Of a stretch of DNA of 64,000 bases, positions 1-64,000 are shown in pieces; within the stretch, counting starts at the first letter, position 1, and each line of letters opens with the position of its first letter. Below the pieces are notes generated by a model that saw nothing but the letters and a program-made list of their open reading frames with translations, was not told the DNA's origin and searched no databases. The position numbers and the translations under genes are program-made. The DNA lies in NCBI RefSeq assembly GCF_000513855.1, contig NZ_KI911318.1, positions 931,327 through 995,326 of the forward strand, in the 5' to 3' direction. The stretch comes from Desulfurococcus amylolyticus Z-533. GTDB lineage: Archaea > Thermoproteota > Thermoprotei_A > Sulfolobales > Desulfurococcaceae.

Positions 1-3
1 CTC

Positions 4-1532
4 GAATACAATAGAAAGAATTGAAAGCGTTCACTCATAACTAGTAAAGCCCTGTTCCCATTACGATCGAATACAATAGAAAGAATTGAAAGACTGGGGG
101 AGGCGGGGGCGATAGCATTGAAATCCCAAAGAGGAATACAATAGAAAGAATTGAAAGTAACTTTAAAGTTAAACTTTACCATAAACCCACTTTTACATTT
201 GAATACAATAGAAAGAATTGAAAGGCTCCCTCACCATTCCTGATCGCATCTGCTATTGAAACGAATACAATAGAAAGAATTGAAAGTATCACCACCTCAC
301 CACCGTGGCTATCAAATTCTGTCTCCCAGAATACAATAGAAAGAATTGAAAGAAGAAATACAGCCTTGATATGTGGAAAAAAGACATGCTTGAGAGAATA
401 CAATAGAAAGAATTGAAAGTATAGTAATTACTACGGAAACGTTGGTATCTGTTTCTATGAGAATACAATAGAAAGAATTGAAAGTTTATATAGATAACTG
501 TGTACCTCTGCTTTGTAGTAGCATCCGTGAAGAATACAATAGAAAGAATTGAAAGCGGCTTGAGTCTCAATTTGTTGATTCTCCAATTTCTCTAAGTATG
601 AATACAATAGAAAGAATTGAAAGGCTGAGTCAGCATGTTCACGAACTCATCCCTCGAGATGCGGAATACAATAGAAAGAATTGAAAGGACTCATACACTA
701 GCGCTAAGTGAGAGACGTCGCACGCTAGAATACAATAGAAAGAATTGAAAGACTCATACTACCTCACTCGGACTCTGGGGCTGTCTCTGGGGCGAAGAAT
801 ACAATAGAAAGAATTGAAAGCAATTATACTAATTAAGAGTACCCGAGCCTGGGTTTATAAATCCGAATACAATAGAAAGAATTGAAAGTATCCGCGCCTG
901 AGGGTATTCTATCGATGCCTTTCTCCAACAGAATACAATAGAAAGAATTGAAAGATTGAACAACCCGCCCCCACCGACTACGGGACCGAAGTATTCAGAA
1001 TACAATAGAAAGAATTGAAAGGTAGCTCCCTGTCCACCAGATATATGTAATGCTGTGGATCTAGAATACAATAGAAAGAATTGAAAGCTCATTGATCACA
1101 CCCTATCGGGGTGAACGAGCTGTCTTCTGAATACAATAGAAAGAATTGAAGAAAATAACCCCGATCGCAACCATTATTTTTTAGCCCCCGAATACAATAG
1201 AAAGAATTGAAAGTCCGCTAAACCTGGTGGAAGTGGATGAGTGATGACGGTGAACGTGACAATAGTCACGTACTCGATGATAAAATACTAGAATGTATGA
1301 GTGTCTACGGATTATACATATGTAAAGGCGACGTGGTACAGGTATTTCCACGTAGTAGATCGCTGGCAAGCGTCATTGGGAGGGTCAAGGCGTTAACGTC
1401 ATCATCAATAGTGCTGGAGAACGATGAAAACACGGTAGCTATACGCATTAGCGAAATCAAGATGATCCGCATAGCCAAGTTTAAACGCATATGATTTTTT
1501 ACTCAATCGAATACAATAGAAAGAATTGAAGA
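4..1532 (+). CRISPR. CRISPR array, leader-distal end (20 repeats)
   Basis: The 24-bp repeat runs GAATACAATAGA to ATTGAAAG. Copies start at 4, 69, 134, 201, 263, 329, 396, 461, 532, 600, 664, 728, 797, 865, 931, 998, 1064, 1129, 1190 and 1509. The first 19 enclose 18 unique spacers of about 37-47 bp. The last interval (1214-1508) is 295 bp and holds a small gene. The repeat ends in ATTGAAAG, the usual crRNA 5' handle in archaea, so transcription should run left to right and the leader lies left of the window. Copies at 1129 and 1509 end in GAAGA instead of GAAAG, as expected for old trailer-end repeats. No cas gene is present in the window. Confidence 0.97.
1237..1494 (+). CDS. Small LSm/Sm-like protein encoded inside the CRISPR array
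   Basis: This 85-residue ORF lies wholly between the repeats at 1190 and 1509. An ATG start sits 6 nt after a GGTGG ribosome-binding site at 1226, and a T6 run follows the stop, like an archaeal terminator. Residues about 32-80 have a small beta-barrel pattern: a VVQVF strand, then IGRVKAL, SIVLEN and AIRISEIKMIRI. This resembles the Sm1/Sm2 strands of LSm proteins, but it is a pattern judgement, not an alignment. The N-terminus is acidic and hydrophilic. If the repeats are cut by Cas6, the mRNA would be released from the CRISPR transcript with an 8-nt handle plus a 23-nt leader. It may instead be a captured host or viral gene fragment. Confidence 0.6.
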   Translation: MSDDGERDNSHVLDDKILECMSVYGLYICKGDVVQVFPRSRSLASVIGRVKALTSSSIVLENDENTVAIRISEIKMIRIAKFKRI

Positions 1533-1693
1533 GATAGGGTTGTGGGGAGGGGTCAGCTCTATTTCTTTTAAATATTTGTTTAAGATGGGAATAATTGAGG
1601 GTTATTTCACATGAGGTGGTGTTATTTAGGTGTGTGATATTGTGGTGTTGGAATATAATTGTGAGGGTGGCTGGATGTTTGTATGGTGTTGTC
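1533..1693. other. G+T-rich spacer beyond the array; possible IS200/IS605-type end
   Basis: No gene is visible. The plus strand is strikingly rich in G and T and poor in C. At 1544-1562 it reads GGGGAGGGGTCAGCTCTAT, nearly identical (one indel) to 51041-51059 in the decayed island. GGGGAGGAGGTCAG-like motifs are, from memory, typical of IS200/IS605-family right ends in archaea, so this may be an insertion relic next to the last CRISPR repeat. Confidence 0.4.
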
Positions 1694-2119
1694 TTAGTTT
1701 AAATATAGGGTGAGGGTGTCTCTGTGTTCTTCGAGGAATATGTTTCTCTTTCCTTGTAGGATTATGAGTGTTTGATCTCCGGTGATAACTATGTAGTCTA
1801 TGAGTGTGTAGCCTGGTGTGACTATGGTTATGTAGTGCCCGGTGAATAAGCTTGTGGCTTTTACCAGGTGGTCCCCTAGATCTATCTCCTCTACTGTATT
1901 ATAGCATTCCCTGAGTTCTTTCACTGCATCATGGTAGATGAACACTATTTTCCTTCTTGAGCCATAGACTTCCTTGACCTCGGCTCTCTTGAACCCCTTG
2001 ACGCTTATGATTCGAGGACGTATCTCTATTGAGTAGTTCCAGCCACTTAACAAGAGGTACTCGCCTGCCCGTTTGACTTCTAGGCATCCATCCCTATACC
2101 TTATGCTATACATCACCAA
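1694..2119 (-). CDS. Hypothetical protein, 141 aa
   Basis: Not recognised. The protein is beta-strand rich, with many alternating hydrophobic stretches such as HYITIVTPGY and YIVITGDQTLIIL, no cysteine pair and no membrane segment. The start MVMYSIRY follows the short divergent region shared with the gene at 2215. It is transcribed toward the CRISPR array and ends 161 bp from it. Codon usage is like its neighbours (ATA, AGG, CTT). Confidence 0.6.
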   Translation of the reverse strand: MVMYSIRYRDGCLEVKRAGEYLLLSGWNYSIEIRPRIISVKGFKRAEVKEVYGSRRKIVFIYHDAVKELRECYNTVEEIDLGDHLVKATSLFTGHYITIVTPGYTLIDYIVITGDQTLIILQGKRNIFLEEHRDTLTLYLN

Positions 2120-2214
2120 GCAACCCCTTGTATAATCTATAGCGAACCACTAGTGTTTAAGATATAATATGGCTTCCAGGATCTTTATATATTGTGAACA
2201 GGTGTTGAACCATA

Positions 2215-3084
2215 GTGATCCAGCTAATATGTAAGACTTCACCAGCTTACTGTAGAATAATCGAGGACCTCATCCAGGAAACCGGGTTACCCATAGTTAG
2301 AGTAGAAAAATATAATCCATCAAACGGCGAAGCCATCGTATACGCTGGTAAAGTCGATAAAGACCTCAAGGACCTCCTCAACAATATCCACACAGGCAAA
2401 CACAGGGTAAGACTCCTCATAAGCATCGAACACAACAACATACCCGAAGACGACGCCGCCGAATCCATCATTGAGAGCCGTAGAAGAGGCACAGGAATAC
2501 TTATCGTAACACTCACATCAAGAGACCACAGGATCATCCGGGAAAAACTACCCGGAGTACCAGTAGTCAACATCCCCTTCTACACTATCGGGGGCGGGGA
2601 ATTAAGGGATCTGATGCCAAGGGATGGAGGAATAATCACGCACAGCGATAAATGCATGGATATAGTCGAGGTGGCAAGGGAACTGGAAGGCGTAAGGTTT
2701 AACCCATTAATCATAAACTACTCTGAAAGGGATTGCGGTGGCACACCATGGATAATAAGTATTGCAACCGACGACCTCTTCAAGCTCACCCAACGCATAA
2801 TAGCTGGACTCATAATTGATGAAAGCATTGAGAGCCATATAGTATTAAATACGCTATATAACAACACCCGCCCAATCATAGTATGCAGCAATATTGAGAC
2901 ACCCATGGATTCCAAGATAATCATAAAGACCAAGTGTGAACCGGTTAAACTAGTGGAGTCAATACTCGAATTATTCAGCAGGATCGAGTACTATAGGAGG
3001 ATCAGCTCCGAACGCCCCTTGAAAAACAGTTCGGAAAGCATCCTAGGCATCTTAAGGGAGCATTTAACCGGGGGAAAGAATTAA
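2215..3084 (+). CDS. Hypothetical protein, 289 aa
   Basis: Not recognised. A GTG start at 2215 fits a TATA-like CTTTATATATT about 30 bp upstream (near 2183), so the message would be almost leaderless. The protein looks alpha/beta, with repeated hydrophobic strands (RVRLLISIEHN, GILIVTLTSRDH, PIIVCSNIETP) spaced like a Rossmann-type fold, but no diagnostic nucleotide motif. Codon use is more A/C-rich than in adjacent genes, which may reflect a different origin. It is divergent from the gene at 2119. Confidence 0.6.
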   Translation: MIQLICKTSPAYCRIIEDLIQETGLPIVRVEKYNPSNGEAIVYAGKVDKDLKDLLNNIHTGKHRVRLLISIEHNNIPEDDAAESIIESRRRGTGILIVTLTSRDHRIIREKLPGVPVVNIPFYTIGGGELRDLMPRDGGIITHSDKCMDIVEVARELEGVRFNPLIINYSERDCGGTPWIISIATDDLFKLTQRIIAGLIIDESIESHIVLNTLYNNTRPIIVCSNIETPMDSKIIIKTKCEPVKLVESILELFSRIEYYRRISSERPLKNSSESILGILREHLTGGKN

Positions 3085-3113
3085 ACAGCTGACGCGCACA
3101 GTGGAAAACCGTT

Positions 3114-3335
3114 TTACTTCCTCAAGGCTGAAGCTATCTCATCCACGATCCTCGCTAGATCCTCCCGCGATGTAACAGACGACAGCCTTATCTTTGGAGC
3201 ATATAACACGACTCTACCGGCCACCCTATCCTTAACCCTCACAAACTCCCTGTCCTTGAACCTGTATATATCTAATAGCTCCACGTCACGCTTCAATAAT
3301 TCTCTTCTCAATAATACACTAATCGTCTTAGGCAT
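3114..3335 (-). CDS. Small hypothetical protein, 73 aa
   Basis: The 73-residue protein is charged (MPKTISVLLRRELL..., ending DEIASALRK). It combines a short beta core (FVRVKDRVAGRVVLYAPKI) with a C-terminal helix (SREDLARIVDEIASAL). A GGTG-type ribosome-binding site (GGTGTTGTC) precedes the ATG. No family is recognised. It is convergent with the gene ending at 3084 and is likely real because of the ribosome-binding site and codon pattern. Confidence 0.55.
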   Translation of the reverse strand: MPKTISVLLRRELLKRDVELLDIYRFKDREFVRVKDRVAGRVVLYAPKIRLSSVTSREDLARIVDEIASALRK

Positions 3336-3467
3336 GACAACACCACCCTATTTTACTCCTCTAATTAAGTCATGGACCTAATAAGCATTAGCGAGGTATA
3401 AATATTAATAACCCCTATATGCTTTAATTGATAGGGCAGGTCAACTATAGTAGAGCGGGATATAGAC

Positions 3468-3773
3468 GTGTCTAGGCAGCAGAAAAAACATAGCTGGAAT
3501 CCATATACGAGTGATGTCCAGAGGTTCAGCATATATCCAAGAATACAGACACCACACGAGGATTCCCTGAGACCAGGCAAGATACTAACCGTTGAAATAG
3601 GCGACGTAGACAAACATGGAAACGGGGTTGTCGACTACAAGGGAGCCAAGATAATAGTTTACAACGCGAGCCTCGGCTCAAAGGTAAAGATAAGGATCAC
3701 CAAGGTCAATGACGACGTAGCATACGGGGAAATCCTGGAAGTCCTGAGTGAAGCAAATGAGAAATATCAGTAA
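3468..3773 (+). CDS. TRAM domain protein
   Basis: A GTG start gives a 101-residue protein. Residues about 36-92 (RPGKILTVEIGDVDKHGNGVVDYKGAKIIVYNA...GSKVKIRITKVNDDVAYGEI) match the TRAM beta-barrel, an RNA-binding module common as a stand-alone protein in archaea. A stand-alone role in RNA binding or as an RNA chaperone is known for some family members; its target here is unknown. The N-terminal 35 residues are basic and probably disordered. The next gene starts inside its 3' end, so the two are likely co-transcribed. Confidence 0.85.
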   Translation: MSRQQKKHSWNPYTSDVQRFSIYPRIQTPHEDSLRPGKILTVEIGDVDKHGNGVVDYKGAKIIVYNASLGSKVKIRITKVNDDVAYGEILEVLSEANEKYQ

Positions 3774-4098
3774 CAATATATTCGTTGAAATAGCCTTGAA
3801 CCTGGGTGTCGATGTAGCGGAGAAGCTTGAGGCAGGAGAGCGTGTGGAAGGCCAGCAAGCATGGCTTATAATGGATCTACTGATGCAAAGACGCAGGACA
3901 ACCATCCTCTTCGAGGACGAGGAAATAGGGGAAAACACGGAATGCTATGCCATAGCCTTTAGAGTCGGCAGCAACCATGTATTCTACCTGTTGAAAACAG
4001 GCGAGGAGTCCTCATGCTGGATTACCACTAGTAGTAAAGACGAGGTATTGAAAAACATACAGCTACTAGAAGATAGTATTAGGAAGTGCAACGGGTAA
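3748..4098 (+). CDS. Hypothetical protein downstream of TRAM gene
   Basis: This 116-residue protein is read from GTG at 3748. An in-frame ATG at 3757 is a plausible alternative start. It overlaps the TRAM gene by 26 bp, indicating translational coupling. The N-terminal half is helical (IFVEIALNLGVDVAEKLEAGERVEGQQAWLIMD) and the C-terminal half is beta-rich with two cysteines (ECYAIAF, SSCWITT). No family is recognised. It is convergent with the gene ending at 4102. Confidence 0.6.
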   Translation: MKQMRNISNNIFVEIALNLGVDVAEKLEAGERVEGQQAWLIMDLLMQRRRTTILFEDEEIGENTECYAIAFRVGSNHVFYLLKTGEESSCWITTSSKDEVLKNIQLLEDSIRKCNG

Positions 4099-4101
4099 AA
4101 A

Positions 4102-4590
4102 CTATTTTTTATAACCTATCTTCCTCAGGAAATCCCTCCTCTCTTTTTTATCCTCCTCCGATTCCACACCGAGCGGCGGGTACCCGTCCACCACGCCGAG
4201 TATTACTCTACCCTGATTAGTCTCCCCTACGATAACCTGCACCGGGTTACCTGTTGCAACGTATAGTGAAACCACCTCCTGTATATTCTTCAACTGGTTC
4301 AACACGTTTATCGGATACGCGTTTCTTATAAACAGAACGAATGTGTGGCCGGCACCTATCTTTAACGCTGCATCGATGGCTGCCCTAGTTAACTCTTCAT
4401 CATTGCCCTCGTATCTCACCAACCTCTTACCGCTGGCCTCGTTGAACGCTAGCCCGAATCTTATACCAGGCACGCTGGTGACTAGTGCCTCATATATGTC
4501 TTCAACCGTCTTTATGAAGTGGCTCCGGCCTATTATAATGTTCGTGCCCTCCGGTATAGTTATATCCACCACATGCAGGGAGACACTCAT
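4102..4590 (-). CDS. Adenosine-specific kinase-like protein
   Basis: The 162-residue product matches the small archaeal/bacterial family named adenosine-specific kinase (PF04008). Supporting features are the start [21 protein letters not shown], the segment [23 protein letters not shown], the glycine-rich [21 protein letters not shown], and the C-terminal [30 protein letters not shown] pattern. Length is as expected. The family name rests on structural and ligand data, and its physiological substrate is uncertain. The gene is single and convergent with the one ending at 4098. Confidence 0.85.
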
Positions 4591-4670
4591 CCAGGATCCC
4601 CCGCCGGGATTATATATTAGGATAGCCAGGAATAAATCTATGCTGTATAAGGCAGTAGTATTTAACCTAG

Positions 4671-5321
4671 GTGATGTTTTTGAAGCTGGTCGTAAAGTCT
4701 TTCGAGCTATGCCCCTTCGAAGAGGAATCAGATACAGTAAAGGTGAGACTATATACCAGGGGAGACAGGCACTGGTCCGAGGCGGAGGAACCCGGTTTCA
4801 ATGCTAAGGAGCAGGGTAATGAAGGCCTACTCGAGAAGATGCTCGAGATGGCCGGCAACCAATTAACCATGTGGATGACTAGTGAGAAAGACTCAGGGTG
4901 CTACAGGTTCATCGATGTCGAGGCTCCGGGAGCAAGCATCACGCTTGGTGAGGGAGCGGTTAAAGACGTTGAGACAATACTTACCCCTAAGCCATCGCCT
5001 TTAATGAGGATACGCATCGTTAAGGTTGAAGAGCCTGAAAAATACCGTGTTATACATGAATTCAAGCCCTCGAAGGAGTCAATAATATATGACGGCTTCA
5101 TCAACATTAAGAACCCTGATCTCCAATACGACCTCATACTAATCGATACCACCGATGATACAAGGATACTCCTCCCCCATGAGCTAATCCTATCCCCGTT
5201 GAAGCTAATCAGTGAATCAACCAAGAGGAGAGCTAGGAGGAAAAAGCCTAAAACCTCAAAAACCAAGAGAAAGAAAAGTAAGACAAGGAAAAAGAAAGGC
5301 GGGAAGAGTAAGAGGAAGTAG
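4671..5321 (+). CDS. Hypothetical protein with very basic Lys/Arg tail
   Basis: The 216-residue protein is read from GTG at 4671 (ATG at 4674 is an alternative). Residues 1-180 form a mixed domain of unknown type. The last ~32 residues are almost only K, R, S, T and G, a disordered polycationic tail of the kind that binds nucleic acid. It contains one possible metal or redox cysteine (ELCPFEEE, residue ~14). It is followed by the purine nucleoside phosphorylase gene 12 bp downstream in the same direction, suggesting one transcript. Confidence 0.65.
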
Positions 5322-5333
5322 GGGTGTGTCGAC

Positions 5334-6056
5334 TTGCCCATACATATTAAGGCTTCCCCAGGCGATATAGCCGAGAACGTTATAGCTGTCGGTGATCCTG
5401 GACGCGTAGACATACTCTCCGGGCTACTCAGCAACGTTAAAACCGTTAACATCCACCGGGGATTCAAGATAGTTACCGGCTTATATAACGGTGAGAAGGT
5501 AACCATCGCGACACACGGGGTAGGCGCCCCAAGTGCCAGCATAGTCTTCGAGGAGCTACGTCAGCTAGGGGCCAAGAGGATAGTCAGGATAGGTACAACC
5601 GGTGGTGTGAGAAAAGATACCAGGATAGGTGACGTGATCGTTGCAACCGGTGCAGCATACACGGTCAACGGCTGTGGACTAGGCCAGTACATGCCTGGAA
5701 TATGCGGCGCCGCCTCACCGGATCCCGTGTTAACTACAAGGATAATCGAGTCTATGGAGGAGCATGGAATAGAATATAAGAAGGGCCCGGTTTTCTCCAG
5801 TGATGCATTCTACGCTGAAGACCCGTCATTCGCCGAGAGGCTGTCGCACTACGGGATTGTTGCAGTGGAAATGGAGGCTGCAGCATTATTCGCGCTTGGC
5901 TGGCTAAGGGGTTTTGAGACCGCCTGTGTTCTAGTGGTTAGCGATGTACTCCATGGCGAGGAAGCTATGAAGAAATACTTGACTACGGAGGAGCTGGCCG
6001 AGGTCTTCTTAAAGGTTGCGAAGCTGGTTCTCGATGTCTTCCACAAGTATTATTGA
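5334..6056 (+). CDS. Purine nucleoside / methylthioadenosine phosphorylase
   Basis: This is a hexameric nucleoside phosphorylase (PNP/UDP family, 240 aa). It splits purine nucleosides or methylthioadenosine with phosphate to base plus (methylthio)ribose-1-phosphate. Visible motifs are GDPGRV (phosphate), RIGTTGG, the family signature VAVEMEAAALFALG, and SDVLHGEE with the catalytic Asp. The closest characterised relatives are Sulfolobus MTAP I-type enzymes; sequence alone does not settle the substrate. The start is TTG at 5334. The next gene, cysS, starts 13 bp after the stop. Confidence 0.9.
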   Translation: MPIHIKASPGDIAENVIAVGDPGRVDILSGLLSNVKTVNIHRGFKIVTGLYNGEKVTIATHGVGAPSASIVFEELRQLGAKRIVRIGTTGGVRKDTRIGDVIVATGAAYTVNGCGLGQYMPGICGAASPDPVLTTRIIESMEEHGIEYKKGPVFSSDAFYAEDPSFAERLSHYGIVAVEMEAAALFALGWLRGFETACVLVVSDVLHGEEAMKKYLTTEELAEVFLKVAKLVLDVFHKYY

Positions 6057-6069
6057 AGGATTGGGAGGC

Positions 6070-7506
6070 ATGCTTCCAGCTATAAAAATATATGATACTT
6101 TATCCAGGGATTTAAAGGAGCTGCAGCCCATTGAGCCCGGCATAGTTAAAATGTATGTATGCGGGCCAACAGTCTATGATTATACACATATAGGGCATGG
6201 GAAGACGTATGTTATATACGATGCGTTCAAGAGGTATCTTTCTCTAAGGGGATACCACGTAGTCCACGTCATGAATATCACTGATATAGATGATAAGATC
6301 ATAAAGCGCTCCCAGGATGAGGGTAGGGATTGGAGTGAAATCGTGGATGAATACACACGCGACTATTTATCAGCCCTGGAGAAATTGAATGTGACAATAG
6401 ATCATCATCCACGTGTTTCAGAGCACATCAATGAGATAATAGGCTTCATCCAGGGGTTAATAGACAAGGGGTATGCCTATATCGCATCCAGTGGAAGCGT
6501 ATACTTCAATGTAGACAAGTACGATGACTATGGCCACCTATCCGGTAGAGTGAGTAAGGAGACATGGGGTCAGGAGCAGGAGTTCCTCTCAGAGAAACGG
6601 AACCCATACGACTTCGCCCTCTGGAAGGCTGCCAAGCCTGGTGAACCATACTGGGAGAGCCCGTGGGGAAGGGGTAGGCCTGGATGGCATATAGAATGCA
6701 GTGTTATGAGTAGCCGATACCTGGGCTCCAGGTTCGATATACATGGCGGTGGAACCGACCTGATATTTCCACACCACGAGAACGAGAGGGCTCAGAGCGA
6801 GGCTTTCTTCGGGTCTAAGCCATGGGTAAGCATATGGATGCATTCAGGGCTTGTGATGGTTGGCAAGGATAAGATGAGTAAGAGCCTTAAGAATATTATA
6901 CCGTTAAAGGAGGCATTCAATAAATGGGGTCCCATGCCCCTGAGGCTCTGGTATCTCTCAACGCATTACAGGAAGCCGCTATATTTCTCCGAGGAGGCTC
7001 TCGAAAACTCTGTGAAACTATATGAGAGACTAACTACAGCAGCCCAGCTACTGAGGAGGCTGGCCCATGAGTCAACAGGCCTACACTATGCACGCGAGGA
7101 GGACTTGAAGGTGTTTAACCAGCTTGTATCACTCCACACACGCTTCCATAACGCGTTAAGCGATGACTTTAACACGGCGGAGGCTCTTGCAGTGGTTAAC
7201 GAGTACCTTACAATATTATTCAGGGATATACAGTATAATCCAAGACACCTACTTGTATCAACAAGCATAAAGTTACTCAGGGAATTCAATACAGTGCTCG
7301 GCGTACTAGATAGGGAGCTGGAAGGAGTGGAGGAGGGTGAGGCATTACTGGATAGCATGGTAGAGATACTTATAAATGTCAGGAAGGAGCTCAGAAAGAG
7401 AGGCATATACGACTTATCAGACACTATAAGAAGCGACTTATCAAAGATAGGTATACAGCTAATGGATAAGGGGCTTGAAACAACGTGGGTAAGGGTTAGA
7501 AAGTGA
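6070..7506 (+). CDS. cysS: Cysteinyl-tRNA synthetase
   Basis: The enzyme charges tRNA-Cys. Class I signatures are present: CGPTVYDYTHIGHGKT (HIGH) near the N-terminus, the zinc-site residues in WHIECSVM and HHENE, and the KMSKS loop in GKDKMSKSLKN. At 478 aa the length is normal. I chose ATG 6070 because GGGAGG lies just upstream and the product then begins MLPAIKIYDTLS. An upstream in-frame start at 6016 would only add residues inside the preceding gene. The downstream nuclease gene overlaps by 4 bp. Confidence 0.97.
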   Translation: MLPAIKIYDTLSRDLKELQPIEPGIVKMYVCGPTVYDYTHIGHGKTYVIYDAFKRYLSLRGYHVVHVMNITDIDDKIIKRSQDEGRDWSEIVDEYTRDYLSALEKLNVTIDHHPRVSEHINEIIGFIQGLIDKGYAYIASSGSVYFNVDKYDDYGHLSGRVSKETWGQEQEFLSEKRNPYDFALWKAAKPGEPYWESPWGRGRPGWHIECSVMSSRYLGSRFDIHGGGTDLIFPHHENERAQSEAFFGSKPWVSIWMHSGLVMVGKDKMSKSLKNIIPLKEAFNKWGPMPLRLWYLSTHYRKPLYFSEEALENSVKLYERLTTAAQLLRRLAHESTGLHYAREEDLKVFNQLVSLHTRFHNALSDDFNTAEALAVVNEYLTILFRDIQYNPRHLLVSTSIKLLREFNTVLGVLDRELEGVEEGEALLDSMVEILINVRKELRKRGIYDLSDTIRSDLSKIGIQLMDKGLETTWVRVRK

Positions 7507-8204
7507 GTATTAGTTCCAGTAGAAAATGGCGAAGCAGTGAGCTAATAGCGTTAGAATACCTTGAGAAACAAGGATTTAGAATCGAGGAAACGAGGAAGAA
7601 GATAAAGATCGAAGGAGTTGAGATAGGGGAGGTTGACGCTATAGCTATATCACCTGGTGGGGAGAAGTACGCGGTTGAAATAAAAGCCGGCAGGATCGAT
7701 GTAGCAGGGATTAGGCAGGCATACGTCAACGCATTACTCCTGGGTCTAAAGCCCCTTATCGTTGCGAAGGGCTACGCCGATGACTCGGCGATGATGCTTG
7801 CAAGGGAGCTTGATGTCAAGGTCGTAGAGCTGGGCGACCAGTATCTCGTGGACTCTGAGGAATTAGAGATAATTGTTGAATCAGCCATTTATGGATTACT
7901 CAGAAAGATACTAGGGGTCGTCACAAGCAAAGAACCTATTCCACCACAGGATTACACCGTAATAGAGGCCCTCGCCGGCTCACGTGATATAAAGGAATTT
8001 GCGGACTCCTTAAAGACCACGGTGGAAAACGCTATGAGACAGGTTAGAAGGATTCAGTCCAAGGGTATTCTACCCGAGGACACTAAGAGTTATTATGAGT
8101 TGAAAATGTATGCCCAGATAATTTTACTAAGGGAGAGGATAAGGGGGCTTGAGAGGCTCCTGGCAAGCAATTGCAGGGAGAAAACCCAACCTAGCTACCC
8201 GTGA
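7503..8204 (+). CDS. PD-(D/E)XK nuclease-like protein (RecB-family, YraN-like)
   Basis: The 233-residue protein starts at GTG 7503, overlapping cysS by 4 bp. The N-terminal half carries a PD-(D/E)XK core: an early Glu in SSELIALEYLEKQGF, then GEVDAIAIS, then YAVEIKAGRIDVAGIRQAY (E-x-K). This order resembles crenarchaeal RecB-like and YraN/UPF0102 proteins. The C-terminal half is helical, with a probable coiled coil. A DNA-processing role is inferred; no target is known. Its end is convergent with, and overlaps by 14 bp, the radical SAM gene. Confidence 0.8.
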   Translation: MSISSSRKWRSSELIALEYLEKQGFRIEETRKKIKIEGVEIGEVDAIAISPGGEKYAVEIKAGRIDVAGIRQAYVNALLLGLKPLIVAKGYADDSAMMLARELDVKVVELGDQYLVDSEELEIIVESAIYGLLRKILGVVTSKEPIPPQDYTVIEALAGSRDIKEFADSLKTTVENAMRQVRRIQSKGILPEDTKSYYELKMYAQIILLRERIRGLERLLASNCREKTQPSYP

Positions 8205-9336
8205 AGACAGGGCAGGCCCTGAACCAGTATTTGATCACTTCCCCGGCCAGCACCTTATCGCATTTAGACCGTATACTTACCCTGATGAAACCGTTTGAAA
8301 ACCCTTTGAAGCCACCGTGACACCCTATTTCCCTTAATAACTCCTCGACAACATCTTTCTCGGGCTTGTATAGCGGCTTTGCAGTATCCGTTATTCCCAT
8401 GGAGATCATTCTCCAACATGACTCGCCATGACTGTAAATGTTAGCCATGCATGCTAGTGGGAAATACTTTAAGCCTTTTCTCCTGGTATAAGCCGCTATA
8501 TTCTTCTTTATATCTGCTACATCGATATTGTATTGCACTCCCTCACGCATCTTCTCTAGAGGTATACGTAGCCTTCTCTCTATTTCCCTTATATCGGTTC
8601 CAGCCTCCTTTAGGTTGCTAATGATTCTCGGAGTTACCCTTAAACCCCCTGCAACAACCCCTACTGCCCCGTATTCGGCTGCCTTATCTATGATCTCTAC
8701 ATATTCTTTATCGGTTATCCCCGGTATTATGGGTCTCAGGAACAATACCGGCTTTAATCCTGCCTCCCTGAGATTTCTTATCGATTCAAGCCTGATCTCT
8801 GGTCTAGGTGCATTCCTCTCCAGCTCGCTAGAGTAGTTGATCGAGACTAGGGTGATCAATGGCGATATACCTGGGTCTATTGCAGCTACTTTAAGAGCCG
8901 TATTCATTGATATATAGGCTTTCGTGGAGAACTGAATATAGTTGCCCAGATACTTTTTCACCGCCCAGATATATTCAAGGGTCTTCACGAGGACTGCCGG
9001 GTGAAACGGTTCTGTTACGCTACCAATAGCGATCAGGGTTCCCCTTTCACCTGGGAGGAAGTATTTATTATTAAGCAACGCGTAGACTAGCTGCACACCA
9101 CTTAAAGGATACGGCTTTATCGAGTTCGTTGGAAACCCCATGTCACCTATGTAGCAGTATGAACACCCCATTGTACACCCAATACCAGTGTGTATTGTTA
9201 AGCCACAGGGTCTCGGAGCCCGTTTTGAATGAGGGTCTCTAAGGGATGCTTTCTTCTCCTCATCGTTGAGAATTGTGGATACCTCATCCATGATTTTACT
9301 CCTTAATGCTGCATAATACTTGGAGACTTTGCTCAT
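8191..9336 (-). CDS. Radical SAM protein (SplB-like, COG1533 type)
   Basis: The 381-aa protein has the iron-sulfur motif CTMGCSYCYIG (C-x3-C-x2-C) at residues about 54-61, which binds the 4Fe-4S cluster that cleaves S-adenosylmethionine. It is followed by strands typical of the radical SAM barrel (LIAIGSVTEPFHP, LKPVLFLRPIIPG). The layout resembles COG1533 proteins related to spore photoproduct lyase, but the specific substrate cannot be told. Additional cysteines near the C-terminus (CMANIY, ESCWRM, IGCHG, RSKCDK) could bind an auxiliary cluster. It is a single gene. Confidence 0.85.
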   Translation of the reverse strand: MSKVSKYYAALRSKIMDEVSTILNDEEKKASLRDPHSKRAPRPCGLTIHTGIGCTMGCSYCYIGDMGFPTNSIKPYPLSGVQLVYALLNNKYFLPGERGTLIAIGSVTEPFHPAVLVKTLEYIWAVKKYLGNYIQFSTKAYISMNTALKVAAIDPGISPLITLVSINYSSELERNAPRPEIRLESIRNLREAGLKPVLFLRPIIPGITDKEYVEIIDKAAEYGAVGVVAGGLRVTPRIISNLKEAGTDIREIERRLRIPLEKMREGVQYNIDVADIKKNIAAYTRRKGLKYFPLACMANIYSHGESCWRMISMGITDTAKPLYKPEKDVVEELLREIGCHGGFKGFSNGFIRVSIRSKCDKVLAGEVIKYWFRACPVFTGS

Positions 9337-9467
9337 AGCTGATCCTTTAACACCAGGTATCCCTACTACTATAATTAATACACCGGGGTTTTAATCGCTT
9401 AGAGACAGGTTAGAACAATACATGTTATAATAGGTTAAACATGATTAATGTAGAACAGGTGTAAGAA

Positions 9468-10067
9468 TTGAACGTTGACTTCATCCGCCACATAGTGAAC
9501 CCGGTGTTAAACAAGTATATGGTTAACCAGGAGAAAACCAGGGTTTTAATAGAGGTAAAGAAATTGTTTCAACAGAGCGAGGAAGTATATAGGTTCAGCA
9601 TATATAATGGAGATCCACGAAACCTCGCCGCATTCCTTAAAAGCAATGATTTTACACGGATCGTGAACATATTAAAGTCAGCTGGGATGACATACTTGAT
9701 CACAGAGATACTGAGTGAAGCATTAGCATCATACAGCGGCATCAAGGAGGTTGAAGAAGCTTTAAACCAGGCCCTAGACTCGCTGAAAAGAGAAACACAG
9801 GTTGAAACAGGTGGAGGGAGGAAAGAGGATGTAATAAGTATGCTTGAATCCGTGCTTAAAAACACTAATCTGTTTAAACAAATTGAACGGGGTAGAAACA
9901 GCCTGACGGCTGAGACCCACAGTGGTTGGCTACTACGTGTTTCAAGCAGTAAGAAGGGATATAAGTTGAAGATTAATTTCACTAAGAATTACCGTGGTAG
10001 TGAAACAAGTGAATTAATGGAAGAGGTAGTGAGGATTGCCGAGTGGATTAATAGTCTTCGATTGTGA
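9468..10067 (+). CDS. Hypothetical protein, 199 aa
   Basis: The product reads from TTG 9468. It is mostly helical (KLFQQSEEVYRF, EVEEALNQALDSLKRET), with a C-terminal beta segment (GWLLRVSSSKKGYKLKINF) and a final helix (SELMEEVVRIAEWINSL). No family is recognised. It overlaps the HAD phosphatase by 32 bp, which suggests translational coupling. Confidence 0.65.
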   Translation: MNVDFIRHIVNPVLNKYMVNQEKTRVLIEVKKLFQQSEEVYRFSIYNGDPRNLAAFLKSNDFTRIVNILKSAGMTYLITEILSEALASYSGIKEVEEALNQALDSLKRETQVETGGGRKEDVISMLESVLKNTNLFKQIERGRNSLTAETHSGWLLRVSSSKKGYKLKINFTKNYRGSETSELMEEVVRIAEWINSLRL

Positions 10068-10683
10068 TGGTGTACTCACATACAACCATAGTAGTTGGCA
10101 GCAATTACATGAGTACTTTGGTAGCAGAGACAATAAGTATTTCGCCGAGCTCTACGAGAGAAACCTGATAACATACCTGGATTGGATGAAGATAGATATA
10201 GCATTAATGATACATGCATGGGGTAAGCCGATAAAGAGACGGGATGTTGAGAATGCATTATCAACCATCAGGATTAAACAGGAAGCCCCCGAGGTTATTA
10301 GGGCACTCAAGGATGCCGATTACATAGTCGCTGTTGTAAGCAGCGGTATCGACATACTGGTTGAGAGGGTCTGCCGGGAGCTTGGAGTGGATCTCTGCCT
10401 CTACAATAAGCTTGCATTCCATAATGATGAATTAATACCGGGTGGAGAAGCACTAGTACCATTAAGGGAGAAGCCTAGAATAGTGAAGAACCTGGCCGAA
10501 TCCCTCTCGATAAGCATCCATGACACATATTATGTCGGGGACAGTAAATGGGATATAGAAGTATTCAGAAACGTGGGGCACTCGATTGCTGTAAAGCCAT
10601 GTGGTGAAGCCTGCGGGTTCGCCGAACACGTGGTCTCGGATCTCAGAGAGATAATAGATATTGTTAACGGTTCCCGCGTTTAG
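10036..10683 (+). CDS. HAD-superfamily phosphatase (phosphoserine phosphatase-like)
   Basis: HAD motifs are in order: motif I FDCDGVLT near residue 8, motif II VVSSG near 101, the Lys in LREKPRIVKNL, and motif III/IV YVGDSKWDIEVF near 166. The cap region and 215-aa length fit phosphoserine phosphatase-like enzymes. The substrate is not determinable; L-phosphoserine is possible. The TTG start lies within the preceding gene. Its 3' end overlaps the convergent regulator gene by 20 bp. Confidence 0.88.
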   Translation: MPSGLIVFDCDGVLTYNHSSWQQLHEYFGSRDNKYFAELYERNLITYLDWMKIDIALMIHAWGKPIKRRDVENALSTIRIKQEAPEVIRALKDADYIVAVVSSGIDILVERVCRELGVDLCLYNKLAFHNDELIPGGEALVPLREKPRIVKNLAESLSISIHDTYYVGDSKWDIEVFRNVGHSIAVKPCGEACGFAEHVVSDLREIIDIVNGSRV

Positions 10684-10999
10684 AAATTATGAAGCGAGGC
10701 GGCTCAATCCACTCGCTTTTACATCGGGGACACCGGGAAACCTCCTTAGGCCTCCCGAGATCCTTGAATACATAGCCACACTTCCTGCATCTAGGAGGCT
10801 CCATGAGAAGCACTTCTTCCCCATTCGACTTAGAGAAAACGCTTTTAGCAATATGCAATAGATCCTCGTATACCTCTCTAGGCGTAGTGTTCAATTGAAG
10901 AATACTGATTATCTCCCTAACAGTTAAAGGTCTAGTGGTCTCCCTTAATAGCCTTATTATTTTCTCCCTACTTGTTTCAAAATCACCCACTATAACCAC
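10664..10999 (-). CDS. HTH regulator with C-terminal zinc ribbon (COG3357 type)
   Basis: This is a 111-residue predicted DNA-binding protein. Residues 8-55 form a winged-helix-like HTH (REKIIRLLRETTRPLTVREIISIL...REVYEDLLHIAKS). Residues about 70-98 form a zinc ribbon, CRKCGYVF...CPRCKSEW, with two CxxC knuckles. This domain pair is typical of archaeal COG3357 proteins. The target is unknown. Confidence 0.82.
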   Translation of the reverse strand: MVIVGDFETSREKIIRLLRETTRPLTVREIISILQLNTTPREVYEDLLHIAKSVFSKSNGEEVLLMEPPRCRKCGYVFKDLGRPKEVSRCPRCKSEWIEPPRFIISKRGNR

Positions 11000-11063
11000 C
11001 CATGTCCTATACGCTGAGTTAAAAGCTTGGATATAGGAGAAATAATTATAGGTGGCTCCACGA

Positions 11064-11411
11064 CTACACGAGTCTAACCAGCTTAGCTAGCTTAATCACT
11101 AGCTCATCAGGGTCCACATCATTGAGTAGTACTTTCTTAAGTGTTTCACGACGACCATACACTATATCTATCTTGGACACAGGGATCTTCAGCTCCCTTG
11201 CCAAGTACTTCACTAGTGCAGCATTCTCCCGGCCTTTCTCTGATTGCTCAGCTGTGTGGAAAACCAGTTCATCCCCCTCGATAGTTATGTAGTCTTCTAC
11301 ATCTCCAGGTTTCACCCTTATAGATAGAATGATGCCCTGGGAGGATTCACTTATATGTTTTGACACTATTCCACGGATTTTATCGAATAATTGAGACAAG
11401 AGTATCCCCAA
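11064..11411 (-). CDS. DUF167 / YggU-family protein
   Basis: The 115-residue protein (TTG start) carries the DUF167 pattern: ILSIRVKPGDVEDYITIEGDELVFHT, then GRENAALVKYLARELKIPVSKIDIVYG and RRETLKKVLL. The small alpha/beta fold is widely conserved, but its function is unknown. A basic, helical N-terminal extension (QLFDKIRGIVSKHI) precedes the domain. It stands alone between the regulator and trm1 on the same strand. Confidence 0.82.
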   Translation of the reverse strand: MGILLSQLFDKIRGIVSKHISESSQGIILSIRVKPGDVEDYITIEGDELVFHTAEQSEKGRENAALVKYLARELKIPVSKIDIVYGRRETLKKVLLNDVDPDELVIKLAKLVRLV

Positions 11412-11467
11412 TTATAGTTTAAGTAAGAGTGAAGAGTAAAAAATCTTGCTACATGTTAACCACAGGA

Positions 11468-12658
11468 TTAAATACTCTTCAACACCTCGGTCAAGGCCTT
11501 CACATCGCTATCTATCTTTAATCCCCGTGGATCAAAGTGTGTGCGGGAAGCCATGATGCCGTGTTGCTTCAAAGCCTCTATGAGGGTCTCGTATTTCGGC
11601 ATATTTCTCCCAATAATAGAGCATAGCTTATCTATTCGTACATACGGGTTATTCAACCTAGTCTCATTCCTGAGGAGCCCAAGTATTCTCCTCGAATCCT
11701 TGTGAAGCCAGCTTATTTTATCGGCTTCATTGAATACCTTATCAATGAACTCAGCCTCCCCTAGGCTGCAGATCCATGTTTCGCCTGTTAGAACCGGTTT
11801 CTCGTTATTAATACATGTTAAATCCCTGGCTTCATCCAGGGATTTAATATATCCTCTTTCCAGTGTCGATGGACAGTACCATATATAACCCAGGCATTCA
11901 TTAATTAATCGATATGCTTCCCCCGTGCTCCTCAGGGTTTCAAAGAAAACCCTGTAATAATGCTTATAAATGAATATAAGCAATGGCCTAGCAGCAATGT
12001 CGAGTGCTGAAGCGTGTTTAACTATGTACGCGATGAGTAACCTAGCCCCTATTTCTTTCTCGAAATCGGTGTGGACACAAGTAAACCAGTATCTCCTAAG
12101 GGTTTTCCTGTAGTGACTACATGTGAGCGGGGCTGTATCGGTTGCCGTGACACCTATCAACGCCCTCTTACCCAGGGGTTTAAACACCGAGTCCACGAAT
12201 GGGACTGGGGAGCCGTAGGGATCTAGGTCTATATAGTCGAGTGATATACCCGTGAAGGTTAAATTATTGAGAAGGACATTTGCCTCCTGCGAGTACACGT
12301 GTAGTTTTCCAGGGTATAGGTTGTTGAGCCGCAGGTTTTTCCTTATGTAGTATAATGCATGTGGATCAATATCGTTTACTATGCCCTCACCACCCTTCTC
12401 GAGCGCTATGCGAATGCTACGTATTCCAGTGCCGGCTAATGGATCAACGAAAAATATATTCCTCGAACCATACAGGGTCCTGAGGACTGAGACGGTCGCA
12501 TCCCTGCTTACTATGGCTTGTGGATTATAGAAGACAGGCATCCAAGCCGGCTCTATCGATCCATCGGGTCTTCTATACTCATCCATCCGGGGTATTACGA
12601 GCTTAGCTAATCCCTCCTGGATCAATTGTTCACGGCTGAGTATCTTTACTTCAGTCAT
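11468..12658 (-). CDS. trm1: tRNA (guanine26-N2)-dimethyltransferase
   Basis: The enzyme methylates G26 of tRNA using S-adenosylmethionine. Motifs are VDPLAGTGIRSIRIALEKG (SAM-binding motif I), GIVNDIDPHAL, and YIDLDPYGSPVPFVDS (catalytic motif of Trm1). The following C-terminal domain has cysteines (CSHYRKT, CVHTDF, CLGYIWYCPS, CINNE) like archaeal Trm1. At 396 aa it is full length. The THEP1 NTPase gene lies 39 bp upstream on the same strand. Confidence 0.96.
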   Translation of the reverse strand: MTEVKILSREQLIQEGLAKLVIPRMDEYRRPDGSIEPAWMPVFYNPQAIVSRDATVSVLRTLYGSRNIFFVDPLAGTGIRSIRIALEKGGEGIVNDIDPHALYYIRKNLRLNNLYPGKLHVYSQEANVLLNNLTFTGISLDYIDLDPYGSPVPFVDSVFKPLGKRALIGVTATDTAPLTCSHYRKTLRRYWFTCVHTDFEKEIGARLLIAYIVKHASALDIAARPLLIFIYKHYYRVFFETLRSTGEAYRLINECLGYIWYCPSTLERGYIKSLDEARDLTCINNEKPVLTGETWICSLGEAEFIDKVFNEADKISWLHKDSRRILGLLRNETRLNNPYVRIDKLCSIIGRNMPKYETLIEALKQHGIMASRTHFDPRGLKIDSDVKALTEVLKSI

Positions 12659-12697
12659 TGACTATACACCCCATATCTCCACGGTTGAGATCCTCCC

Positions 12698-13246
12698 TCA
12701 GGATCGAGACGGAGCCAGGGCCTCGATTACTTTATTGATCAACCCCTTCGTACTTGATTTAACGTGCTCCCTGTTCTCCATGGTTAACACTATTTTTTCG
12801 GCATCACTAAGTCTACCCAGTATATCTCTATCGGTCAATCTATAATGTACGACAAGTATGACTGGTTTACCGGAGTCGAGGATCTCCAGGAGCAATGGCT
12901 TGAAAACAGGTATTTTAAGCTCCATGGGCCCCACTTCATCTATACCTATGACGCTGGCTTCTCCAAGAGCCCTCCTTAACGCTGTCTCAATGATCCTGGA
13001 TGCCTCTTCAACGAGCACAGTATAAGACCCTATCCTCACCGAGCCAGGTATACTCTTTTTTGCTAACCATGCTTCTTCACCACTTAATAAATCAATAACT
13101 TTAAACCCTACCCTCACACCATGTTCCCTTACTTCAGGCGCTTTAATACCGCCAACCAATAGATTGTTCTCTCTGAGCTCTGATATTAACTTCTCGAAAA
13201 ACGTCGACTTACCCACACCGGGGCGGCCTGTAATAATGATTTTCAT
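12698..13246 (-). CDS. THEP1-type nucleoside-triphosphatase
   Basis: The 182-aa product is a P-loop NTPase of the THEP1 family (archaeal homologue of human NTPCR). Walker A is GRPGVGKSTFFEKL at residues 7-20, Walker B-like IGIDEVGPMEL is near residue 97, and the switch strand is KPVILVVHYR. Length is typical. Family enzymes hydrolyse NTPs in vitro; the cellular role is unknown. It lies upstream of trm1 on the same strand with a short gap, so the two may be co-transcribed. Confidence 0.92.
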   Translation of the reverse strand: MKIIITGRPGVGKSTFFEKLISELRENNLLVGGIKAPEVREHGVRVGFKVIDLLSGEEAWLAKKSIPGSVRIGSYTVLVEEASRIIETALRRALGEASVIGIDEVGPMELKIPVFKPLLLEILDSGKPVILVVHYRLTDRDILGRLSDAEKIVLTMENREHVKSSTKGLINKVIEALAPSRS

Positions 13247-13363
13247 GAATCCCCCCTTACTTTAGAACCTGGCTAGTGATCCATGGAAGCCCATAGATTG
13301 ATGGGTTTAAATATGCATCGTACCACTCAACCTGGGCCCGGCTTCTTTATCCTTCTCCATGCT

Positions 13364-14254
13364 TTACAAATGTACGTCACGGATTTCTTTTAGGTCGTTT
13401 TTCGTTCTAATAACTACGAGCTTGGAACCGGTTGTCTTCACTAGTTTCTCAGCGTTCTCTAGTTTCTCAGCCTTATTCTCAGCCATATCCAGCCTGGTCA
13501 CAGTTATCACGTTTCCACCTTTCACAACAATATCCACTGGAGTTCTAGATAATTTTACTATGAGGTCTCCGAGTCTATCTAGGAGCCTCCACAGGGCTGC
13601 CTCTATTTCATCGCCCGGCAAGTACTCGTTTTCCAGCGTACCTGCATAAGGCTCCGGGGGCTTGTCTCCGAGTATATCTATCTCCTCAAATATGTCCTCC
13701 CCCATTATCCTGGCTAATTCCACAGCTCTTTGAAGCGATACCATTAGCTCACCTCTTTCATACATATAGACAGCTTTTCTGCTTACTCCAAGTAGCTCCG
13801 CTAACTCGCCCCTTGTGAGCCCTACTTCCTTCATTTTCACTTGGAATTTTCCAGCAGAAATCTTCAAGAGGTAGTTTCCTCTAATGTTTACAACAATAGG
13901 CTTGCTGTTCCTCAATAAATAGTTGCCGAGAAGATTTGTAGTAACGATGTTGACGCCGTTCCTGACATATACTACATCATCCTCAAGCTCCCGCCTACCG
14001 TTTTTCTCAGCCACTATAATAGTGTTCGAACCGTACACTATCCCTGATTTCTTTAAGTCATTTACCTCTATCCAGGAGACCTCCCTTAAATCCTGTGAAA
14101 CCTTTATGAAAACCCTGGTATCGCCTCTACACGCAATGATATCAATGCTTCTAGCTGAGGTAGGGTATGAAAGAAACTCGACCCGGAAACCAGCTTTCCT
14201 CAGGGTTCTAGAGACTTCTTCAGCGATGTCCCCTGTACCCCTGTTTCTAGACAA
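13364..14254 (-). CDS. HTH-type transcriptional regulator (COG1395 type)
   Basis: Residues 1-120 form an alpha/beta domain resembling a degenerate nuclease fold (FRVEFLSYPTSARSIDIIAC...). Residues about 134-190 are an XRE-like helix-turn-helix: KEVGLTRGELAELLGVSRKAVYMYERGELMVSLQRAVELARIMG. The rest is a variable C-terminal domain. This order and the 296-aa length match the archaeal COG1395 family. A perfect 16-bp palindrome at 14280-14295 overlaps its likely TATA region, which suggests autoregulation. Confidence 0.85.
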   Translation of the reverse strand: MSRNRGTGDIAEEVSRTLRKAGFRVEFLSYPTSARSIDIIACRGDTRVFIKVSQDLREVSWIEVNDLKKSGIVYGSNTIIVAEKNGRRELEDDVVYVRNGVNIVTTNLLGNYLLRNSKPIVVNIRGNYLLKISAGKFQVKMKEVGLTRGELAELLGVSRKAVYMYERGELMVSLQRAVELARIMGEDIFEEIDILGDKPPEPYAGTLENEYLPGDEIEAALWRLLDRLGDLIVKLSRTPVDIVVKGGNVITVTRLDMAENKAEKLENAEKLVKTTGSKLVVIRTKNDLKEIRDVHL

Positions 14255-14279
14255 AACAGACCCCGTTTTCTAAATTATG

Positions 14280-14295
14280 TTTAAACATGTTTAAA
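14280..14295. promoter_or_regulatory. 16-bp palindrome upstream of the COG1395 regulator
   Basis: TTTAAACATGTTTAAA is a perfect dyad placed 26-41 bp upstream of the regulator's ATG (14254). Its TTTAAA halves could also serve as TATA box. A regulator bound there would block TBP, a common archaeal autoregulation layout. The dyad is seen directly; the operator function is inferred. Confidence 0.5.
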
Positions 14296-14320
14296 AGGGA
14301 ATTTGTTTTCCATGTCTAAG

Positions 14321-15034
14321 CTACTTTCTCCTGTATATACTGTATATCATTGCATGATCTTTATCATAGGGTTCCAGGTGAACAACGTCGACTATCTCGA
14401 ATCCCCTCTGCTTTAACGTCTCTATCTCCCTACGGTATACTTCACTAGGCTCCTTTGTCACATCAATGCTTCTAGCCTTTATTGCTAGAAGCAAGTATCC
14501 TCCATCCCTTAGAAATAGTAATGCATTGTCTGCGACTATAGCAGCTTGATCCGGTTGCGCAACATCCGCATATATCCCGTCAACTGTTTCAACAACATGC
14601 CTATATTCATGCGGCTTTCTAGCATCGCCTAGTATTGGATAAATGTTCTTTCTCACATCGGCAACTAATACTAGTTCCCTCATAACCCTGGGAGCGAATT
14701 CAACACCGTAAATTCTGCCTTTTAAGCCGACGATGTCCGAGATGTGACTGGCAGTGGTTCCAGATGCTATTCCAAGGTATAGTATTCTATGTCCCTCCCT
14801 GATCGGCTGCTCACTGAGACCATTGGCTAATGCACCAGCCAACTTGCTCCTGTATAGATTCCACTCCCTGTACTCGACATTGTTTATTCTATATAGTTTC
14901 TCACCATATACCCTGTGACCTGGAACCAGGTTCTTTGTGGCAAGTTTAAGGCTACCGTCATCAAGCTCTACAACGTATACCCCGTAGTATTTTTCATGTG
15001 GTTTTACCGAGACTGGTTGACTCACATGGATCAC
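14321..15034 (-). CDS. flpA: Fibrillarin-like rRNA/tRNA 2'-O-methyltransferase
   Basis: This is the catalytic subunit of C/D box RNPs, which methylate ribose 2'-OH at sites chosen by guide RNAs. SAM-binding [53 protein letters not shown] and the KARSID motif with the catalytic Lys are all present. At 237 aa it has the usual archaeal length. Its start overlaps the nop5 stop by 4 bp, so both partners are made from one message. Confidence 0.97.
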
Positions 15035-16251
15035 CTCCCACCCTTCCTCCTGGATTTAGGAGGCGGTCTAGGCCTCTTCTCCTCCTCTTTCTTTGGTGGA
15101 GGCTTAGGATATAGTTTCTTTATTTCTTCAACTCTCTCCTCGAGCTCCTTTACCAGCTTGTCTCCAGCTAACCTGCCACTGAAGTAGTCGATCTTGGCTG
15201 CTATCGATAATTTTGCAGCCAGCGCCCTGGCTATCTTACCTCTCTGCCACTTAGGGCTCTTATGTATGAATGGATGTTGGAAGATCACTCCATGCTTAGG
15301 CGGCTTGCCACCGGTTCTCAGGGCTCTGAACAATGCTTTCTCAGCACCCAGTACCTGTATGGTGCTTGCTGGCAGGACTGCTAGTTTTTCTAGCCCCCCG
15401 GCTAGACTCAGTAGCCTCGCCCCTAGTTTAGGCCCTACAAGCGCAGAGATATTCGGGGCAACCTCCTTCATTACTGCATCAATATACTCGTCCAGAGTAC
15501 TTCTCAACTTGTAGAGATCCAGTATTATTCCAGCCAGTATCTTTATATAGTTCATGTCGAAATCACTTAGGTCAGCACCTATACTGTTCTTTGCCGCCTC
15601 AGCAAGCTTTCGAGCCTTTTCCTCGCTATACCCTAGTTTACTGAGGTTTTCCACAGTATAGTTAGAGCGGTGTCCCAGCTCATATACCAGCTTAGCGTAC
15701 TCAGGGTGTTCCTTTACTAGTTCATCTAGTTCTGGGAAGTGGATGCTATACCATTCCCTGAGCCTCGCAACATATAGGTTTATTGTTTTATCTATGTCAT
15801 CGGTCGCCCTTATCGCTTGCACAGCCAGTAAGTCCCTTTTCTGAGCCTCCTTCCTTAATTTCCTCCTCGTATACTCAAGCATTATGTTATGGAGCTTCTC
15901 GAAGAATTTCTCCTGCGAGTCAACGTATCCTAGTTTAACCGCTAATTCAGCGATATCCCCCCTTACATCTATGAAGATATTGTGACCTGGCACTATCTCA
16001 GGGCTTAGTCCATGAGTAGACGCTATTCTAGCTAGCGACAATGCTTCAACAATTACACTGGTTACACCGCTCTCCTTCAGCTTCTCCATTACCTCAGAAT
16101 GCTGTAGCGTCTCCTCTCCTCTCTCAATGCTGAGCAGGTATTCCACGTTATCATCGATGCTCTCAGGTGACTTAGCATACGCTATTATTGAGCCGTCATC
16201 GCTTAAAGCAATTACCCCTATAACGCTCTCTACAAGATAAACCTTATTCAT
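15031..16251 (-). CDS. nop5: Nop5 (Nop56/58-like) C/D box RNP scaffold
   Basis: Nop5 bridges L7Ae-bound C/D RNA and fibrillarin. The coiled-coil region, then the Nop domain ([45 protein letters not shown]...[10 protein letters not shown]) and a Lys/Pro-rich tail are visible. I place the start at ATG 16251 (406 aa): GGTG lies upstream, and the TATA box at 16298-16308 puts the transcription start near 16275, downstream of the possible start at 16296. It is translationally coupled to flpA. Confidence 0.96.
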
Positions 16252-16296
16252 CACGATAACACCTGCCTTCCTAATTAAGAGATCAAATAAAACCAT

Positions 16297-16309
16297 ATTT
16301 AAATATCCC
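16297..16309 (-). promoter_or_regulatory. TATA box of the nop5-flpA operon
   Basis: On the minus strand the segment reads ATATTTAAATATGG, a strong archaeal TATA element. Its spacing fixes transcription start near 16275 and favours ATG 16251 for nop5. The divergent rps30e starts only 45 bp to the right, so the promoter region is compact. Confidence 0.6.
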
Positions 16310-16341
16310 TAAACTATAACTATCATGTTAGGTGGTTCAAT

Positions 16342-16494
16342 ATGCCAAGCCATGGCTCGCTAACAAAGGCTGGGAAAGTAAGGAGTCAAACCCCTAAGAT
16401 ACCGCCTAAGCCGAAGAAGAATAAACCGCCTAGGATCAGGAATAAATGGGAGTATATCAGGAGGATTGAAAGCCCGCCCAAGGAGGCTGCTTAG
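16342..16494 (+). CDS. rps30e: Ribosomal protein S30e
   Basis: The 50-residue product begins [20 protein letters not shown] and continues with [16 protein letters not shown], the conserved basic S30e sequence of archaeal small subunits. AGGTGG 12 nt upstream of ATG is the ribosome-binding site. The protein is strongly basic with no folded hydrophobic core, as in the family. It is divergent from nop5, so ribosomal and rRNA-modification genes share an intergenic promoter region. Confidence 0.95.
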
Positions 16495-16503
16495 AGATAA
16501 AAA

Positions 16504-17469
16504 TTATTCTATAACGAGTTTCTTACCTAGCTTCCTACCTAGCTTAACAAGCATGTCTTTAACCATTGCCTCGAAACTCCACTCAGGCCGCCATCCCCAT
16601 TCCTCCCTAGCAACAGAGTCATCGAGTGATTTAGGCCATGAATCAGCTATTGCCTGCCTGAAGTCTGGCTCGTACTCTACTTCGAAGTCAGGTATGTACT
16701 TCCTTATTTCATTGGCTAGTTGCTCCGGTGTAAAGCTGAATGCTGTGACATTATAACCCACCATGAGTTTAAGCCTGGATCTATCGGCCTCCATTAATTG
16801 TATCGCCGCTTTCACTGCATCCGGCATATACATCATCGGTAGCATCGTGTCCCTTCTCAGGTAGCACTTGTACTTCTTACCCTCTAGAGCATAGTAGAAT
16901 ATTTCAACTGCATAATCAGTTGTACCCCCGCCTGGCAAGGCTTCGCTACTTATAATACCCGGGTATCTGACTCCTCTTACATCAACCCCGTACTTTAACA
17001 CGTAGTATCTTCCAAGTAGTTCGCCAGCGTATTTCGTTATACCGTACATCGTGGTTGGATCCATTATAGTATACTGGGGAGTACTGTACTTTGGAGAGCT
17101 GGGGCCAAATGCAGCTATCGAGCTAGGCCAGAACACTTTAATACCGTGCTCCCTTGCTGCTTCAAGCACGTTTATTAAACCATCCATGTTTATCCTCCAT
17201 GCCAGCATAGGGTTCTTTTCCCCTGTAGCTGAAAGTATTGCTGCTAAATGGTATATCGTGTCAATACTGTACCTCTCTATAACTTTCTCAAGTGCATCCC
17301 TATTTAAGACATCTACATGTTCAACCGGTCCATCGAGGAGCTCAGGCAACTCCGGCTTCTTAGAGTGATAGCCTGCTACAACATTGTATTTACCGTACCT
17401 CTCCCTTAGAGCCGGCACCAGTGCTGAGCCTATCTGCCCTGTTGCACCGATCACTAGTACATGGGGCAT
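16504..17469 (-). CDS. L-threonine 3-dehydrogenase, SDR type
   Basis: The enzyme oxidises threonine to 2-amino-3-ketobutyrate with NAD. Extended-SDR features are the NAD site GATGQIGSALVPAL at residues 8-21, DVLNRD, YHLAAILS, the catalytic Ser-Tyr-Lys set (WPSSIAAFGPS; MYGITKYAGE), and RYPGIIS. The segment LPGGGTTDYAVEIFY is typical of the short-chain threonine dehydrogenases of Thermoplasma-type archaea. The 321-aa length fits. It sits 15 bp downstream of the 2-amino-3-ketobutyrate CoA ligase gene, which confirms the assignment. Confidence 0.9.
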   Translation of the reverse strand: MPHVLVIGATGQIGSALVPALRERYGKYNVVAGYHSKKPELPELLDGPVEHVDVLNRDALEKVIERYSIDTIYHLAAILSATGEKNPMLAWRINMDGLINVLEAAREHGIKVFWPSSIAAFGPSSPKYSTPQYTIMDPTTMYGITKYAGELLGRYYVLKYGVDVRGVRYPGIISSEALPGGGTTDYAVEIFYYALEGKKYKCYLRRDTMLPMMYMPDAVKAAIQLMEADRSRLKLMVGYNVTAFSFTPEQLANEIRKYIPDFEVEYEPDFRQAIADSWPKSLDDSVAREEWGWRPEWSFEAMVKDMLVKLGRKLGKKLVIE

Positions 17470-17484
17470 ATTACCAGATTCACC

Positions 17485-18675
17485 CTATATTATTCCAAGC
17501 CTCTTTCCATGCTTCTCATATGCTGCCAGCGCTTTATCCAGGTCTTCCCTGGTGTGCCCTGCATTGACTTGATTCCTGATCCTCTCTGTCCCTCTAGCAA
17601 CCATCGGGTATACTATTGGCACGACGAATACTCCTTCCTCGAAGAGAGACTTGGCTAGCTCACGTGTTTTCTTAGTGTCACCTATTATAACTGGTATTAT
17701 GGGCGTCTGGCTCTTCCCTGTGTTGAATCCAAGGTTGTCTAACTCCTTCTTGAAGTAGTTTCTATTATCCCATAGCCTCCTGATCCTCTCCTTCCCTTCA
17801 TCGCTCATAACTATTTCAAGCGCCTTCAGGTTGGCAGCGGCTACTGCAGGCGGGAATCCAGTGCTTAACAGCCATGTCCTAGCCTTGTTCCTAATAAATT
17901 CTATGACCTCATAGTCTGAGCCTATCATGCCTCCCGAGGAGCCGAGGGCTTTAGAGAACGTGCCAACGTGGAAGTCTACTTCCTCCTCGACACCCAGATG
18001 GGCTGGGGATCCGTGTCCCTCTCCCAATACCCCTTCACCATGGGCATCATCCACATACACCATTGCATTATATTCTCTCGCCAACCTAACTATCTCTCTC
18101 AGGGGCGCTATATCACCGTCCATTGAGAATACTCCATCGGTTATTATAAGGATCTTTTTGTATTTCCCATGTACTTGCTTAAGCTTGTCCTCTAGGTCTG
18201 CTACGTCACAGTGCTTATATATTACTTTATCAGCCCTTGAAAGCCTTATACCATCAATTATGCTTCCATGGTTTAATTCATCAGAGACTATGACGTCTCC
18301 TTGCTCGACTATGGCTGGAATAGTGCCAGCATTCACAGCGAAGCCTGTGGGGAAGACTAGCGCGGCCTCCGTTCTCTTGAACTCGGCTATCTTCTTGTGT
18401 AGAGCATCCAGTATCTCATGGTATCCTGCAATAGCCCAGACCGCGCCTGGACCCCATCCATATTTCTCCATGGCCTCGATGGCCGCCTGTTTAAGCCTGG
18501 GGTCATTGGCTAGATTCAGATAATTGTTGGATGCAAGCACTATGACCTCTCTTCCATCAACTATAGCACGGGGACCAGCGGGGCCCATAAGCCTCTTTAT
18601 CTCCCATATCTCTCCTCTCTCAATTAATTCTTTGAGCTTTAACCCATAGTACTCCTTTACCCAATGTTTTACCAT
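17485..18675 (-). CDS. kbl: 2-amino-3-ketobutyrate CoA ligase (glycine C-acetyltransferase)
   Basis: This PLP enzyme of the alpha-oxoamine synthase family converts 2-amino-3-ketobutyrate and CoA to glycine and acetyl-CoA. Visible are VLASNNYLNLANDPRL, the His-containing DELNHGSIIDGIRLS, DGVFSMDGDIAPL, VYVDDAHGEGVLG, and the PLP-lysine motif GTFSKALGSSGG. At 396 aa it is full length. It is co-directional with threonine dehydrogenase, making a two-step threonine degradation operon. Confidence 0.95.
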   Translation of the reverse strand: MVKHWVKEYYGLKLKELIERGEIWEIKRLMGPAGPRAIVDGREVIVLASNNYLNLANDPRLKQAAIEAMEKYGWGPGAVWAIAGYHEILDALHKKIAEFKRTEAALVFPTGFAVNAGTIPAIVEQGDVIVSDELNHGSIIDGIRLSRADKVIYKHCDVADLEDKLKQVHGKYKKILIITDGVFSMDGDIAPLREIVRLAREYNAMVYVDDAHGEGVLGEGHGSPAHLGVEEEVDFHVGTFSKALGSSGGMIGSDYEVIEFIRNKARTWLLSTGFPPAVAAANLKALEIVMSDEGKERIRRLWDNRNYFKKELDNLGFNTGKSQTPIIPVIIGDTKKTRELAKSLFEEGVFVVPIVYPMVARGTERIRNQVNAGHTREDLDKALAAYEKHGKRLGII

Positions 18676-18869
18676 ATGTTTCCACCATAGACATATATAC
18701 TATACTTACCCGTCTATTTATAACTTTATTTTTACGGTAAATGGTATCAATTGTGAAATCAACTACCCCAATCCATTGTAAGTGTGAGCCCCCTTAATGA
18801 TGCAGGTATATCATGCTACTTATTGATATTTAAGTAGAATAGGTTCTATATTTTCTAACCGGTGATTGA

Positions 18870-20225
18870 ATGGAGCTGTATTATGGTTATAGTGGTAATG
18901 TGGCTAGGATACTTAGAAGTATAGGGGTTGAACCAGGTGATAAAATAGTCGTAGTGTTGAAGGATGGAACTGTTTTCAACGGGATCCTCATGCCCCGTCA
19001 GGTCCTCTATTCCGGGAGGCCTGTGCTGGTCTTAAAACTAGATAACGGCTATAATATAGGTTTAAACATCGACGAGGTAAGCGATTTAAGGCTGGTTTCG
19101 AAGAAACAGGTTCATCACCATGTAGGTGTCGAAGCCGTTGGGAGGGCTGAGGGATTACCCCGTATAGTATTACTGGGCACGGGAGGTACGATCGCATCTA
19201 AAGTTGATTATGAGACGGGAGCAGTTACACCGGTCCTCACCCCTGGCGAGATACTTGAATGGGTACCGGAGCTGGCTGAAATAGCTGTCTTTAACGCTAG
19301 GGAGGTAATGAGTATTTTCAGCGAGGATATAGAGCCACTTCACTGGGAGAACCTATCCCGGGAGGTATATAAGGAGCTCGTTGAAGGAGTTGATGGCGTT
19401 GTAATAGCCCATGGTACGGACATGATGTCTTACTCTGCTTCAGCCCTAGCATTCTCAATAGTGAATAAGCCTGCTCCAATAGTGTTTGTTGGCTCCCAGA
19501 GGAGTAGTGATAGGCCGAGCAGTGACTCAGCGTTTAATCTAAGAGCCGCATTCATAGCTGCCTCCAAGGGGTCCTTCGCTGAATCCGTAATCGTAATGCA
19601 TGGTGAAACATCCGATACATACGCGCTGGTACATAGAGGCGTGAAAGCCAGGAAGATGCATACTAGTAGAAGGGATGCATTTCAATCGATAAACGATAAG
19701 CCGATAGCCAAGGTGTATCCTGAGACAATGGAGGTACGGATCGTGGGAAGAATCATTGAGCACCGTGGTAAAAACAAGGAGGCACAGTTAAAGAATAAGT
19801 TTGATGACAGGGTAGCACTGGTTAAAGTCTACCCGGGCCTCCAACCAGAGGTGCTTGAGACGTTGATAGATAAGGGCTTCCATGGAATAGTCCTAGAGGG
19901 AAGCGGGCTGGGACACATGCCTAACAAGCTCATCCCAGTTATAGCGAGGGCTGTTGAAAACGATATACCCGTGGTAATGACTAGTCAATGCCTTTTCGGC
20001 CGCGTCAACCTCTACGTCTATAGTACTGGTAGAAGACTACTCGAAGCCGGCGTGATACCGGGCTCTGATATACTTCCCGAGACAGCTTATGTAAAGCTCT
20101 CATGGATCCTTGGCAGCGTATCAAGGGACCTTGAGGAAGTTAGGAAAGTTTTCCTCACGAATCTCGCTGGAGAATTCAATGAGAGGCATATACTAGACCT
20201 CTACCCGAGGTGGAATCATGAGTAG
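18870..20225 (+). CDS. gatD: Glu-tRNA(Gln) amidotransferase subunit D
   Basis: GatD is the asparaginase-like subunit that releases ammonia from Gln/Asn for GatE. The N-terminal Sm-like barrel ([21 protein letters not shown]) is followed by the asparaginase domain: [21 protein letters not shown] (catalytic Thr), [11 protein letters not shown] (Thr-Asp), and [12 protein letters not shown]. At 451 aa it is full length. The last 8 bp overlap gatE, typical of the archaeal GatDE operon. Confidence 0.97.
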
Positions 20226-22134
20226 GATCAACTATAGTGAAACCGGGTTAAAGGTCGGCCTCGAGATACATGTGCAATTAGATACGGCGAGGAAGCTCTT
20301 CTGTAAATGCCCAACCCTCCTCAGTGAGGCAGAGGCCCGAGAAGTATTCACGAGATACCTTAGGCCGGCTAAGAGCGAGGTAGGCGAGATAGATAGGGCT
20401 GCACTGCTTGAATGGAAGAAGAACAAGAAGTATGAATACGAGGCCCCTGTGGAGTCGAGCTGCCTTGTTGAAGCCGATGAGGAGCCGCCCCACGAGATAA
20501 ATGAGGATGCATTACTAGTTGTATTAGCATTAGCCAGCTCCATGAATATGAGGATCATTGATGAAATACATGTGATGAGGAAGATAGTTATCGATGGCAG
20601 TAATGTCAGTGGTTTCCAGCGTACAGCGTTAATCGCTGTAAACGGTTACATAATGGATAACGAGGAGAAAATAGGCATACAGACACTATGCCTGGAGGAG
20701 GATGCAGCTAGGAAGATCGATGAGTCTGAGACCACTGTAAGATATAGAATCGACAGGCTTGGCATTCCACTGGTAGAGGTAGCTACGGCGCCGGATATAC
20801 ATGACCCGGAGCAAGCCGTCAGGGTAGCATTGAAAATAGGACAGTTAATCAGGCTCACTGGAAGGGCTAAACGAGGCCTGGGAACCATTAGGCAGGATCT
20901 AAACATAAGTATCAAGGGCGGTGCAAAAGTAGAGATTAAAGGAGTGCAACACTTATATTTGATCTCGAAAGTGATAGAGTACGAGGTGTTAAGGCAGCTT
21001 AAACTCCTCGAGATACGTGACGAGCTAGTTAAGCGTGGCGTGAGTCCGGAGAACATATCAGATAATATAATAGATGTCACAGATGTATTCAGGGATACAG
21101 GTTCGAAGATAGTGAAGAAGGCTCTCTCAATACCTGGGAGCGGTGTATACGCTGTTGTATTACGGGGCTTTAAAGGATTACTTGGGATAGAAATTCAGCC
21201 TGGGAGAAGATTTGGAAGCGAACTAGCCGACTATGCTAGGATCTGGGGAGGAGTTGGCGGAATCTTTCACACGGATGAGTTGCCAAACTATGGGATCACT
21301 AGGGAAGAGGTTCAGGCTTTATACGTGAAGACAGGGGCTGATCCAGGTATAGATGCCATAGTAATAGTAGCAGATGTCAAGCAGAAGGCTGTGGAAGCAT
21401 TAAAGGCGGTGGTCGAGAGAGCCAGGATAGCTGTTATAGGTGTACCTGAGGAAACACGTGCCGCTAACCCGGATGGTACAACGAAATACATGCGTCCACG
21501 CCCCGGCTCAGCCAGGATGTATCCAGAGACAGATATACCACCCATATATATTACCCCAGAACTCATGGAGAAAGCTAGCAAATTAATCCCAGAGCCCCCT
21601 GAGAAGAAGTTGGAGAAGTATGTAAGGGAGCATGGATTAAGCACGGAACTAGCTAAAGCAGTAATTAATGATTTAAGGCTCGACCTCTATGAGAGACTAG
21701 TGGAGAAATACATGGGTAAGATACCAGCATCAATTATAGCGTCAACACTGGTCAACATTATTCCCTCATTGAGGCGTGACGGGGTACCCATCGAGAATAT
21801 CGATGACTACGTGATCGAGGATGTCCTGGATGCGGTGGCAAACAATGAGATAGCTAAAGAGGCCATACCAGATGTATTGTCAAGTATAGCGAGGAACCCG
21901 GGCAGGAGCATTAAGGATGTTATAAAAGAGCTTGGACTAGGCGTTGTCTCAATCAGTGAGCTAGACGAGTTGATTAATGAAGCAATAAAGAAGAACATGG
22001 ATAAGATCACCGCTAAAAGGGAGAAGGCCTTCCAGATAGTTATGAGCGAGGTCATGAAGTCTGTTAGGGGTAGAATAGATGGAGCACTCGTAGCTGAAAA
22101 GGTTAGAGAGAAATTAAAGGAGATACTGAAATAA
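20218..22134 (+). CDS. gatE: Glu-tRNA(Gln) amidotransferase subunit E
   Basis: GatE phosphorylates and amidates glutamate on misacylated Glu-tRNA(Gln), completing archaeal Gln-tRNA synthesis. It starts [24 protein letters not shown], the GatB/E signature. The insertion domain found in GatE (not GatB) is present ([14 protein letters not shown]...[17 protein letters not shown], an AspRS-like insert), and the C-terminal YqeY-like tail is intact. At 638 aa it is full length. A candidate C/D sRNA begins just after its stop. Confidence 0.97.
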
Positions 22135-22140
22135 AATCAT

Positions 22141-22198
22141 GCAGCGATGACGAGTACTCCCGTCAATGAGTGGTGATTAGAAGGCATTTGGCTGAGCC
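22141..22198 (+). ncRNA. Candidate C/D box sRNA downstream of gatE
   Basis: The layout C - guide - D' - C' - guide - D is visible. The C box-like GCGATGA is at 22144-22150, a degenerate D' (ATGA) at 22166-22169, a C'-like GGTGATT at 22172-22178, and the D box CTGA at 22192-22195. Total length (~55 nt) and the ~12-nt segments before D' and D match archaeal C/D guides. C and D' deviate from consensus, so this is a candidate. Targets would pair with the 11-12 nt before each D box. Confidence 0.45.
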
Positions 22199-22386
22199 GT
22201 TTATCTCCACAGCTTTCACTCTATTTAAGATAAGATAGGTTTTGTGTCCCCAGTAGGACTTCAATATCACCCATGATCCTATCTATTTTACTCACCCGGG
22301 GCAAATATTTAGAAGTTATTTAGAATCAGCAGCGGCTCTTTTATCTACTTTCTTTTAAAGAAAAAGGATGCTAGTTATTTTAAACT

Positions 22387-22398
22387 ATATTTATTTTA
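22387..22398 (+). promoter_or_regulatory. TATA box for the 22.4-23.8 kb gene pair
   Basis: TATATTTATTTT lies about 85 bp upstream of the first long gene. Transcription should start near 22412-22420, placing the mRNA start just before a 13-codon ORF at 22422. The rest of 22199-22386 shows no gene. Confidence 0.5.
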
Positions 22399-22421
22399 AG
22401 GCTTAGGAATACAGTATCATA

Positions 22422-22463
22422 ATGGATGAGGATCCTTGGCCGCACAGATACCCCGATGGGTAA
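22422..22463 (+). CDS. Possible 13-codon leader ORF
   Basis: ATG at 22422 reads MDEDPWPHRYPDG then TAA, ending 10 bp before the next gene's ATG at 22474. The TATA box at 22387 would place it almost leaderless. It may be a regulatory leader peptide, or only chance, since archaeal leader peptides are poorly documented. The sequence is acidic and Pro/Trp-containing. Confidence 0.3.
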   Translation: MDEDPWPHRYPDG

Positions 22464-22473
22464 GTGATGAGAT

Positions 22474-22824
22474 ATGGTAGCCTCCGAAGTTGAAGAGGCA
22501 ATAAAAAGTGTTCTCGCTGAGAACAAGTACAAGGTCATAGTTAAAGATATATGGGAGAAGAGTCTTACAAGTGGAACAATGGGTTTTAGACTGATCTACG
22601 GTATCAAGGAGGATAGTGTAGTTATAGCTAGACTGGGTACGAATTCTATTAGGTTAACGATAATTCTAAGAAATTCATTAAGCAGTGAAAAGGCATCTCG
22701 GCTTGAGGAGGATGGATGGAAAATAGATGTAAGAGATGAAGAGACCGTTCTCTCACTAAGAATAAATAATGTTCAAACAGAGGCGAGATATATCTGGGAG
22801 TTACTTGTTAAGTCACTGGGTTGA
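22474..22824 (+). CDS. Hypothetical protein, 116 aa
   Basis: Not recognised. It looks like a small alpha/beta domain: an N-terminal helix (EVEEAIKSVLAENKYKVIVKDIWEKS), then strands (GFRLIYGIKEDSVVIARLGTNSIRLTIIL), and a C-terminal helix. A GTGAGATATG context precedes the start. Its stop overlaps the next gene by 4 bp (TTGA), so the two are translationally coupled and probably work together. Confidence 0.7.
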   Translation: MVASEVEEAIKSVLAENKYKVIVKDIWEKSLTSGTMGFRLIYGIKEDSVVIARLGTNSIRLTIILRNSLSSEKASRLEEDGWKIDVRDEETVLSLRINNVQTEARYIWELLVKSLG

Positions 22825-23759
22825 AACCACTATTGAATGAGACGGGAGAGGCATATTTAATGATAACACATGAGGTTTTAATGAATGCTATAGCATTACT
22901 TAACAACGGGGTCAGCCTCAACATTGTTTCGAAAACCCTTGGTGTTAATAGAACCCAGTTGTCAAGGCACCTGAATACGTTAATTAAGAAGAATCTACTG
23001 GTTAAATACTTGAATGTCTTTATAGATCGCCTGCAAACACCTGTTTCCATAGTTATTGGGGAACTTAAGCAGAAGGCAACGGGCCTGAGGTGTCTTCTCG
23101 GAAACCCTCCTTTAATTATATCTTATTACTCGTATACATCGCGTCCAACCATTATAAGTTATGTGAGAGACGACTATAGCGGGATAGATGCCAGATCTAT
23201 AGCTGCTGACGCATGTAGGATCGTGTTTTACGGTAGAATATCACAGGTATTAGTACCTATACAAGTGGTTCAAAACCCCGGGTTTACACTCCTGGAGTCC
23301 AGCGTATTCATTGATAAGGATATATTACTTGATGAGGCAGATGAAGTGATAGCCCTCGAGTTATTCAGGCTCTTTAACCCCTGTATATTTGGCAGGTGGA
23401 GAACAAGTGACCTGGTTGGAACCCTTAAGAAGAGCCTTGGGGCAAGGGATACATACCACCATTTCACCAGACATGCCGTGGCCTTAACACGCAAGAAATA
23501 TGTTTATAAAGACAGCGGCATGTACTCCCTAATATTCGCATCATCTGATACGCTTGACGCTCTAGCAGCATTGCTGAGTCAGCTACATGAATCCCAGATA
23601 CTTATAGACGTGGAGCAAGCAAACATGGTGAGTACTCATCCATTCATTGGCGTAATTCATGCATGGATATCCCTGGATAAGCTGTATGATTATAATAAGG
23701 GGCATGATTTAATCGAGGGTGTTTCATATGCTATTTACCCGGTTTTCTCAGTTCACTAA
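22821..23759 (+). CDS. HTH-domain protein, coupled to the upstream gene
   Basis: The product starts at TTG 22821. Residues about 16-60 form an HTH: HEVLMNAIALLNNGVSLNIVSKTLGVNRTQLSRHLNTLIKKNLLVKY, with an R-x-Q-L-S-R recognition helix. The remaining ~250 residues are an unassigned alpha/beta region with scattered cysteines (RCLLGN, DACRIVF, NPCIFG). It may be a DNA-binding regulator sensing a ligand through the C-terminal domain. The 4-bp overlap with the 116-aa gene suggests a complex. Confidence 0.65.
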   Translation: MKPLLNETGEAYLMITHEVLMNAIALLNNGVSLNIVSKTLGVNRTQLSRHLNTLIKKNLLVKYLNVFIDRLQTPVSIVIGELKQKATGLRCLLGNPPLIISYYSYTSRPTIISYVRDDYSGIDARSIAADACRIVFYGRISQVLVPIQVVQNPGFTLLESSVFIDKDILLDEADEVIALELFRLFNPCIFGRWRTSDLVGTLKKSLGARDTYHHFTRHAVALTRKKYVYKDSGMYSLIFASSDTLDALAALLSQLHESQILIDVEQANMVSTHPFIGVIHAWISLDKLYDYNKGHDLIEGVSYAIYPVFSVH

Positions 23760-23890
23760 TCTGGTAACACTTATGCTCCATAATTCTTTCAGTTCCAATA
23801 TTCCAGGTATTAATCAAGAGAAATTTATTTTTAGGGCTTAAATAGTGTAATAATGCTTATGTGTGAGCTAATTCGCATAGGTGGTGTTCA

Positions 23891-24289
23891 ATGAGTAAGG
23901 TATATGATACCCTTGGAAACCTGAAGGTCGGCAGCTTTATAGTAATAGATGGAGAACCATGCAGAATAGTCGAGATGTCTCGTGCTAAGACGGGAAAACA
24001 CGGAAGTGCTAAAGCAAATGTAGTAGCGATAGGTTTATTCTCAAAGGCTAAGAAAACTCTCGTAGCCCCTGTCGACACCCAGGTAGAGGTCCCAGTTATA
24101 GAGAAACATGTAGGTCAAATAATAGCTGATATGGGCACTATGTACCAGGTTATGGATATGGAGACGTATGAGACCTTTGAGGTGGAAAAAGACTCCATAG
24201 AGGAGGATATTAGAAACAAGCTGGGAGTAGGCTCAGAGGTAGAATACTGGGTCGTAATGGGTAAGAGACTTATCATCCGTCCCCGCTAG
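23891..24289 (+). CDS. Translation factor aIF5A
   Basis: The archaeal IF5A homologue relieves ribosome stalling and acts in elongation and termination. It has 132 aa, starting [30 protein letters not shown]. The hypusination loop [12 protein letters not shown] contains the modified lysine, about residue 36. The C-terminal OB domain follows. GGTGG 8 nt before ATG is the ribosome-binding site, and TTAAATAG near 23838 is a probable TATA. It overlaps the convergent next gene by 4 bp. Confidence 0.96.
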
Positions 24290-24648
24290 ATGTCATCCGG
24301 TAGGAAAACCGGTTTTTCAGCAAGTGATATTATAGGTATAGCTATGCCTGGCCTAGGGCTCTTGGAGAACTCTATTTTTTCATCACTGGTGCTAACTATA
24401 ATATAGTTCGCCTCCTCAATACCCTCCATATCGGTTGAATAATAGTAGAATACAGGGATTCCATAATACTTATAATAATCTCTGAAAACACCTAGCATAC
24501 CCAGATACGTCTTCCCTCCGTGTTTGAACTTAATAATATACGTGTTAAACTGGTGTGGAACCATCGTCGACGTTGCAAGTCTCACAAGGTCGTTTAATGA
24601 GGCAACCTTAATTGGGACAGCCTTCTCTACTTCCTCCAAAGTGGACAC
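24286..24648 (-). CDS. Hypothetical protein, 120 aa
   Basis: Not recognised. The 120-residue protein has an N-terminal helix ([24 protein letters not shown]) followed by alternating strands ([53 protein letters not shown]), a compact single domain. It is next to the nitrilase-like gene on the same strand with a 38-bp gap, so possibly in the reverse gyrase transcript. Confidence 0.6.
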
Positions 24649-24686
24649 CTACACCAGCTTTCCCCGATATTATCCCGGATATTCCT

Positions 24687-25592
24687 TTATTTTTCCAGTC
24701 TTCTTAATTGTCCTGACACAAATTTAAGGATACCTATTGTTTCCTCCTTGTTTGCCTCATGTATTCTACTTGTCATCTCCTTATAGGGTATCGATATTAA
24801 TGCTGGGACAGAATCACTATATATTGTAACCAGCCTTCCCTCGGGATCCATTATCATGGAGTTTAACACATACTTATTGTCTTCAACAACGAATATTCCG
24901 CCTACATGAATAACCCATCTATCCAGCATTTGTGCTAGTGTTTTCACGATGTCGACATAGTTTTCAACTGGTTTTAATGGTGATATAGTAGCTACTAATG
25001 TATTACAGCCCCTCATAGATCCTATTCTACCGAACTCTGGTACTAGGATTTCCCGCGATATAAGAGCCATGTACTTCAGGTAATGGTCATCGAAGACTAT
25101 TATTTCACGTCCAGGGTTAACACCTATCTTCTCCTCATCGCTTGATACAAGTATTTTTCTCTGGGATGAATGCTCCTCCACGTCCTCGAAGGATATAAAT
25201 ACCGTGGAAACATAGTATTTACTCCCCGAGCGCTCCATTATTGCGGGGGAAATAATATTCAACCCGTAGTTAGCTGAGAGATATTTAAGTGTTCTAAGAT
25301 ATGGATGCTCCTCATCTATACCATATCTCCTGCGAAACTCCTCGGCCCTCATGTTTTTCGAGTATAACTCGATAACGGGTCCGAATGCAGCTGAGTATGG
25401 TATGATAAGTGTATGTATGTTTCTCTCACTAGCATAAAAAACTATTTTACGTATATTGTTGAGATTTATCCCGAAGGCGTTGAACAGTATTGGTATATGT
25501 GCTATCCCGAGCCTTGGGCCGGAGATACTTTTATATAGTTCAACTAGTTTAAACCCCTCGATGCTCAACTGGATCACGTCGTTGAGGCGCAT
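24687..25592 (-). CDS. Nitrilase-fold-like protein lacking the catalytic triad
   Basis: The 301-aa protein resembles the carbon-nitrogen hydrolase fold by its order of strands: TLIIPYSAAFGPVIELY in place of the Glu strand, GREIIVFDDHYLKYMALISREILVPEFGRIGSMRGCNTLVA in place of the Cys strand, and HVGGIFVVEDNKYVLNSMIMDPEGRLVTIY. The usual Glu in the first site and Cys in the nucleophile position are not visible, so it is probably non-catalytic. The call is tentative. Its start overlaps reverse gyrase by 19 bp, which suggests coupling. Confidence 0.45.
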   Translation of the reverse strand: MRLNDVIQLSIEGFKLVELYKSISGPRLGIAHIPILFNAFGINLNNIRKIVFYASERNIHTLIIPYSAAFGPVIELYSKNMRAEEFRRRYGIDEEHPYLRTLKYLSANYGLNIISPAIMERSGSKYYVSTVFISFEDVEEHSSQRKILVSSDEEKIGVNPGREIIVFDDHYLKYMALISREILVPEFGRIGSMRGCNTLVATISPLKPVENYVDIVKTLAQMLDRWVIHVGGIFVVEDNKYVLNSMIMDPEGRLVTIYSDSVPALISIPYKEMTSRIHEANKEETIGILKFVSGQLRRLEK

Positions 25593-28500
25593 CTTTCATT
25601 ATATTCTTTCTCCAATGAATCATTGATGTCCTTGTTTTCAAGTACTATATTCTTTACCTCTCTATAGATCTCTTCTAATACCTCCTGGTAATCCCTCTCG
25701 CCTCTACTGATCTTCTCCATTAGATCCTCGAGTCTCCTAGTAGTATCCACGCTGACTATATCGCCATAGTGGTCTTTAAGGAATTTCAACACGTATCTAC
25801 CGCGTTCTACAGGTATCAGGGCTTTCGCCTCTCCACTTACTATTACATATCTCCTATCTATTATTGTTTGAATTATTTTAGCATAGGTACTCGGCCTACC
25901 AATGCCATTCTCCTTCATCCATCTCACTACATCATGGAACCTCAGCATTGGCGGCTTAATTACTTCGCCTTCATGGATCTTCCCGTTAATCCTCCCGCCA
26001 GGCTCACTGGGCTTTAACCTGATGCCCTGGACCAGCTCGATGTTCTTGTATACCTCAAGGTATCCTTTTTCAACGGCTTCAGTGTATACCTCAGAATAGT
26101 ATTCACGGTTCTTTATGACTACTTTAAACTTCAACTTCCTTAGTTTAGCCGGCCTCATCTGGCTCGCTATAAATCTTCTAAATATGAGGTCGTAGAGCCT
26201 TATATGGTCTTTCGTGAATTTTACAGACAATGTTAACACTCCTTCCTTGATCAATTCAAGAAGCCTGTCGGCATCTATAGGTCTCGTCGGACGTATCGCC
26301 TCGTGAGCCCCGCCCTCTCCCCACATCCTGGCCTTAAAGTAGAATTGAGCTTTCTCCCCGTATTTCTCCTCCAGGTACTGTCTAGCTATGGAGATGCCCG
26401 TATCACTTACCCTTGTACTATCGGTTCTATGGTAGGTTATGAGGCCTGTCTCAAATAGATTCTGCGCTATCTCCATTGCCCTTACAGCTGAGAGCCTGAG
26501 ACTCCTTGATGCCTCCTCTAATAGCGCGTCTGTTGTAAATGGTGGCAGCGGGTTAACCTCCTCTACATCCTCACCTATAACTATTATTTCAACTGGTAGG
26601 AGTTTCTTCTTGTTAAGAGATTTTATAACTCCCAGTTCCTCGGCATCGATGTAAGGTATCGTGACTTCCACGAAGTCGCCTACGTCTTCAACATATATTT
26701 TTATTCTATAAGACCATCTCTCGGGCTTCCGTCTTTCCTCCGTCTCCTTAACAATATATTCTAAGACAGGTGTTTGGACTCTTCCAGCACTCAGATTCCT
26801 ATTCTGGGTACAACAGTCGAATTCATGGAGCTCAGAATCGTCTTTCTCTTCCTTCACTGTTTTATTCTTAAGGTACTCAGAGCAATATTTCAGCCATGCA
26901 TATTTTTGAACCTTCTCTGAGAGAGAGAACCCTAACCATCTATCATCTATCCTTCTAACAATCTGGGATTCTACAAGTTTAAGATCAAAGTCTCTCGGGT
27001 TCTTGAGAGCATTGAGAATTGCTTTTCTAGTGACCTCGTGGAATTCTATTCTCTTGATATCGCTGGCGTAGGGCTCTAGTAATACCCTTAAATCCCAGGC
27101 TATTTTCTCTCCCTCTGCATCGGGATCTGTGCCTATTAAGACAACGTCGACTTCTTCAGCTAACTCTCTCAGGGCCTTTACGATGTCAAGTTTTCTTGTG
27201 ACATAGGATACTTTACCATTTATTCTACACTTGGGGCATTCATTCGTATTATCTATAACTTCATCCGTGAATTGATGTCCGTTGGAGCACTTCTTAATAT
27301 CCGTGTACACCGGGATGAACCTGTTCTCTACCTTTAATACACCGTAAAGGTTCTCACCCATTGATTCACCAGGGTTATCGGTGATTAAATCATACACATG
27401 CCCGGCGCTCGCCACTATGGAGAGCACGTAGTTTCCAACAGTTACCTCATATGCTTGTAGAACATCCTTTACGACTCTAATACTTGGTTTACCGAAGAAG
27501 TTGGCTATGGTCTTAGCCTTGTTGGGTGATTCAACTATCATTAATGCTGTTTTAACCGGTTCAACCTGTGTAGTGGTTTTTATCCCCTCTCTAATGACCT
27601 CGGCAACCCTTCTTCTCTCCTCCTCTATCTGCCTTGTTAATTCCTCTAAGTTTACCTGGTCTAGTGGCACCATGTTAAAGTCCTCGAAAATCCATCTCAT
27701 CCTCTTCACTAAGCCGTTCAATAGTCTTTTATCATCAACCAATGTTATCGACAAACCCCTGGTTATGCCGCCTGGATAAAGCCTTGAAGCTCTACCACTA
27801 GCCTGGATATATGTTGCGACATCCGGTATTAACATATAGTACTTATTACCCTCTCTAATGACGCCTATATCCCCTAGGCTAGATATTTTATGCCATGTCT
27901 CATCCTTTGAGAGCTCCTCCTTGATTATTTTATATGCCTCCATAGCATCCCTCAGAAACGGCGTCTCCTCGACGGGCTCCCCCCTGAGCTTCTTGGCCAG
28001 CTCCTCTCTAATCATCATCAATGCGCCGGGGCTCATTCTCCTGATTCTACTTGATAACCTACCAATAAGCCTATCAATGGCTTCTTTCCTCTCCCCTTCG
28101 CTGGCATCGCGAAGCACCGAGAGGATTCTGAGTAGATCCCTTGGAGATAACTCTTCAAGCTCCGGGGTGAACTTATGTCTGGGAACCCCGATGAACATAA
28201 TGTATTTCACTCTTTCCGGGAGATCTATCCCCCTGACCATGACTCCATAATAGGTTGCCACACCAACAAGTATGTTTATTTCCCCTCTCGCAAACGCATC
28301 TAGTAGTTTAGCGGATTTCCCAGAGTGAAATGCCTCCGCATTCAATCCTTTCTCTTTGAGTAGTGATGCTATTTTCTCAGCGTATTCTACCCCCCTATCA
28401 ACTGGAACGAAGATCAGTAATCCATCACGGAGCTTAAGGGCTAACTCAACCATCTTTTCCTCAATGTCTCTAATGGACTCGATGTAAGTATCCACTATGT

Positions 28501-29578
28501 TTCTAATAGCCTCCGGCTTCGATCCGGCCTCGAAGTTCATGAATATCTTAAATAGCTTCGGATAGATCCCCCTAGGCCTACCGGTTGCGGTGTTTACTAA
28601 GAGTATAGTGTTTATATTTTGTTTCACAGTGGAGATCTCTTTTTCAAGGCTTTCCACTTCTTTCTCTAATTCGCTTTTTTCCTCACTGCTTAGAACAGCC
28701 AGCTTGGACCTTGCCTTAATCAGGGTTAATGCCTTATCAATGTATTCGTCTTCAATACCTATAATATTTAATACTCTCCGGATAGCCTTCCCGCTTTTTA
28801 GCACAGCATCGACGTCATCCATGACTATTAACTTGAAATTCTTGTTCTTGAGGAGCTCGTAATACTTATGCATGAATTTGCTTGTGGTGAGGAGTATATC
28901 GAAGTCTCCCTCCTTGAGCCTGGTTAAAGCAGCCTCTTTTTCTTTTTTACCCTGTTGTCCATGGATGCAGAGTATCCTCAGGCAGTTACTACCCCAGTTG
29001 TCATCCATGCAGACATTTATACCGAGGTTCCTCGAGAAATCCTTTATCTTCCTCTCGGCTTGAAGCAGGAGAGGTGTTGTTGGGAAGACTAGGTAGAACC
29101 TTTGTTCTCTATTTTTGCTTCTAGAGTGTGAGACGAGATAGAGTGTAGCTATAAGTGAGAAAACTGTTTTACCCATGCCAGTGGGAGCCACAATACTGAA
29201 TGATAAACCCTTTAGAATACGCCGGGCCCACATTCTCTGTGCACTCCACATTTTAAATCCTATTGCTTTCTCGAAGAAATCCTCGAAGTCATTTAACATT
29301 CTCTCGTTATCCATGAGTTTCTTTAAGTCGCCGGACTTCTTTAGCTTCTTATTTAACTTATCATAGTAGAGTTTAAGAAGCTGAAAACGAGTGATCTCCC
29401 CATTTAAATCCTTAATTACGGCTTTAAATCTCGCCTCATTTAAACACTTCGAGCAGGGAGCTTTAAAGATTAGCCTGTAATCATCTATAGGACCCCCACA
29501 ATTAGGGCATGCGTGACGATAAATTCCATGGGGTTTAAACTCTCTAAAATTCTCTAGTAGAGTCTTTAAATTAATCAA
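25574..29578 (-). CDS. rgy: Reverse gyrase
   Basis: This fusion of an SF2 helicase-like module and type IA topoisomerase introduces positive supercoils, an enzyme of hyperthermophiles. The N-terminal zinc finger is CPNCGG...CSKC (residues ~22-40). Helicase motifs are APTGMGKTVFSLIATLYL (P-loop), DDVD in place of DEAD, and SGRASRLYPGGITRG. The second zinc finger is CSNGH...CPKC. The topoisomerase domain has TOPRIM (IGTDPDAEGEKIAWD) and the active-site tyrosine in GLITYHRTDSTRVS. Length is 1334 aa, with a TTG start. Active-site residues appear intact. Confidence 0.98.
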   Translation of the reverse strand: MINLKTLLENFREFKPHGIYRHACPNCGGPIDDYRLIFKAPCSKCLNEARFKAVIKDLNGEITRFQLLKLYYDKLNKKLKKSGDLKKLMDNERMLNDFEDFFEKAIGFKMWSAQRMWARRILKGLSFSIVAPTGMGKTVFSLIATLYLVSHSRSKNREQRFYLVFPTTPLLLQAERKIKDFSRNLGINVCMDDNWGSNCLRILCIHGQQGKKEKEAALTRLKEGDFDILLTTSKFMHKYYELLKNKNFKLIVMDDVDAVLKSGKAIRRVLNIIGIEDEYIDKALTLIKARSKLAVLSSEEKSELEKEVESLEKEISTVKQNINTILLVNTATGRPRGIYPKLFKIFMNFEAGSKPEAIRNIVDTYIESIRDIEEKMVELALKLRDGLLIFVPVDRGVEYAEKIASLLKEKGLNAEAFHSGKSAKLLDAFARGEINILVGVATYYGVMVRGIDLPERVKYIMFIGVPRHKFTPELEELSPRDLLRILSVLRDASEGERKEAIDRLIGRLSSRIRRMSPGALMMIREELAKKLRGEPVEETPFLRDAMEAYKIIKEELSKDETWHKISSLGDIGVIREGNKYYMLIPDVATYIQASGRASRLYPGGITRGLSITLVDDKRLLNGLVKRMRWIFEDFNMVPLDQVNLEELTRQIEEERRRVAEVIREGIKTTTQVEPVKTALMIVESPNKAKTIANFFGKPSIRVVKDVLQAYEVTVGNYVLSIVASAGHVYDLITDNPGESMGENLYGVLKVENRFIPVYTDIKKCSNGHQFTDEVIDNTNECPKCRINGKVSYVTRKLDIVKALRELAEEVDVVLIGTDPDAEGEKIAWDLRVLLEPYASDIKRIEFHEVTRKAILNALKNPRDFDLKLVESQIVRRIDDRWLGFSLSEKVQKYAWLKYCSEYLKNKTVKEEKDDSELHEFDCCTQNRNLSAGRVQTPVLEYIVKETEERRKPERWSYRIKIYVEDVGDFVEVTIPYIDAEELGVIKSLNKKKLLPVEIIVIGEDVEEVNPLPPFTTDALLEEASRSLRLSAVRAMEIAQNLFETGLITYHRTDSTRVSDTGISIARQYLEEKYGEKAQFYFKARMWGEGGAHEAIRPTRPIDADRLLELIKEGVLTLSVKFTKDHIRLYDLIFRRFIASQMRPAKLRKLKFKVVIKNREYYSEVYTEAVEKGYLEVYKNIELVQGIRLKPSEPGGRINGKIHEGEVIKPPMLRFHDVVRWMKENGIGRPSTYAKIIQTIIDRRYVIVSGEAKALIPVERGRYVLKFLKDHYGDIVSVDTTRRLEDLMEKISRGERDYQEVLEEIYREVKNIVLENKDINDSLEKEYNERCASTT

Positions 29579-29635
29579 TGTAATTCACCATTAGATAAAA
29601 ACGTCTTCATTGAGTATTTTTAAATTTTTCCTTGC

Positions 29636-31072
29636 CTACACACGTGTATAAGCATCGATAAGGAGTCCTATGAGAAGAATCGCCGTGGAGACCAACAGCA
29701 CCCAGAGCGATATTGGGATACCCATGTATATCGATGTAAATGCCCTACTACCACCATTCACAATAGTGCTCACGCCTGCTATGGAAACCCCTACTACAAT
29801 GGAGGTAATGGCAGCTGTTCTGGTATATTTTCCAATATATTTATTCAGGTAGATTCCAAGAATAGTCAGCGGGGCTAGCGGTAGGAGATATACGGATGAC
29901 ATCACACTTAAGTCGACGATATAGGTTATCCTCGCATACGCTAGAAGCGATGAGAGGGCAATCAATACCAGGCTGGTTAGGTTGAGTATCACTAGGGAAC
30001 CCTTATCTCCATGGCTCCTCATCTCTCTATAAATACTGCTGGCTACTGCATGAATAATGCTATTGGCTGTTGAAACAGCTGCCGCAACTATTGATACAGC
30101 TATTAATGAGCCGATCGATGGGTTGAATAAGTTAAGCAGGTAAATAGTTACCTCGTCACGTCTAAGATTCTGTGGAATCAACCCGTTTTCAGCGAATCCC
30201 CTTACAAGGAGCCCAGCTAATACGACTATTAGAGTATAGAGTAACCCGTAGAACGCGAATAATGATACACCCCTCTTATAGGTTTTTTCATCCCTATGAA
30301 TGAATAACCTTATAACAACTTGCGGATTCGTGACAGCGAAGAAGATCCATGGTATAGTATATGCTAGAAAGACCTGAGGTGACCAGAAACTAGTCATCCC
30401 GAGGAAGCCTTTCTCACCGCTGGATATTAACGCTTTTGCAGGGTCAATATTAAATACAGCTCCGGGAAGCGTTAACTGTACAATGAATAATAATCCACCA
30501 GCCAACATTAGAATGGCCTGGTATAAATCAGTTGTAGCAATGCTCCACATTCCAGCTATAAATATCCATGTATATGTTATAGTGGCACTTATAATGGTTC
30601 CCACCGCAGGATCTAGGCCCGCATAGTTGAAGATTATTGTAAGCCCCTGTATTTGTGCCGCGGTATAGGGCACCATTACAAATAAATAGAGGAATGCTGA
30701 AAGCATGCCCAGGTATCTCGATGAATATAGATCGCTGAGCATTTGTGAGGGAGTCATCCATCCATTCATCCTCGATAACTCCCATATCTTGTAGCCTATG
30801 GTTGAAAGCAATATTACTGTTACTAGTAGATATAGCAATTCGAAGCCCAGTGCCCCTACCCCTGTTGCATAGGTTAATCCAACTAGCCCTATCATCATAA
30901 ACGCGCTATAAGTTGTGGCTGCATAGGTTCCGAAGCTAACTATACTGCCGACCCTGCCTCCCGCAATAATGTAGTCTTTCGTGGTCTTAATATTCATTCT
31001 CCTGGACGCATAAGCTATTACAGTGCCCATGATTACATATACCACTAGTATATCGATGAACAAGGTATTCAT
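29636..31072 (-). CDS. Sodium/solute symporter (SSS family)
   Basis: This polytopic membrane protein of 478 aa has about 13 predicted helices. SSS features include YIIAGGRVGSIVSFGTYAATTYSAFMMIGLVGL near the N-terminus and SIGSLIAVSIVAAAVSTANSIIHAVAS. I prefer ATG 31072 because GGGTG lies 6 nt upstream; ATG 31090 would overlap the upstream small gene by 8 bp. The substrate is unknown (pantothenate, proline or carboxylates are possible). It is made after a 55-aa membrane protein from the same transcript and is probably controlled by the divergent regulator. Confidence 0.88.
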   Translation of the reverse strand: MNTLFIDILVVYVIMGTVIAYASRRMNIKTTKDYIIAGGRVGSIVSFGTYAATTYSAFMMIGLVGLTYATGVGALGFELLYLLVTVILLSTIGYKIWELSRMNGWMTPSQMLSDLYSSRYLGMLSAFLYLFVMVPYTAAQIQGLTIIFNYAGLDPAVGTIISATITYTWIFIAGMWSIATTDLYQAILMLAGGLLFIVQLTLPGAVFNIDPAKALISSGEKGFLGMTSFWSPQVFLAYTIPWIFFAVTNPQVVIRLFIHRDEKTYKRGVSLFAFYGLLYTLIVVLAGLLVRGFAENGLIPQNLRRDEVTIYLLNLFNPSIGSLIAVSIVAAAVSTANSIIHAVASSIYREMRSHGDKGSLVILNLTSLVLIALSSLLAYARITYIVDLSVMSSVYLLPLAPLTILGIYLNKYIGKYTRTAAITSIVVGVSIAGVSTIVNGGSRAFTSIYMGIPISLWVLLVSTAILLIGLLIDAYTRV

Positions 31073-31082
31073 GGGCTTCACC

Positions 31083-31250
31083 CTAGGCATGTCTCAAGTA
31101 TATTATTGAGACGATGATCCATGTAATCGTCAGTAGGACCCAGAAAAGAAGTAGTTCTAATCCCTTAGCATTATACAGGATGAGATATGGCACCATATAA
31201 CTAGCCATGATCACGATTATGCTTCCCAGCATATAGAGTCTCCTCAACAT
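31083..31250 (-). CDS. Two-helix membrane protein, partner of the symporter
   Basis: The 55-aa protein from ATG 31250 has GGTGATCTT just upstream as ribosome-binding site. It contains two hydrophobic helices (MLGSIIVIMASYMVPYLILY; LELLLFWVLLTITWIIVSIIYL) and a basic N-terminus. It resembles the small accessory proteins encoded before some SSS transporters (DUF3311/YhdT-like); that comparison is inference. A longer reading frame to 31508 would run through the divergent regulator and is not credible. Confidence 0.75.
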   Translation of the reverse strand: MLRRLYMLGSIIVIMASYMVPYLILYNAKGLELLLFWVLLTITWIIVSIIYLRHA

Positions 31251-31258
31251 AAGATCAC

Positions 31259-31272
31259 CGAACATATGTTCG
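31259..31272. promoter_or_regulatory. 14-bp palindrome between symporter operon and regulator
   Basis: CGAACATATGTTCG is a perfect dyad just before the small membrane gene's start (31250), between it and the minus-strand TATA-like TTTTTATTTAA at 31274-31284. The divergent regulator has its TATA near 31295-31305. The location fits an operator bound by the regulator at 31333. Confidence 0.5.
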
Positions 31273-31332
31273 ATTAAATAAAAATATGAAGGGCGATTTA
31301 TAAATTTAACCAGATGGATAGAGGCATAAGGT

Positions 31333-32352
31333 ATGGATAAGGGTTTACGGAGAACAATACTGGAACTACTCTCCAGTATGCAGGGCAGGGAGATACCACA
31401 GTCATACATACATAGAGCGCTCAACGCCTCCAAAAGCAGGGTTAGCGAGATACTTAAGGAGCTCGAGAGTGATGGCCTTATAGAGAGGAGAAGCATTGGT
31501 AGAAGCAAGATTATCTATATCAAAAAAGGTATCACTGAGAAAACCATCAAGCACGAGCTAAAAACACTTAGACTCGGCATAGTCTACTCAAGCGAATACT
31601 TATTCCTAGGGTACTTTGCTAATAAAATGAGGGATAAGGGATATAATGTCCATGTAGAGGTATTCAAGGATGGATTAGATACCACGCGTGCCCTAGCTGA
31701 GGGTGAAATAGACCTAGCTCTCTCTCCATTAGTTAGCCAGCTATACATGTATCCATTATATAAATCCTACAGGATAATCGCTGGCGGCATGACAGGAGGC
31801 TTTAAGATTCTTAAGTCACCTAACGAGGAAGAGGGCACCGTGGTTTACTCTAGTAGAATTAGCACCATGGATTATGTTAGATCGGAATACATTGAGAAAT
31901 CAGGGTTGAGGGGCTCAGTTAAAACAATTTACTTCAAGTATCCCGACCTAGTAAGCAGTCCCAACAGGATTAAGGGATATGTTATCCTATGGCACCCGCT
32001 TTATCATTTATTTAAGAATAAGGGGTTCCAGGATTTAACCAGTAAAACCGGGATAAGTATTGGGAATTGCTGTACACTCGCGGCATCCAATATCTTTGAC
32101 AGCGAAACCATGGAGTTAATTAGGAAGATATATTTAGACTCCATTAACAGATATATTAGGGACCCATATAGATATCTAAGCTACTACTCAGCCGTAACAG
32201 GAATACCTGTCTCAGTATTAAGCGATGCAGTTGAATCATATAAGCCCTCTCCAGAAGTCGATATACAGACTATTAGAGGCATGGTTTCCAAGCTAAATAA
32301 TGGGCTCCCAGATAACACTATATATTATGAGGCACTCTACACAGAGCACTAG
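31333..32352 (+). CDS. HTH regulator with a substrate-binding-like domain
   Basis: Residues 1-75 form a winged helix (RRTILELLSSMQGREIPQSYIHRALNASKSRVSEILKELESDGLIERRSIGRSKIIYIKKG). Residues about 82-330 resemble a type-2 periplasmic binding fold: LRLGIVYSSEYLFLGYFANKMRDKGYNVHVEVFKDGLDTTRALAEGEIDLALSPL is the NMT1/SBP-like pattern. No signal peptide is present, so it senses a ligand in the cytoplasm. Divergent placement and the shared palindrome suggest it controls the symporter. Confidence 0.75.
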   Translation: MDKGLRRTILELLSSMQGREIPQSYIHRALNASKSRVSEILKELESDGLIERRSIGRSKIIYIKKGITEKTIKHELKTLRLGIVYSSEYLFLGYFANKMRDKGYNVHVEVFKDGLDTTRALAEGEIDLALSPLVSQLYMYPLYKSYRIIAGGMTGGFKILKSPNEEEGTVVYSSRISTMDYVRSEYIEKSGLRGSVKTIYFKYPDLVSSPNRIKGYVILWHPLYHLFKNKGFQDLTSKTGISIGNCCTLAASNIFDSETMELIRKIYLDSINRYIRDPYRYLSYYSAVTGIPVSVLSDAVESYKPSPEVDIQTIRGMVSKLNNGLPDNTIYYEALYTEH

Positions 32353-32397
32353 TCATAGTTTTAAAAATTCCCATGGCATATTTAAACCAGGGTATAG

Positions 32398-33063
32398 ATG
32401 TTCGAGGTTAGATTAGTCAATAGGAAGTATGCCCAGGCCATCCTCACTACTCTACGTGACAAGAACACCAGCCAGATAGAGTTCCGCAAGGGACTAGTGA
32501 GGTTGGGACGGATACTTGGATTAGAAATAATTGAGGATCTTGAATGCGAAACAATTGAGGTTGAAACACCGCTGGGTGCCAGGGTACATGGCTGTAGGAT
32601 AAAGGATTTAGACAACGTTATAATAATAACAGTGCTTAGAGCAGCCTGGCCTCTAACCGAGGGATTAATTAAGATCCTGTATACAGCTAGACAGGGGGTA
32701 GTCGTTGCCAGGCGTGTAGAGGAGAAAGGAATGAAGGCTGGATCCTTCGAGATAGAAGTATCCTATGTGAAAACACCGAGGATAACAAACAGGGATATAG
32801 TTGTCATAAGCGATGTAATGATTGCCACAGCTTCGACACTGGTGAACGTGCTGGAGAAATTAAGGGAGAGGGGGACTGCTAAGAAATACTATGTAGCATC
32901 AGTTATAACGACACCATACGCTATAAGCAGGTTGAAGAAATATGCCGAGGAATCCGGAGTGGACTTAAAACTATACACTATCGCGGTTGACCCAGAGGTG
33001 AATGAAAAAGGATACATAGTCCCCGGTCTCGGGGACGCTGGAGATAGGGCATTCGGCTCTTAG
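32398..33063 (+). CDS. upp: Uracil phosphoribosyltransferase
   Basis: The enzyme converts uracil and PRPP to UMP. The family begins with a helical hood (RKYAQAILTTLRDKNTSQIEFRKGLVRLGRILGLEI), followed by IITVLRAAWPLTEGLIK and the PRPP loop VVISDVMIATASTLVNVLEKL. The C-terminal PGLGDAGDRAFGS is the uracil-binding signature. At 221 aa it is full length; ATG at 32398 follows a TTTAAACCAG promoter-like element. The convergent nucleotidyltransferase overlaps by 4 bp. Confidence 0.95.
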   Translation: MFEVRLVNRKYAQAILTTLRDKNTSQIEFRKGLVRLGRILGLEIIEDLECETIEVETPLGARVHGCRIKDLDNVIIITVLRAAWPLTEGLIKILYTARQGVVVARRVEEKGMKAGSFEIEVSYVKTPRITNRDIVVISDVMIATASTLVNVLEKLRERGTAKKYYVASVITTPYAISRLKKYAEESGVDLKLYTIAVDPEVNEKGYIVPGLGDAGDRAFGS

Positions 33064-33797
33064 CCAAATACCCGTGTAATCCACTCCATATCCAGTTTTT
33101 TATATCTCTCAAGGCTTCCCACGTCAAACCATTCTCCATTATATATGTATGCCTTGACCCGGTATCCATTGTTAATAAGCCATGGCACGAGATCCCCCAT
33201 GAAGTCGAAGTCCTTGCCCAGCTCATCCTCTAGCTTCAGCTCCAAGATATATGGCTCTATAACGGCGATGCCTATTGTGGCATTTATATCGAGTTCAGGC
33301 TTCTCCCTCATCTCTACAATATTATTATCGCTATCCATCCTTACCACTCCAACAGGGACACGATATCTACTGGTTACAACTAGTGTTACATCGCTCTTTG
33401 ATTCGGCATGGTATTTAAGTAGGTCGTGAATGTCCAGTGGAGCCAGTATATCCCCATACCATATAAGCGTCCTCCCATTCACCAAGCCCTCTCTATGAGC
33501 CTTCAGTATTGAGCCCCCTGTATTTGTGTAGCCGTTTGCCTCGTCGATGGAGTACCTTATCCTGACTTTGAAGCGGGAGCCGTCTTCGAAATAGTTATAG
33601 ATATATCTCCACTTATAGTTAACTAAGAACACTATATCCTCTACGCCGTGTTTCCTAAGCCATTTCACGATCAACTCTAGTACCGGTTTCTCATTGCTCC
33701 CAACAGGTATCATTGGCTTGGGAATCATATCGGTATAGGGGCGGAACCTCTCACCCTGACCCCCTGCCAGTATAAGTGAGGTAATAGTTGCAGACAA
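33060..33797 (-). CDS. Sugar nucleotidyltransferase
   Basis: The enzyme transfers NMP from an NTP to a sugar-1-phosphate to make an activated sugar for glycans. The signature ILAGGQGERFRPYTDMIPKPMIPVG is intact, then LIWYGDILAPLDIHDLL (metal-binding Asp) and YNGEWFDVGSLERYKKLD. At 245 aa it lacks the C-terminal acyltransferase-like beta-helix of longer homologues. Glucose-1-P or mannose-1-P is plausible; the substrate is undetermined. It forms a glycan gene cluster with the MATE carrier and glycosyltransferase. Confidence 0.88.
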   Translation of the reverse strand: MSATITSLILAGGQGERFRPYTDMIPKPMIPVGSNEKPVLELIVKWLRKHGVEDIVFLVNYKWRYIYNYFEDGSRFKVRIRYSIDEANGYTNTGGSILKAHREGLVNGRTLIWYGDILAPLDIHDLLKYHAESKSDVTLVVTSRYRVPVGVVRMDSDNNIVEMREKPELDINATIGIAVIEPYILELKLEDELGKDFDFMGDLVPWLINNGYRVKAYIYNGEWFDVGSLERYKKLDMEWITRVFG

Positions 33798-33839
33798 AGG
33801 GATCCGCCACTAATTAACTATTATTCGGTTATCTCCAGG

Positions 33840-35183
33840 TTAGCTAATAAGTCTTCTGGCCAGCTGGTTGAAATAGCGTTTGAATATCGTGTAAGCCATA
33901 ATACCCCTCGCATACACCTCGATAAACATCGCTATCCAAGGACCTAGCACCCCTAGAGACTTCACCAGGATTAGTGAGGGGATGACCCTGAATAATAGTA
34001 GGGAAACAGTATTAGTGATAAATGGCAACCTGGTGTTGCCGGCTCCCCTTATAGCACCACTGGAAACCATCGCCAATCCCAGGCCAAACTCACTGAACCC
34101 TGCTAGAATAAGGTAGAGTGATGCCAACTCACGGATCTCGCTTGTCGGCACGAAGGGGGTCGTGATATAATAGCTGGATAAGGCGACTACGACACCCAGC
34201 AACCCCATTAGTGAAGCCCCCATATATATCACCTTCTCCCCTATCCTCTTAGCACGTTTGAAATCCCCCTCGCCCACATGTCTTCCAACAATTGTTGAGG
34301 CCGTCATAGCGAATGCGAAGCCCGGCATGTATATTATGCTCTCGATTCTAAGCCCAATATTATGGGCCGCCATAACCGTATTGCCTAACCTTGATATTAT
34401 TCCAGCATAGATATTGTTTCCCAGCGAGATAACGCTCCTCTCTATGAAGGCTGGTAACCCGAGGTCTATTATTTTCCTCGGTAGAATAAATAAGCCCGGC
34501 CTCATGGGTAGCAACTGGAGTTTCCCTAGGTAATATAGCTGGATCGGTATAGTCAAGAATGAAGCGATGACCGACGCCCATGCTGCACCAGCAACTCCGA
34601 GCCTTGGGAAGCCTGCCAGCCCATAGATCATTATGGGGTCTAGAATAATGTTAGAGACTAATCCAATGATATTTGATATTAATGATATATCTGACCTCCC
34701 GCTGGCTACGAAAACAATATCGAATGACGCTGAAACAAAGAATATTACAAACCAGGCAACCCTTATCCTGAGATAATCCAGTGTATATTGGAACGCGAGG
34801 CCAGCTACCCCTGACTGTATGGCGATGAATACCGGCGCCACTATATAGAATATAATGGATAGAAAAATCACGCAAATGCTTCCCTCAACCAGGATCTCAC
34901 CGGTTATAAGCCTGGTTTTATCCCTATAACCTGCTCCAATACTCTGCGAGACCAGTATGAGTAAGGGTGTTTGAAACAATGTGAAGAAGACCTGTAATAG
35001 CATTAGTAAGTAGCCTGCGATACCCACTGCGGCTAATGCTTCACTACCAAGATCTTTAACGAAGAAGGTGTCAGCCAATGAGTAGAGGCTATTCACCAGC
35101 TCCACGAATACCAGTGGTAACGAGATTCTTAGAGAGGACTTTATCTCTGGATCATTTAGGAGCGTTGAGAAATAATTCTTCAT
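33840..35183 (-). CDS. MATE-family (MOP superfamily) membrane transporter
   Basis: The 447-aa protein has about 12 hydrophobic helices in two similar halves. MATE features are RISLPLVFVELVNSLYSLADTFFVKDLG at the N-terminus and FAMTASTIVGRHVGEGDFKRAKRIG in the second half. MATE proteins usually export drugs with a Na+ or H+ gradient. Because it overlaps the glycosyltransferase stop by 1 bp (TAATG), a role in moving lipid-linked sugars is possible but unproven. Confidence 0.88.
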   Translation of the reverse strand: MKNYFSTLLNDPEIKSSLRISLPLVFVELVNSLYSLADTFFVKDLGSEALAAVGIAGYLLMLLQVFFTLFQTPLLILVSQSIGAGYRDKTRLITGEILVEGSICVIFLSIIFYIVAPVFIAIQSGVAGLAFQYTLDYLRIRVAWFVIFFVSASFDIVFVASGRSDISLISNIIGLVSNIILDPIMIYGLAGFPRLGVAGAAWASVIASFLTIPIQLYYLGKLQLLPMRPGLFILPRKIIDLGLPAFIERSVISLGNNIYAGIISRLGNTVMAAHNIGLRIESIIYMPGFAFAMTASTIVGRHVGEGDFKRAKRIGEKVIYMGASLMGLLGVVVALSSYYITTPFVPTSEIRELASLYLILAGFSEFGLGLAMVSSGAIRGAGNTRLPFITNTVSLLLFRVIPSLILVKSLGVLGPWIAMFIEVYARGIMAYTIFKRYFNQLARRLIS

Positions 35184-36172
35184 TACCCTGCACCCCGGAG
35201 TATTCTCATAATATATTCTGCAATGTATTCGCCGCCATTACGGTATTTCGGCAGCTTTAATAACGGTGCTTCCCTGATGGCTTCCTCTAGGCTCACGGGT
35301 TCAATGCTATCCAGGTATATAACGCCTAGTTTCCTAGCTAGGGTGATGGAGTCCCCCCTGGGTGCGGCGAGCTTGTGTCTAGGGGAATAAACCATTATAA
35401 CGGGTTTACTATATGAGAGCCTGGCTGTTAAGGCTGTTGTGCCTGGATAATGAGTGATCACTAGGCTTGCCCCAGCTATCCACTTATGTATATCGCTAGT
35501 ATACTGGAATACTATCCACTCTGGATGCCTCCTCTTATACGGCTCCGGATCCACATCACCTGTTTGCAGGACTATTTTCCTACCTGGTTCCAGCCTATCC
35601 AACATGTTGAAGAGTGCTTTATGTCCGAAGGTCCCTGTGGTGACTAATATGTAGCCTTCATCCCTTGATTCATATATTGCAGGCTCGTATACTGGCCCAG
35701 CTACTATACCCCTCCTATACAGCTGTAGTTGTTCATCCCAGTGGAGGAATACCTCTGCACCCAGCCTATAGAGAATGCTTGTAGCCCTGGACCTCCTAGT
35801 GAACCTTGCTACATCCTCAATCGTTAAGATCCTTGAATCCTTCAACCAGCAGACTAGTGATGGAGGTATAGAAAAATTCGAGCCTGATGCAAACACCACT
35901 GGATATTTATTATTCCTACATAATTTTACTGACTCACCGAAAGCCTGAAACCACCTCGCTATCCCCTTGTAAAGAGGCTCGGCTGGTCTCCTTGGTAATG
36001 TGACCTCGTATACCTCACCAAGCCCCCCTAACTTCTCTTTAACCCAGTCATAACCCTTGGGCACAAGGATATCCAGCTCCACGCCTTTCTTAACCAGGTA
36101 ATACCCAATAGTATAGGCGAAGCCGCTGTGTCCGCCGTAGCCAGCTATTAACAATACCCTGGACACTGGCAT
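35183..36172 (-). CDS. Alg14/Alg13-like (Agl24-type) GlcNAc transferase
   Basis: The 329-aa protein appears to fuse an Alg14-like half (LIAGYGGHSGFAYTIGYYLVKKGVELDILVPKGYDWV, with a GGHSG motif) with an Alg13/GT28 half (ILVTTGTFGHKALFNMLDRL, VFQYTSDIHKWIAGASLVITHYPGTTALTARLSYSKPVIMV). Alg13/14-type enzymes add GlcNAc to lipid-linked GlcNAc; the crenarchaeal enzyme Agl24 works similarly in N-glycan assembly. The function is therefore likely, though substrate details are not shown. Its stop overlaps the MATE start. Confidence 0.75.
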   Translation of the reverse strand: MPVSRVLLIAGYGGHSGFAYTIGYYLVKKGVELDILVPKGYDWVKEKLGGLGEVYEVTLPRRPAEPLYKGIARWFQAFGESVKLCRNNKYPVVFASGSNFSIPPSLVCWLKDSRILTIEDVARFTRRSRATSILYRLGAEVFLHWDEQLQLYRRGIVAGPVYEPAIYESRDEGYILVTTGTFGHKALFNMLDRLEPGRKIVLQTGDVDPEPYKRRHPEWIVFQYTSDIHKWIAGASLVITHYPGTTALTARLSYSKPVIMVYSPRHKLAAPRGDSITLARKLGVIYLDSIEPVSLEEAIREAPLLKLPKYRNGGEYIAEYIMRILRGAG

Positions 36173-36322
36173 CCCCCTATAGCTGTAGCTCTAGTAGTGT
36201 TGGAGCCGGATAAATATATAATTGAAACCATTAATTAAATTGATTAGATTTTAGGGTAGATGCCGGGCAGGCACCATAATTGTTTTTACTTTAGCTCAAA
36301 GTTTTTGAAGAGGTGATTATAT

Positions 36323-37270
36323 ATGGGCGTAATGTTTAATACTAATGTAGAGCTAAGATTAAGGAGTGCACGTGAAGGCTTTATTAAGTCTGCCGTACTC
36401 TCATTCATAGGGCTCATTATCGAGTTAATAATAGTTGTAATAGCTCCCAGCATAATTCTCTTAACAGATCTACTCCATTGGAGCGTTGACACAGTTCTCG
36501 AGGTAATATTTCTATTGGTTATATACTTAACGAGTAGAATTGGGAGGAAATTCCCCTGGTCCATTGTAATAATCGAGAGCATCTCTGTTACGCTGGCTCT
36601 ACTGGTTATCCTGGGGCTTTACGGTTATTTCTTCCTGGATTACATTTCCTCTATAGTGGAAACAGGGGAAGTATCCACAAGCAGCCTAACACCGTTGATA
36701 GCCACGGTGGGCGGAGGGGTGATCACACTCCTGATGCATGTTATACAAAAGAGAAATTATCAACAGTATAAAATAGAATTATTGAAACTGGATGCCCAGC
36801 ACGCCCTAATAGACTTCATAGCCTCTATACTGGCATCGCTCGGTATAGTTTTAACGTATTTAAGTAAAAACTACTCGGTCGAACTCTTATTCACATTCAT
36901 GTCAATGATATTCGTTGCACACAGTCTCTTCGAGGTCTTCAAAGACGTTGTGAAGACGCTGAGCGGGGCCAACATAGACTATGAATTAAGGGCAAGGGTA
37001 AAAGAGCTACTGATAGACGAGTATAAAAACAAAAACCTAGAGATAGATGATGTCGACGCTAGGAAAATAGGCTCCTTCTACGTTGTCTCAGTGAAAATAC
37101 TCGTGGATCCAGATACAACGATAAATGAAATCCATGAATTAAGGAGGAGGATCACGAGATCCATCAGGAACTCCTCTGAACTAATATACCATGTTGATGT
37201 AAGATTCTATCCAAGGCATAAGGCTAAAGCAAGGCTTAAAGGGAAACGGAGGAAAAAGCTTGGTCCATAG
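36323..37270 (+). CDS. Cation diffusion facilitator (CDF) metal transporter
   Basis: The 315-aa protein has an N-terminal membrane domain and a C-terminal cytoplasmic domain. Metal-site motifs are DLLHWSVDT (D-x2-H-x4-D, site A helix 2) and LDAQHALIDFIAS (HxxxD, helix 5). The C-terminal part (DVDARKIGSFYVVSVKILVDPDTTINEIHELRRRI) is the usual metallochaperone-like fold, ending in a basic tail. Zn, Mn or Fe export is possible; the metal is undetermined. It has its own transcription start. Confidence 0.9.
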   Translation: MGVMFNTNVELRLRSAREGFIKSAVLSFIGLIIELIIVVIAPSIILLTDLLHWSVDTVLEVIFLLVIYLTSRIGRKFPWSIVIIESISVTLALLVILGLYGYFFLDYISSIVETGEVSTSSLTPLIATVGGGVITLLMHVIQKRNYQQYKIELLKLDAQHALIDFIASILASLGIVLTYLSKNYSVELLFTFMSMIFVAHSLFEVFKDVVKTLSGANIDYELRARVKELLIDEYKNKNLEIDDVDARKIGSFYVVSVKILVDPDTTINEIHELRRRITRSIRNSSELIYHVDVRFYPRHKAKARLKGKRRKKLGP

Positions 37271-37319
37271 TGTTCGTGAGGCATGATGCAGTGTCTCCAC
37301 TGCTTTAATAACCGTTTTC

Positions 37320-37619
37320 CTATTTATCCAGAGGAATATCGAGGCATTTATTATCCTCGGACTCCTCCATTAATTGGGTTTTCGCAAATCCCTGTTTTAA
37401 ATCGCTGAGGCAGCGTTTAACTAGCCTTATGTATTTCCGCGTTGGGTGAAGCGCGATATTGAGATACGCCCTGACTATAGCTGCAACCGTTGCCTCCTGT
37501 AGTATTATTATTTGATCGCTTAGTTTGAGTATTAATCTAACATGTCGATGCCCCTCAGGTATGCATGCAACTATTTCCTCTACGTCTTCATTCCTATATA
37601 TCTTGATCCCGTGGCCCAT
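37320..37619 (-). CDS. Hypothetical protein, 99 aa
   Basis: Not recognised. The 99-residue product starts MGHGIKIYRNEDVEEIVACIPEGHRHVRLILKLSDQIIILQEATVAAIVRAYLNI, with a His/Gly N-terminus and a helix that may contact nucleic acid or a partner. Its start overlaps the longer upstream gene (ends 37594) by 26 bp, so translation is probably coupled. Confidence 0.6.
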   Translation of the reverse strand: MGHGIKIYRNEDVEEIVACIPEGHRHVRLILKLSDQIIILQEATVAAIVRAYLNIALHPTRKYIRLVKRCLSDLKQGFAKTQLMEESEDNKCLDIPLDK

Positions 37620-38433
37620 TTAGATCCACTACTATAAGCTTATCGCTTAATCCAGGTATATTTTTCAGGAAAGAGTATTCTGGTGTGGCTACTAGGTATG
37701 TGTATATATGCGTGGAGTATAATCTATTAAAGGCGGAGAGATATAATTCTAGGTGTGGCTTACTGCAGTTATGAACGAGGCTGGATAATCTAGCAGTCCC
37801 TATGTTCTCGTGTATAAGCAGCCTGAATGCTTCGTCCAGTATCCCAGCATGGTTGACCTGGATTTCAGTGTTCTTTATGGCTTCTTCAGCTAGCCTGATG
37901 GCATTTAATAACTTGGCTTCACTACCAGCTAATCTTATACCTTTCAGGATTAATCTCTCGATTTCACCTCGAAGCCTCTGATATTCAATGTATTCTTCAT
38001 CACTTACATTCATGTTGCGAAGCTCCTTCAGTCTCTCACTGAATCTTAGGAGCTTCGAGATCGTGACGCTTAGCTCTAGCACTAGTTCTCCAGCACCCAT
38101 GATCCTCGATAAAGCAGTGTAAACGGTGATCACGTGTTGATCCTCTGTGCCACAATCATTTATTATTAACAATATGCTAAAGCACCTTGTGCTCGAGGCG
38201 AAGCTAGCCAGGTACTTGTATAGCTTCAGCAACCTGTTAACGGATTCCTCAAACACTAGTAATGGCGGAACCAGCTGTATAGTATGCGTCAGGATCGATA
38301 ACTCCCTCCCATACTTGTTAACCAGTATAGGATCCGTGAAAACTATCTTGATGTAGGGCTCACATGCCTCAATCCTGAAAGAATCACGCCCCCACGTCCC
38401 AATCAGGTCTTTAATCAACTCATTGATCTTCAT
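37594..38433 (-). CDS. Hypothetical protein, 279 aa
   Basis: Not recognised. The protein is mostly helical (KLLRFSERLKELRNM, YIEYQRLRGEIERLILKGIRLAGSEAKLLNAIRLAEEAIKN), with an alpha/beta N-terminal part (EACEPYIKIVFTDPILV). It contains a run of cysteines (TRCFSILL, NDCGTEDQ, VHNCSKPH). It overlaps the 99-aa gene by 26 bp; both genes lie downstream of the PfkB kinase on the same strand. Confidence 0.6.
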   Translation of the reverse strand: MKINELIKDLIGTWGRDSFRIEACEPYIKIVFTDPILVNKYGRELSILTHTIQLVPPLLVFEESVNRLLKLYKYLASFASSTRCFSILLIINDCGTEDQHVITVYTALSRIMGAGELVLELSVTISKLLRFSERLKELRNMNVSDEEYIEYQRLRGEIERLILKGIRLAGSEAKLLNAIRLAEEAIKNTEIQVNHAGILDEAFRLLIHENIGTARLSSLVHNCSKPHLELYLSAFNRLYSTHIYTYLVATPEYSFLKNIPGLSDKLIVVDLNGPRDQDI

Positions 38434-38449
38434 TTTATATAGCCCATAA

Positions 38450-39376
38450 CTAGAATCCAGGTATTCCAGTCTCCTTACTAATAGTACTTAGCTCTAGGTG
38501 CTTAATAAATAGATCTCTATCCCAGCATAGAATGCTTCCCCTGCAGAGAGTCTTTAATGCTCCTGCAGCCACTCCATGTCTAAGAGCTGTCATCACGTCC
38601 CTTGTATCAATATACGACGCGTTGAAGAATGCATTAAATGCATCGCCAGCCCCTGTTGTATCAACCGGGTTGCCCAGGGGTTTTACATATGCGTGATATA
38701 TACTGCCATCTCCTAGTACAGCAGCAGCCCCCTTACTGCCTAGTTTAATCACTAAGACCTCCACCCCTAGTTTAAATAGTTCACCTGGCTTTATTTTACT
38801 AGTTAACTCGTTGAATTCACTACTATTCAGGAAGAGTGTGTCCACGTGCTTCAACACTGCTTCCAATGTTCCTCGCCGGGTATTCACGTAGATCCCTGGA
38901 TCATAGCTCACCACTGCCCCATGAACCCTTTCTACGATTCCGGCTGCTCTCTCAGGGTGTAAAGTAGCCATGTGAACTACACTGGCCGAATCAAGTATTT
39001 CCTGACTTATCTTATCCGGTGATAGATATGCGTTAGCGCCGAGGCTCCTAATCATAGATCTCGAGCCATCCGGGTAAATCACCGATATGACAATCCCTGG
39101 TGATGCATTGAGGTACGTTATATGTGATATGTCAACGCCTAGTCTCCTTATTGATTCCAGGTGGGATTTCACCAGTAGGTGATCCGCAACCGATGCTACA
39201 AGCACAGCCCTGTGTCCATAGTGCGATACAGCCACGGCATAATTTGAGGCTGCCCCACCAGGCCTTATATCGATGTCCCTCGCGTTCACGCTTTCATCTA
39301 TTCCTGGCGCTTTATCAATGTATACGGCTATGTCTATGTTAAAATTACCTATGCTTACATGTATCGGGGTACCCAT
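38450..39376 (-). CDS. PfkB-family carbohydrate kinase
   Basis: This 308-aa ribokinase-like enzyme has IDIRPGGAASNYAVAVSHYG (substrate motif 1), SVVHMATLHPE, FLNSSEFNELT, and the ATP-site anion hole and catalytic Asp in DTTGAGDAFNAFF. The gene lies 17 bp after a uridine phosphorylase gene, so nucleoside breakdown is a likely context. It could be an ADP- or ATP-dependent ribose-1-phosphate kinase, a nucleoside kinase or ribokinase. The exact substrate cannot be told. Confidence 0.88.
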   Translation of the reverse strand: MGTPIHVSIGNFNIDIAVYIDKAPGIDESVNARDIDIRPGGAASNYAVAVSHYGHRAVLVASVADHLLVKSHLESIRRLGVDISHITYLNASPGIVISVIYPDGSRSMIRSLGANAYLSPDKISQEILDSASVVHMATLHPERAAGIVERVHGAVVSYDPGIYVNTRRGTLEAVLKHVDTLFLNSSEFNELTSKIKPGELFKLGVEVLVIKLGSKGAAAVLGDGSIYHAYVKPLGNPVDTTGAGDAFNAFFNASYIDTRDVMTALRHGVAAGALKTLCRGSILCWDRDLFIKHLELSTISKETGIPGF

Positions 39377-39393
39377 ATATAGTCACGACTCTC

Positions 39394-40248
39394 CTAGTGT
39401 TTAGATGCGGCTTGCTTAATAATTGACGCACTTATATACTTCTTACCCCTCCGCTTAACCTCTTCATCCCATTCACTCAGTATTTTCACTGCTTCATTAG
39501 CTACTTTTATAGCGTCCTCTACCCCAGCGTTCACCACGAATTCCTCGGTCTCCCTATTAGCTATGGCTGCACACACGGCTCCGGCTCTGAGCCCATATAT
39601 ATTTGCAAGCGTGAAGATTAAGGCTGCCTCCATCTCGAAGTTTAACACGTTAACGCTCCTGAGATACTGTACGAGGCCTCTTTGAAACGGGGGTAGATAG
39701 TCTTTGAAGCCTGGTCTCTCCTGCCCCACGTAGAAGCTATCGCTGCTAGCCGTTAACCCCACGTGATATCTTACTCCAAGAATTTCGGCAGCCTCTATCA
39801 GTGCTAAGACTACATCATAGCTTGCTACAGCGGGGTATTCAGGCATAACATAGTGTTTACTGGTCCCCTCTAACCTGACCGCTCCAGTGGATATTATTAT
39901 ATCTCCCACACTTATACCCCTTGTGAGAGCCCCGGTTGTCCCGACCCGTATAAATGTATCCCCACCCACTCTTGCAAGCTCCTCTATAGCTATCGCTGTA
40001 GCCGGTGCTCCTATGCCGGTACTTGCAGCTGAGATAAATACTCCCTTATAATAGCCGCTATACGTCACGTATTCTCTATGCTTTGCAACACTCCATGCCT
40101 TATCCCAGAAGCTAGCTATCCATGGCACTCTATCGGGGTCCCCAGGTAAGAGAATGTAACGGCTTACATCCCCCGGCTTCACTTGTAAATGGTATTGTCT
40201 ACCCTCCTCGCTTTCGGGGCGACTCGCGCTCTTGAGCCTCTCACTCAT
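39394..40248 (-). CDS. Uridine phosphorylase-like nucleoside phosphorylase
   Basis: The 284-aa protein belongs to the PNP/UDP family. It has GDPDRVPWIASFWDKAW (phosphate binding), IRVGTTGALTRGI, and the signature NVLNFEMEAALIFTLANIYGLRAGAVCAAIANRETEEF, which is nearer uridine phosphorylases than the PNP at 5334. It releases a base and ribose-1-phosphate. The stop is 17 bp upstream of the PfkB start. upp at 32.4 kb can reuse uracil. Confidence 0.88.
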   Translation of the reverse strand: MSERLKSASRPESEEGRQYHLQVKPGDVSRYILLPGDPDRVPWIASFWDKAWSVAKHREYVTYSGYYKGVFISAASTGIGAPATAIAIEELARVGGDTFIRVGTTGALTRGISVGDIIISTGAVRLEGTSKHYVMPEYPAVASYDVVLALIEAAEILGVRYHVGLTASSDSFYVGQERPGFKDYLPPFQRGLVQYLRSVNVLNFEMEAALIFTLANIYGLRAGAVCAAIANRETEEFVVNAGVEDAIKVANEAVKILSEWDEEVKRRGKKYISASIIKQAASKH

Positions 40249-40267
40249 TTCATTGCCCCCTTGTATT

Positions 40268-40792
40268 TTACTTTATATCTTCTTCGAATATTTCAGTATT
40301 TAAGGTAATGGTATCTATGATCCCGTAGGTATGTCTCCCAGTTATGTAACCACATGCCTCACCCGGGTTTAATACTAGTTTACCATTTATGTGTTCACTC
40401 CTAGCTATATGGGTGTGCCCGTAGAGCAGTATATCGGTGTCGATGGATTTAGCGAGGGCGTCCACTATTTTCTCCGTTGTAGATGCGTCTCCGTATCCAT
40501 GCATTATGAATATTCTCCTACCCCCTATCTCCAGTATGGTTGGCTCGCTATAGAATATCCATCCATAGCCCGAGGACAGCTTATTCAATAAGTATATGTC
40601 ACCATCGTTATTCCCCTTAACAATAATAAGTTTAACACCACCGATCTCCTCCCTTATAGCTTTAAGGGTGAACGGACTTACAATGTCTCCGAGGTGGATT
40701 ATGAGCTCTACATTATGGTCAGATAACCTTCTAAGAATTCTCCTGGTTGCATGAATATTGTCATGTGTATCGCTTAATACACCAATGATCAT
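40268..40792 (-). CDS. Metallophosphoesterase (MJ0936/YfcE type)
   Basis: The 174-aa phosphodiesterase has the full metal-site set: GVLSDTHDN (D-x-H), IIHLGDIVS (GD), VKGNND (GN-D), IFIMHG (H), and LYGHTHIA (GHTH). Family members hydrolyse phosphodiesters with Mn or Ni; the natural substrate is unknown. I prefer ATG 40792, because the GGTG sits where a ribosome-binding site should; GTG 40804 would overlap it. Confidence 0.9.
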   Translation of the reverse strand: MIIGVLSDTHDNIHATRRILRRLSDHNVELIIHLGDIVSPFTLKAIREEIGGVKLIIVKGNNDGDIYLLNKLSSGYGWIFYSEPTILEIGGRRIFIMHGYGDASTTEKIVDALAKSIDTDILLYGHTHIARSEHINGKLVLNPGEACGYITGRHTYGIIDTITLNTEIFEEDIK

Positions 40793-40850
40793 CGAGGACA
40801 CCACGGTTTAAAAGCGCTGTGAAAAACTATTCGTGGTTCCACAAGTGAAA

Positions 40851-41429
40851 CTACTCGACACTAATCTTGAATCCCTCTTTCCCTTTACCAGCTTTCTTGA
40901 GTTTTACTTCTAAAACACCATTCTTATACGAGGCTTTAGCTGAGGATGGATCTACTTTACTCGGTAGTTCGACCTCCTTATAATACCTCCTGTTCGTATC
41001 ACTGGCGTTGATGATAAGTGTTCTACCGTCATCGGATACCTTTACATCGATCTTATCTTTCTCTACACCGGGGATCTCAGCTATAACCGTGACTTCATCG
41101 CCTGATTCAAATACATCTATTAATGGCTCCCTTTCCTCTGTGATCACAGGCTTACCGCGCTCCCTCCTCATATTGCCGAATTCCCTGACCACCGGTTTTC
41201 CATCAGGGCCTATTGTTATACTGAAGCCGTATACATACGGCCTTATACCTTGTCTTTCAAGCTGGCGCTCTATCTCCCTGAATTCTTCAGGGGTGAGTCC
41301 TCTACTGAATCTACGCATTAAATCCAATACCATTCTCTCCATGTCTTCAAACATCTTGTCTATTTCGTCGAAGAGGTCCTCGCTCCAGAAGGGCCTCCTC
41401 CTTCTACGATACCACCAGTCATCCTCCAC
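40851..41429 (-). CDS. Small heat-shock protein, Hsp20/alpha-crystallin family
   Basis: The 192-residue chaperone prevents aggregation at high temperature. The N-terminal region is long, basic then acidic (WWYRRRRRPFWSEDLFDEIDKMFEDMERMVLDLMRRFS). The alpha-crystallin domain follows: PLIDVFESGDEVTVIAEIPGVEKDKIDVKVSDDGRTLIINA...YKNGVLEVKLKK. The C-terminal ISV is the I-x-I/V motif needed for oligomers. It has its own promoter region opposite YjbQ. Confidence 0.94.
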   Translation of the reverse strand: MEDDWWYRRRRRPFWSEDLFDEIDKMFEDMERMVLDLMRRFSRGLTPEEFREIERQLERQGIRPYVYGFSITIGPDGKPVVREFGNMRRERGKPVITEEREPLIDVFESGDEVTVIAEIPGVEKDKIDVKVSDDGRTLIINASDTNRRYYKEVELPSKVDPSSAKASYKNGVLEVKLKKAGKGKEGFKISVE

Positions 41430-41520
41430 AGGGTATCACCACTACTAAAATATAGTGTATTCGGCCTATATTAAGTTTAATAATATTTTAAACACGCTAG
41501 CGGATAATATTATTTCCTAG

Positions 41521-41946
41521 GTGATCACTGTGAAAATATACCATCACACTGTGAGGTTCTCGACCAACGCTCAGTTCCAATTAATAGATGTAACGAGGAC
41601 GGTCGAGGAGGCTGTGGCTAAATCGGGCGTCTTAAACGGTATCGTCCTTATTCATGCTCCCCATGCAACAGCAGCCATAATACTTAATGAACACGAGGAG
41701 GGGTTAATCAATGATATACTTGATAAGCTAAGGGATCTCACGGAGCCGGGAAGCAGAAGGTGGAGGCATAACATGATAGATGATAATGCTCATGCACACA
41801 TTGGCTCAGCAATTATAGGGGCTGAGAGGATCATCCCGGTTATAAATGGGAGGATAGCTAGAGGAACTTGGCAGAATATATTTTTCGTTGAAATGGATGG
41901 CCCACGTTCAAATAGGGAGGTTGTGATAACAGTTATTGGTGAGTGA
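41521..41946 (+). CDS. YjbQ-family protein (UPF0047)
   Basis: The 141-aa protein begins at GTG 41521. The diagnostic segments are [23 protein letters not shown] and [43 protein letters not shown], the UPF0047 signature. Related proteins have secondary thiamin-phosphate synthase activity in vitro, but the true role is unknown. pncB starts 2 bp after its stop, so they form an operon. Confidence 0.93.
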
Positions 41947-41947
41947 T

Positions 41948-43123
41948 ATGAGGTTCTATATAGCCTGCGAGAACGAGATACTGGATGGATCCGCAACAGA
42001 CGTGTACTTCACGAGGACCTATAAGATACTTAAAGCCAAGGGTGTCAGGAAGAAGGTTAGGATGGAATTCCATGTAATGAGGCTGCCCAAGGGCTATGAA
42101 TGGGCTGTATATGCTGGACTCGAGGAGGTACTTTACTTACTGAAGGATAAGCCGGTGACAGTATACTCTATGCCTGAGGGAACACTGTTTAAGGCTGGCG
42201 AGCCGTTACTTATCATAGAAGGCTACTATGATGACTTCGCATTATATGAGACAGCCGTGCTTGGCATACTTAGACACTACTCGAGCATAGCTAGTAAGGC
42301 GGCACGTATTAAGAGGCTTGCAATGGATAAAACAATACTCTTCTTCGGGCTTAGAGCCGTCCACCCTGTAATAGCTCCTATGGTTGATCGAGCAGCATAC
42401 ATCGGTGGGGCTGATGCCGTCTCAGGGGTTCTAAGCGAGAAATATTTGGGGATTAAGCCGTCGGGGACGATGCCTCATGCATTAATACTGGTCCTTGGCG
42501 ATCAGAGAGAGGCGTGGAAAGCATTTGATGATGTGGTAGAGCCTAGTGTACCCAGGATTATGCTTGTAGATACGTTATTCGATGAACGCGAGGAAGCATT
42601 GATGGCTGCCAAATTATTGGGTGATAGGCTATATGGCGTTAGATTGGATACGCCTAGCAGTAGACGCGGCGACATGAGGCAAATAGTGGAAGAGGTTAGA
42701 TGGACCCTCGATGTAAACGGGTTTAAACACGTTAAAATAGTTGTAAGCGGAGGGCTGGATGAAAAGGAAATCGTGAGGCTCAGAGACATCGTAGACGCCT
42801 TCGGTGTTGGGACAAGTATATCGATGCCCCCCAGCGTCGACATCAGTGCTGATATTGTTGAGGTATACGATAACGATGCATGGAGACCCTTCACAAAGAG
42901 GGGTAAGCTACCTGGAGCCAAACAGGTATTCAGGAAGAGGCCGGGGTTAAATGACATTGTTACACTAATGGAGAACCATGGTGAAATACCCAGTGGATAT
43001 ACCCCGCTTCTAGTTAAATACATTGATAATGGTGAACTGGTAAGGAAGCCACCTACTATAGAAGACATTAGGAGATACGTTATCGAGCAGCTTAGAGAGG
43101 TACCAGAGCCCTCTCTCGAATAG
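41948..43123 (+). CDS. pncB: Nicotinate phosphoribosyltransferase
   Basis: The enzyme makes nicotinate mononucleotide from nicotinate and PRPP for NAD salvage. The 391-aa product has the NAPRTase layout: [17 protein letters not shown] at the N-terminus, [47 protein letters not shown], and the sugar-phosphate site [12 protein letters not shown] with [12 protein letters not shown] 41948 follows GGTGAG 5 nt away and is better than the TTG at 41936. It is co-transcribed with YjbQ. Confidence 0.9.
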
Positions 43124-43125
43124 CC

Positions 43126-43800
43126 TTACTGACTAAGCCTCCTAATCAACCTGCTTAACTCGGAGAGATTATTAATAGCTATGTATTTTTCAACCGGATC
43201 AATCCATGGCGTATCATAGAGGGATTTAAAGACTTGTCTAACCAGTACTACGTGTTCTCTGAGGTCTTTCAAACCTTGCTCTATCACGGCTAGGTTTACT
43301 GGTTTATCGTCGACATATATTACCAGGTCATGAGTCTCAAGGATTTCCATGAGTGCTTTAAGCCTTGACTCGGTGTTCTCCTCGACTACGTATATGTATT
43401 TGAAATAATCTGTAAACCCATCTATATAGATTCTATGTGTTTTCAACCCATAGATGTCATCCCTGTGCCCCACGTGGTACAGATCCACCTGGTTTTTCAG
43501 AGTGTTTAATACCGGCTTCACGCCTGGAAGGCTTCTCGAATACTCTATCCTTTTCTCCCAATACCTGGTGATTAATTCATCGAATAAACTACTCGAGAAG
43601 TCCGGAATGTATCTAGGCCATAAATCCTCCCTTAATACGCTAAGGCTCTCCGTTAAATACTCAAGGTATAGTAGTTGCCTCGCGTAATCTATAGTCATCC
43701 CTGTTAAAGCTGGGAAGTCTTCAAGATAGAATAATGGTATCCCCCTATAGCTATCGATGAGTACTCCATCGTAATCTAATGCAACAGCTATCTTAGCCAT
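43126..43800 (-). CDS. HAD-superfamily hydrolase
   Basis: This 224-aa protein (ATG 43800, GGGTG upstream) carries motif I IAVALDYDGVLIDSY (nucleophile Asp), a helical cap (GITDYARQLLYLEYLTESLSVLRED), YHVGHRD in the motif II region, and a motif IV-like VIYVDDKPVNLAVIEQGLKDL. The substrate is unknown. It is convergent with pncB, 2 bp apart, so both genes end together. Confidence 0.8.
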   Translation of the reverse strand: MAKIAVALDYDGVLIDSYRGIPLFYLEDFPALTGMTIDYARQLLYLEYLTESLSVLREDLWPRYIPDFSSSLFDELITRYWEKRIEYSRSLPGVKPVLNTLKNQVDLYHVGHRDDIYGLKTHRIYIDGFTDYFKYIYVVEENTESRLKALMEILETHDLVIYVDDKPVNLAVIEQGLKDLREHVVLVRQVFKSLYDTPWIDPVEKYIAINNLSELSRLIRRLSQ

Positions 43801-43860
43801 GTAAAGCACCCAACTTATATCAGTGTGTAACTCTAATTAAAATCATGGGGATAACGGTGG

Positions 43861-44862
43861 ATGAGAGGCTTTAACCACTGTATACTGGATCACTACTACT
43901 TGAGGCTAGTAAACAATTGCTTATTCGTCGTGGTAGGGAACAAGCACTTAGACTACGGCTTCGTAGGGTATGTTAAATACTGTCCATCACTAGCTGGCTC
44001 ATCAATATGGGTGTTTAAAGGTGTTCCCCTGGAGAGGCTTGTCAAATGGTATGATGTCAGAGAGGTTCACGGCTTTACACCGTGGAAAATCTATGTGCCC
44101 CACTATGATGCAGTACTACCATATGTTCCAAGGGGTTTCATAGTTGATCTCTATGACCCGGTGAACCGCTTACTCGAGATAATTAGTTCCCCTAGAGACA
44201 GCTTGGAAGAACACGTTGTTGGCTTCACAGAGCAACTCGGTAGCCTAGTGAACGGGTTAACGGGGCTCGGCGTCTCAGGCTCTATTCTCCCCGGTATACA
44301 TAACACGCTTTACAGTGATGTTGATATAGTGGTTTACGGGTGGAGGAGGGCGGTGGATATAGTGGAATCGATTAGGGAGAACAAAGATATATTTAAGCCG
44401 TTCACCGGGGGAAAGCTATTGGAATGGGCTCACAGGATTGCTGGTAAGACAGGTTTAACGCTTAAGCAGGTTTTATCCCTATATAGAAACTGGAGACGAG
44501 GCTTATTTAATGACAGGGAGTACTCTATCCTGTACAATAATGATATAAGCGGTTTTCTCACTAGTGAAGCAGAGTTTAAAACTATTGGAAGCGTACTAGC
44601 AAGGGTGGAGATTAAGGGGGGTATAGAGGCGTTAAACTATCCCTCGGTAAGCGGTGTCGAGAATTATACTATTTTCGAGGGCGCTAAGCCATTGATGGAT
44701 GTTACATATATTGAGAGCTTTGAGTCACTGTATATCCCCATACTTTATGAGGGTGGCAAAGCCGTAGTAAAGGGGCTTCTCCAATGTAGCAATACTACTT
44801 GTAGAATACTAGTTGGGGGAGTGGAGGAGAAAGGATTCATCATGCCTGGTGATACTGCTTGA
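43861..44862 (+). CDS. Nucleotidyltransferase-domain protein (COG1665-like)
   Basis: The 333-aa product contains a nucleotidyltransferase core near residues 135-165: GVSGSILPGIHNTLYSDVDIVVYG, a GS...DxD pattern that binds metal and nucleotide. The N-terminal ~100 residues are unassigned and the C-terminal half is alpha/beta (TYIESFESLYIPILYEGG...). This type resembles archaeal COG1665 proteins; the substrate is unknown. Its stop overlaps the start of the next gene by 4 bp (TTGA), so the two proteins likely act together. Confidence 0.7.
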   Translation: MRGFNHCILDHYYLRLVNNCLFVVVGNKHLDYGFVGYVKYCPSLAGSSIWVFKGVPLERLVKWYDVREVHGFTPWKIYVPHYDAVLPYVPRGFIVDLYDPVNRLLEIISSPRDSLEEHVVGFTEQLGSLVNGLTGLGVSGSILPGIHNTLYSDVDIVVYGWRRAVDIVESIRENKDIFKPFTGGKLLEWAHRIAGKTGLTLKQVLSLYRNWRRGLFNDREYSILYNNDISGFLTSEAEFKTIGSVLARVEIKGGIEALNYPSVSGVENYTIFEGAKPLMDVTYIESFESLYIPILYEGGKAVVKGLLQCSNTTCRILVGGVEEKGFIMPGDTA

Positions 44863-45455
44863 ACAATATACTTAGAGTGCTCGCACTCTATGAGCTAAAT
44901 GCTTCAAGGACTTTATCCAGGCTTACATGTCTAGCGGCGAGAATCCTTGGCGTTGACGCAGTTATTCTTCTAGGTGACACGGTATCCCCGTTAATTATTA
45001 AATGGCTCTATGAGAAATGCGGCCTCAGAGTACTCGGGGTTACGGGTAGGCTTGACGATGAATCAATACCCCAGTATCTGAAAAGCATTGGAGGCTTACT
45101 AGATGGTAGGGTAGTCGAGTTAAAGAACCATAAAATAACGGGGCTCGGGGCTTCACCAATAACCCAAGTATATGGAAAAATAGATGTTCTCGCCACGTTT
45201 AAACCCGGCTTCATGATGGACTGCTGTAACATCTATAGTGATGTAGCTGGGAGAATAATAGAGGCCGTGAATCCATCGCTAACCTTAGCCGGGGGATGCA
45301 GAGACCCATGTATGGCTGGCAGAGTGATCGCGCCGGGCAGTATTCAGAAGGACTACCTAGCATATGTGGAATTCAGAGATGGTGACTATGCTGCGGAAAT
45401 AATTAGCTTCAGAAATCTTCTACGTGATCTACACCTAGAAGCTCCATCTTTCTAA
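44859..45455 (+). CDS. Calcineurin-like phosphoesterase fold, metal ligands replaced
   Basis: The 198-aa TTG-start protein shows the order of a metallophosphoesterase: LRVLALYELNAS where D-x-H is expected, AVILLGDTVSPLI (GD kept), LGVTGRLDDES where GN-D/H is expected, and LTLAGGCRDPCMAG where GHxH is expected. Several ligands are missing, so it may be inactive or use other chemistry. It also carries pairs of cysteines (DCCN, CRDPC). It is translationally coupled to the upstream nucleotidyltransferase. Confidence 0.55.
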   Translation: MNNILRVLALYELNASRTLSRLTCLAARILGVDAVILLGDTVSPLIIKWLYEKCGLRVLGVTGRLDDESIPQYLKSIGGLLDGRVVELKNHKITGLGASPITQVYGKIDVLATFKPGFMMDCCNIYSDVAGRIIEAVNPSLTLAGGCRDPCMAGRVIAPGSIQKDYLAYVEFRDGDYAAEIISFRNLLRDLHLEAPSF

Positions 45456-45555
45456 AATAGGGTGCCGGCGGTTTTACGTCTTGAAGAATATTTTTAAGCA
45501 ATTAGGGTAGAAGATGAATGGCTCCAACTCTAACCATGTAGAACAGAGAGATATC

Positions 45556-45568
45556 ATATATTTAAATA
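45556..45568 (+). promoter_or_regulatory. TATA box of the acyl-CoA synthetase gene
   Basis: ATATATTTAAATA at 45556-45568 is a strong TATA element. Its spacing predicts a transcription start near 45585, leaving GGTGTGGAAAC as ribosome-binding site for ATG 45602 and excluding the upstream ATG at 45572. Confidence 0.55.
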
Positions 45569-45601
45569 CATATGTTATTTAGCATTGATTGGTGTGGAAA
45601 C

Positions 45602-46987
45602 ATGGTTAAGGAATTATTCAGGCCCAGAAGCATAGCCGTGATAGGTGCTAGCCGCACCCCAGGAAAAATAGGATACATAGTGCTTAGAAACATCAAGGGA
45701 TATGGGTTCCAGGGTAAAGTATACCCTATAAATCCTCACGCAGATGAAATACTGGGGTATAAGGCGTATCCATCGATACTAGATGTGCCAGATGAAGTCG
45801 ACGTAGCCATAGTAACTGTGCCAGCCGATAATGTACCAGAAGTAATCGAGGAGTCGGGTAGGAAAGGCGTTAAAGTAGCGGTTGTAATTACATCTGGATT
45901 CTCCGAAGTAGGTAACGTAGAGTTAGAGAACAAAATTGTTGAGACGGCTAGGAAATATGGAATGAGGATTCTTGGCCCCAATATCTTCGGATATGTGTAT
46001 ACGCCTTCAAATATAAACGCTACCTTCGGCCCCCTGGAGGTTGCAAGAGGCAGTATAGCACTCATCTCGCAGAGCGGGGCACTAGGTATAGCGTTAATGG
46101 GCTGGACAATAATGAATGAAATAGGCTTGTCGGCGCTGCTAAGCGTAGGAAACATGGCGGACCTGGATGTAGCTGAGCTCTCAGAATACCTTGCAGATGA
46201 TCCCGACACAAGGGTTATAACAATATATCTCGAGGGAATAAAGCCTGGTAGAGGAGGGGAATTCATTAAAAAGATGAGGGAGGTCACGTTAAAGAAGCCC
46301 GTTGTAGTAATAAAGGCAGGTAGAAGCAGACGCGGTGCAGCTGCAGCTGCGAGCCATACTGGTAGCTTGGCGGGCAGCGATAATCTCTATGAGGCAGCAT
46401 TTAAGCAGGCAGGCATTATTAGGGCATATACTGTGGAGGAGATGTTCGACATAGCCAGAGTCTTCGCGGCACAACCATTGCCCAGGGGCGAGAACACCAT
46501 AATAATAACCAATGGCGGCGGGGTAGGAGTCCTCGCCACCGATGCCGCGGAATTTAATGATGTGAAATTACTTGAACCAAGCCAGGAGCTCAAGGAGAGA
46601 CTTAAGACCACTATGCCGTGGTTCGGTAGCGCTAAGAACCCGGTTGACTTAACTGGGCAGGCCGTTGTAGATAACTATGTTAAAGCATTAAAGATAGCTG
46701 CTGAATCAAGCGAGGTCGACAACATAGTCATACTATATTGTAGAACAGCTGTACTGGATCCGCGCGAACTAGCTAAGGCCATAGTAGAGCTCTATGAATC
46801 AGAGCATATAAGTAAGACAACGGTAGTCGGCTTCGTAGGCGGCGAGGACACATATGAGGCAATAAAGTACCTGAACAGACATGATATACCCGCTTATCCA
46901 TCGCCTGAGAGAGCGGTTTACGCGCTTTCAAAAATGATATGGTATAGAAGATACCTGGAGGCTAGAAAAGCCTCGCCCCAGGCTTAA
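45602..46987 (+). CDS. NDP-forming acyl-CoA synthetase, alpha subunit
   Basis: The enzyme makes ATP from ADP as acyl-CoA is split to acid and CoA, the energy step of archaeal peptide and sugar fermentation. It has LFRPRSIAVIGASRTPGKIGYIVLRNIKGYGF (CoA-binding), ALISQSGALGIALMGW, and AAAASHTGSLAGSDNLYEAAFKQ with the phosphohistidine. At 461 aa it is an alpha subunit; the beta subunit is not in the window. ATG 45602 is preferred over 45572. It overlaps the convergent tRNA-binding gene by 26 bp. Confidence 0.93.
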   Translation: MVKELFRPRSIAVIGASRTPGKIGYIVLRNIKGYGFQGKVYPINPHADEILGYKAYPSILDVPDEVDVAIVTVPADNVPEVIEESGRKGVKVAVVITSGFSEVGNVELENKIVETARKYGMRILGPNIFGYVYTPSNINATFGPLEVARGSIALISQSGALGIALMGWTIMNEIGLSALLSVGNMADLDVAELSEYLADDPDTRVITIYLEGIKPGRGGEFIKKMREVTLKKPVVVIKAGRSRRGAAAAASHTGSLAGSDNLYEAAFKQAGIIRAYTVEEMFDIARVFAAQPLPRGENTIIITNGGGVGVLATDAAEFNDVKLLEPSQELKERLKTTMPWFGSAKNPVDLTGQAVVDNYVKALKIAAESSEVDNIVILYCRTAVLDPRELAKAIVELYESEHISKTTVVGFVGGEDTYEAIKYLNRHDIPAYPSPERAVYALSKMIWYRRYLEARKASPQA

Positions 46988-47288
46988 CTGTTTTTTCAAC
47001 AGTAGCTATAACAGGTGGATCAGTATCCGTTGCTAGAAGCATTCCCTGACTCTCAAAACCCATCATTTTCTTAGGTTTCAAATTAGCCACTATGATAACA
47101 TATTTGCCCTGGAAAAACTCTGGCTGATACCACTTACCGAGTCCAGCTATAATCTGCCTCTCGCCAAGTTCCCCCAGGTCTACTATGAGCCTGATCAACT
47201 TCTCGCTACCAGGGACTTTCTCGGCTGATTTAACCAGTCCAACCCTTAAATCAATCTTCTGGAACTCATCTATTCCAATTAATTCCAT
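46962..47288 (-). CDS. tRNA-binding protein, MetG beta-like (methionyl-tRNA synthetase C-domain)
   Basis: This is a free-standing OB-fold tRNA-binding domain of 108 aa. It has IDEFQKIDLRVGLVKSAEKVPGSEKLIRLIVDLGE, then RQIIAGLGKWYQPEFFQGKYVIIVANLKPKKMMGFESQGMLLA. Such proteins act as the beta subunit of methionyl-tRNA synthetase in some archaea. The start is ATG 47288; the GTG at 47297 would lie in the ribosome-binding site AGGTGG. Its 3' end overlaps the acyl-CoA synthetase gene by 26 bp. Confidence 0.92.
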   Translation of the reverse strand: MELIGIDEFQKIDLRVGLVKSAEKVPGSEKLIRLIVDLGELGERQIIAGLGKWYQPEFFQGKYVIIVANLKPKKMMGFESQGMLLATDTDPPVIATVEKTVKPGARLF

Positions 47289-47309
47289 GGGAGCCACCTG
47301 GATTAGTTA

Positions 47310-48026
47310 TTAATTATAGTTATCCCTTAAATTACTTGATAACTCTTCAAAGACCTCGATAGGGCTTTTCTCATGAACCCTTATACCGTGTTTCTCGATG
47401 TATTCAACTATTTCCTCATCAGGTCTCCATGGTAGAGCCTTCTTTAACTCCACGTATAGCTTTGCAAGCCGTTTCTTACCTTCATACAGTATATTGTTAA
47501 CCAGCTCCACTAGTCCCGGCGCCTCTTCCGGTTTAACAATATCCTTGCTTCTAGTTCTTAAAGGCGTTGCCATGTAGACTCCCGTTGTCAATTCAAGGAC
47601 TACCCCTTTATCACTGCTAAGGCTTATTATACCGCTGTGTTTATAGCCGCTTAGCCTAGCTATCCTGAGTATTTTTATAGCTGTGGCTAAATCCATTGTT
47701 GACAAGTGGATTATGGGCCCTGTAACGTTAAGCCATATCTTCCTGTAGACAGGTATCTTATATAGCTCCAGTATCTCCTCTGGTTTAACCGGCGTATGCT
47801 TCTTGAAGATTATAGTGGAGTCACTTTCACGGCTCCATGGTGATCTGGAATCGCTTGCAACGATCCTACCGCTGCAACTACTCATAGTATGTATCCCCTG
47901 CTCAATATTTAAGACTATTAATAATGGCAGGAGATCTTTATCCAGGTAGCCTATCTCTAAGTCCTCCCACATTCTATGCCAAAAGGACATCTTCCGCTTA
48001 AGCCACGTATTCTTATCTACTTTCAT
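47310..48026 (-). CDS. taw3: tRNA wybutosine-synthesis methyltransferase Taw3
   Basis: Taw3/Tyw3 methylates the wyosine precursor at position 37 of tRNA-Phe. Family motifs are GIHTMSSCSGRIV (S-x-S-C-S-G-R), NVTGPIIHLSTMDLATAIKILRIARLSGYKHSGII and ELTTGVYMATPL. At 238 aa it is full length. It lies upstream of, and on the same strand as, the MetG-beta-like gene with a 21-bp gap, grouping two tRNA-related genes. Confidence 0.93.
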   Translation of the reverse strand: MKVDKNTWLKRKMSFWHRMWEDLEIGYLDKDLLPLLIVLNIEQGIHTMSSCSGRIVASDSRSPWSRESDSTIIFKKHTPVKPEEILELYKIPVYRKIWLNVTGPIIHLSTMDLATAIKILRIARLSGYKHSGIISLSSDKGVVLELTTGVYMATPLRTRSKDIVKPEEAPGLVELVNNILYEGKKRLAKLYVELKKALPWRPDEEIVEYIEKHGIRVHEKSPIEVFEELSSNLRDNYN

Positions 48027-48127
48027 ATAATCATCTCTCGTTGTAGGGTATCATCTATAATTGTCTTTTCTTGGAGGGATTTTATAGTATTTATGGGTAT
48101 AGTAGGTTAGAGAAATTGAAAAAATTA

Positions 48128-48850
48128 TTACTGTTTCCACTTCCTTTCATCAAAGTCTTTTGTAACGTACTTTGAAACTATGAGGGCTCCTATAGGGTCT
48201 CCTATTACATTAAGCATAGTCTCAAATGGATCTACCGCTGGGTGAACACCAACCATCCATCCAGCTGCCTCTACTGGGATACCTAGCGTTGTGGCAGTAG
48301 CTATGGCAATTATGGCTGCTCCACCGGGCACTCCAGCAGCCGCGGTTGCACCCAGGAATCCAAGGACCACCAAGGTGATTACTTCACCGAATCCTATAGG
48401 TATTCCAAGTGCCTGGAAAGCGAACAAGGTGAATAATGTGATAGTCGTACAGGCTCCCTGCATGTTGATCGTTGCTGCCACAGGTAGTATAACTGTTGCA
48501 ACATCCCTTGATATCCCAGCATTTATCGCGCAACTTATAGTGACCGGTAATGTGGCGTTACTGCTTGCAGTGGAGAAGGCTGTCAACATTGCAGGGTAGA
48601 ACCTCTTCCAGAATCTAAGCGGGTTCACTCTTGCAACTAATCCAAGTACTAGTGGTTGGATTACCAGTAGAATTATGAGGCCGCTTATATAGAATGACAA
48701 TATTAACTTAGCGAACGCGGAAACAGCTAGGACTCCTACTACCGCGGCAACATTCGCCATTAACACGAAGACACCTATGGGACCATACCATAGCACGAAG
48801 TCTAGTAACTTGTATATGCACGCTAGAGAAGCCGGGCAGGCATTTGAGCA
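48128..48850 (-). pseudogene. Dicarboxylate/glutamate symporter, N-terminal half missing
   Basis: The C-terminal half of an SDF-family (GltP/Glt) symporter is well preserved: LLDFVLWYGPIGVFVLMA, FYPAMLTAFSTASSNATLPVT (HP1), INMQGACTTITLFTLF (NMDG-like motif), GVPGGAAIIAIATATTLGIP (HP2) and DPFETMLNVIGDPIGALIVSK. Normal proteins have ~420 residues; helices 1-5 (~170 residues) are gone. Homology breaks near 48850, exactly where the plus-strand methyltransferase relic begins. An ORF extends to 48889 but its N-terminus is not symporter sequence. Confidence 0.85.
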
Positions 48851-48861
48851 AGAAGTGGTGA

Positions 48862-49179
48862 CACATTGAAAGAATACACAAAGAAGCATTCTCCAAGTAC
48901 AAGGTTATGTGGAGAGACGTTGCAAAAGAGTTTACACCCGCTGTCGATGAAAAGGCTTAATACCAGATTATACAGTAAACTACATTGCCACAGAAACCTT
49001 GGAAGAAGCGTCTACATAATGGCAACCCTGTTGTCGCCGCAGGCATTAAGATACCAAAGTATGATAGTGGCAACACAGTTCACAGAAGATTAGCAGAGAT
49101 AGGAAAAGGCATTCGCAGCAAGGGCCCTGTATCACAAGAGCATACCAATGAAATAGAAACGCTAGTTAAGCAGCTATAG
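48862..49179 (+). pseudogene. C-terminal relic of a DNA methyltransferase (Eco57I/TaqI-like)
   Basis: Four short pieces in different frames follow one another: FSKYKVMWRDVAKEFTPAV (48862-48960), PDYTVNYIATETLEEA (from 48963), YIMATLLSPQAL (from 49013), and KIPKYDSGNTVHRRLAEIGKGI...EIETLVKQL ending 49179. The order fits the tail of an N6-adenine methyltransferase or type IIG enzyme: (Y)KV.W, an iaTE-EEA-y.mA.L.SP specificity region, then iPkyd...HrrlaeiG. At least three frameshifts make it inactive. Confidence 0.7.
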
Positions 49180-49342
49180 CCATGGATTCATGTAGGTGTT
49201 TCTTGTTGATGAATATTGCATTGCACTCATGTCCAAGACCCTATCTACACTTCGGAAGCTTTTTAACCTCCATCTTTCTCTCTTCTTTCTTCTCCTTATA
49301 CATGACTCTCATACATAGTTTTTCTCGTAGTAATTGTTTATA
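49180..49342. other. Gene-free spacer in the decayed island
   Basis: No support for a complete gene. On the minus strand a Lys/Glu-rich reading frame (MYKEKKEERKMEVKKLP) is broken by a stop; it may be one more remnant. CT-rich stretches surround it. Confidence 0.5.
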
Positions 49343-50383
49343 TCAGCTTAGGTAGGGTAGCTTGAGTTTGTCTATATTGGTTCTCCATAGCTTGGTTATG
49401 TAGTAATCTCTTTTCAACTCGTTTAGGCTTATGAAGGACGTTCTATCCCTTACCCTCTCAAATACTTTACTGTTTATTGCTTTGTCAAATGACTCTTTGT
49501 CATCTGAGACTATGTAGTATCTAGCGTTAAGTTCTGATGCATTAACGAATCTAAGCAGCGCTTTCTCCATATCGGATTTTAACACTACTTCAAACAAGTA
49601 GTAGACGTCTTGGCCATGCCATATTACATCAATGTACTTTAATTTTTCAGGAAGCGGTAGATCGCTTTGAGCTAGATCAGCGAATTTCTCGAGCTTCACG
49701 TCCCCACACTTCCTCGATTGATCCGCAGTATAGGTTCTGAACCCTAACGCCTTTCCCAGCTCTAGTAGCATACGCTCGATACACTCATGGGTTTGAAACA
49801 TCTCTGTGGAACCGCTTAAGCCTAGTAGGCTTTCAATAAAAGACAGCCTCTTCTCCAGCTCGGCGATCTTCTCCGCTAAGTCACCTCCTACCCTATGTTC
49901 TCCAGTACCGGCATAGACCTTCCTCCTAATGCCTTCAACTAGCTGTTCATCAACACTCATCTCCCCCGTTATTTTCCATTCACAAAGAGGCTTACTGGCT
50001 CCAGCTTTCTTAACATCGCATAACTCGGATAGCTTAACCTCCCTGGGGTAGATCCTGAGATCTTCAAACTCTATAACCGCTACTTTTCCATCATTACCGT
50101 ATTTGGGCAGCGGCGGTTCACATACTCTACCAGACCTCTTAAGCTCCTCATACTCATCTCTACTCACGTACCTAACGTTAGTTACCTTAAACTCGCCTAT
50201 GATAGACCAGTTACCTCTAGACTCGCTAGGATTATGAGCGATTATTATGGCTATGGAGCCGGGCCCTGCTAAGGGTTTTCTCTTCCTAGGTTTAGGAAAT
50301 TGGTAGATATCAACCCTATCTAAATTTCTCTTAACACATTCAACCCAATCCCTAGTAGTAACAAGGAGAATGGCCTCGATCAC
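49343..50383 (-). CDS. Candidate modification-dependent nuclease: PUA/EVE-like plus PD-(D/E)XK-like
   Basis: The 346-aa protein has three parts. Residues 1-85 (AILLVTTRDWVECVKRNLDRVDIYQF...GPGSIAIIIAHNPSESRGNWSIIGEFKVTNVRYVS) resemble a PUA/EVE modified-base reader. Residues ~165-195 are a coiled-coil helix (LAEKIAELEKRLSFIESLLGL). Residues ~205-320 look like a restriction-type nuclease: HECIERMLLELGKALGFRTYTADQSRKCG, then LKYIDVIWHGQDVYYLFEVVLKSDMEKALLRF. The core Asp and Glu are visible; the usual Lys is replaced (E-V-V). The function is inferred and the activity uncertain. Confidence 0.5.
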   Translation of the reverse strand: MIEAILLVTTRDWVECVKRNLDRVDIYQFPKPRKRKPLAGPGSIAIIIAHNPSESRGNWSIIGEFKVTNVRYVSRDEYEELKRSGRVCEPPLPKYGNDGKVAVIEFEDLRIYPREVKLSELCDVKKAGASKPLCEWKITGEMSVDEQLVEGIRRKVYAGTGEHRVGGDLAEKIAELEKRLSFIESLLGLSGSTEMFQTHECIERMLLELGKALGFRTYTADQSRKCGDVKLEKFADLAQSDLPLPEKLKYIDVIWHGQDVYYLFEVVLKSDMEKALLRFVNASELNARYYIVSDDKESFDKAINSKVFERVRDRTSFISLNELKRDYYITKLWRTNIDKLKLPYLS

Positions 50384-50787
50384 TGCTGCTCATCTCCCTA
50401 TTAACTGCTACACCAAATAATACAATATTTGTCACGTATGATTTATATTCTCATTCGTTTCCCGGTATCCGGTATATTTCATTAGTGTTTCAATAATTCA
50501 ATAACTCATTCTTCACAGCAGGGATTTAGAGTCAGTATTAATGATCCAAGTGGTCAACGACTAAAATACGTCTTAAATCCTGGGCGTCGTGAAGATGTTG
50601 AGATCCAATGTACGGCGTCGAGGGTTACGCTAGGAGAATAGTTTCCACGGCTTCATTCTCTTAGGGATGCTCTCGAATAACTCTATAACCCTGGAGCCAG
50701 GGTCAGCTGGTTAGTAAGCTAGCTGTTTAGCTAACAAACCCATATATTTCATCTACGAGCTTCTGTACTTCAGGTATCTTCCTCGTC
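50384..50787. other. Decayed sequence with short coding remnants
   Basis: No intact gene. On the minus strand two short plausible peptides are seen: KIPEVQKLVDEIYGFVS (near 50735-50785), which resembles the end of a methyltransferase or restriction protein, and PADPGSRVIELFESIPKRMK followed by PWKLFS (ends 50630). Both are flanked by stops. The region fits a former mobile or restriction-modification cassette. Confidence 0.4.
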
Positions 50788-51036
50788 CTAGGCTACGACG
50801 ATCTTGGATATTTTCCTCTCTGTAGCCAGCTTCAGTATCTTCTTAAACCCTTTCCTATCTTCATTCAAGCCACTGCCAATGTCTTTGATTACTTCGTATT
50901 CCTCAATTTCCTCAATATTGTTTTGCCTTGCTGGAGAATGCCCTAGCCGAGATGTAGGGGTCCCGCCACCCTGACTGCCCCGCAAATGAGAGATGTAACC
51001 CTGAATATATGCGGGAACCAGTGAACCACCCTTCAA
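50788..51036 (-). mobile_element. Remnant of IS607-type serine recombinase (tnpA)
   Basis: The C-terminal ~42 residues of this reading frame, NIEEIEEYEVIKDIGSGLNEDRKGFKKILKLATERKISKIVVA, match the resolvase-type IS607 transposase core, which continues in intact proteins with Y-x-D-R-L-T-R. Here a stop follows IVVA directly, and the upstream 40 residues are unrelated (GGGTPTSRLGHSPARQ). The catalytic Ser region is missing. The element is dead, but it explains the rearranged neighbourhood. Confidence 0.65.
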
Positions 51037-51060
51037 GACAGGGAGGAGGTCAGCTCTATC
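51020..51060 (+). mobile_element. Possible IS200/IS605-type right end
   Basis: CCACCCTTCAAGACAGGG can pair as a short hairpin and is followed by GGGAGGAGGTCAGCTCTAT at 51041-51059. The same string, with one base missing, occurs at 1544-1562 beside the CRISPR array. This resembles tnpB-element ends. Only the shared motif is certain; the assignment is inference. Confidence 0.4.
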
Positions 51061-51157
51061 ATCAATATGGTGAAAGCATCGGGTCTCATATAAGTGTTTG
51101 ATGCAAAAATTGTTAAGACCATGAGGAAGTTCCTGATATACTCTCTGAAAGAATGCC

Positions 51158-51222
51158 GGGGAAACTATTAAAGCTGTATGGAAAAGAAAGTCAAGATCAT
51201 ATTCATAGGGGAAACTATTAAA
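51158..51222. repeat. 15-bp direct repeat
   Basis: GGGGAAACTATTAAA occurs at 51158-51172 and again at 51208-51222, offset by exactly 50 bp. The context between is AT-rich without a gene. It could be a leftover of recombination or a tandem binding site. Confidence 0.5.
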
Positions 51223-51304
51223 ATAATGATGACAATGTAATTAAAAATCAATAAAAACCAGCTACGGTTTTTAATAGTGGAGAACAGACAGCGGGTGAAG
51301 CTAA

Positions 51305-52123
51305 TTGATAGGCCTAGTTTATAGTGTCGAGGATCCGGCTGGTAGAGGGATAGCATCATATATAGTCGAGGCTCTTAAACCGCATAGAACTACTAACCCA
51401 TATGCTATGGAATACTATGAGGGAGATGGGTTTGTTTTAGCGGGTTTCAATGAGGATGTCATATACTTTGACTTCCTTGATGAGAGGCTACCGATGGTCT
51501 CCGAATACATTGTGCTCTCGCGGCATAGCAGTAAGGCAGGGGTTAAAAGCTACACTGTCCACCATACCGGGAATTATGGAGGGGAGGCATTATCTGGTGG
51601 AAGACCCGGCGAACTCGGAATTGCTTCGCCACGTACAGCTTGGCTACTTCTCAGGCTATTAAAAACATATAGAGATGCCTACAGTAGAAACGAGTACGAG
51701 GTTAGTTATGAGGCAACGCACCACGGACCCACAAGTCTCTCTAAGCCACTTGTATTCATAGAGATTGGCAGTGGATTAGATGAATGGAGGGATAGAGTAA
51801 ACCACGCTGTTGTAGGCGATACCGTGATAGGGTTTCTCCGGGGAGGCATCAGGGATGAATGCATCCCTGTGATAGGTATTGGGGGTGGACATTATCCTAG
51901 GAAGCATACAGAGCTAGCGTTGGCTGAGCCCGTATGTTACGGGCATATAATGGCTAAATACGCTCTCGAATACATGTCACGTGTAGTACTGGATAAGATG
52001 ACTGAGAGGAGCGTGGTGAAACCGGTTGAAGTAATAGTTGAGAAGAAGGGGACAAGGCAGGAGCATAGGTCTTTACTAGAGGAGTATGTCTCTGAGAAGA
52101 AGCTTAGCCTGAGATATATCTAG
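51305..52123 (+). CDS. dtdA: D-aminoacyl-tRNA deacylase (DTD2 type)
   Basis: The enzyme removes D-amino acids from mischarged tRNA, the archaeal/plant GEK1 type. Visible conserved parts are YIVLSRHSSKAGVKSYTVHHTGNYGGEALSGGRPGELGIASP, YEATHHGPTSL, FIEIGSGLDEW and GIGGGHYPRKHTELAL. At 272 aa it is full length, starting at TTG 51305. It marks the end of the decayed island. It overlaps the convergent next gene by 4 bp. Confidence 0.95.
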   Translation: MIGLVYSVEDPAGRGIASYIVEALKPHRTTNPYAMEYYEGDGFVLAGFNEDVIYFDFLDERLPMVSEYIVLSRHSSKAGVKSYTVHHTGNYGGEALSGGRPGELGIASPRTAWLLLRLLKTYRDAYSRNEYEVSYEATHHGPTSLSKPLVFIEIGSGLDEWRDRVNHAVVGDTVIGFLRGGIRDECIPVIGIGGGHYPRKHTELALAEPVCYGHIMAKYALEYMSRVVLDKMTERSVVKPVEVIVEKKGTRQEHRSLLEEYVSEKKLSLRYI

Positions 52124-53175
52124 GGCACGAGTATCTGCTTCTCAGTGAACCATGTTCTAGATAGCTTGCTCCAAACAATCCTCAGCGTGATGGGTTCACC
52201 TGTTTTAACTATGCCGGGAACGACTAATTCACTAATACTGCGTTCACTGGATTTTAAAGGCTTATCAATCTTCATGCTCGTTAACATGCTTCCCTTATAT
52301 AGCACTGTGAAAACAATGAAGTCCGGTGATGACTCACCTTTATTTATCAGTGAGACAGTGATCTTGAGTTGCCCTCCTGCTCTACTCGCATTTATATCTT
52401 CAACCTCGATAACAGGAATAGGCATTCTTATTGAATACAGTATTATGCTGGATGTGATGATTGCCCCTCCTTCTCCCTCATTAACCAATGCTATCGCATC
52501 ATCCCCTGGTGAAGTATTAATGTTATTAATAATGTATTCCTCGAATCCCTCAGTATACGGACTCGTCAGCTCATACCTCATACCATTAATGCGCATAATT
52601 AATCTACTGGTCCTCTGAGGAATGTAGCTTGAAATCCTTATGCCATGGCCCCCTATATTCTTACATTTTGCTAAAGGATACGACTCACCTGGATATAGGA
52701 CGAGCAGCCCTGTCCAGTATTTAAGGCTTGTAGAGGCATCTGTATCCTCGTATAATGCTGCAAGCTGGATCTTCCGCAGCTTTACTGGTGAACCCCCCTC
52801 GTGTTTAACTGTTAGATTCACCCATTCCCTCCTCATTGATTCCTCCGTGTTTAGGATGGGTGTTACATCATACACGAACTTAGAGATTAATCTATCCTTA
52901 TATCTAACCATGTAATGGGGCTTGAACTCCTTTGTAACACTTATACCGTTGAGTTTCAGCCTCCAATCAACACTCTCACTACTCGATTCTGTGGCAACCT
53001 CAAGTAATCCAAACCCTATTCTCCTACTCCTCCTGTTAGGTATATTCAACACTATGTTATCCTTTGAATGATATCCATGTAGCTGGAGGTCAAGAGGCTT
53101 AAATACAATGTAGAGATCACCATTGAATACCTTATCCACTATATTATCGAATACCCCCTGCATTAAGGCATCCAC
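52120..53175 (-). CDS. Hypothetical protein with a CARDB-like C-terminal domain
   Basis: The 351-aa protein is almost all beta. The last ~90 residues (PVIEVEDINASRAGGQLKITVSLINKGESSPDFIVFTVLYKG...GEPITLRIVWSKLSRTWFTEKQILVP) look like an Ig-like adhesion fold of the CARDB type. The N-terminal part has no clear match. There is no obvious signal peptide or membrane helix, so the location is uncertain. It is transcribed alone. Confidence 0.6.
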   Translation of the reverse strand: MDALMQGVFDNIVDKVFNGDLYIVFKPLDLQLHGYHSKDNIVLNIPNRRSRRIGFGLLEVATESSSESVDWRLKLNGISVTKEFKPHYMVRYKDRLISKFVYDVTPILNTEESMRREWVNLTVKHEGGSPVKLRKIQLAALYEDTDASTSLKYWTGLLVLYPGESYPLAKCKNIGGHGIRISSYIPQRTSRLIMRINGMRYELTSPYTEGFEEYIINNINTSPGDDAIALVNEGEGGAIITSSIILYSIRMPIPVIEVEDINASRAGGQLKITVSLINKGESSPDFIVFTVLYKGSMLTSMKIDKPLKSSERSISELVVPGIVKTGEPITLRIVWSKLSRTWFTEKQILVP

Positions 53176-53322
53176 TCCCCTAGCGCTATTGATATAAAAT
53201 CTCCTAGAGGGTTATTTAGTAATTATTGGATGAAGACGCCCTGCCGCACGTGATTGATGAACGGCTTGAACCCCTGGCTGACCCGCAAGATGTATAAATA
53301 GTGATGGTGTACAAAGTGATAA

Positions 53323-53580
53323 TACGTAATATACAAGAATGGTGTAAGCTCTATAGGCTTCTCACCCGCATTCGCAATACCGAGGTGGTTTGTCGAGGAT
53401 ATTGAGAAAGGTTGGTTTAGAGAACTGGAAGAGATAGTGGAGAGTATTTACTCTGTTAGAAACATAGGGGATTCAACCGGGGTTATATCGATATTGACTA
53501 AAAACGCTGTTGTAAGATCCAAGCCCGCTACTCTAATGGCGTTAACAAAGATTCTAAACTACGAACTCTACTCTAGGTGA
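53323..53580 (+). pseudogene. Start-less reading frame, ~80 residues
   Basis: The frame encodes FSPAFAIPRWFVEDIEKGWF...NYELYSR and ends with TGA at 53578-53580. Composition looks coding, but no ATG, GTG or TTG occurs upstream in frame before a stop at 53320. A TATA-like TGTATAAATA lies at 53291, and GGTG at 53341 is spaced like a ribosome-binding site before an ATA codon at 53352. Either it is a truncated gene, or it uses an unusual start. Confidence 0.45.
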
Positions 53581-53593
53581 CTAATCTAGCATC

Positions 53594-53707
53594 TCATTTC
53601 TTCCTGGATTTAATATACTCGTGTATCAAGTGCTCTGCTAAACCGATCTGCTCGGCATGACCACATACAGCGTCAGATGTTAGTATAACCCTATTGTAGT
53701 TCTTCAA
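53594..53707 (-). CDS. Small protein (37 aa), coupled to the upstream gene
   Basis: The TTG start overlaps the stop of the 91-aa gene as TTGA. The product is KNYNRVILTSDAVCGHAEQI followed by a helix ending SRKK. It has a central Cys-Gly-His. The overlap suggests a real gene translated by reinitiation, or a frameshifted tail of the 91-aa protein. Confidence 0.5.
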   Translation of the reverse strand: MKNYNRVILTSDAVCGHAEQIGLAEHLIHEYIKSRKK

Positions 53708-53979
53708 CTCGATAGGCTTTCCAAGAGGCCTGCTAGAGCGAGTAGTCTATCGCCTACTCTAAACTCGTTGTATAGCTGGATACTCGTCTTACCCAGTTTC
53801 TTAATAAACATCCCAATATTCGAGCCGTTGACTATAGCAACAGACATTGGTACTCGTTCTCCTCTAGGATGGATCATGAAGATAACGAACTGCCCAGGCC
53901 CCCACTTGCGGGCTACGAGGGAGCATTTACCTCTATATAGTAGTCTTCTTTGTTTAAATCTTCTTTTCCTATGTTTCAT
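53704..53979 (-). CDS. Small basic hypothetical protein, 91 aa
   Basis: The 91-residue protein starts MKHRKRRFKQRRLLYRGKCS, a highly basic N-terminus likely to contact nucleic acid, followed by two beta/alpha segments (GQFVIFMIHPRGERVPMSVAIVNGSNIGMFIKKLG, VGDRLLALAGLLESLSS). Not recognised. It lies just downstream of an AT-rich region. Confidence 0.55.
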   Translation of the reverse strand: MKHRKRRFKQRRLLYRGKCSLVARKWGPGQFVIFMIHPRGERVPMSVAIVNGSNIGMFIKKLGKTSIQLYNEFRVGDRLLALAGLLESLSS

Positions 53980-54267
53980 ACATATAGACGCCGTTCGTAT
54001 TACCTACCGAACTTTATTCATGCTTCGGGATTAAATATTATTGAGTAGAATTATAAAGCCCCAACCAAACTGTTTCTGTTATAGTTTATAATTGTTGATA
54101 TTTGTTTGTATTATTTGATGCCATTCCTCTGCTATGATTACTGTATATACTTTCTGCCGTAGGGCTTCTCCACCTTCTCCTTGCTCTCCCTACCTATTGG
54201 GTATAGAACGCATTAGTTCTTCCGATGAAATAATTTTAAACCCTGAAAGTAATCATGGTTCAAATAG
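53980..54267. other. Gene-free AT-rich region before tRNA-Thr
   Basis: I see no gene. The TATTTGTTTGTATTATTTGA stretch near 54100 is T-rich. AAATAATTTTAAACC at 54228-54241 may be the tRNA promoter. Confidence 0.5.
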
Positions 54268-54369
54268 GCCGCCGTAGCTCAGCCCGGTGGAGCGCCGGCC
54301 TTGTAAGCAAGTACTAGGTAGGCTCGTCGAGAAAGCCGGTGGACGCGGGTTCAAATCCCGCCGGCGGCT
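54268..54369 (+). tRNA. tRNA-Thr (TGT) with intron
   Basis: Acceptor GCCGCCG pairs with CGGCGGC; D stem GCTC/GAGC; anticodon stem CCGGC/GCCGG; T arm GCGGG-TTCAAAT-CCCGC. The anticodon TGT is at 54302-54304. A 28-nt intron (54306-54333) sits after position 37, the usual archaeal site, and can fold as bulge-helix-bulge. The discriminator base is T. The CCA end is not encoded. Confidence 0.93.
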
Positions 54370-54696
54370 CTCTATTTCTCATCTATCCTTAAACACAGTG
54401 GCATAGCCTAGGCTTTAAACCAGGGTGACATACTGTTTTGTTTTACAGGTTCTTTAGGTTTTTGCAAGCTAAGAACACGAGTTTATTGGCGACTCCTTAG
54501 CTCCCCGAGACCCATGGCTGTCTACGGGGAGGGAGCCGGGGAGGAACCGTGATAAACCACCCAACGAAGACCTAGAGCGTAGGCGGGAAACAGTAATCCT
54601 TTCCCAAGCTTTTTCAAGCTGTAAGAGTGGCTATATTCCTTCTTAATATTTTTATTTGGTTGAAGTAATATGATATGATATGAGTAGGGGATATAG
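54370..54696. other. Region with a GC hairpin; possible tnpB-element relic
   Basis: A stem CTCCCCG...CGGGGAG spans about 54500-54535. Plus-strand frames around it read MAVYGEGAGEEP and TVINHPTKT, both followed by stops. Such short, Gly-rich ends with a hairpin resemble (from memory) tails of archaeal tnpB elements. A TATA for serA is likely near 54647. I see no intact gene. Confidence 0.3.
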
Positions 54697-55638
54697 ATGA
54701 GTACATACAAGTATAGAGTTCTAGTTGCAAGCCACATTCATGAGAAGGCAATCGAGTTGTTGAGATCAAACGGGTTTGATGTCACTGTAAGAGAGGAGCC
54801 AAGCGAGGATGAATTAGCCTCGATGATAAAGGGGTTCCACGCACTTATAGTCCGTAGCAAACCCTTGGTCACAAAGAGGGTGATAGAATCATCCGACGTC
54901 CTCAAGGTGATCGCTAGAGCCGGTGTGGGATTAGATAACATAGATGTCGAAGCTGCTAAAGCCCGGGGGATAGAGGTCATCAATGCCCCTGCATCATCAT
55001 CGGTGAGCGTTGCGGAGCTCGCCGTGGGATTAATGATTGCCGTGGCCAGGAAGATAGCCTTCAGTGACAGGCGTATGCGGCTTGGCGAGTGGCCGAAGAA
55101 GCAGGCTATGGGGATCGAGTTGAACGGTAAGACCCTTGGTATAATTGGTGCTGGTAGAATAGGTTCAACTGTTGCAAAGATATGCAGGCTAGGTCTTGGG
55201 ATGAATATTCTCTATTATGATCTCGGTAGAAATGAACAATTAGAGAGGGAGTTGGGGGCTAGATACGTTGATCTAGAGACTCTTCTAAAGGAATCAGATG
55301 TGGTCTCAATACATGTCCCCCTAAAACCTGAAACACAACACTTGATAAATGAGAAGAGACTAAGGCTCATGAAGAAAACCGCGATACTTATAAATACCTC
55401 GAGGGGGCAGGTGGTAGACACTAATGCACTTATAAAGGCATTGAAAGAAGGCTGGATTGCTGGTGCCGGGCTAGACGTATTCGAGGAGGAGCCCTTGCCA
55501 AAGGATTATGCATTACTAAAACTTGACAACGTAGTTTTAACTCCGCACATAGGCGCTAGCACTGTGGAGGCGCAGGAAAAAGCCGGCATAGAGGTTGCTG
55601 AGAAAATAATAGACTATTTCAGGAAGCATGGTGCCTAG
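54697..55638 (+). CDS. serA: D-3-phosphoglycerate dehydrogenase (short form)
   Basis: The enzyme oxidises 3-phosphoglycerate in serine synthesis. The dehydrogenase core shows [20 protein letters not shown] (NAD site), [17 protein letters not shown] (Arg), [11 protein letters not shown] (Glu) and [19 protein letters not shown] (His). At 313 aa it lacks the C-terminal ACT regulatory domain, like other crenarchaeal forms. serK starts 2 bp after the stop, forming an operon. Confidence 0.93.
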
Positions 55639-55640
55639 TT

Positions 55641-56408
55641 ATGAGTAGTGAAGCAGGTAAAGTAATAATTAAGCTACCTAAGACAAGCATCCCCTACAAG
55701 TATGTTGAGCCAACACTAATAGATGTGGATAAACTGGTTAACCACGAGGAACTAGTTGAGGCAAGGTTAAGGGAACTAGTTGATAAGATTCGGAGCGAGA
55801 ACGCCGTAGACATGCCAATAATAGTCACCCCTATACCCGGCACCGATAAATTCCTCATTGTTGACGGGCACCATAGATGGGCAGCTGTAAAAGCACTCGG
55901 ATACAGGAAGATACCATGCGTGATCATAGACTACTTTAGCCCCGAGGTAAAGCTGAAGACGTGGTTACCCGGCATAATAGGCGAGGTTGAACCAGTGCTG
56001 AGCGAGGCATCAAGGAGGGGATTGAAGATCTCCATGTGCAACTACGATCCCAACACGCTGGGAGAGATAGATGTGAAACTACTTGAAGAATCCTCCTTTA
56101 TAGTACTGGGAAAGAACCTTTGCAGAGCGATAAGCGGAGGCATTGAAGGCCAGAAGATAGTTTCCCAGGTATTGAACGAGCTTAATATGAAGGGATTATT
56201 CACCCTGGTATACTATGGTGAGCTCTCAGATGCGTTGGAAGACCTTAAATCAGGGTGGCTTACATATTTATTCATACGTAAAATATTAACAAAAGAAGAC
56301 GTAATGAACTATGTGAAGAAAGGACTTGTATATGCGCCTAAAACAACCAGACATATTCTGCCATTCTATCCAGCCAAGACATATACCCCCCTTAGTAAAC
56401 TAGCCTAG
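55641..56408 (+). CDS. serK: ParB-fold free serine kinase (SerK-like)
   Basis: The 255-aa protein has the ParB/sulfiredoxin-type motif [20 protein letters not shown], preceded by [19 protein letters not shown]. Thermococcus SerK, an ADP-dependent kinase of free serine, has this architecture and length and makes O-phosphoserine for cysteine synthesis. Placement directly after serA supports this role over plasmid partition. The C-terminal half is unique to the family. No SerB or SerC gene is adjacent. Confidence 0.88.
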
Positions 56409-56637
56409 ATCATTGAATACCTTTTTACTTCTTTTTACTATCCTATCTTTCTTTCTTCACTAGAATTAATGTAGGTTTACGTAGAACCGGTGGAATAATG
56501 GCCAGGTATGGCAGTTATTTCAGTAAGCTATCGGTGAAAATAAAAGCATCCGAGATAAGAGCTTCTCGTGCTTATAAGGGTAGAAAAGATATAAAGGTTT
56601 TTAGTTTTCGTTAAGATGTAACTGGTTTAATAAGAAT

Positions 56638-57012
56638 TTGTTCCGTATCTCAATGCTCTTTATAGCTACGCTTCTCGTTGCCGCTATGATCCCGCCCCGT
56701 GCATCTTTAATTAATGCTGTATCTGTTAGCTACAATGCCGAATATCCCTCTATTGAGGATCCGTGTTCCTTCATAGCTTCTTTCTACGTTGATTTTGGAG
56801 ATGGCTCCGGGTGCTGTGTTGAATCCCCTGTTGTAGAGCCCGACGTGTGTTATATTTCATCTAATATGTTGGCTGAACATGTTTTAAGAAATATTTGTGG
56901 TTTAACCGATACAGCTGATAAGGTAGGTTTCTCAAGGGATACCCGGAGTACTGGTGTAAGTACATGGATAAAGACGGCTGCTGAACACTCTGGTACTCGG
57001 AATCGCCTTTAA
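56638..57012 (+). CDS. Short secreted-type protein, possibly truncated
   Basis: From TTG 56638 the product starts FRISMLFIATLLVAAMIPPRASLINAVSVSY, a signal-peptide-like stretch, then a short Cys-containing segment (DPCSFIASFYVDFGDGSGCCVESP). The C-terminus is hydrophilic and ends abruptly after SGTRNRL. A TATA-like GATATAAAGG at 56587 supports expression. No family is recognised; it may be a 5' fragment of a larger surface protein. Confidence 0.45.
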   Translation: MFRISMLFIATLLVAAMIPPRASLINAVSVSYNAEYPSIEDPCSFIASFYVDFGDGSGCCVESPVVEPDVCYISSNMLAEHVLRNICGLTDTADKVGFSRDTRSTGVSTWIKTAAEHSGTRNRL

Positions 57013-57059
57013 AAGGGTATAAGATGAGGAAGGAGGGCTGGAGATGCTATATAAATGTT

Positions 57060-57087
57060 AGAGAGCATAGGTGGGTGTGCGCTCTCT
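57060..57087. repeat. Inverted repeat AGAGAGC/GCTCTCT
   Basis: AGAGAGC (57060-57066) and GCTCTCT (57081-57087) can form a 7-bp stem with a 14-nt loop. It may act as a terminator or RNA structure after the secreted-type gene; no T-run follows. Confidence 0.35.
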
Positions 57088-57142
57088 GCCCAGCATACAC
57101 TCCCAGGGGTTCTAGGTAAGTGTGGCTCATAATTCTTTTCCA

Positions 57143-57200
57143 CCGTTGTTCGCGAACAACGGGAACAAGTGGCTTGTTCACGAACGTTCACATTGAACAA
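57143..57200. repeat. Cluster of TTGTTC/GAACAA inverted repeats
   Basis: A perfect 20-bp palindrome, CCGTTGTTCGCGAACAACGG (57143-57162), is followed by GAACAA (57163-57168), TTGTTC (57174-57179), GAACGTTC (57182-57189) and GAACAA (57195-57200). Six related half-sites lie within 58 bp of gene-free DNA. This looks like a multi-site protein-binding region, such as an operator or recombination/replication site. Confidence 0.6.
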
Positions 57201-57375
57201 CAAACATCATAGAAAACACGGACTCTTAGGGCTTCAAGTACGAGCTTTTTAATCGACGAAAACCAAACTGTTCACATCCAGCTGTGCTATTGGATAGACT
57301 CTATAGAAAAAATCGAAAGTCATAGGGCTCAGGGTCTCTAGAATGATCAGGGAACAATGTCCTTGAGATGGGGGC

Positions 57376-57630
57376 TTAGCCTTTCCTTTTTATATATATG
57401 TTTCCATCTGGCTCGCTGGAGGGTTCTCTCAGGCTCATCTCATCCTCTTCTTCTGTATCTATTAGCTTCTTCTCTTTAACGTATGCCAGTAGTAGTTCCT
57501 CTGGTATGTTGTCTACTTGTCCCACTAGGTGTCTTATACCCTGTATGCTTAACCATTCTATGAAGTCTTCTTCTAGTCCTGCATTAATTATCAGGGATAG
57601 TAGCTCTCTTCTGTAGGAGGGATCTATCAT
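57376..57630 (-). CDS. Hypothetical acidic protein, 84 aa
   Basis: The small acidic product begins MIDPSYRRELLSLIINAGLEEDFIEWLSIQGIRHLVGQVDNIPEELLLAYVKEKKLIDTEEEDE. It is helical and has no known domain. It lies 86 bp downstream of prf1 on the same strand. Confidence 0.55.
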   Translation of the reverse strand: MIDPSYRRELLSLIINAGLEEDFIEWLSIQGIRHLVGQVDNIPEELLLAYVKEKKLIDTEEEDEMSLREPSSEPDGNIYIKRKG

Positions 57631-57716
57631 TTCCTAATCCCCACCATAATTAATATTGTTCCTACAGGCTTATAATTTCTACTAATTAAAAATTAAATTA
57701 GCTGACCGGTTGGAAG

Positions 57717-58808
57717 CTACCATGATACACGGGTTCTCAGTATTCCGGCCAACCCATTGAAGGTTTGTGCGAACCACTCGCCTTCAGGTATATCGGTGCT
57801 TACGACTAGTGGTTTAGCTCCTCGCTTTCTTGCTAGCTCAAGCCACTCCTCTATATCCTCCCGTTGCTCACTTATTAGCAGGATGCCTACAAGACCCATT
57901 TCAAGAGCGTTGCGTACTTCTTCTTCACCGTACACTATTAACCCATCGTCTTTTGCCAAGTGATACTTGAACTCCTCGATTGCCTTAAGTGTTTCAGCAT
58001 ATTCTTGCTCCTTTAATAGGTCCCCGGCTCTCATTATCATTTCCCTTAAGCCTGGTTCACCCTGGTAGGCTACATCGATGAACTCTGGCAGCACTATCTT
58101 CTTAAGCCTGTAATCCAGGTAATCCTTCTCCATGAAATCGTATTTAGCATAGGCTGGTCCGCCAACTAGGAGGGCCTTAAGCTTGCCTTGCTCTAGTAGT
58201 GGTAGGAATACGTTGTTAGCGTGTTCACCAACCCTCTTATAGAAGTCTTCAACCATTTGCTCAATTATTCTATCGTATCTACGCTGGCTCTGACCACCTT
58301 TCTGATGCTTGCCTGGTATATAGTCCTCTAGCTCCTCAACTACCTGCAGCCTATTACCCTTAAGCAGGCCGATTGTAGCGGCATCACGCTCCACTATTAG
58401 TAAGCCAATTATATTGGATTCGCTGACCATTTCCTCGAGGAACTCTGTATGGAATACCTTATCCGTCCTATAGAAGAATACCCGCACCTCCTCTGGTGGG
58501 ATCAACATAACTGTTATCGATTTCCCTGTATCAGGATCTTCTCCTGCGAATAATACTAGTCCTTTATCAGGGACCTTGGGTATCTTGCTCATCCTCTCAA
58601 TGGCTATCGACAACGCTCTCTCAACAGCGTTCCTTGTCTTCTTAAGCTTTATATTATCGGCTACCGAGAGCTCCTGACGAAGCAGGTTTAATACATCACC
58701 TATAGGTCTACCCGGCGGCACATATAGGCTCAGCAATATCGTTGCATGGGCCTTCCACTTCTTCAACTCCTTAATTATCTCCCTTAACCTTTGCTTATCC
58801 ACTCTCAT
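57717..58808 (-). CDS. prf1: Peptide chain release factor aRF1
   Basis: aRF1 ends translation at all stop codons. The N-terminal domain has NIKLKKTRNAVERAL (the NIKS-type loop), the middle domain has GGQSQRRYDRIIEQMVEDFYKRVGEHAN (GGQ motif for peptidyl-tRNA hydrolysis), and the C-terminal domain completes the fold. At 363 aa it is full length. ATG 58808 is chosen because the product starts MRVDKQRLREIIKELKKWKAH as in other archaea. Confidence 0.95.
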   Translation of the reverse strand: MRVDKQRLREIIKELKKWKAHATILLSLYVPPGRPIGDVLNLLRQELSVADNIKLKKTRNAVERALSIAIERMSKIPKVPDKGLVLFAGEDPDTGKSITVMLIPPEEVRVFFYRTDKVFHTEFLEEMVSESNIIGLLIVERDAATIGLLKGNRLQVVEELEDYIPGKHQKGGQSQRRYDRIIEQMVEDFYKRVGEHANNVFLPLLEQGKLKALLVGGPAYAKYDFMEKDYLDYRLKKIVLPEFIDVAYQGEPGLREMIMRAGDLLKEQEYAETLKAIEEFKYHLAKDDGLIVYGEEEVRNALEMGLVGILLISEQREDIEEWLELARKRGAKPLVVSTDIPEGEWFAQTFNGLAGILRTRVSW

Positions 58809-58906
58809 GGATTCTATTTGGTCTTCACTATAGCTAAAGGCTCATCCCTTTTACACCGGGATAACATGGTATATATTGGGGGGTTTAAATATATCTAGGT
58901 AAACCC

Positions 58907-59902
58907 ATGATATATGTGGGCATAGATATGCAGGTTGAGAGAAAACTTGGCGGGGGCTTAATTATCACCCTGATAGTAGTAACCCTCGTGATCCTAGCTT
59001 ACAGTGTTATCACATCCTCCCTTAGCTCGCTACTGGAACTATACTCCATGGATACCCCTGTCTCACTACTGGTAATAACGCTTGGATGGATTATATCGGC
59101 TCTCAGGTTGAAATTACTCTTTGAATCAAGTATGAAGGGGATTACTCTTCCATTAATTGACAGCCTGGCTATTAGGCTCATAGGCGGTTTAACCGCGAAT
59201 ATAACGCCCTCCTCGATAGGCGGTGAGCCTGGCAGAGCATATTACTTGTCCAGAAGGACAGGAGTCGATACTGTTAAATCCTATGCACTAGTGATCTACG
59301 AGGTTTACTATGATGTATTAGCCGTAAACATTATTGGTGCCTTCCTCAGCGTTAAATATCTGCCTCTAAGCACACCTGTCTTACTAGTATCGTTATTCAT
59401 GTCCTTCTCATGGCTCTCCATATCGCTTAAAATAGTGAGGGCTGGCAGGAACATGCCTAGCGGACCCGATGCAGCACCAAGGTGGATACCTGGATTTATG
59501 AGGAAACACTTCAACAAGCTGTATGCAATGTACCTTGATTTCGCCTCTAGCTATAGCGAGATGGCTTCAAGGATATCCCTAGGGAAGAAGGCTTTACTAT
59601 GGCTGCTGACAATACTCTACCACACAATATGGGGTGTCGCGGCACTCCCATTCATCCACGTGTTTAATGTTGACGCCGTGGTTAAAGTTGTCGAGGCCTA
59701 TTTCATCATGCAGTCATTTAGCTCCCTGCCTACGCCTGGTGGAAGTGGTGCAGCTGAATATGGATTATCAATAGTCTTAGATCCCTCGGTTGTTGTGAAG
59801 TATAGGGTTGTATACTATTACTATGGAATCGTGGCTGGGCTGATATCGCTGATAATATATGATAACAAGCTTAGGAGGTGGGTAAGCTGGGTTTTACATT
59901 AA
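58907..59902 (+). CDS. UPF0104/AglD-type flippase-like membrane protein
   Basis: The 331-aa polytopic protein has about eight helices and the family motifs ITPSSIGGEPGRAYYLSR near residue 105 and SSLPTPGGSGAAEYGLSIV near residue 275, as in lysylphosphatidylglycerol synthase transmembrane (UPF0104) and AglD-type C-terminal domains. Transport of lipid-linked substrates is suggested for some members. ATG 58907 fits the TATA at ~58870; ATG 58928 would fit a TATA at 58886. It has a separate promoter and is divergent from prf1. Confidence 0.85.
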   Translation: MIYVGIDMQVERKLGGGLIITLIVVTLVILAYSVITSSLSSLLELYSMDTPVSLLVITLGWIISALRLKLLFESSMKGITLPLIDSLAIRLIGGLTANITPSSIGGEPGRAYYLSRRTGVDTVKSYALVIYEVYYDVLAVNIIGAFLSVKYLPLSTPVLLVSLFMSFSWLSISLKIVRAGRNMPSGPDAAPRWIPGFMRKHFNKLYAMYLDFASSYSEMASRISLGKKALLWLLTILYHTIWGVAALPFIHVFNVDAVVKVVEAYFIMQSFSSLPTPGGSGAAEYGLSIVLDPSVVVKYRVVYYYYGIVAGLISLIIYDNKLRRWVSWVLH

Positions 59903-59917
59903 AACATTAAACAAACT

Positions 59918-60094
59918 CTAAGTTGCTTTTGTAGCTGTTCTAACAGCTTTCTTAGGACGTAGCGTGCCCTTGGATCTACATCTCCTGCACTTGGTAGCGC
60001 CCGGTGGGTTCAGGGCACCACATCTCCTGCACACCATCTTATTTAACACTCTGTTGAAGACTATTTTCTGTAGCTCTGGATTATTCACCGGCAT
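59918..60094 (-). CDS. rpl40e: Ribosomal protein L40e
   Basis: The 58-aa large-subunit zinc-finger protein begins [19 protein letters not shown] and continues [18 protein letters not shown], the L40e C-x2-C...C-x2-C zinc site, followed by a Lys/Arg-rich tail. The stop is TAG at 59918. It is convergent with the flippase-like gene. Confidence 0.95.
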
Positions 60095-60163
60095 ATATTA
60101 AGCACCCCTCTACTCTTCTCCTCAATACCTTGAGCGATTTAAAAATCTTCCCTGGTACCAGGA

Positions 60164-60718
60164 CTATATATTCAGGCCAGTGTCTCTAAGCCTGTTCACT
60201 ATGATCTCTTGCTCCTCTTCATGGTAATATCCGATCAGCTCCTCCACAAGCTTTATATTTATACTGTTCTTCAGTTGTTTAATGTATTCCGCGAGCTTAT
60301 CCGTGTCTACTCCTTGGCGGGCCTTGAGCACCAGGTAGGCTTCCACCGGTAACACGTTAATGATTATACCGCCCACCCTGATCACATCGGCTTTCTCAAG
60401 TATTTCATCAGGTATCTCTATATCCATATAGTTCTCGTATAACTCGATTTCCAGGTAGTCCTCGCTCAACGGTGCAATCAACTTCACCGTGCCCACTTCC
60501 GTCGATGATACCTCCCATCCATGCCTGGACGCCAGCTCCTGATAGTAATCCTGCTCGAGGAGGGGGCTTGGCTCGTACACGAATAAGTCTACATCACCTT
60601 CTAGTCTCTTCCTGCCCAGAGCTAACTGAACCACTGTATCCCCTATTACGACAGCCTTAACCCCTTCATCCTGCAGCGTCTTCATAATGCCTGCGAGTTC
60701 ATCAATACTGTAAGTCAT
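60164..60718 (-). CDS. MNT-type nucleotidyltransferase domain protein
   Basis: The 184-aa protein has a minimal nucleotidyltransferase core: GVKAVVIGDTVVQLALGRKRLEGDVDLFVYEP, with the GD/DxD metal motif, and IELYENYMDIEIPDEILEKADVI. The C-terminal helices (VLPVEAYLVLKARQGVDTDKLAEYIKQL) are typical of COG1665/COG2413-like archaeal proteins. No antitoxin partner is adjacent. Substrate unknown. Confidence 0.75.
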   Translation of the reverse strand: MTYSIDELAGIMKTLQDEGVKAVVIGDTVVQLALGRKRLEGDVDLFVYEPSPLLEQDYYQELASRHGWEVSSTEVGTVKLIAPLSEDYLEIELYENYMDIEIPDEILEKADVIRVGGIIINVLPVEAYLVLKARQGVDTDKLAEYIKQLKNSINIKLVEELIGYYHEEEQEIIVNRLRDTGLNI

Positions 60719-60819
60719 TTAAACCACCGTGGTAAAGACACCAAGAAGATAAAACACATCCAAAAATATTTAAAAAGAATTTAGAGCCTGCAACAGACTA
60801 ATTAAGTAAGGGTATTTGA

Positions 60820-61479
60820 ATGGGCTTCGATTATCAGCGGGCTGTAATGCTTCAGAGAATACTCTCTGAGAGGGTTCTAGCGGAGCTTGATTCGTTTCCA
60901 AGGATTGATCCATCGAGAATAAGGAGTGTTGCAGGGGTTGATGCATCATATAGGGGAGGAGTTCAGGTTGGAAGCGCTGTACTCATGGATTATAGGGCTA
61001 AGATGCCCCTGGCATATACGTGTCTTGCATCGAAGCCCCCTATACCATATGTGCCAGGTCTACTGGCGTTCAGGGAGGCCCCTGTATACATTAAGGCATT
61101 GCATAGGTTGCCGGCTAAACCGGATATAATATTGGTTGATGGACACGGATTAAGCCATCCAAGAGCATTTGGCATAGCAACACATATAGGTCTCGTACTC
61201 AGCACCCCGTCAATAGGGGTGGCAAAGAAGCCGCTCTACGGGGAGGTAGAAGAAGTAAATGGCAGGAAACTCGTGAGGGCGCATGGAAGAATAGTGGGTG
61301 AGGTAGTTGAAACCAACCAGGGCAGCGAAATATATGTGAGTATAGGATACCTAATAAGGCTTGAAGACGCGGTGGAAGTAGTTAGACACCTCATGGAGCC
61401 AGACCTAAAGCTACCACTACCAATACGCCTGGCAGACAACTACTCCAGGAGTAAATGCATCAAGGAGCTACGGTTATAA
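60820..61479 (+). CDS. nfi: Endonuclease V
   Basis: The enzyme cuts DNA or RNA next to deaminated bases such as inosine. The 219-aa product shows VAGVDASYRGG (catalytic Asp), YVPGLLAFREAPVYIKAL (substrate wedge), ILVDGHGLSHPRAFGIATHIG (Asp/His) and SIGVAKKPLYGEV (Lys). All active-site residues appear present. It is monocistronic and has its own promoter in an AT-rich region. Confidence 0.95.
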   Translation: MGFDYQRAVMLQRILSERVLAELDSFPRIDPSRIRSVAGVDASYRGGVQVGSAVLMDYRAKMPLAYTCLASKPPIPYVPGLLAFREAPVYIKALHRLPAKPDIILVDGHGLSHPRAFGIATHIGLVLSTPSIGVAKKPLYGEVEEVNGRKLVRAHGRIVGEVVETNQGSEIYVSIGYLIRLEDAVEVVRHLMEPDLKLPLPIRLADNYSRSKCIKELRL

Positions 61480-61727
61480 CGTAGTGAAGATGTTATGAAT
61501 TCATATCTACTTATCTAGGTACATGGACAAAAATCTCTACACTTATTCGCGATATGATATATAAGCTCAGAGTTCAGGATATATATTGTCATTATCCAGG
61601 AATAATGGTTTCAATAGCAATTTACATCCGTCACCCGCTTCAACTATTTCCTTCCCACTCACATGGTGATTAAAACTACTTCTCCACTAAACCAGATAAA
61701 TAACCCGAACAATAATTTAAGTAACTA

Positions 61728-61802
61728 GGGCCCGTCGCCTAGCCAGGATAGGGCGCCGGCCTTCGGAGCCGGAGGCCCCGGGTTCAAATCCCGGCGGGCC
61801 CG
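61728..61802 (+). tRNA. tRNA-Arg (TCG)
   Basis: Acceptor GGGCCCG pairs with CGGGCCC; anticodon stem CCGGC/GCCGG with loop CTTCGGA gives anticodon TCG (reads CGA). T arm CCGGG-TTCAAAT-CCCGG. Discriminator G. There is no intron, and CCA is not encoded. The 61480-61727 region in front is AT-rich, holds no gene I can support, and has AATAATTTAAG as likely promoter. Confidence 0.95.
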
Positions 61803-61898
61803 CATTCTTTAATCACCTGTTTAAAAGTCTGCGTAGATATTTCCGTCGATCTTATATTTTGAGTTACAGACCCTGTATTTTAGGAAGGGGCAATTGCT

Positions 61899-62813
61899 TT
61901 AATGCTGGGAACTGGTTTGCGGGAGCCTTGGGTTAAACTCCTTTTCTAGCCCGTTTCCTATCAGCATTATGGAGTACGCTAATGCGACCAGCATGGTTCC
62001 AGGTGGTATGAAGTACCACCATATGCCTGCTGCAAGCGCTCCTGAGGTGTATGCGTTATACAGGATTAACCCCCAGTTCCAGTCGCCAATACTCCCAACA
62101 CCCATGAACACTAGTGCTGCATGCGAGAATATCGCGGTTGAAACAGAGAGCACTGTATTAGCTATTGTCACAGGGATTACTGCTGGAAGGATGTGCCTTA
62201 TTATTATCCAGGAATTAGATGCACCGAGGGATCTAGCCGCCTCTATATACGCCCATTCCTTCAGCGATAACACAATTGATCTAACCACACGTGCTATAGG
62301 GCTCCAGTTCAGCAAGCCTATTATCAGTATCACCGAAGCTATGCTTGACCCGATAATGGAGCCGATCACGATCATTAACACTATTGAAGGTATCGTTAAG
62401 AGGAAGTTCACGACCTGCATTAACACCTCATCTACTAAGCCCCCGTAATAGCCTGAGATCAGGCCTACGACCAGCCCAATTATAGCTGTTATAGCTGCTG
62501 CTGACAAGCCAACTATCAGCGAGGTCTTTATCGAGTAAATATTCAAGGTGAATAAGTCGCGGCCCATCTCATCTGTTCCAAACCAGTGCTTACTGTTTGG
62601 CGGCTGGAATATACTGGATGGATCAGTATCCTCTGGTCGATAACTCGTGATATAGGGTGCGAGGGCTGTTAACACTATGTATACCAGTATTATTGTTAAA
62701 CCTATTTTGATACTACTATTCCTCCTGGTGATCGATACTATTTCCCATAGCATGTCTTTCGCTAATACTGTTAAACTAGTAGCGAACCTGTTACTGCTTC
62801 CACCCGTGGTCAT
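61899..62813 (-). CDS. Dipeptide ABC transporter permease, DppC type
   Basis: The 304-aa inner-membrane permease has an N-terminal OppC extension, then SKHWFGTDEMGRDLFTLNIYSIKTSLIVGLSAAAI (typical HPLGTDxxGRD) and the EAA motif YIEAARSLGASNSWIIIRHILPAVIP. Length is normal. It imports peptides or oligosaccharides with DppB and a lipid-anchored binding protein encoded upstream. Its start overlaps the DppB stop by 4 bp. Confidence 0.92.
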   Translation of the reverse strand: MTTGGSSNRFATSLTVLAKDMLWEIVSITRRNSSIKIGLTIILVYIVLTALAPYITSYRPEDTDPSSIFQPPNSKHWFGTDEMGRDLFTLNIYSIKTSLIVGLSAAAITAIIGLVVGLISGYYGGLVDEVLMQVVNFLLTIPSIVLMIVIGSIIGSSIASVILIIGLLNWSPIARVVRSIVLSLKEWAYIEAARSLGASNSWIIIRHILPAVIPVTIANTVLSVSTAIFSHAALVFMGVGSIGDWNWGLILYNAYTSGALAAGIWWYFIPPGTMLVALAYSIMLIGNGLEKEFNPRLPQTSSQH

Positions 62814-63784
62814 GTTCTCACCCTTGGATCAATCAATCCATATAATAGGTCTGCTATGAGGTTGGCTAGTACAACTGAGACGGCTATTACGAGGAAGGCT
62901 CCTTGGAGAAGCGGGTAGTCCCTATTATATACGGCTTCATATATTAGCCTTCCTATGCCTGGCCATGCGAAAATAGTCTCGGTGAGTACAGCACCTGAAA
63001 CCGAGGTAGCTATCGCTATAGATATAGCTGTGAGAGTTGGAAGCATAGCATTCTTCAACCCGTACTTGAAGAGTATTCTTCCCTCCCTGAAGCCAACTGC
63101 ATAGTATGTCCTGATATAGTCCTCGCCCAACACGTCAAGCATTGATGCCCTGACTAGCAATGTGAAGCCACCGTAGTTCACGAGGACAAGGGTTATGAAT
63201 GGTAGTATCATGTGGGATGCCAGGTCGTATAGGTGTTCAAGCATTGAGGAGTAGTGTACGCCATAGTCACGCATACCGGTAACTGGGAGATGAAGGTAGT
63301 TTATTGAGGCCAGTATTAGTAATCCTCCAAGCCAGTAGGTTGGAAGAGTGTATAATACTAGCGCCGACCCGCTGACTACTTTGTCAACTAAACCACCATG
63401 CCTCCAAGCTGATACCACGCCGGTTAGTACTCCAAGCAGTATAGACACTATTGTTGCAGGTATAAGGAGCATCAGCGTGTTCACGATCCTCTCTAATAGT
63501 ATCTCAGTTACTGGTTGCTTATAGTAGAATGAGATGCCTAGATCTCCTCTCACGGTATTCCATAAGTAAATGAAGTACTGCTCCCACAGCGGCTTATTGA
63601 GCCCGAATTTCTCCCTGAGGTAAGCTAATTGATCCTGGGTCAACCTTGGATCCCTGAACATCAGGGAAATAGGGTCGCCTGGGAGAAGCCTGAAAAGAAT
63701 GAATGATATAGATAGTAATATGAAGATGGAGAGAACGCTTGAAAAAGCCCTTCTAGTAAGGAACGTGGTGTTCACAGGTATCAC
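62810..63784 (-). CDS. Dipeptide ABC transporter permease, DppB type
   Basis: The 324-aa permease starts FLTRRAFSSVLSIFILLSISFILFRLLPGDPISLMFRDPRLT, the DppB/OppB signature, and has the EAA loop YIRTYYAVGFREGRILFKYGLKNAMLPTLTAISI. A probable six-helix layout is seen. It pairs with the DppC protein and overlaps both neighbours by 4 bp, so the three genes form one operon. Confidence 0.92.
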   Translation of the reverse strand: MIPVNTTFLTRRAFSSVLSIFILLSISFILFRLLPGDPISLMFRDPRLTQDQLAYLREKFGLNKPLWEQYFIYLWNTVRGDLGISFYYKQPVTEILLERIVNTLMLLIPATIVSILLGVLTGVVSAWRHGGLVDKVVSGSALVLYTLPTYWLGGLLILASINYLHLPVTGMRDYGVHYSSMLEHLYDLASHMILPFITLVLVNYGGFTLLVRASMLDVLGEDYIRTYYAVGFREGRILFKYGLKNAMLPTLTAISIAIATSVSGAVLTETIFAWPGIGRLIYEAVYNRDYPLLQGAFLVIAVSVVLANLIADLLYGLIDPRVRT

Positions 63785-64000
63785 CTCCTGAATCTATTAA
63801 TTAAGACCACTATTGCAACCACCGCGATAACTCCTGCTGCTACACCTATCACTAGGTAGTCGCTGTTGCCACCCTGGGCTGTAGTAGTGGCTACAGGCGT
63901 TGCGTTGAGAAACGTACGCCAGTCATCACCTCCGAATGGCCCGCCAGGCCACCCGTAGTCGAAGCCGGTGAATTTCACTGAGTGTGCTTGTACAGCCTCT
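63781..64000 (-). CDS. Solute-binding protein of the dipeptide ABC transporter, C-terminal end (partial)
   Basis: The gene runs off the window. The frame stays open past the GTG at 63978 to position 64000 (EAVQAHSVKFTGFDYGW). The visible C-terminus has a Thr-rich linker (ATPVATTTAQGGNSD), a hydrophobic helix (YLVIGVAAGVIAVVAIVVLI) and a basic end (NRFRR). This is the membrane anchor usual for archaeal ABC substrate-binding proteins of the oligopeptide type. It is the first gene of the operon. Confidence 0.85.
   Translation of the reverse strand, partial: EAVQAHSVKFTGFDYGWPGGPFGGDDWRTFLNATPVATTTAQGGNSDYLVIGVAAGVIAVVAIVVLINRFRR

Follow-up and report, generated by a model that had tools for sequence, protein, structure and literature searches.

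Archaeal viruses carry CRISPR mini-arrays and stand-alone repeats (PMC6858448), and the mini-array repeat of the adnavirus Chiyouvirus is identical to that of its host (PMC10848311). Viral genomes also have solitary repeat units, which follow promoters and show enrichment in the vicinity of acr genes (PMC10651486). The intervals of a CRISPR array are regarded as memory that is short and passive; here we describe an array of the heat-loving archaeon Desulfurococcus amylolyticus Z-533 in which a complete gene, very probably of viral type, lies between the repeats. Like the virus-borne units of SPV1/SPV2, ATV and the Chiyouviridae, the locus links viral-type sequence to host-type repeats without cas genes, but it belongs to a chromosomal array and a whole gene takes the place of a spacer. 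With the solitary repeat units of Racr type it shares a single repeat beside a small gene; unlike these, the unit here is only a putative one and sits in a host array. CreTA, the CRISPR-regulated toxin-antitoxin, is likewise bounded by CRISPR-like repeats, but its products are RNAs and it depends on a functional Cascade, whereas here the element is a protein gene and the cas genes tested are missing.

The window, that is, the whole stretch of 64,000 nucleotides analysed, opens inside a CRISPR array with a 24-nt repeat (GAATACAATAGAAAGAATTGAAAG). The full array (G000:C1:930724-932858; L011 17398-19532) holds 29 clear repeat copies, 20 of them within the window, and its ordinary spacers measure 35-47 bp. 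Nowhere else in the whole 1.307-Mb, 99.8%-complete genome does this repeat occur. The features are:

L011:17398, repeat 1 of the array; the leader lies further upstream, outside the window
4-1213, plus strand, window part of the CRISPR array with repeats 10-28, by repeat mapping
1129-1152, plus strand, repeat 27, a variant with a GAAGA end, identical to repeat 29
1153-1189, plus strand, interval 27 (37 bp) with a terminator-like T6 at 1177-1182
1190-1213, plus strand, repeat 28, canonical, just 5' of the gene
1226-1230, plus strand, GGTGG, a Shine-Dalgarno-like site 6 nt ahead of the ATG
1237-1494, plus strand, 85-codon ORF from ATG to TGA, for a predicted small beta-barrel protein (LSm/Hfq-like fold), very probably of virus type
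1495-1500, plus strand, T6 immediately after the TGA, terminator-like
1509-1532, plus strand, repeat 29, a variant with a GAAGA end
1578-1601, plus strand, decayed repeat 30 (15/24), 45 bp past repeat 29 (shuffled P 0.0007)
1651-1674, plus strand, possible decayed repeat 31 (14/24), 49 bp further on, with weaker evidence

Repeat mapping placed an interval of 295 bp (1214-1508) between the repeats at 1190-1213 and 1509-1532, as the preliminary description had stated, and the intact 85-codon ORF with its GGTGG site and T6 end, also reported there, was recovered at 1237-1494. The interval fails the 35-47 bp length of an ordinary CRISPR spacer and is free of decayed repeats: its highest-scoring stretch matches at 12/24, below the shuffled mean of 13.4. 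Beyond that description, we noted the T6 in the preceding 37-bp spacer, the GA-ending repeats 27 and 29, and the decayed repeats past repeat 29. The two GA-ending copies are identical, and no other of the 29 has GA in place of AG at its end; repeat 28, which they flank, is canonical. On the coding strand of the array, T runs of at least five occur just twice; both are T6, and together they bracket repeat 28 and the gene. The first of them, possibly the tail of an upstream viral gene, ends 54 nt before the ATG, and repeat 28 fills that stretch.

We oriented the array by the GAAAG 3' end of its repeat, by a match of its leader to the leader of a G028 array, from a different genus in the family (77% over 79 nt), and by repeat decay at the far end. 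The gene runs in the same orientation. Since decayed repeats follow repeat 29, the 295-bp interval still belongs to the old end of the array and does not lie past it. This old end is eroding, with one and perhaps two decayed repeats at normal spacing after repeat 29. It is adjoined by the gene of a 141-aa protein (1694-2119, minus strand), which is conserved in five relatives and had no Pfam or PADLOC match. The repeat itself is identical to repeats of another genus in the family (G028, G035) and absent from both same-genus genomes, in which the genes neighbouring the array are conserved without an array at that place. Judged from these comparisons, the array does not seem native to the genus and was probably gained horizontally, or else lost in the sister genomes. 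Among its spacers, spacer 14 has a 16-base match to the window.

The cas genes were sought genome-wide by family searches for Cas1, Cas6 and RAMP proteins. Models of Cas1, Cas6 (two models) and RAMP found no match in the 99.8%-complete genome, and each of them matched in control genomes. TIGR01877 finds Cas6 in three of four other-genus relatives with similar repeats; since the fourth also has arrays, the Cas6 negative is strong, not absolute. The sole cas-related gene found encodes a Csa3/CARF regulator and lies beside the array leader (L011:16404-17111). As the genome is almost complete but gave no matches to Cas1, Cas6 or RAMP, the 29-repeat array looks like an orphan array.

These searches bear on the model, drawn from the preliminary description, of a resident host gene that has its mRNA freed by Cas6 at the flanking repeats and whose product acts on crRNAs. 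The gene does lie in array orientation between two repeats, and the predicted fold of its product is of an RNA-binding type. However, such a release is unlikely, since the searches detected no processing enzyme and a T6 precedes the gene: ending 54 nt upstream of the ATG, this run would tend to terminate transcripts of the array before they reach the gene, and T6 runs stand on both sides of the unit. The same gene was searched for in the arrays of related genomes and was not found. Taken as a whole, we regard this model as very improbable.

A 90-codon open frame occurs in about 6% of shuffled 295-mers, so that ORF length alone is weak evidence and the coding claim rests on homology (36% identity, E 6.9e-8). 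By codon usage the ORF frame beats the other five frames, yet it stays below typical host genes. Its GC3 of 0.46 is host-like, compared with 0.30 for the viral copy described below. An Rfam search returned nothing, and PADLOC gave no match.

Using the 85-aa protein together with its 86-aa relative, AlphaFold2 predicted, for the monomer, a small beta-barrel (pLDDT 82) that is five-stranded and strongly bent (strands 33-38, 46-53, 57-61, 66-70 and 74-79). No helix precedes the barrel in the model, and the N-terminus is of low confidence. Its best fold matches among solved structures in the PDB are nearly all Hfq/Sm proteins (E about 0.03, TM about 0.5), which is what it has in common with LSm/Hfq proteins. 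It differs from them in lacking an N-terminal helix in the model and a PF01423 (LSM) match: that model recognises three LSm genes at other loci of the host but not the 85-aa protein, for which no Pfam family at all, LSM included, was found at E<=10. Since the fold matches are Hfq/Sm and the Pfam test for LSM failed, 'LSm-like fold' is a fair term for this predicted protein and 'LSm protein' is not. Of the earlier comparison with LSm RNA-binding proteins, the small barrel with Hfq/Sm as nearest fold thus stands, and membership of the LSm family by sequence falls.

The sole clear sequence relative is an 86-aa ORF on contig G030:C365 (5827-6087, minus strand), from the same family Desulfurococcaceae, with 36% identity across 66 aa at E 6.9e-8; of 61 genomes searched, one gave this match. 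A search of 229 genomes of the class again yielded no other convincing match. A 31-residue match in a Bdellovibrionaceae MAG (L010) was judged to be due to chance. No relatives were detected in phage records, nor in IMG/VR with the 85-aa protein, a two-row profile or the viral copy, and the neighbour genes of the 86-aa relative likewise found none in IMG/VR. This distribution speaks to the possibility that the gene in the interval stems from the host or a plasmid, has no relation to CRISPR, and came to lie between repeats when a decaying array was rearranged, with no virus-borne repeat involved. The host-like GC3 and the decaying array end agree with such an origin; but the gene is missing in the same-genus genomes and in all others searched except for the virus-like contig, and we consider the explanation quite unlikely.

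The contig that carries the relative (L013) is 9.1 kb long and likely of viral nature. Short ORFs are tightly packed on one strand, ribbon-helix-helix proteins are encoded, and a glycosyltransferase has 42 matches in the phage collection, all of them from viruses of Sulfolobales; the matches listed are rudiviruses, at 25-28% identity. A 130-aa helical protein of this contig, submitted to a fold search as a capsid protein, gave a low-confidence model and no useful match. No capsid gene was identified on the contig, so 'virus-like' is the correct word. It may represent integrated DNA next to an array of the chromosome and not a virion genome.

This contig closes (9027-9112) with GTAACAATACATAAAGAATTGAAAG and, after a 42-bp spacer, the first 19 nt of another repeat; no recognisable leader lies upstream. 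The 3' 13-mer of its repeat (AAAGAATTGAAAG) is identical to that of the window repeat (0 of 200 shuffles), while the overall match of 18/24 is not significant alone (P 0.16). Since the contig ends in repeats and the window gene lies in an array, both known members of the gene family are physically linked to CRISPR repeats. In addition, a T7 run on the contig ends 56 nt before the ATG of the relative, compared with 54 nt for the T6 in the window. The array spacers showed short chance matches at most to the contig and to the neighbourhood, and no IMG/VR contig contained the repeat or either of two further forms of it.

A repeat and a small gene between terminators would also fit an anti-CRISPR unit of the solitary-repeat type, recombined into the array, with repeat 28 as a virus-borne repeat mimic and the barrel protein as an anti-CRISPR or regulator. 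That the relative's contig carries repeats too is in keeping with this. But the repeat-spacer-repeat there lies 3 kb from the 86-aa ORF and is not a solitary repeat beside the gene, PADLOC gave no match, and by the models tested no Cas target is left in the genome. We therefore hold an anti-CRISPR unit to be improbable.

A second line of evidence for a viral source came from the viral-model fold search, in which the second match was the betalipothrixvirus protein A7WKM4 (Foldseek E 1.2e-3), with a TM of 0.68 and an rmsd of 1.9 A over 70 columns when compared with the 85-aa model. By species, length and sequence pattern, A7WKM4 is most likely ORF79a, which is conserved in 13 lipothrixvirus records and adjoins a helicase gene in those viewed. 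The ORF79a family (AFV3, AFV6-9, SIFV; PHROG 12842) resembles the 85-aa protein as a short, single-domain small barrel of crenarchaeal viruses, and both have the pattern GD-V...I.I..I..I. Identity is 21-25%, however, and the 85-aa protein has an extra N-terminal stretch; its gene lies between CRISPR repeats, whereas that of ORF79a lies beside a helicase gene. Aligned with hhalign, the ORF79a profile matched the 85-aa family profile at E 2.6e-4, with a probability of only 42%, and the PHROG 12842 profile did not match the 85-aa protein at E<=1. An eight-sequence profile also picked up the N-terminal barrels of GatD in 450-aa proteins, which means that part of the profile signal is at the level of fold. 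Given these GatD barrels and the 42% probability, the lipothrixvirus link could be fold-level.

We read the interval as a viral-type gene captured in an orphan array. The preliminary description had raised a captured viral gene as an alternative, and both the relative on the virus-like contig and the betalipothrixvirus fold match now support it, so that a viral type is highly probable. The source would be a ligamenvirus-like (rudivirus/lipothrixvirus-type) virus of Desulfurococcaceae with a small beta-barrel gene, whose predicted product probably binds nucleic acids. In this proposal the gene would have arrived when a virus-borne, stand-alone CRISPR repeat recombined with the host array at its old end, bringing along the T-run terminators on either side; that repeat would now be repeat 28. 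The GA-type repeats 27 and 29 around a canonical repeat 28, the two T6 runs and the spacing of 54 versus 56 nt are most simply read as marks of a single incoming piece, made up of a terminator, repeat 28, the gene and a second terminator.

The main competing route is aberrant spacer acquisition, by which a former adaptation machinery would have integrated a viral fragment of excessive length (295 bp, or 356 bp with repeat 28) and duplicated the GA-type terminal repeat. Repeats 27 and 29, identical to each other and unique among the 29, are what duplication of a target repeat would give, and the content of the interval looks viral. But all other intervals measure 35-47 bp, the canonical repeat 28 inside the segment is left unexplained, and no Cas1 remains. 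Moreover, ribosome site and terminator mark the ends of the fragment almost exactly, which a random cut would be unlikely to produce. We consider this route unlikely. Of the single routes we favour entry with a virus-borne repeat, at chances that we judge about even.

Our full reading, that a ligamenvirus-type gene with a virus-borne repeat recombined into an orphan array and is now a passenger there, is evenly poised. Against the captured-gene reading count the host-like GC3, the IMG/VR negatives and the lack of an identified capsid gene on the contig of the relative; in addition, the two-base repeat variant could be due to chance or gene conversion. The gene would now reside as an intact passenger between T6 terminators, in an array whose genome no longer has Cas1, Cas6 or type III RAMP genes by the models used. 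Its present state, as a relic or a resident, is most likely that of such a passenger or of a lightly used nucleic-acid-binding protein. If expressed, it would yield a short transcript from near repeat 28 to the T6, not a Cas6-processed array RNA.

Together, the gene and its sole close relative, both near CRISPR repeats, point to an exchange of genes between viruses and host arrays by way of repeats. Virus-borne repeats, already linked to interviral conflict and anti-CRISPR, would thereby also serve as handles for recombination. A more far-reaching and improbable idea is that viruses of Desulfurococcaceae carry a cassette of one or more CRISPR repeats and a small LSm-like RNA-binding protein that acts on or against CRISPR RNA, the repeat recombining the cassette into host arrays. 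If this were true, the host array would be a landing site for viral genes. Since an intact gene is found in an array whose cas genes are apparently gone, orphan arrays are worth screening for cargo genes. As a side observation, betalipothrixvirus ORF79a (L057:4883-5122 and relatives; PHROG 12842) matches, by fold, a small beta-barrel of the LSm/SH3 type.
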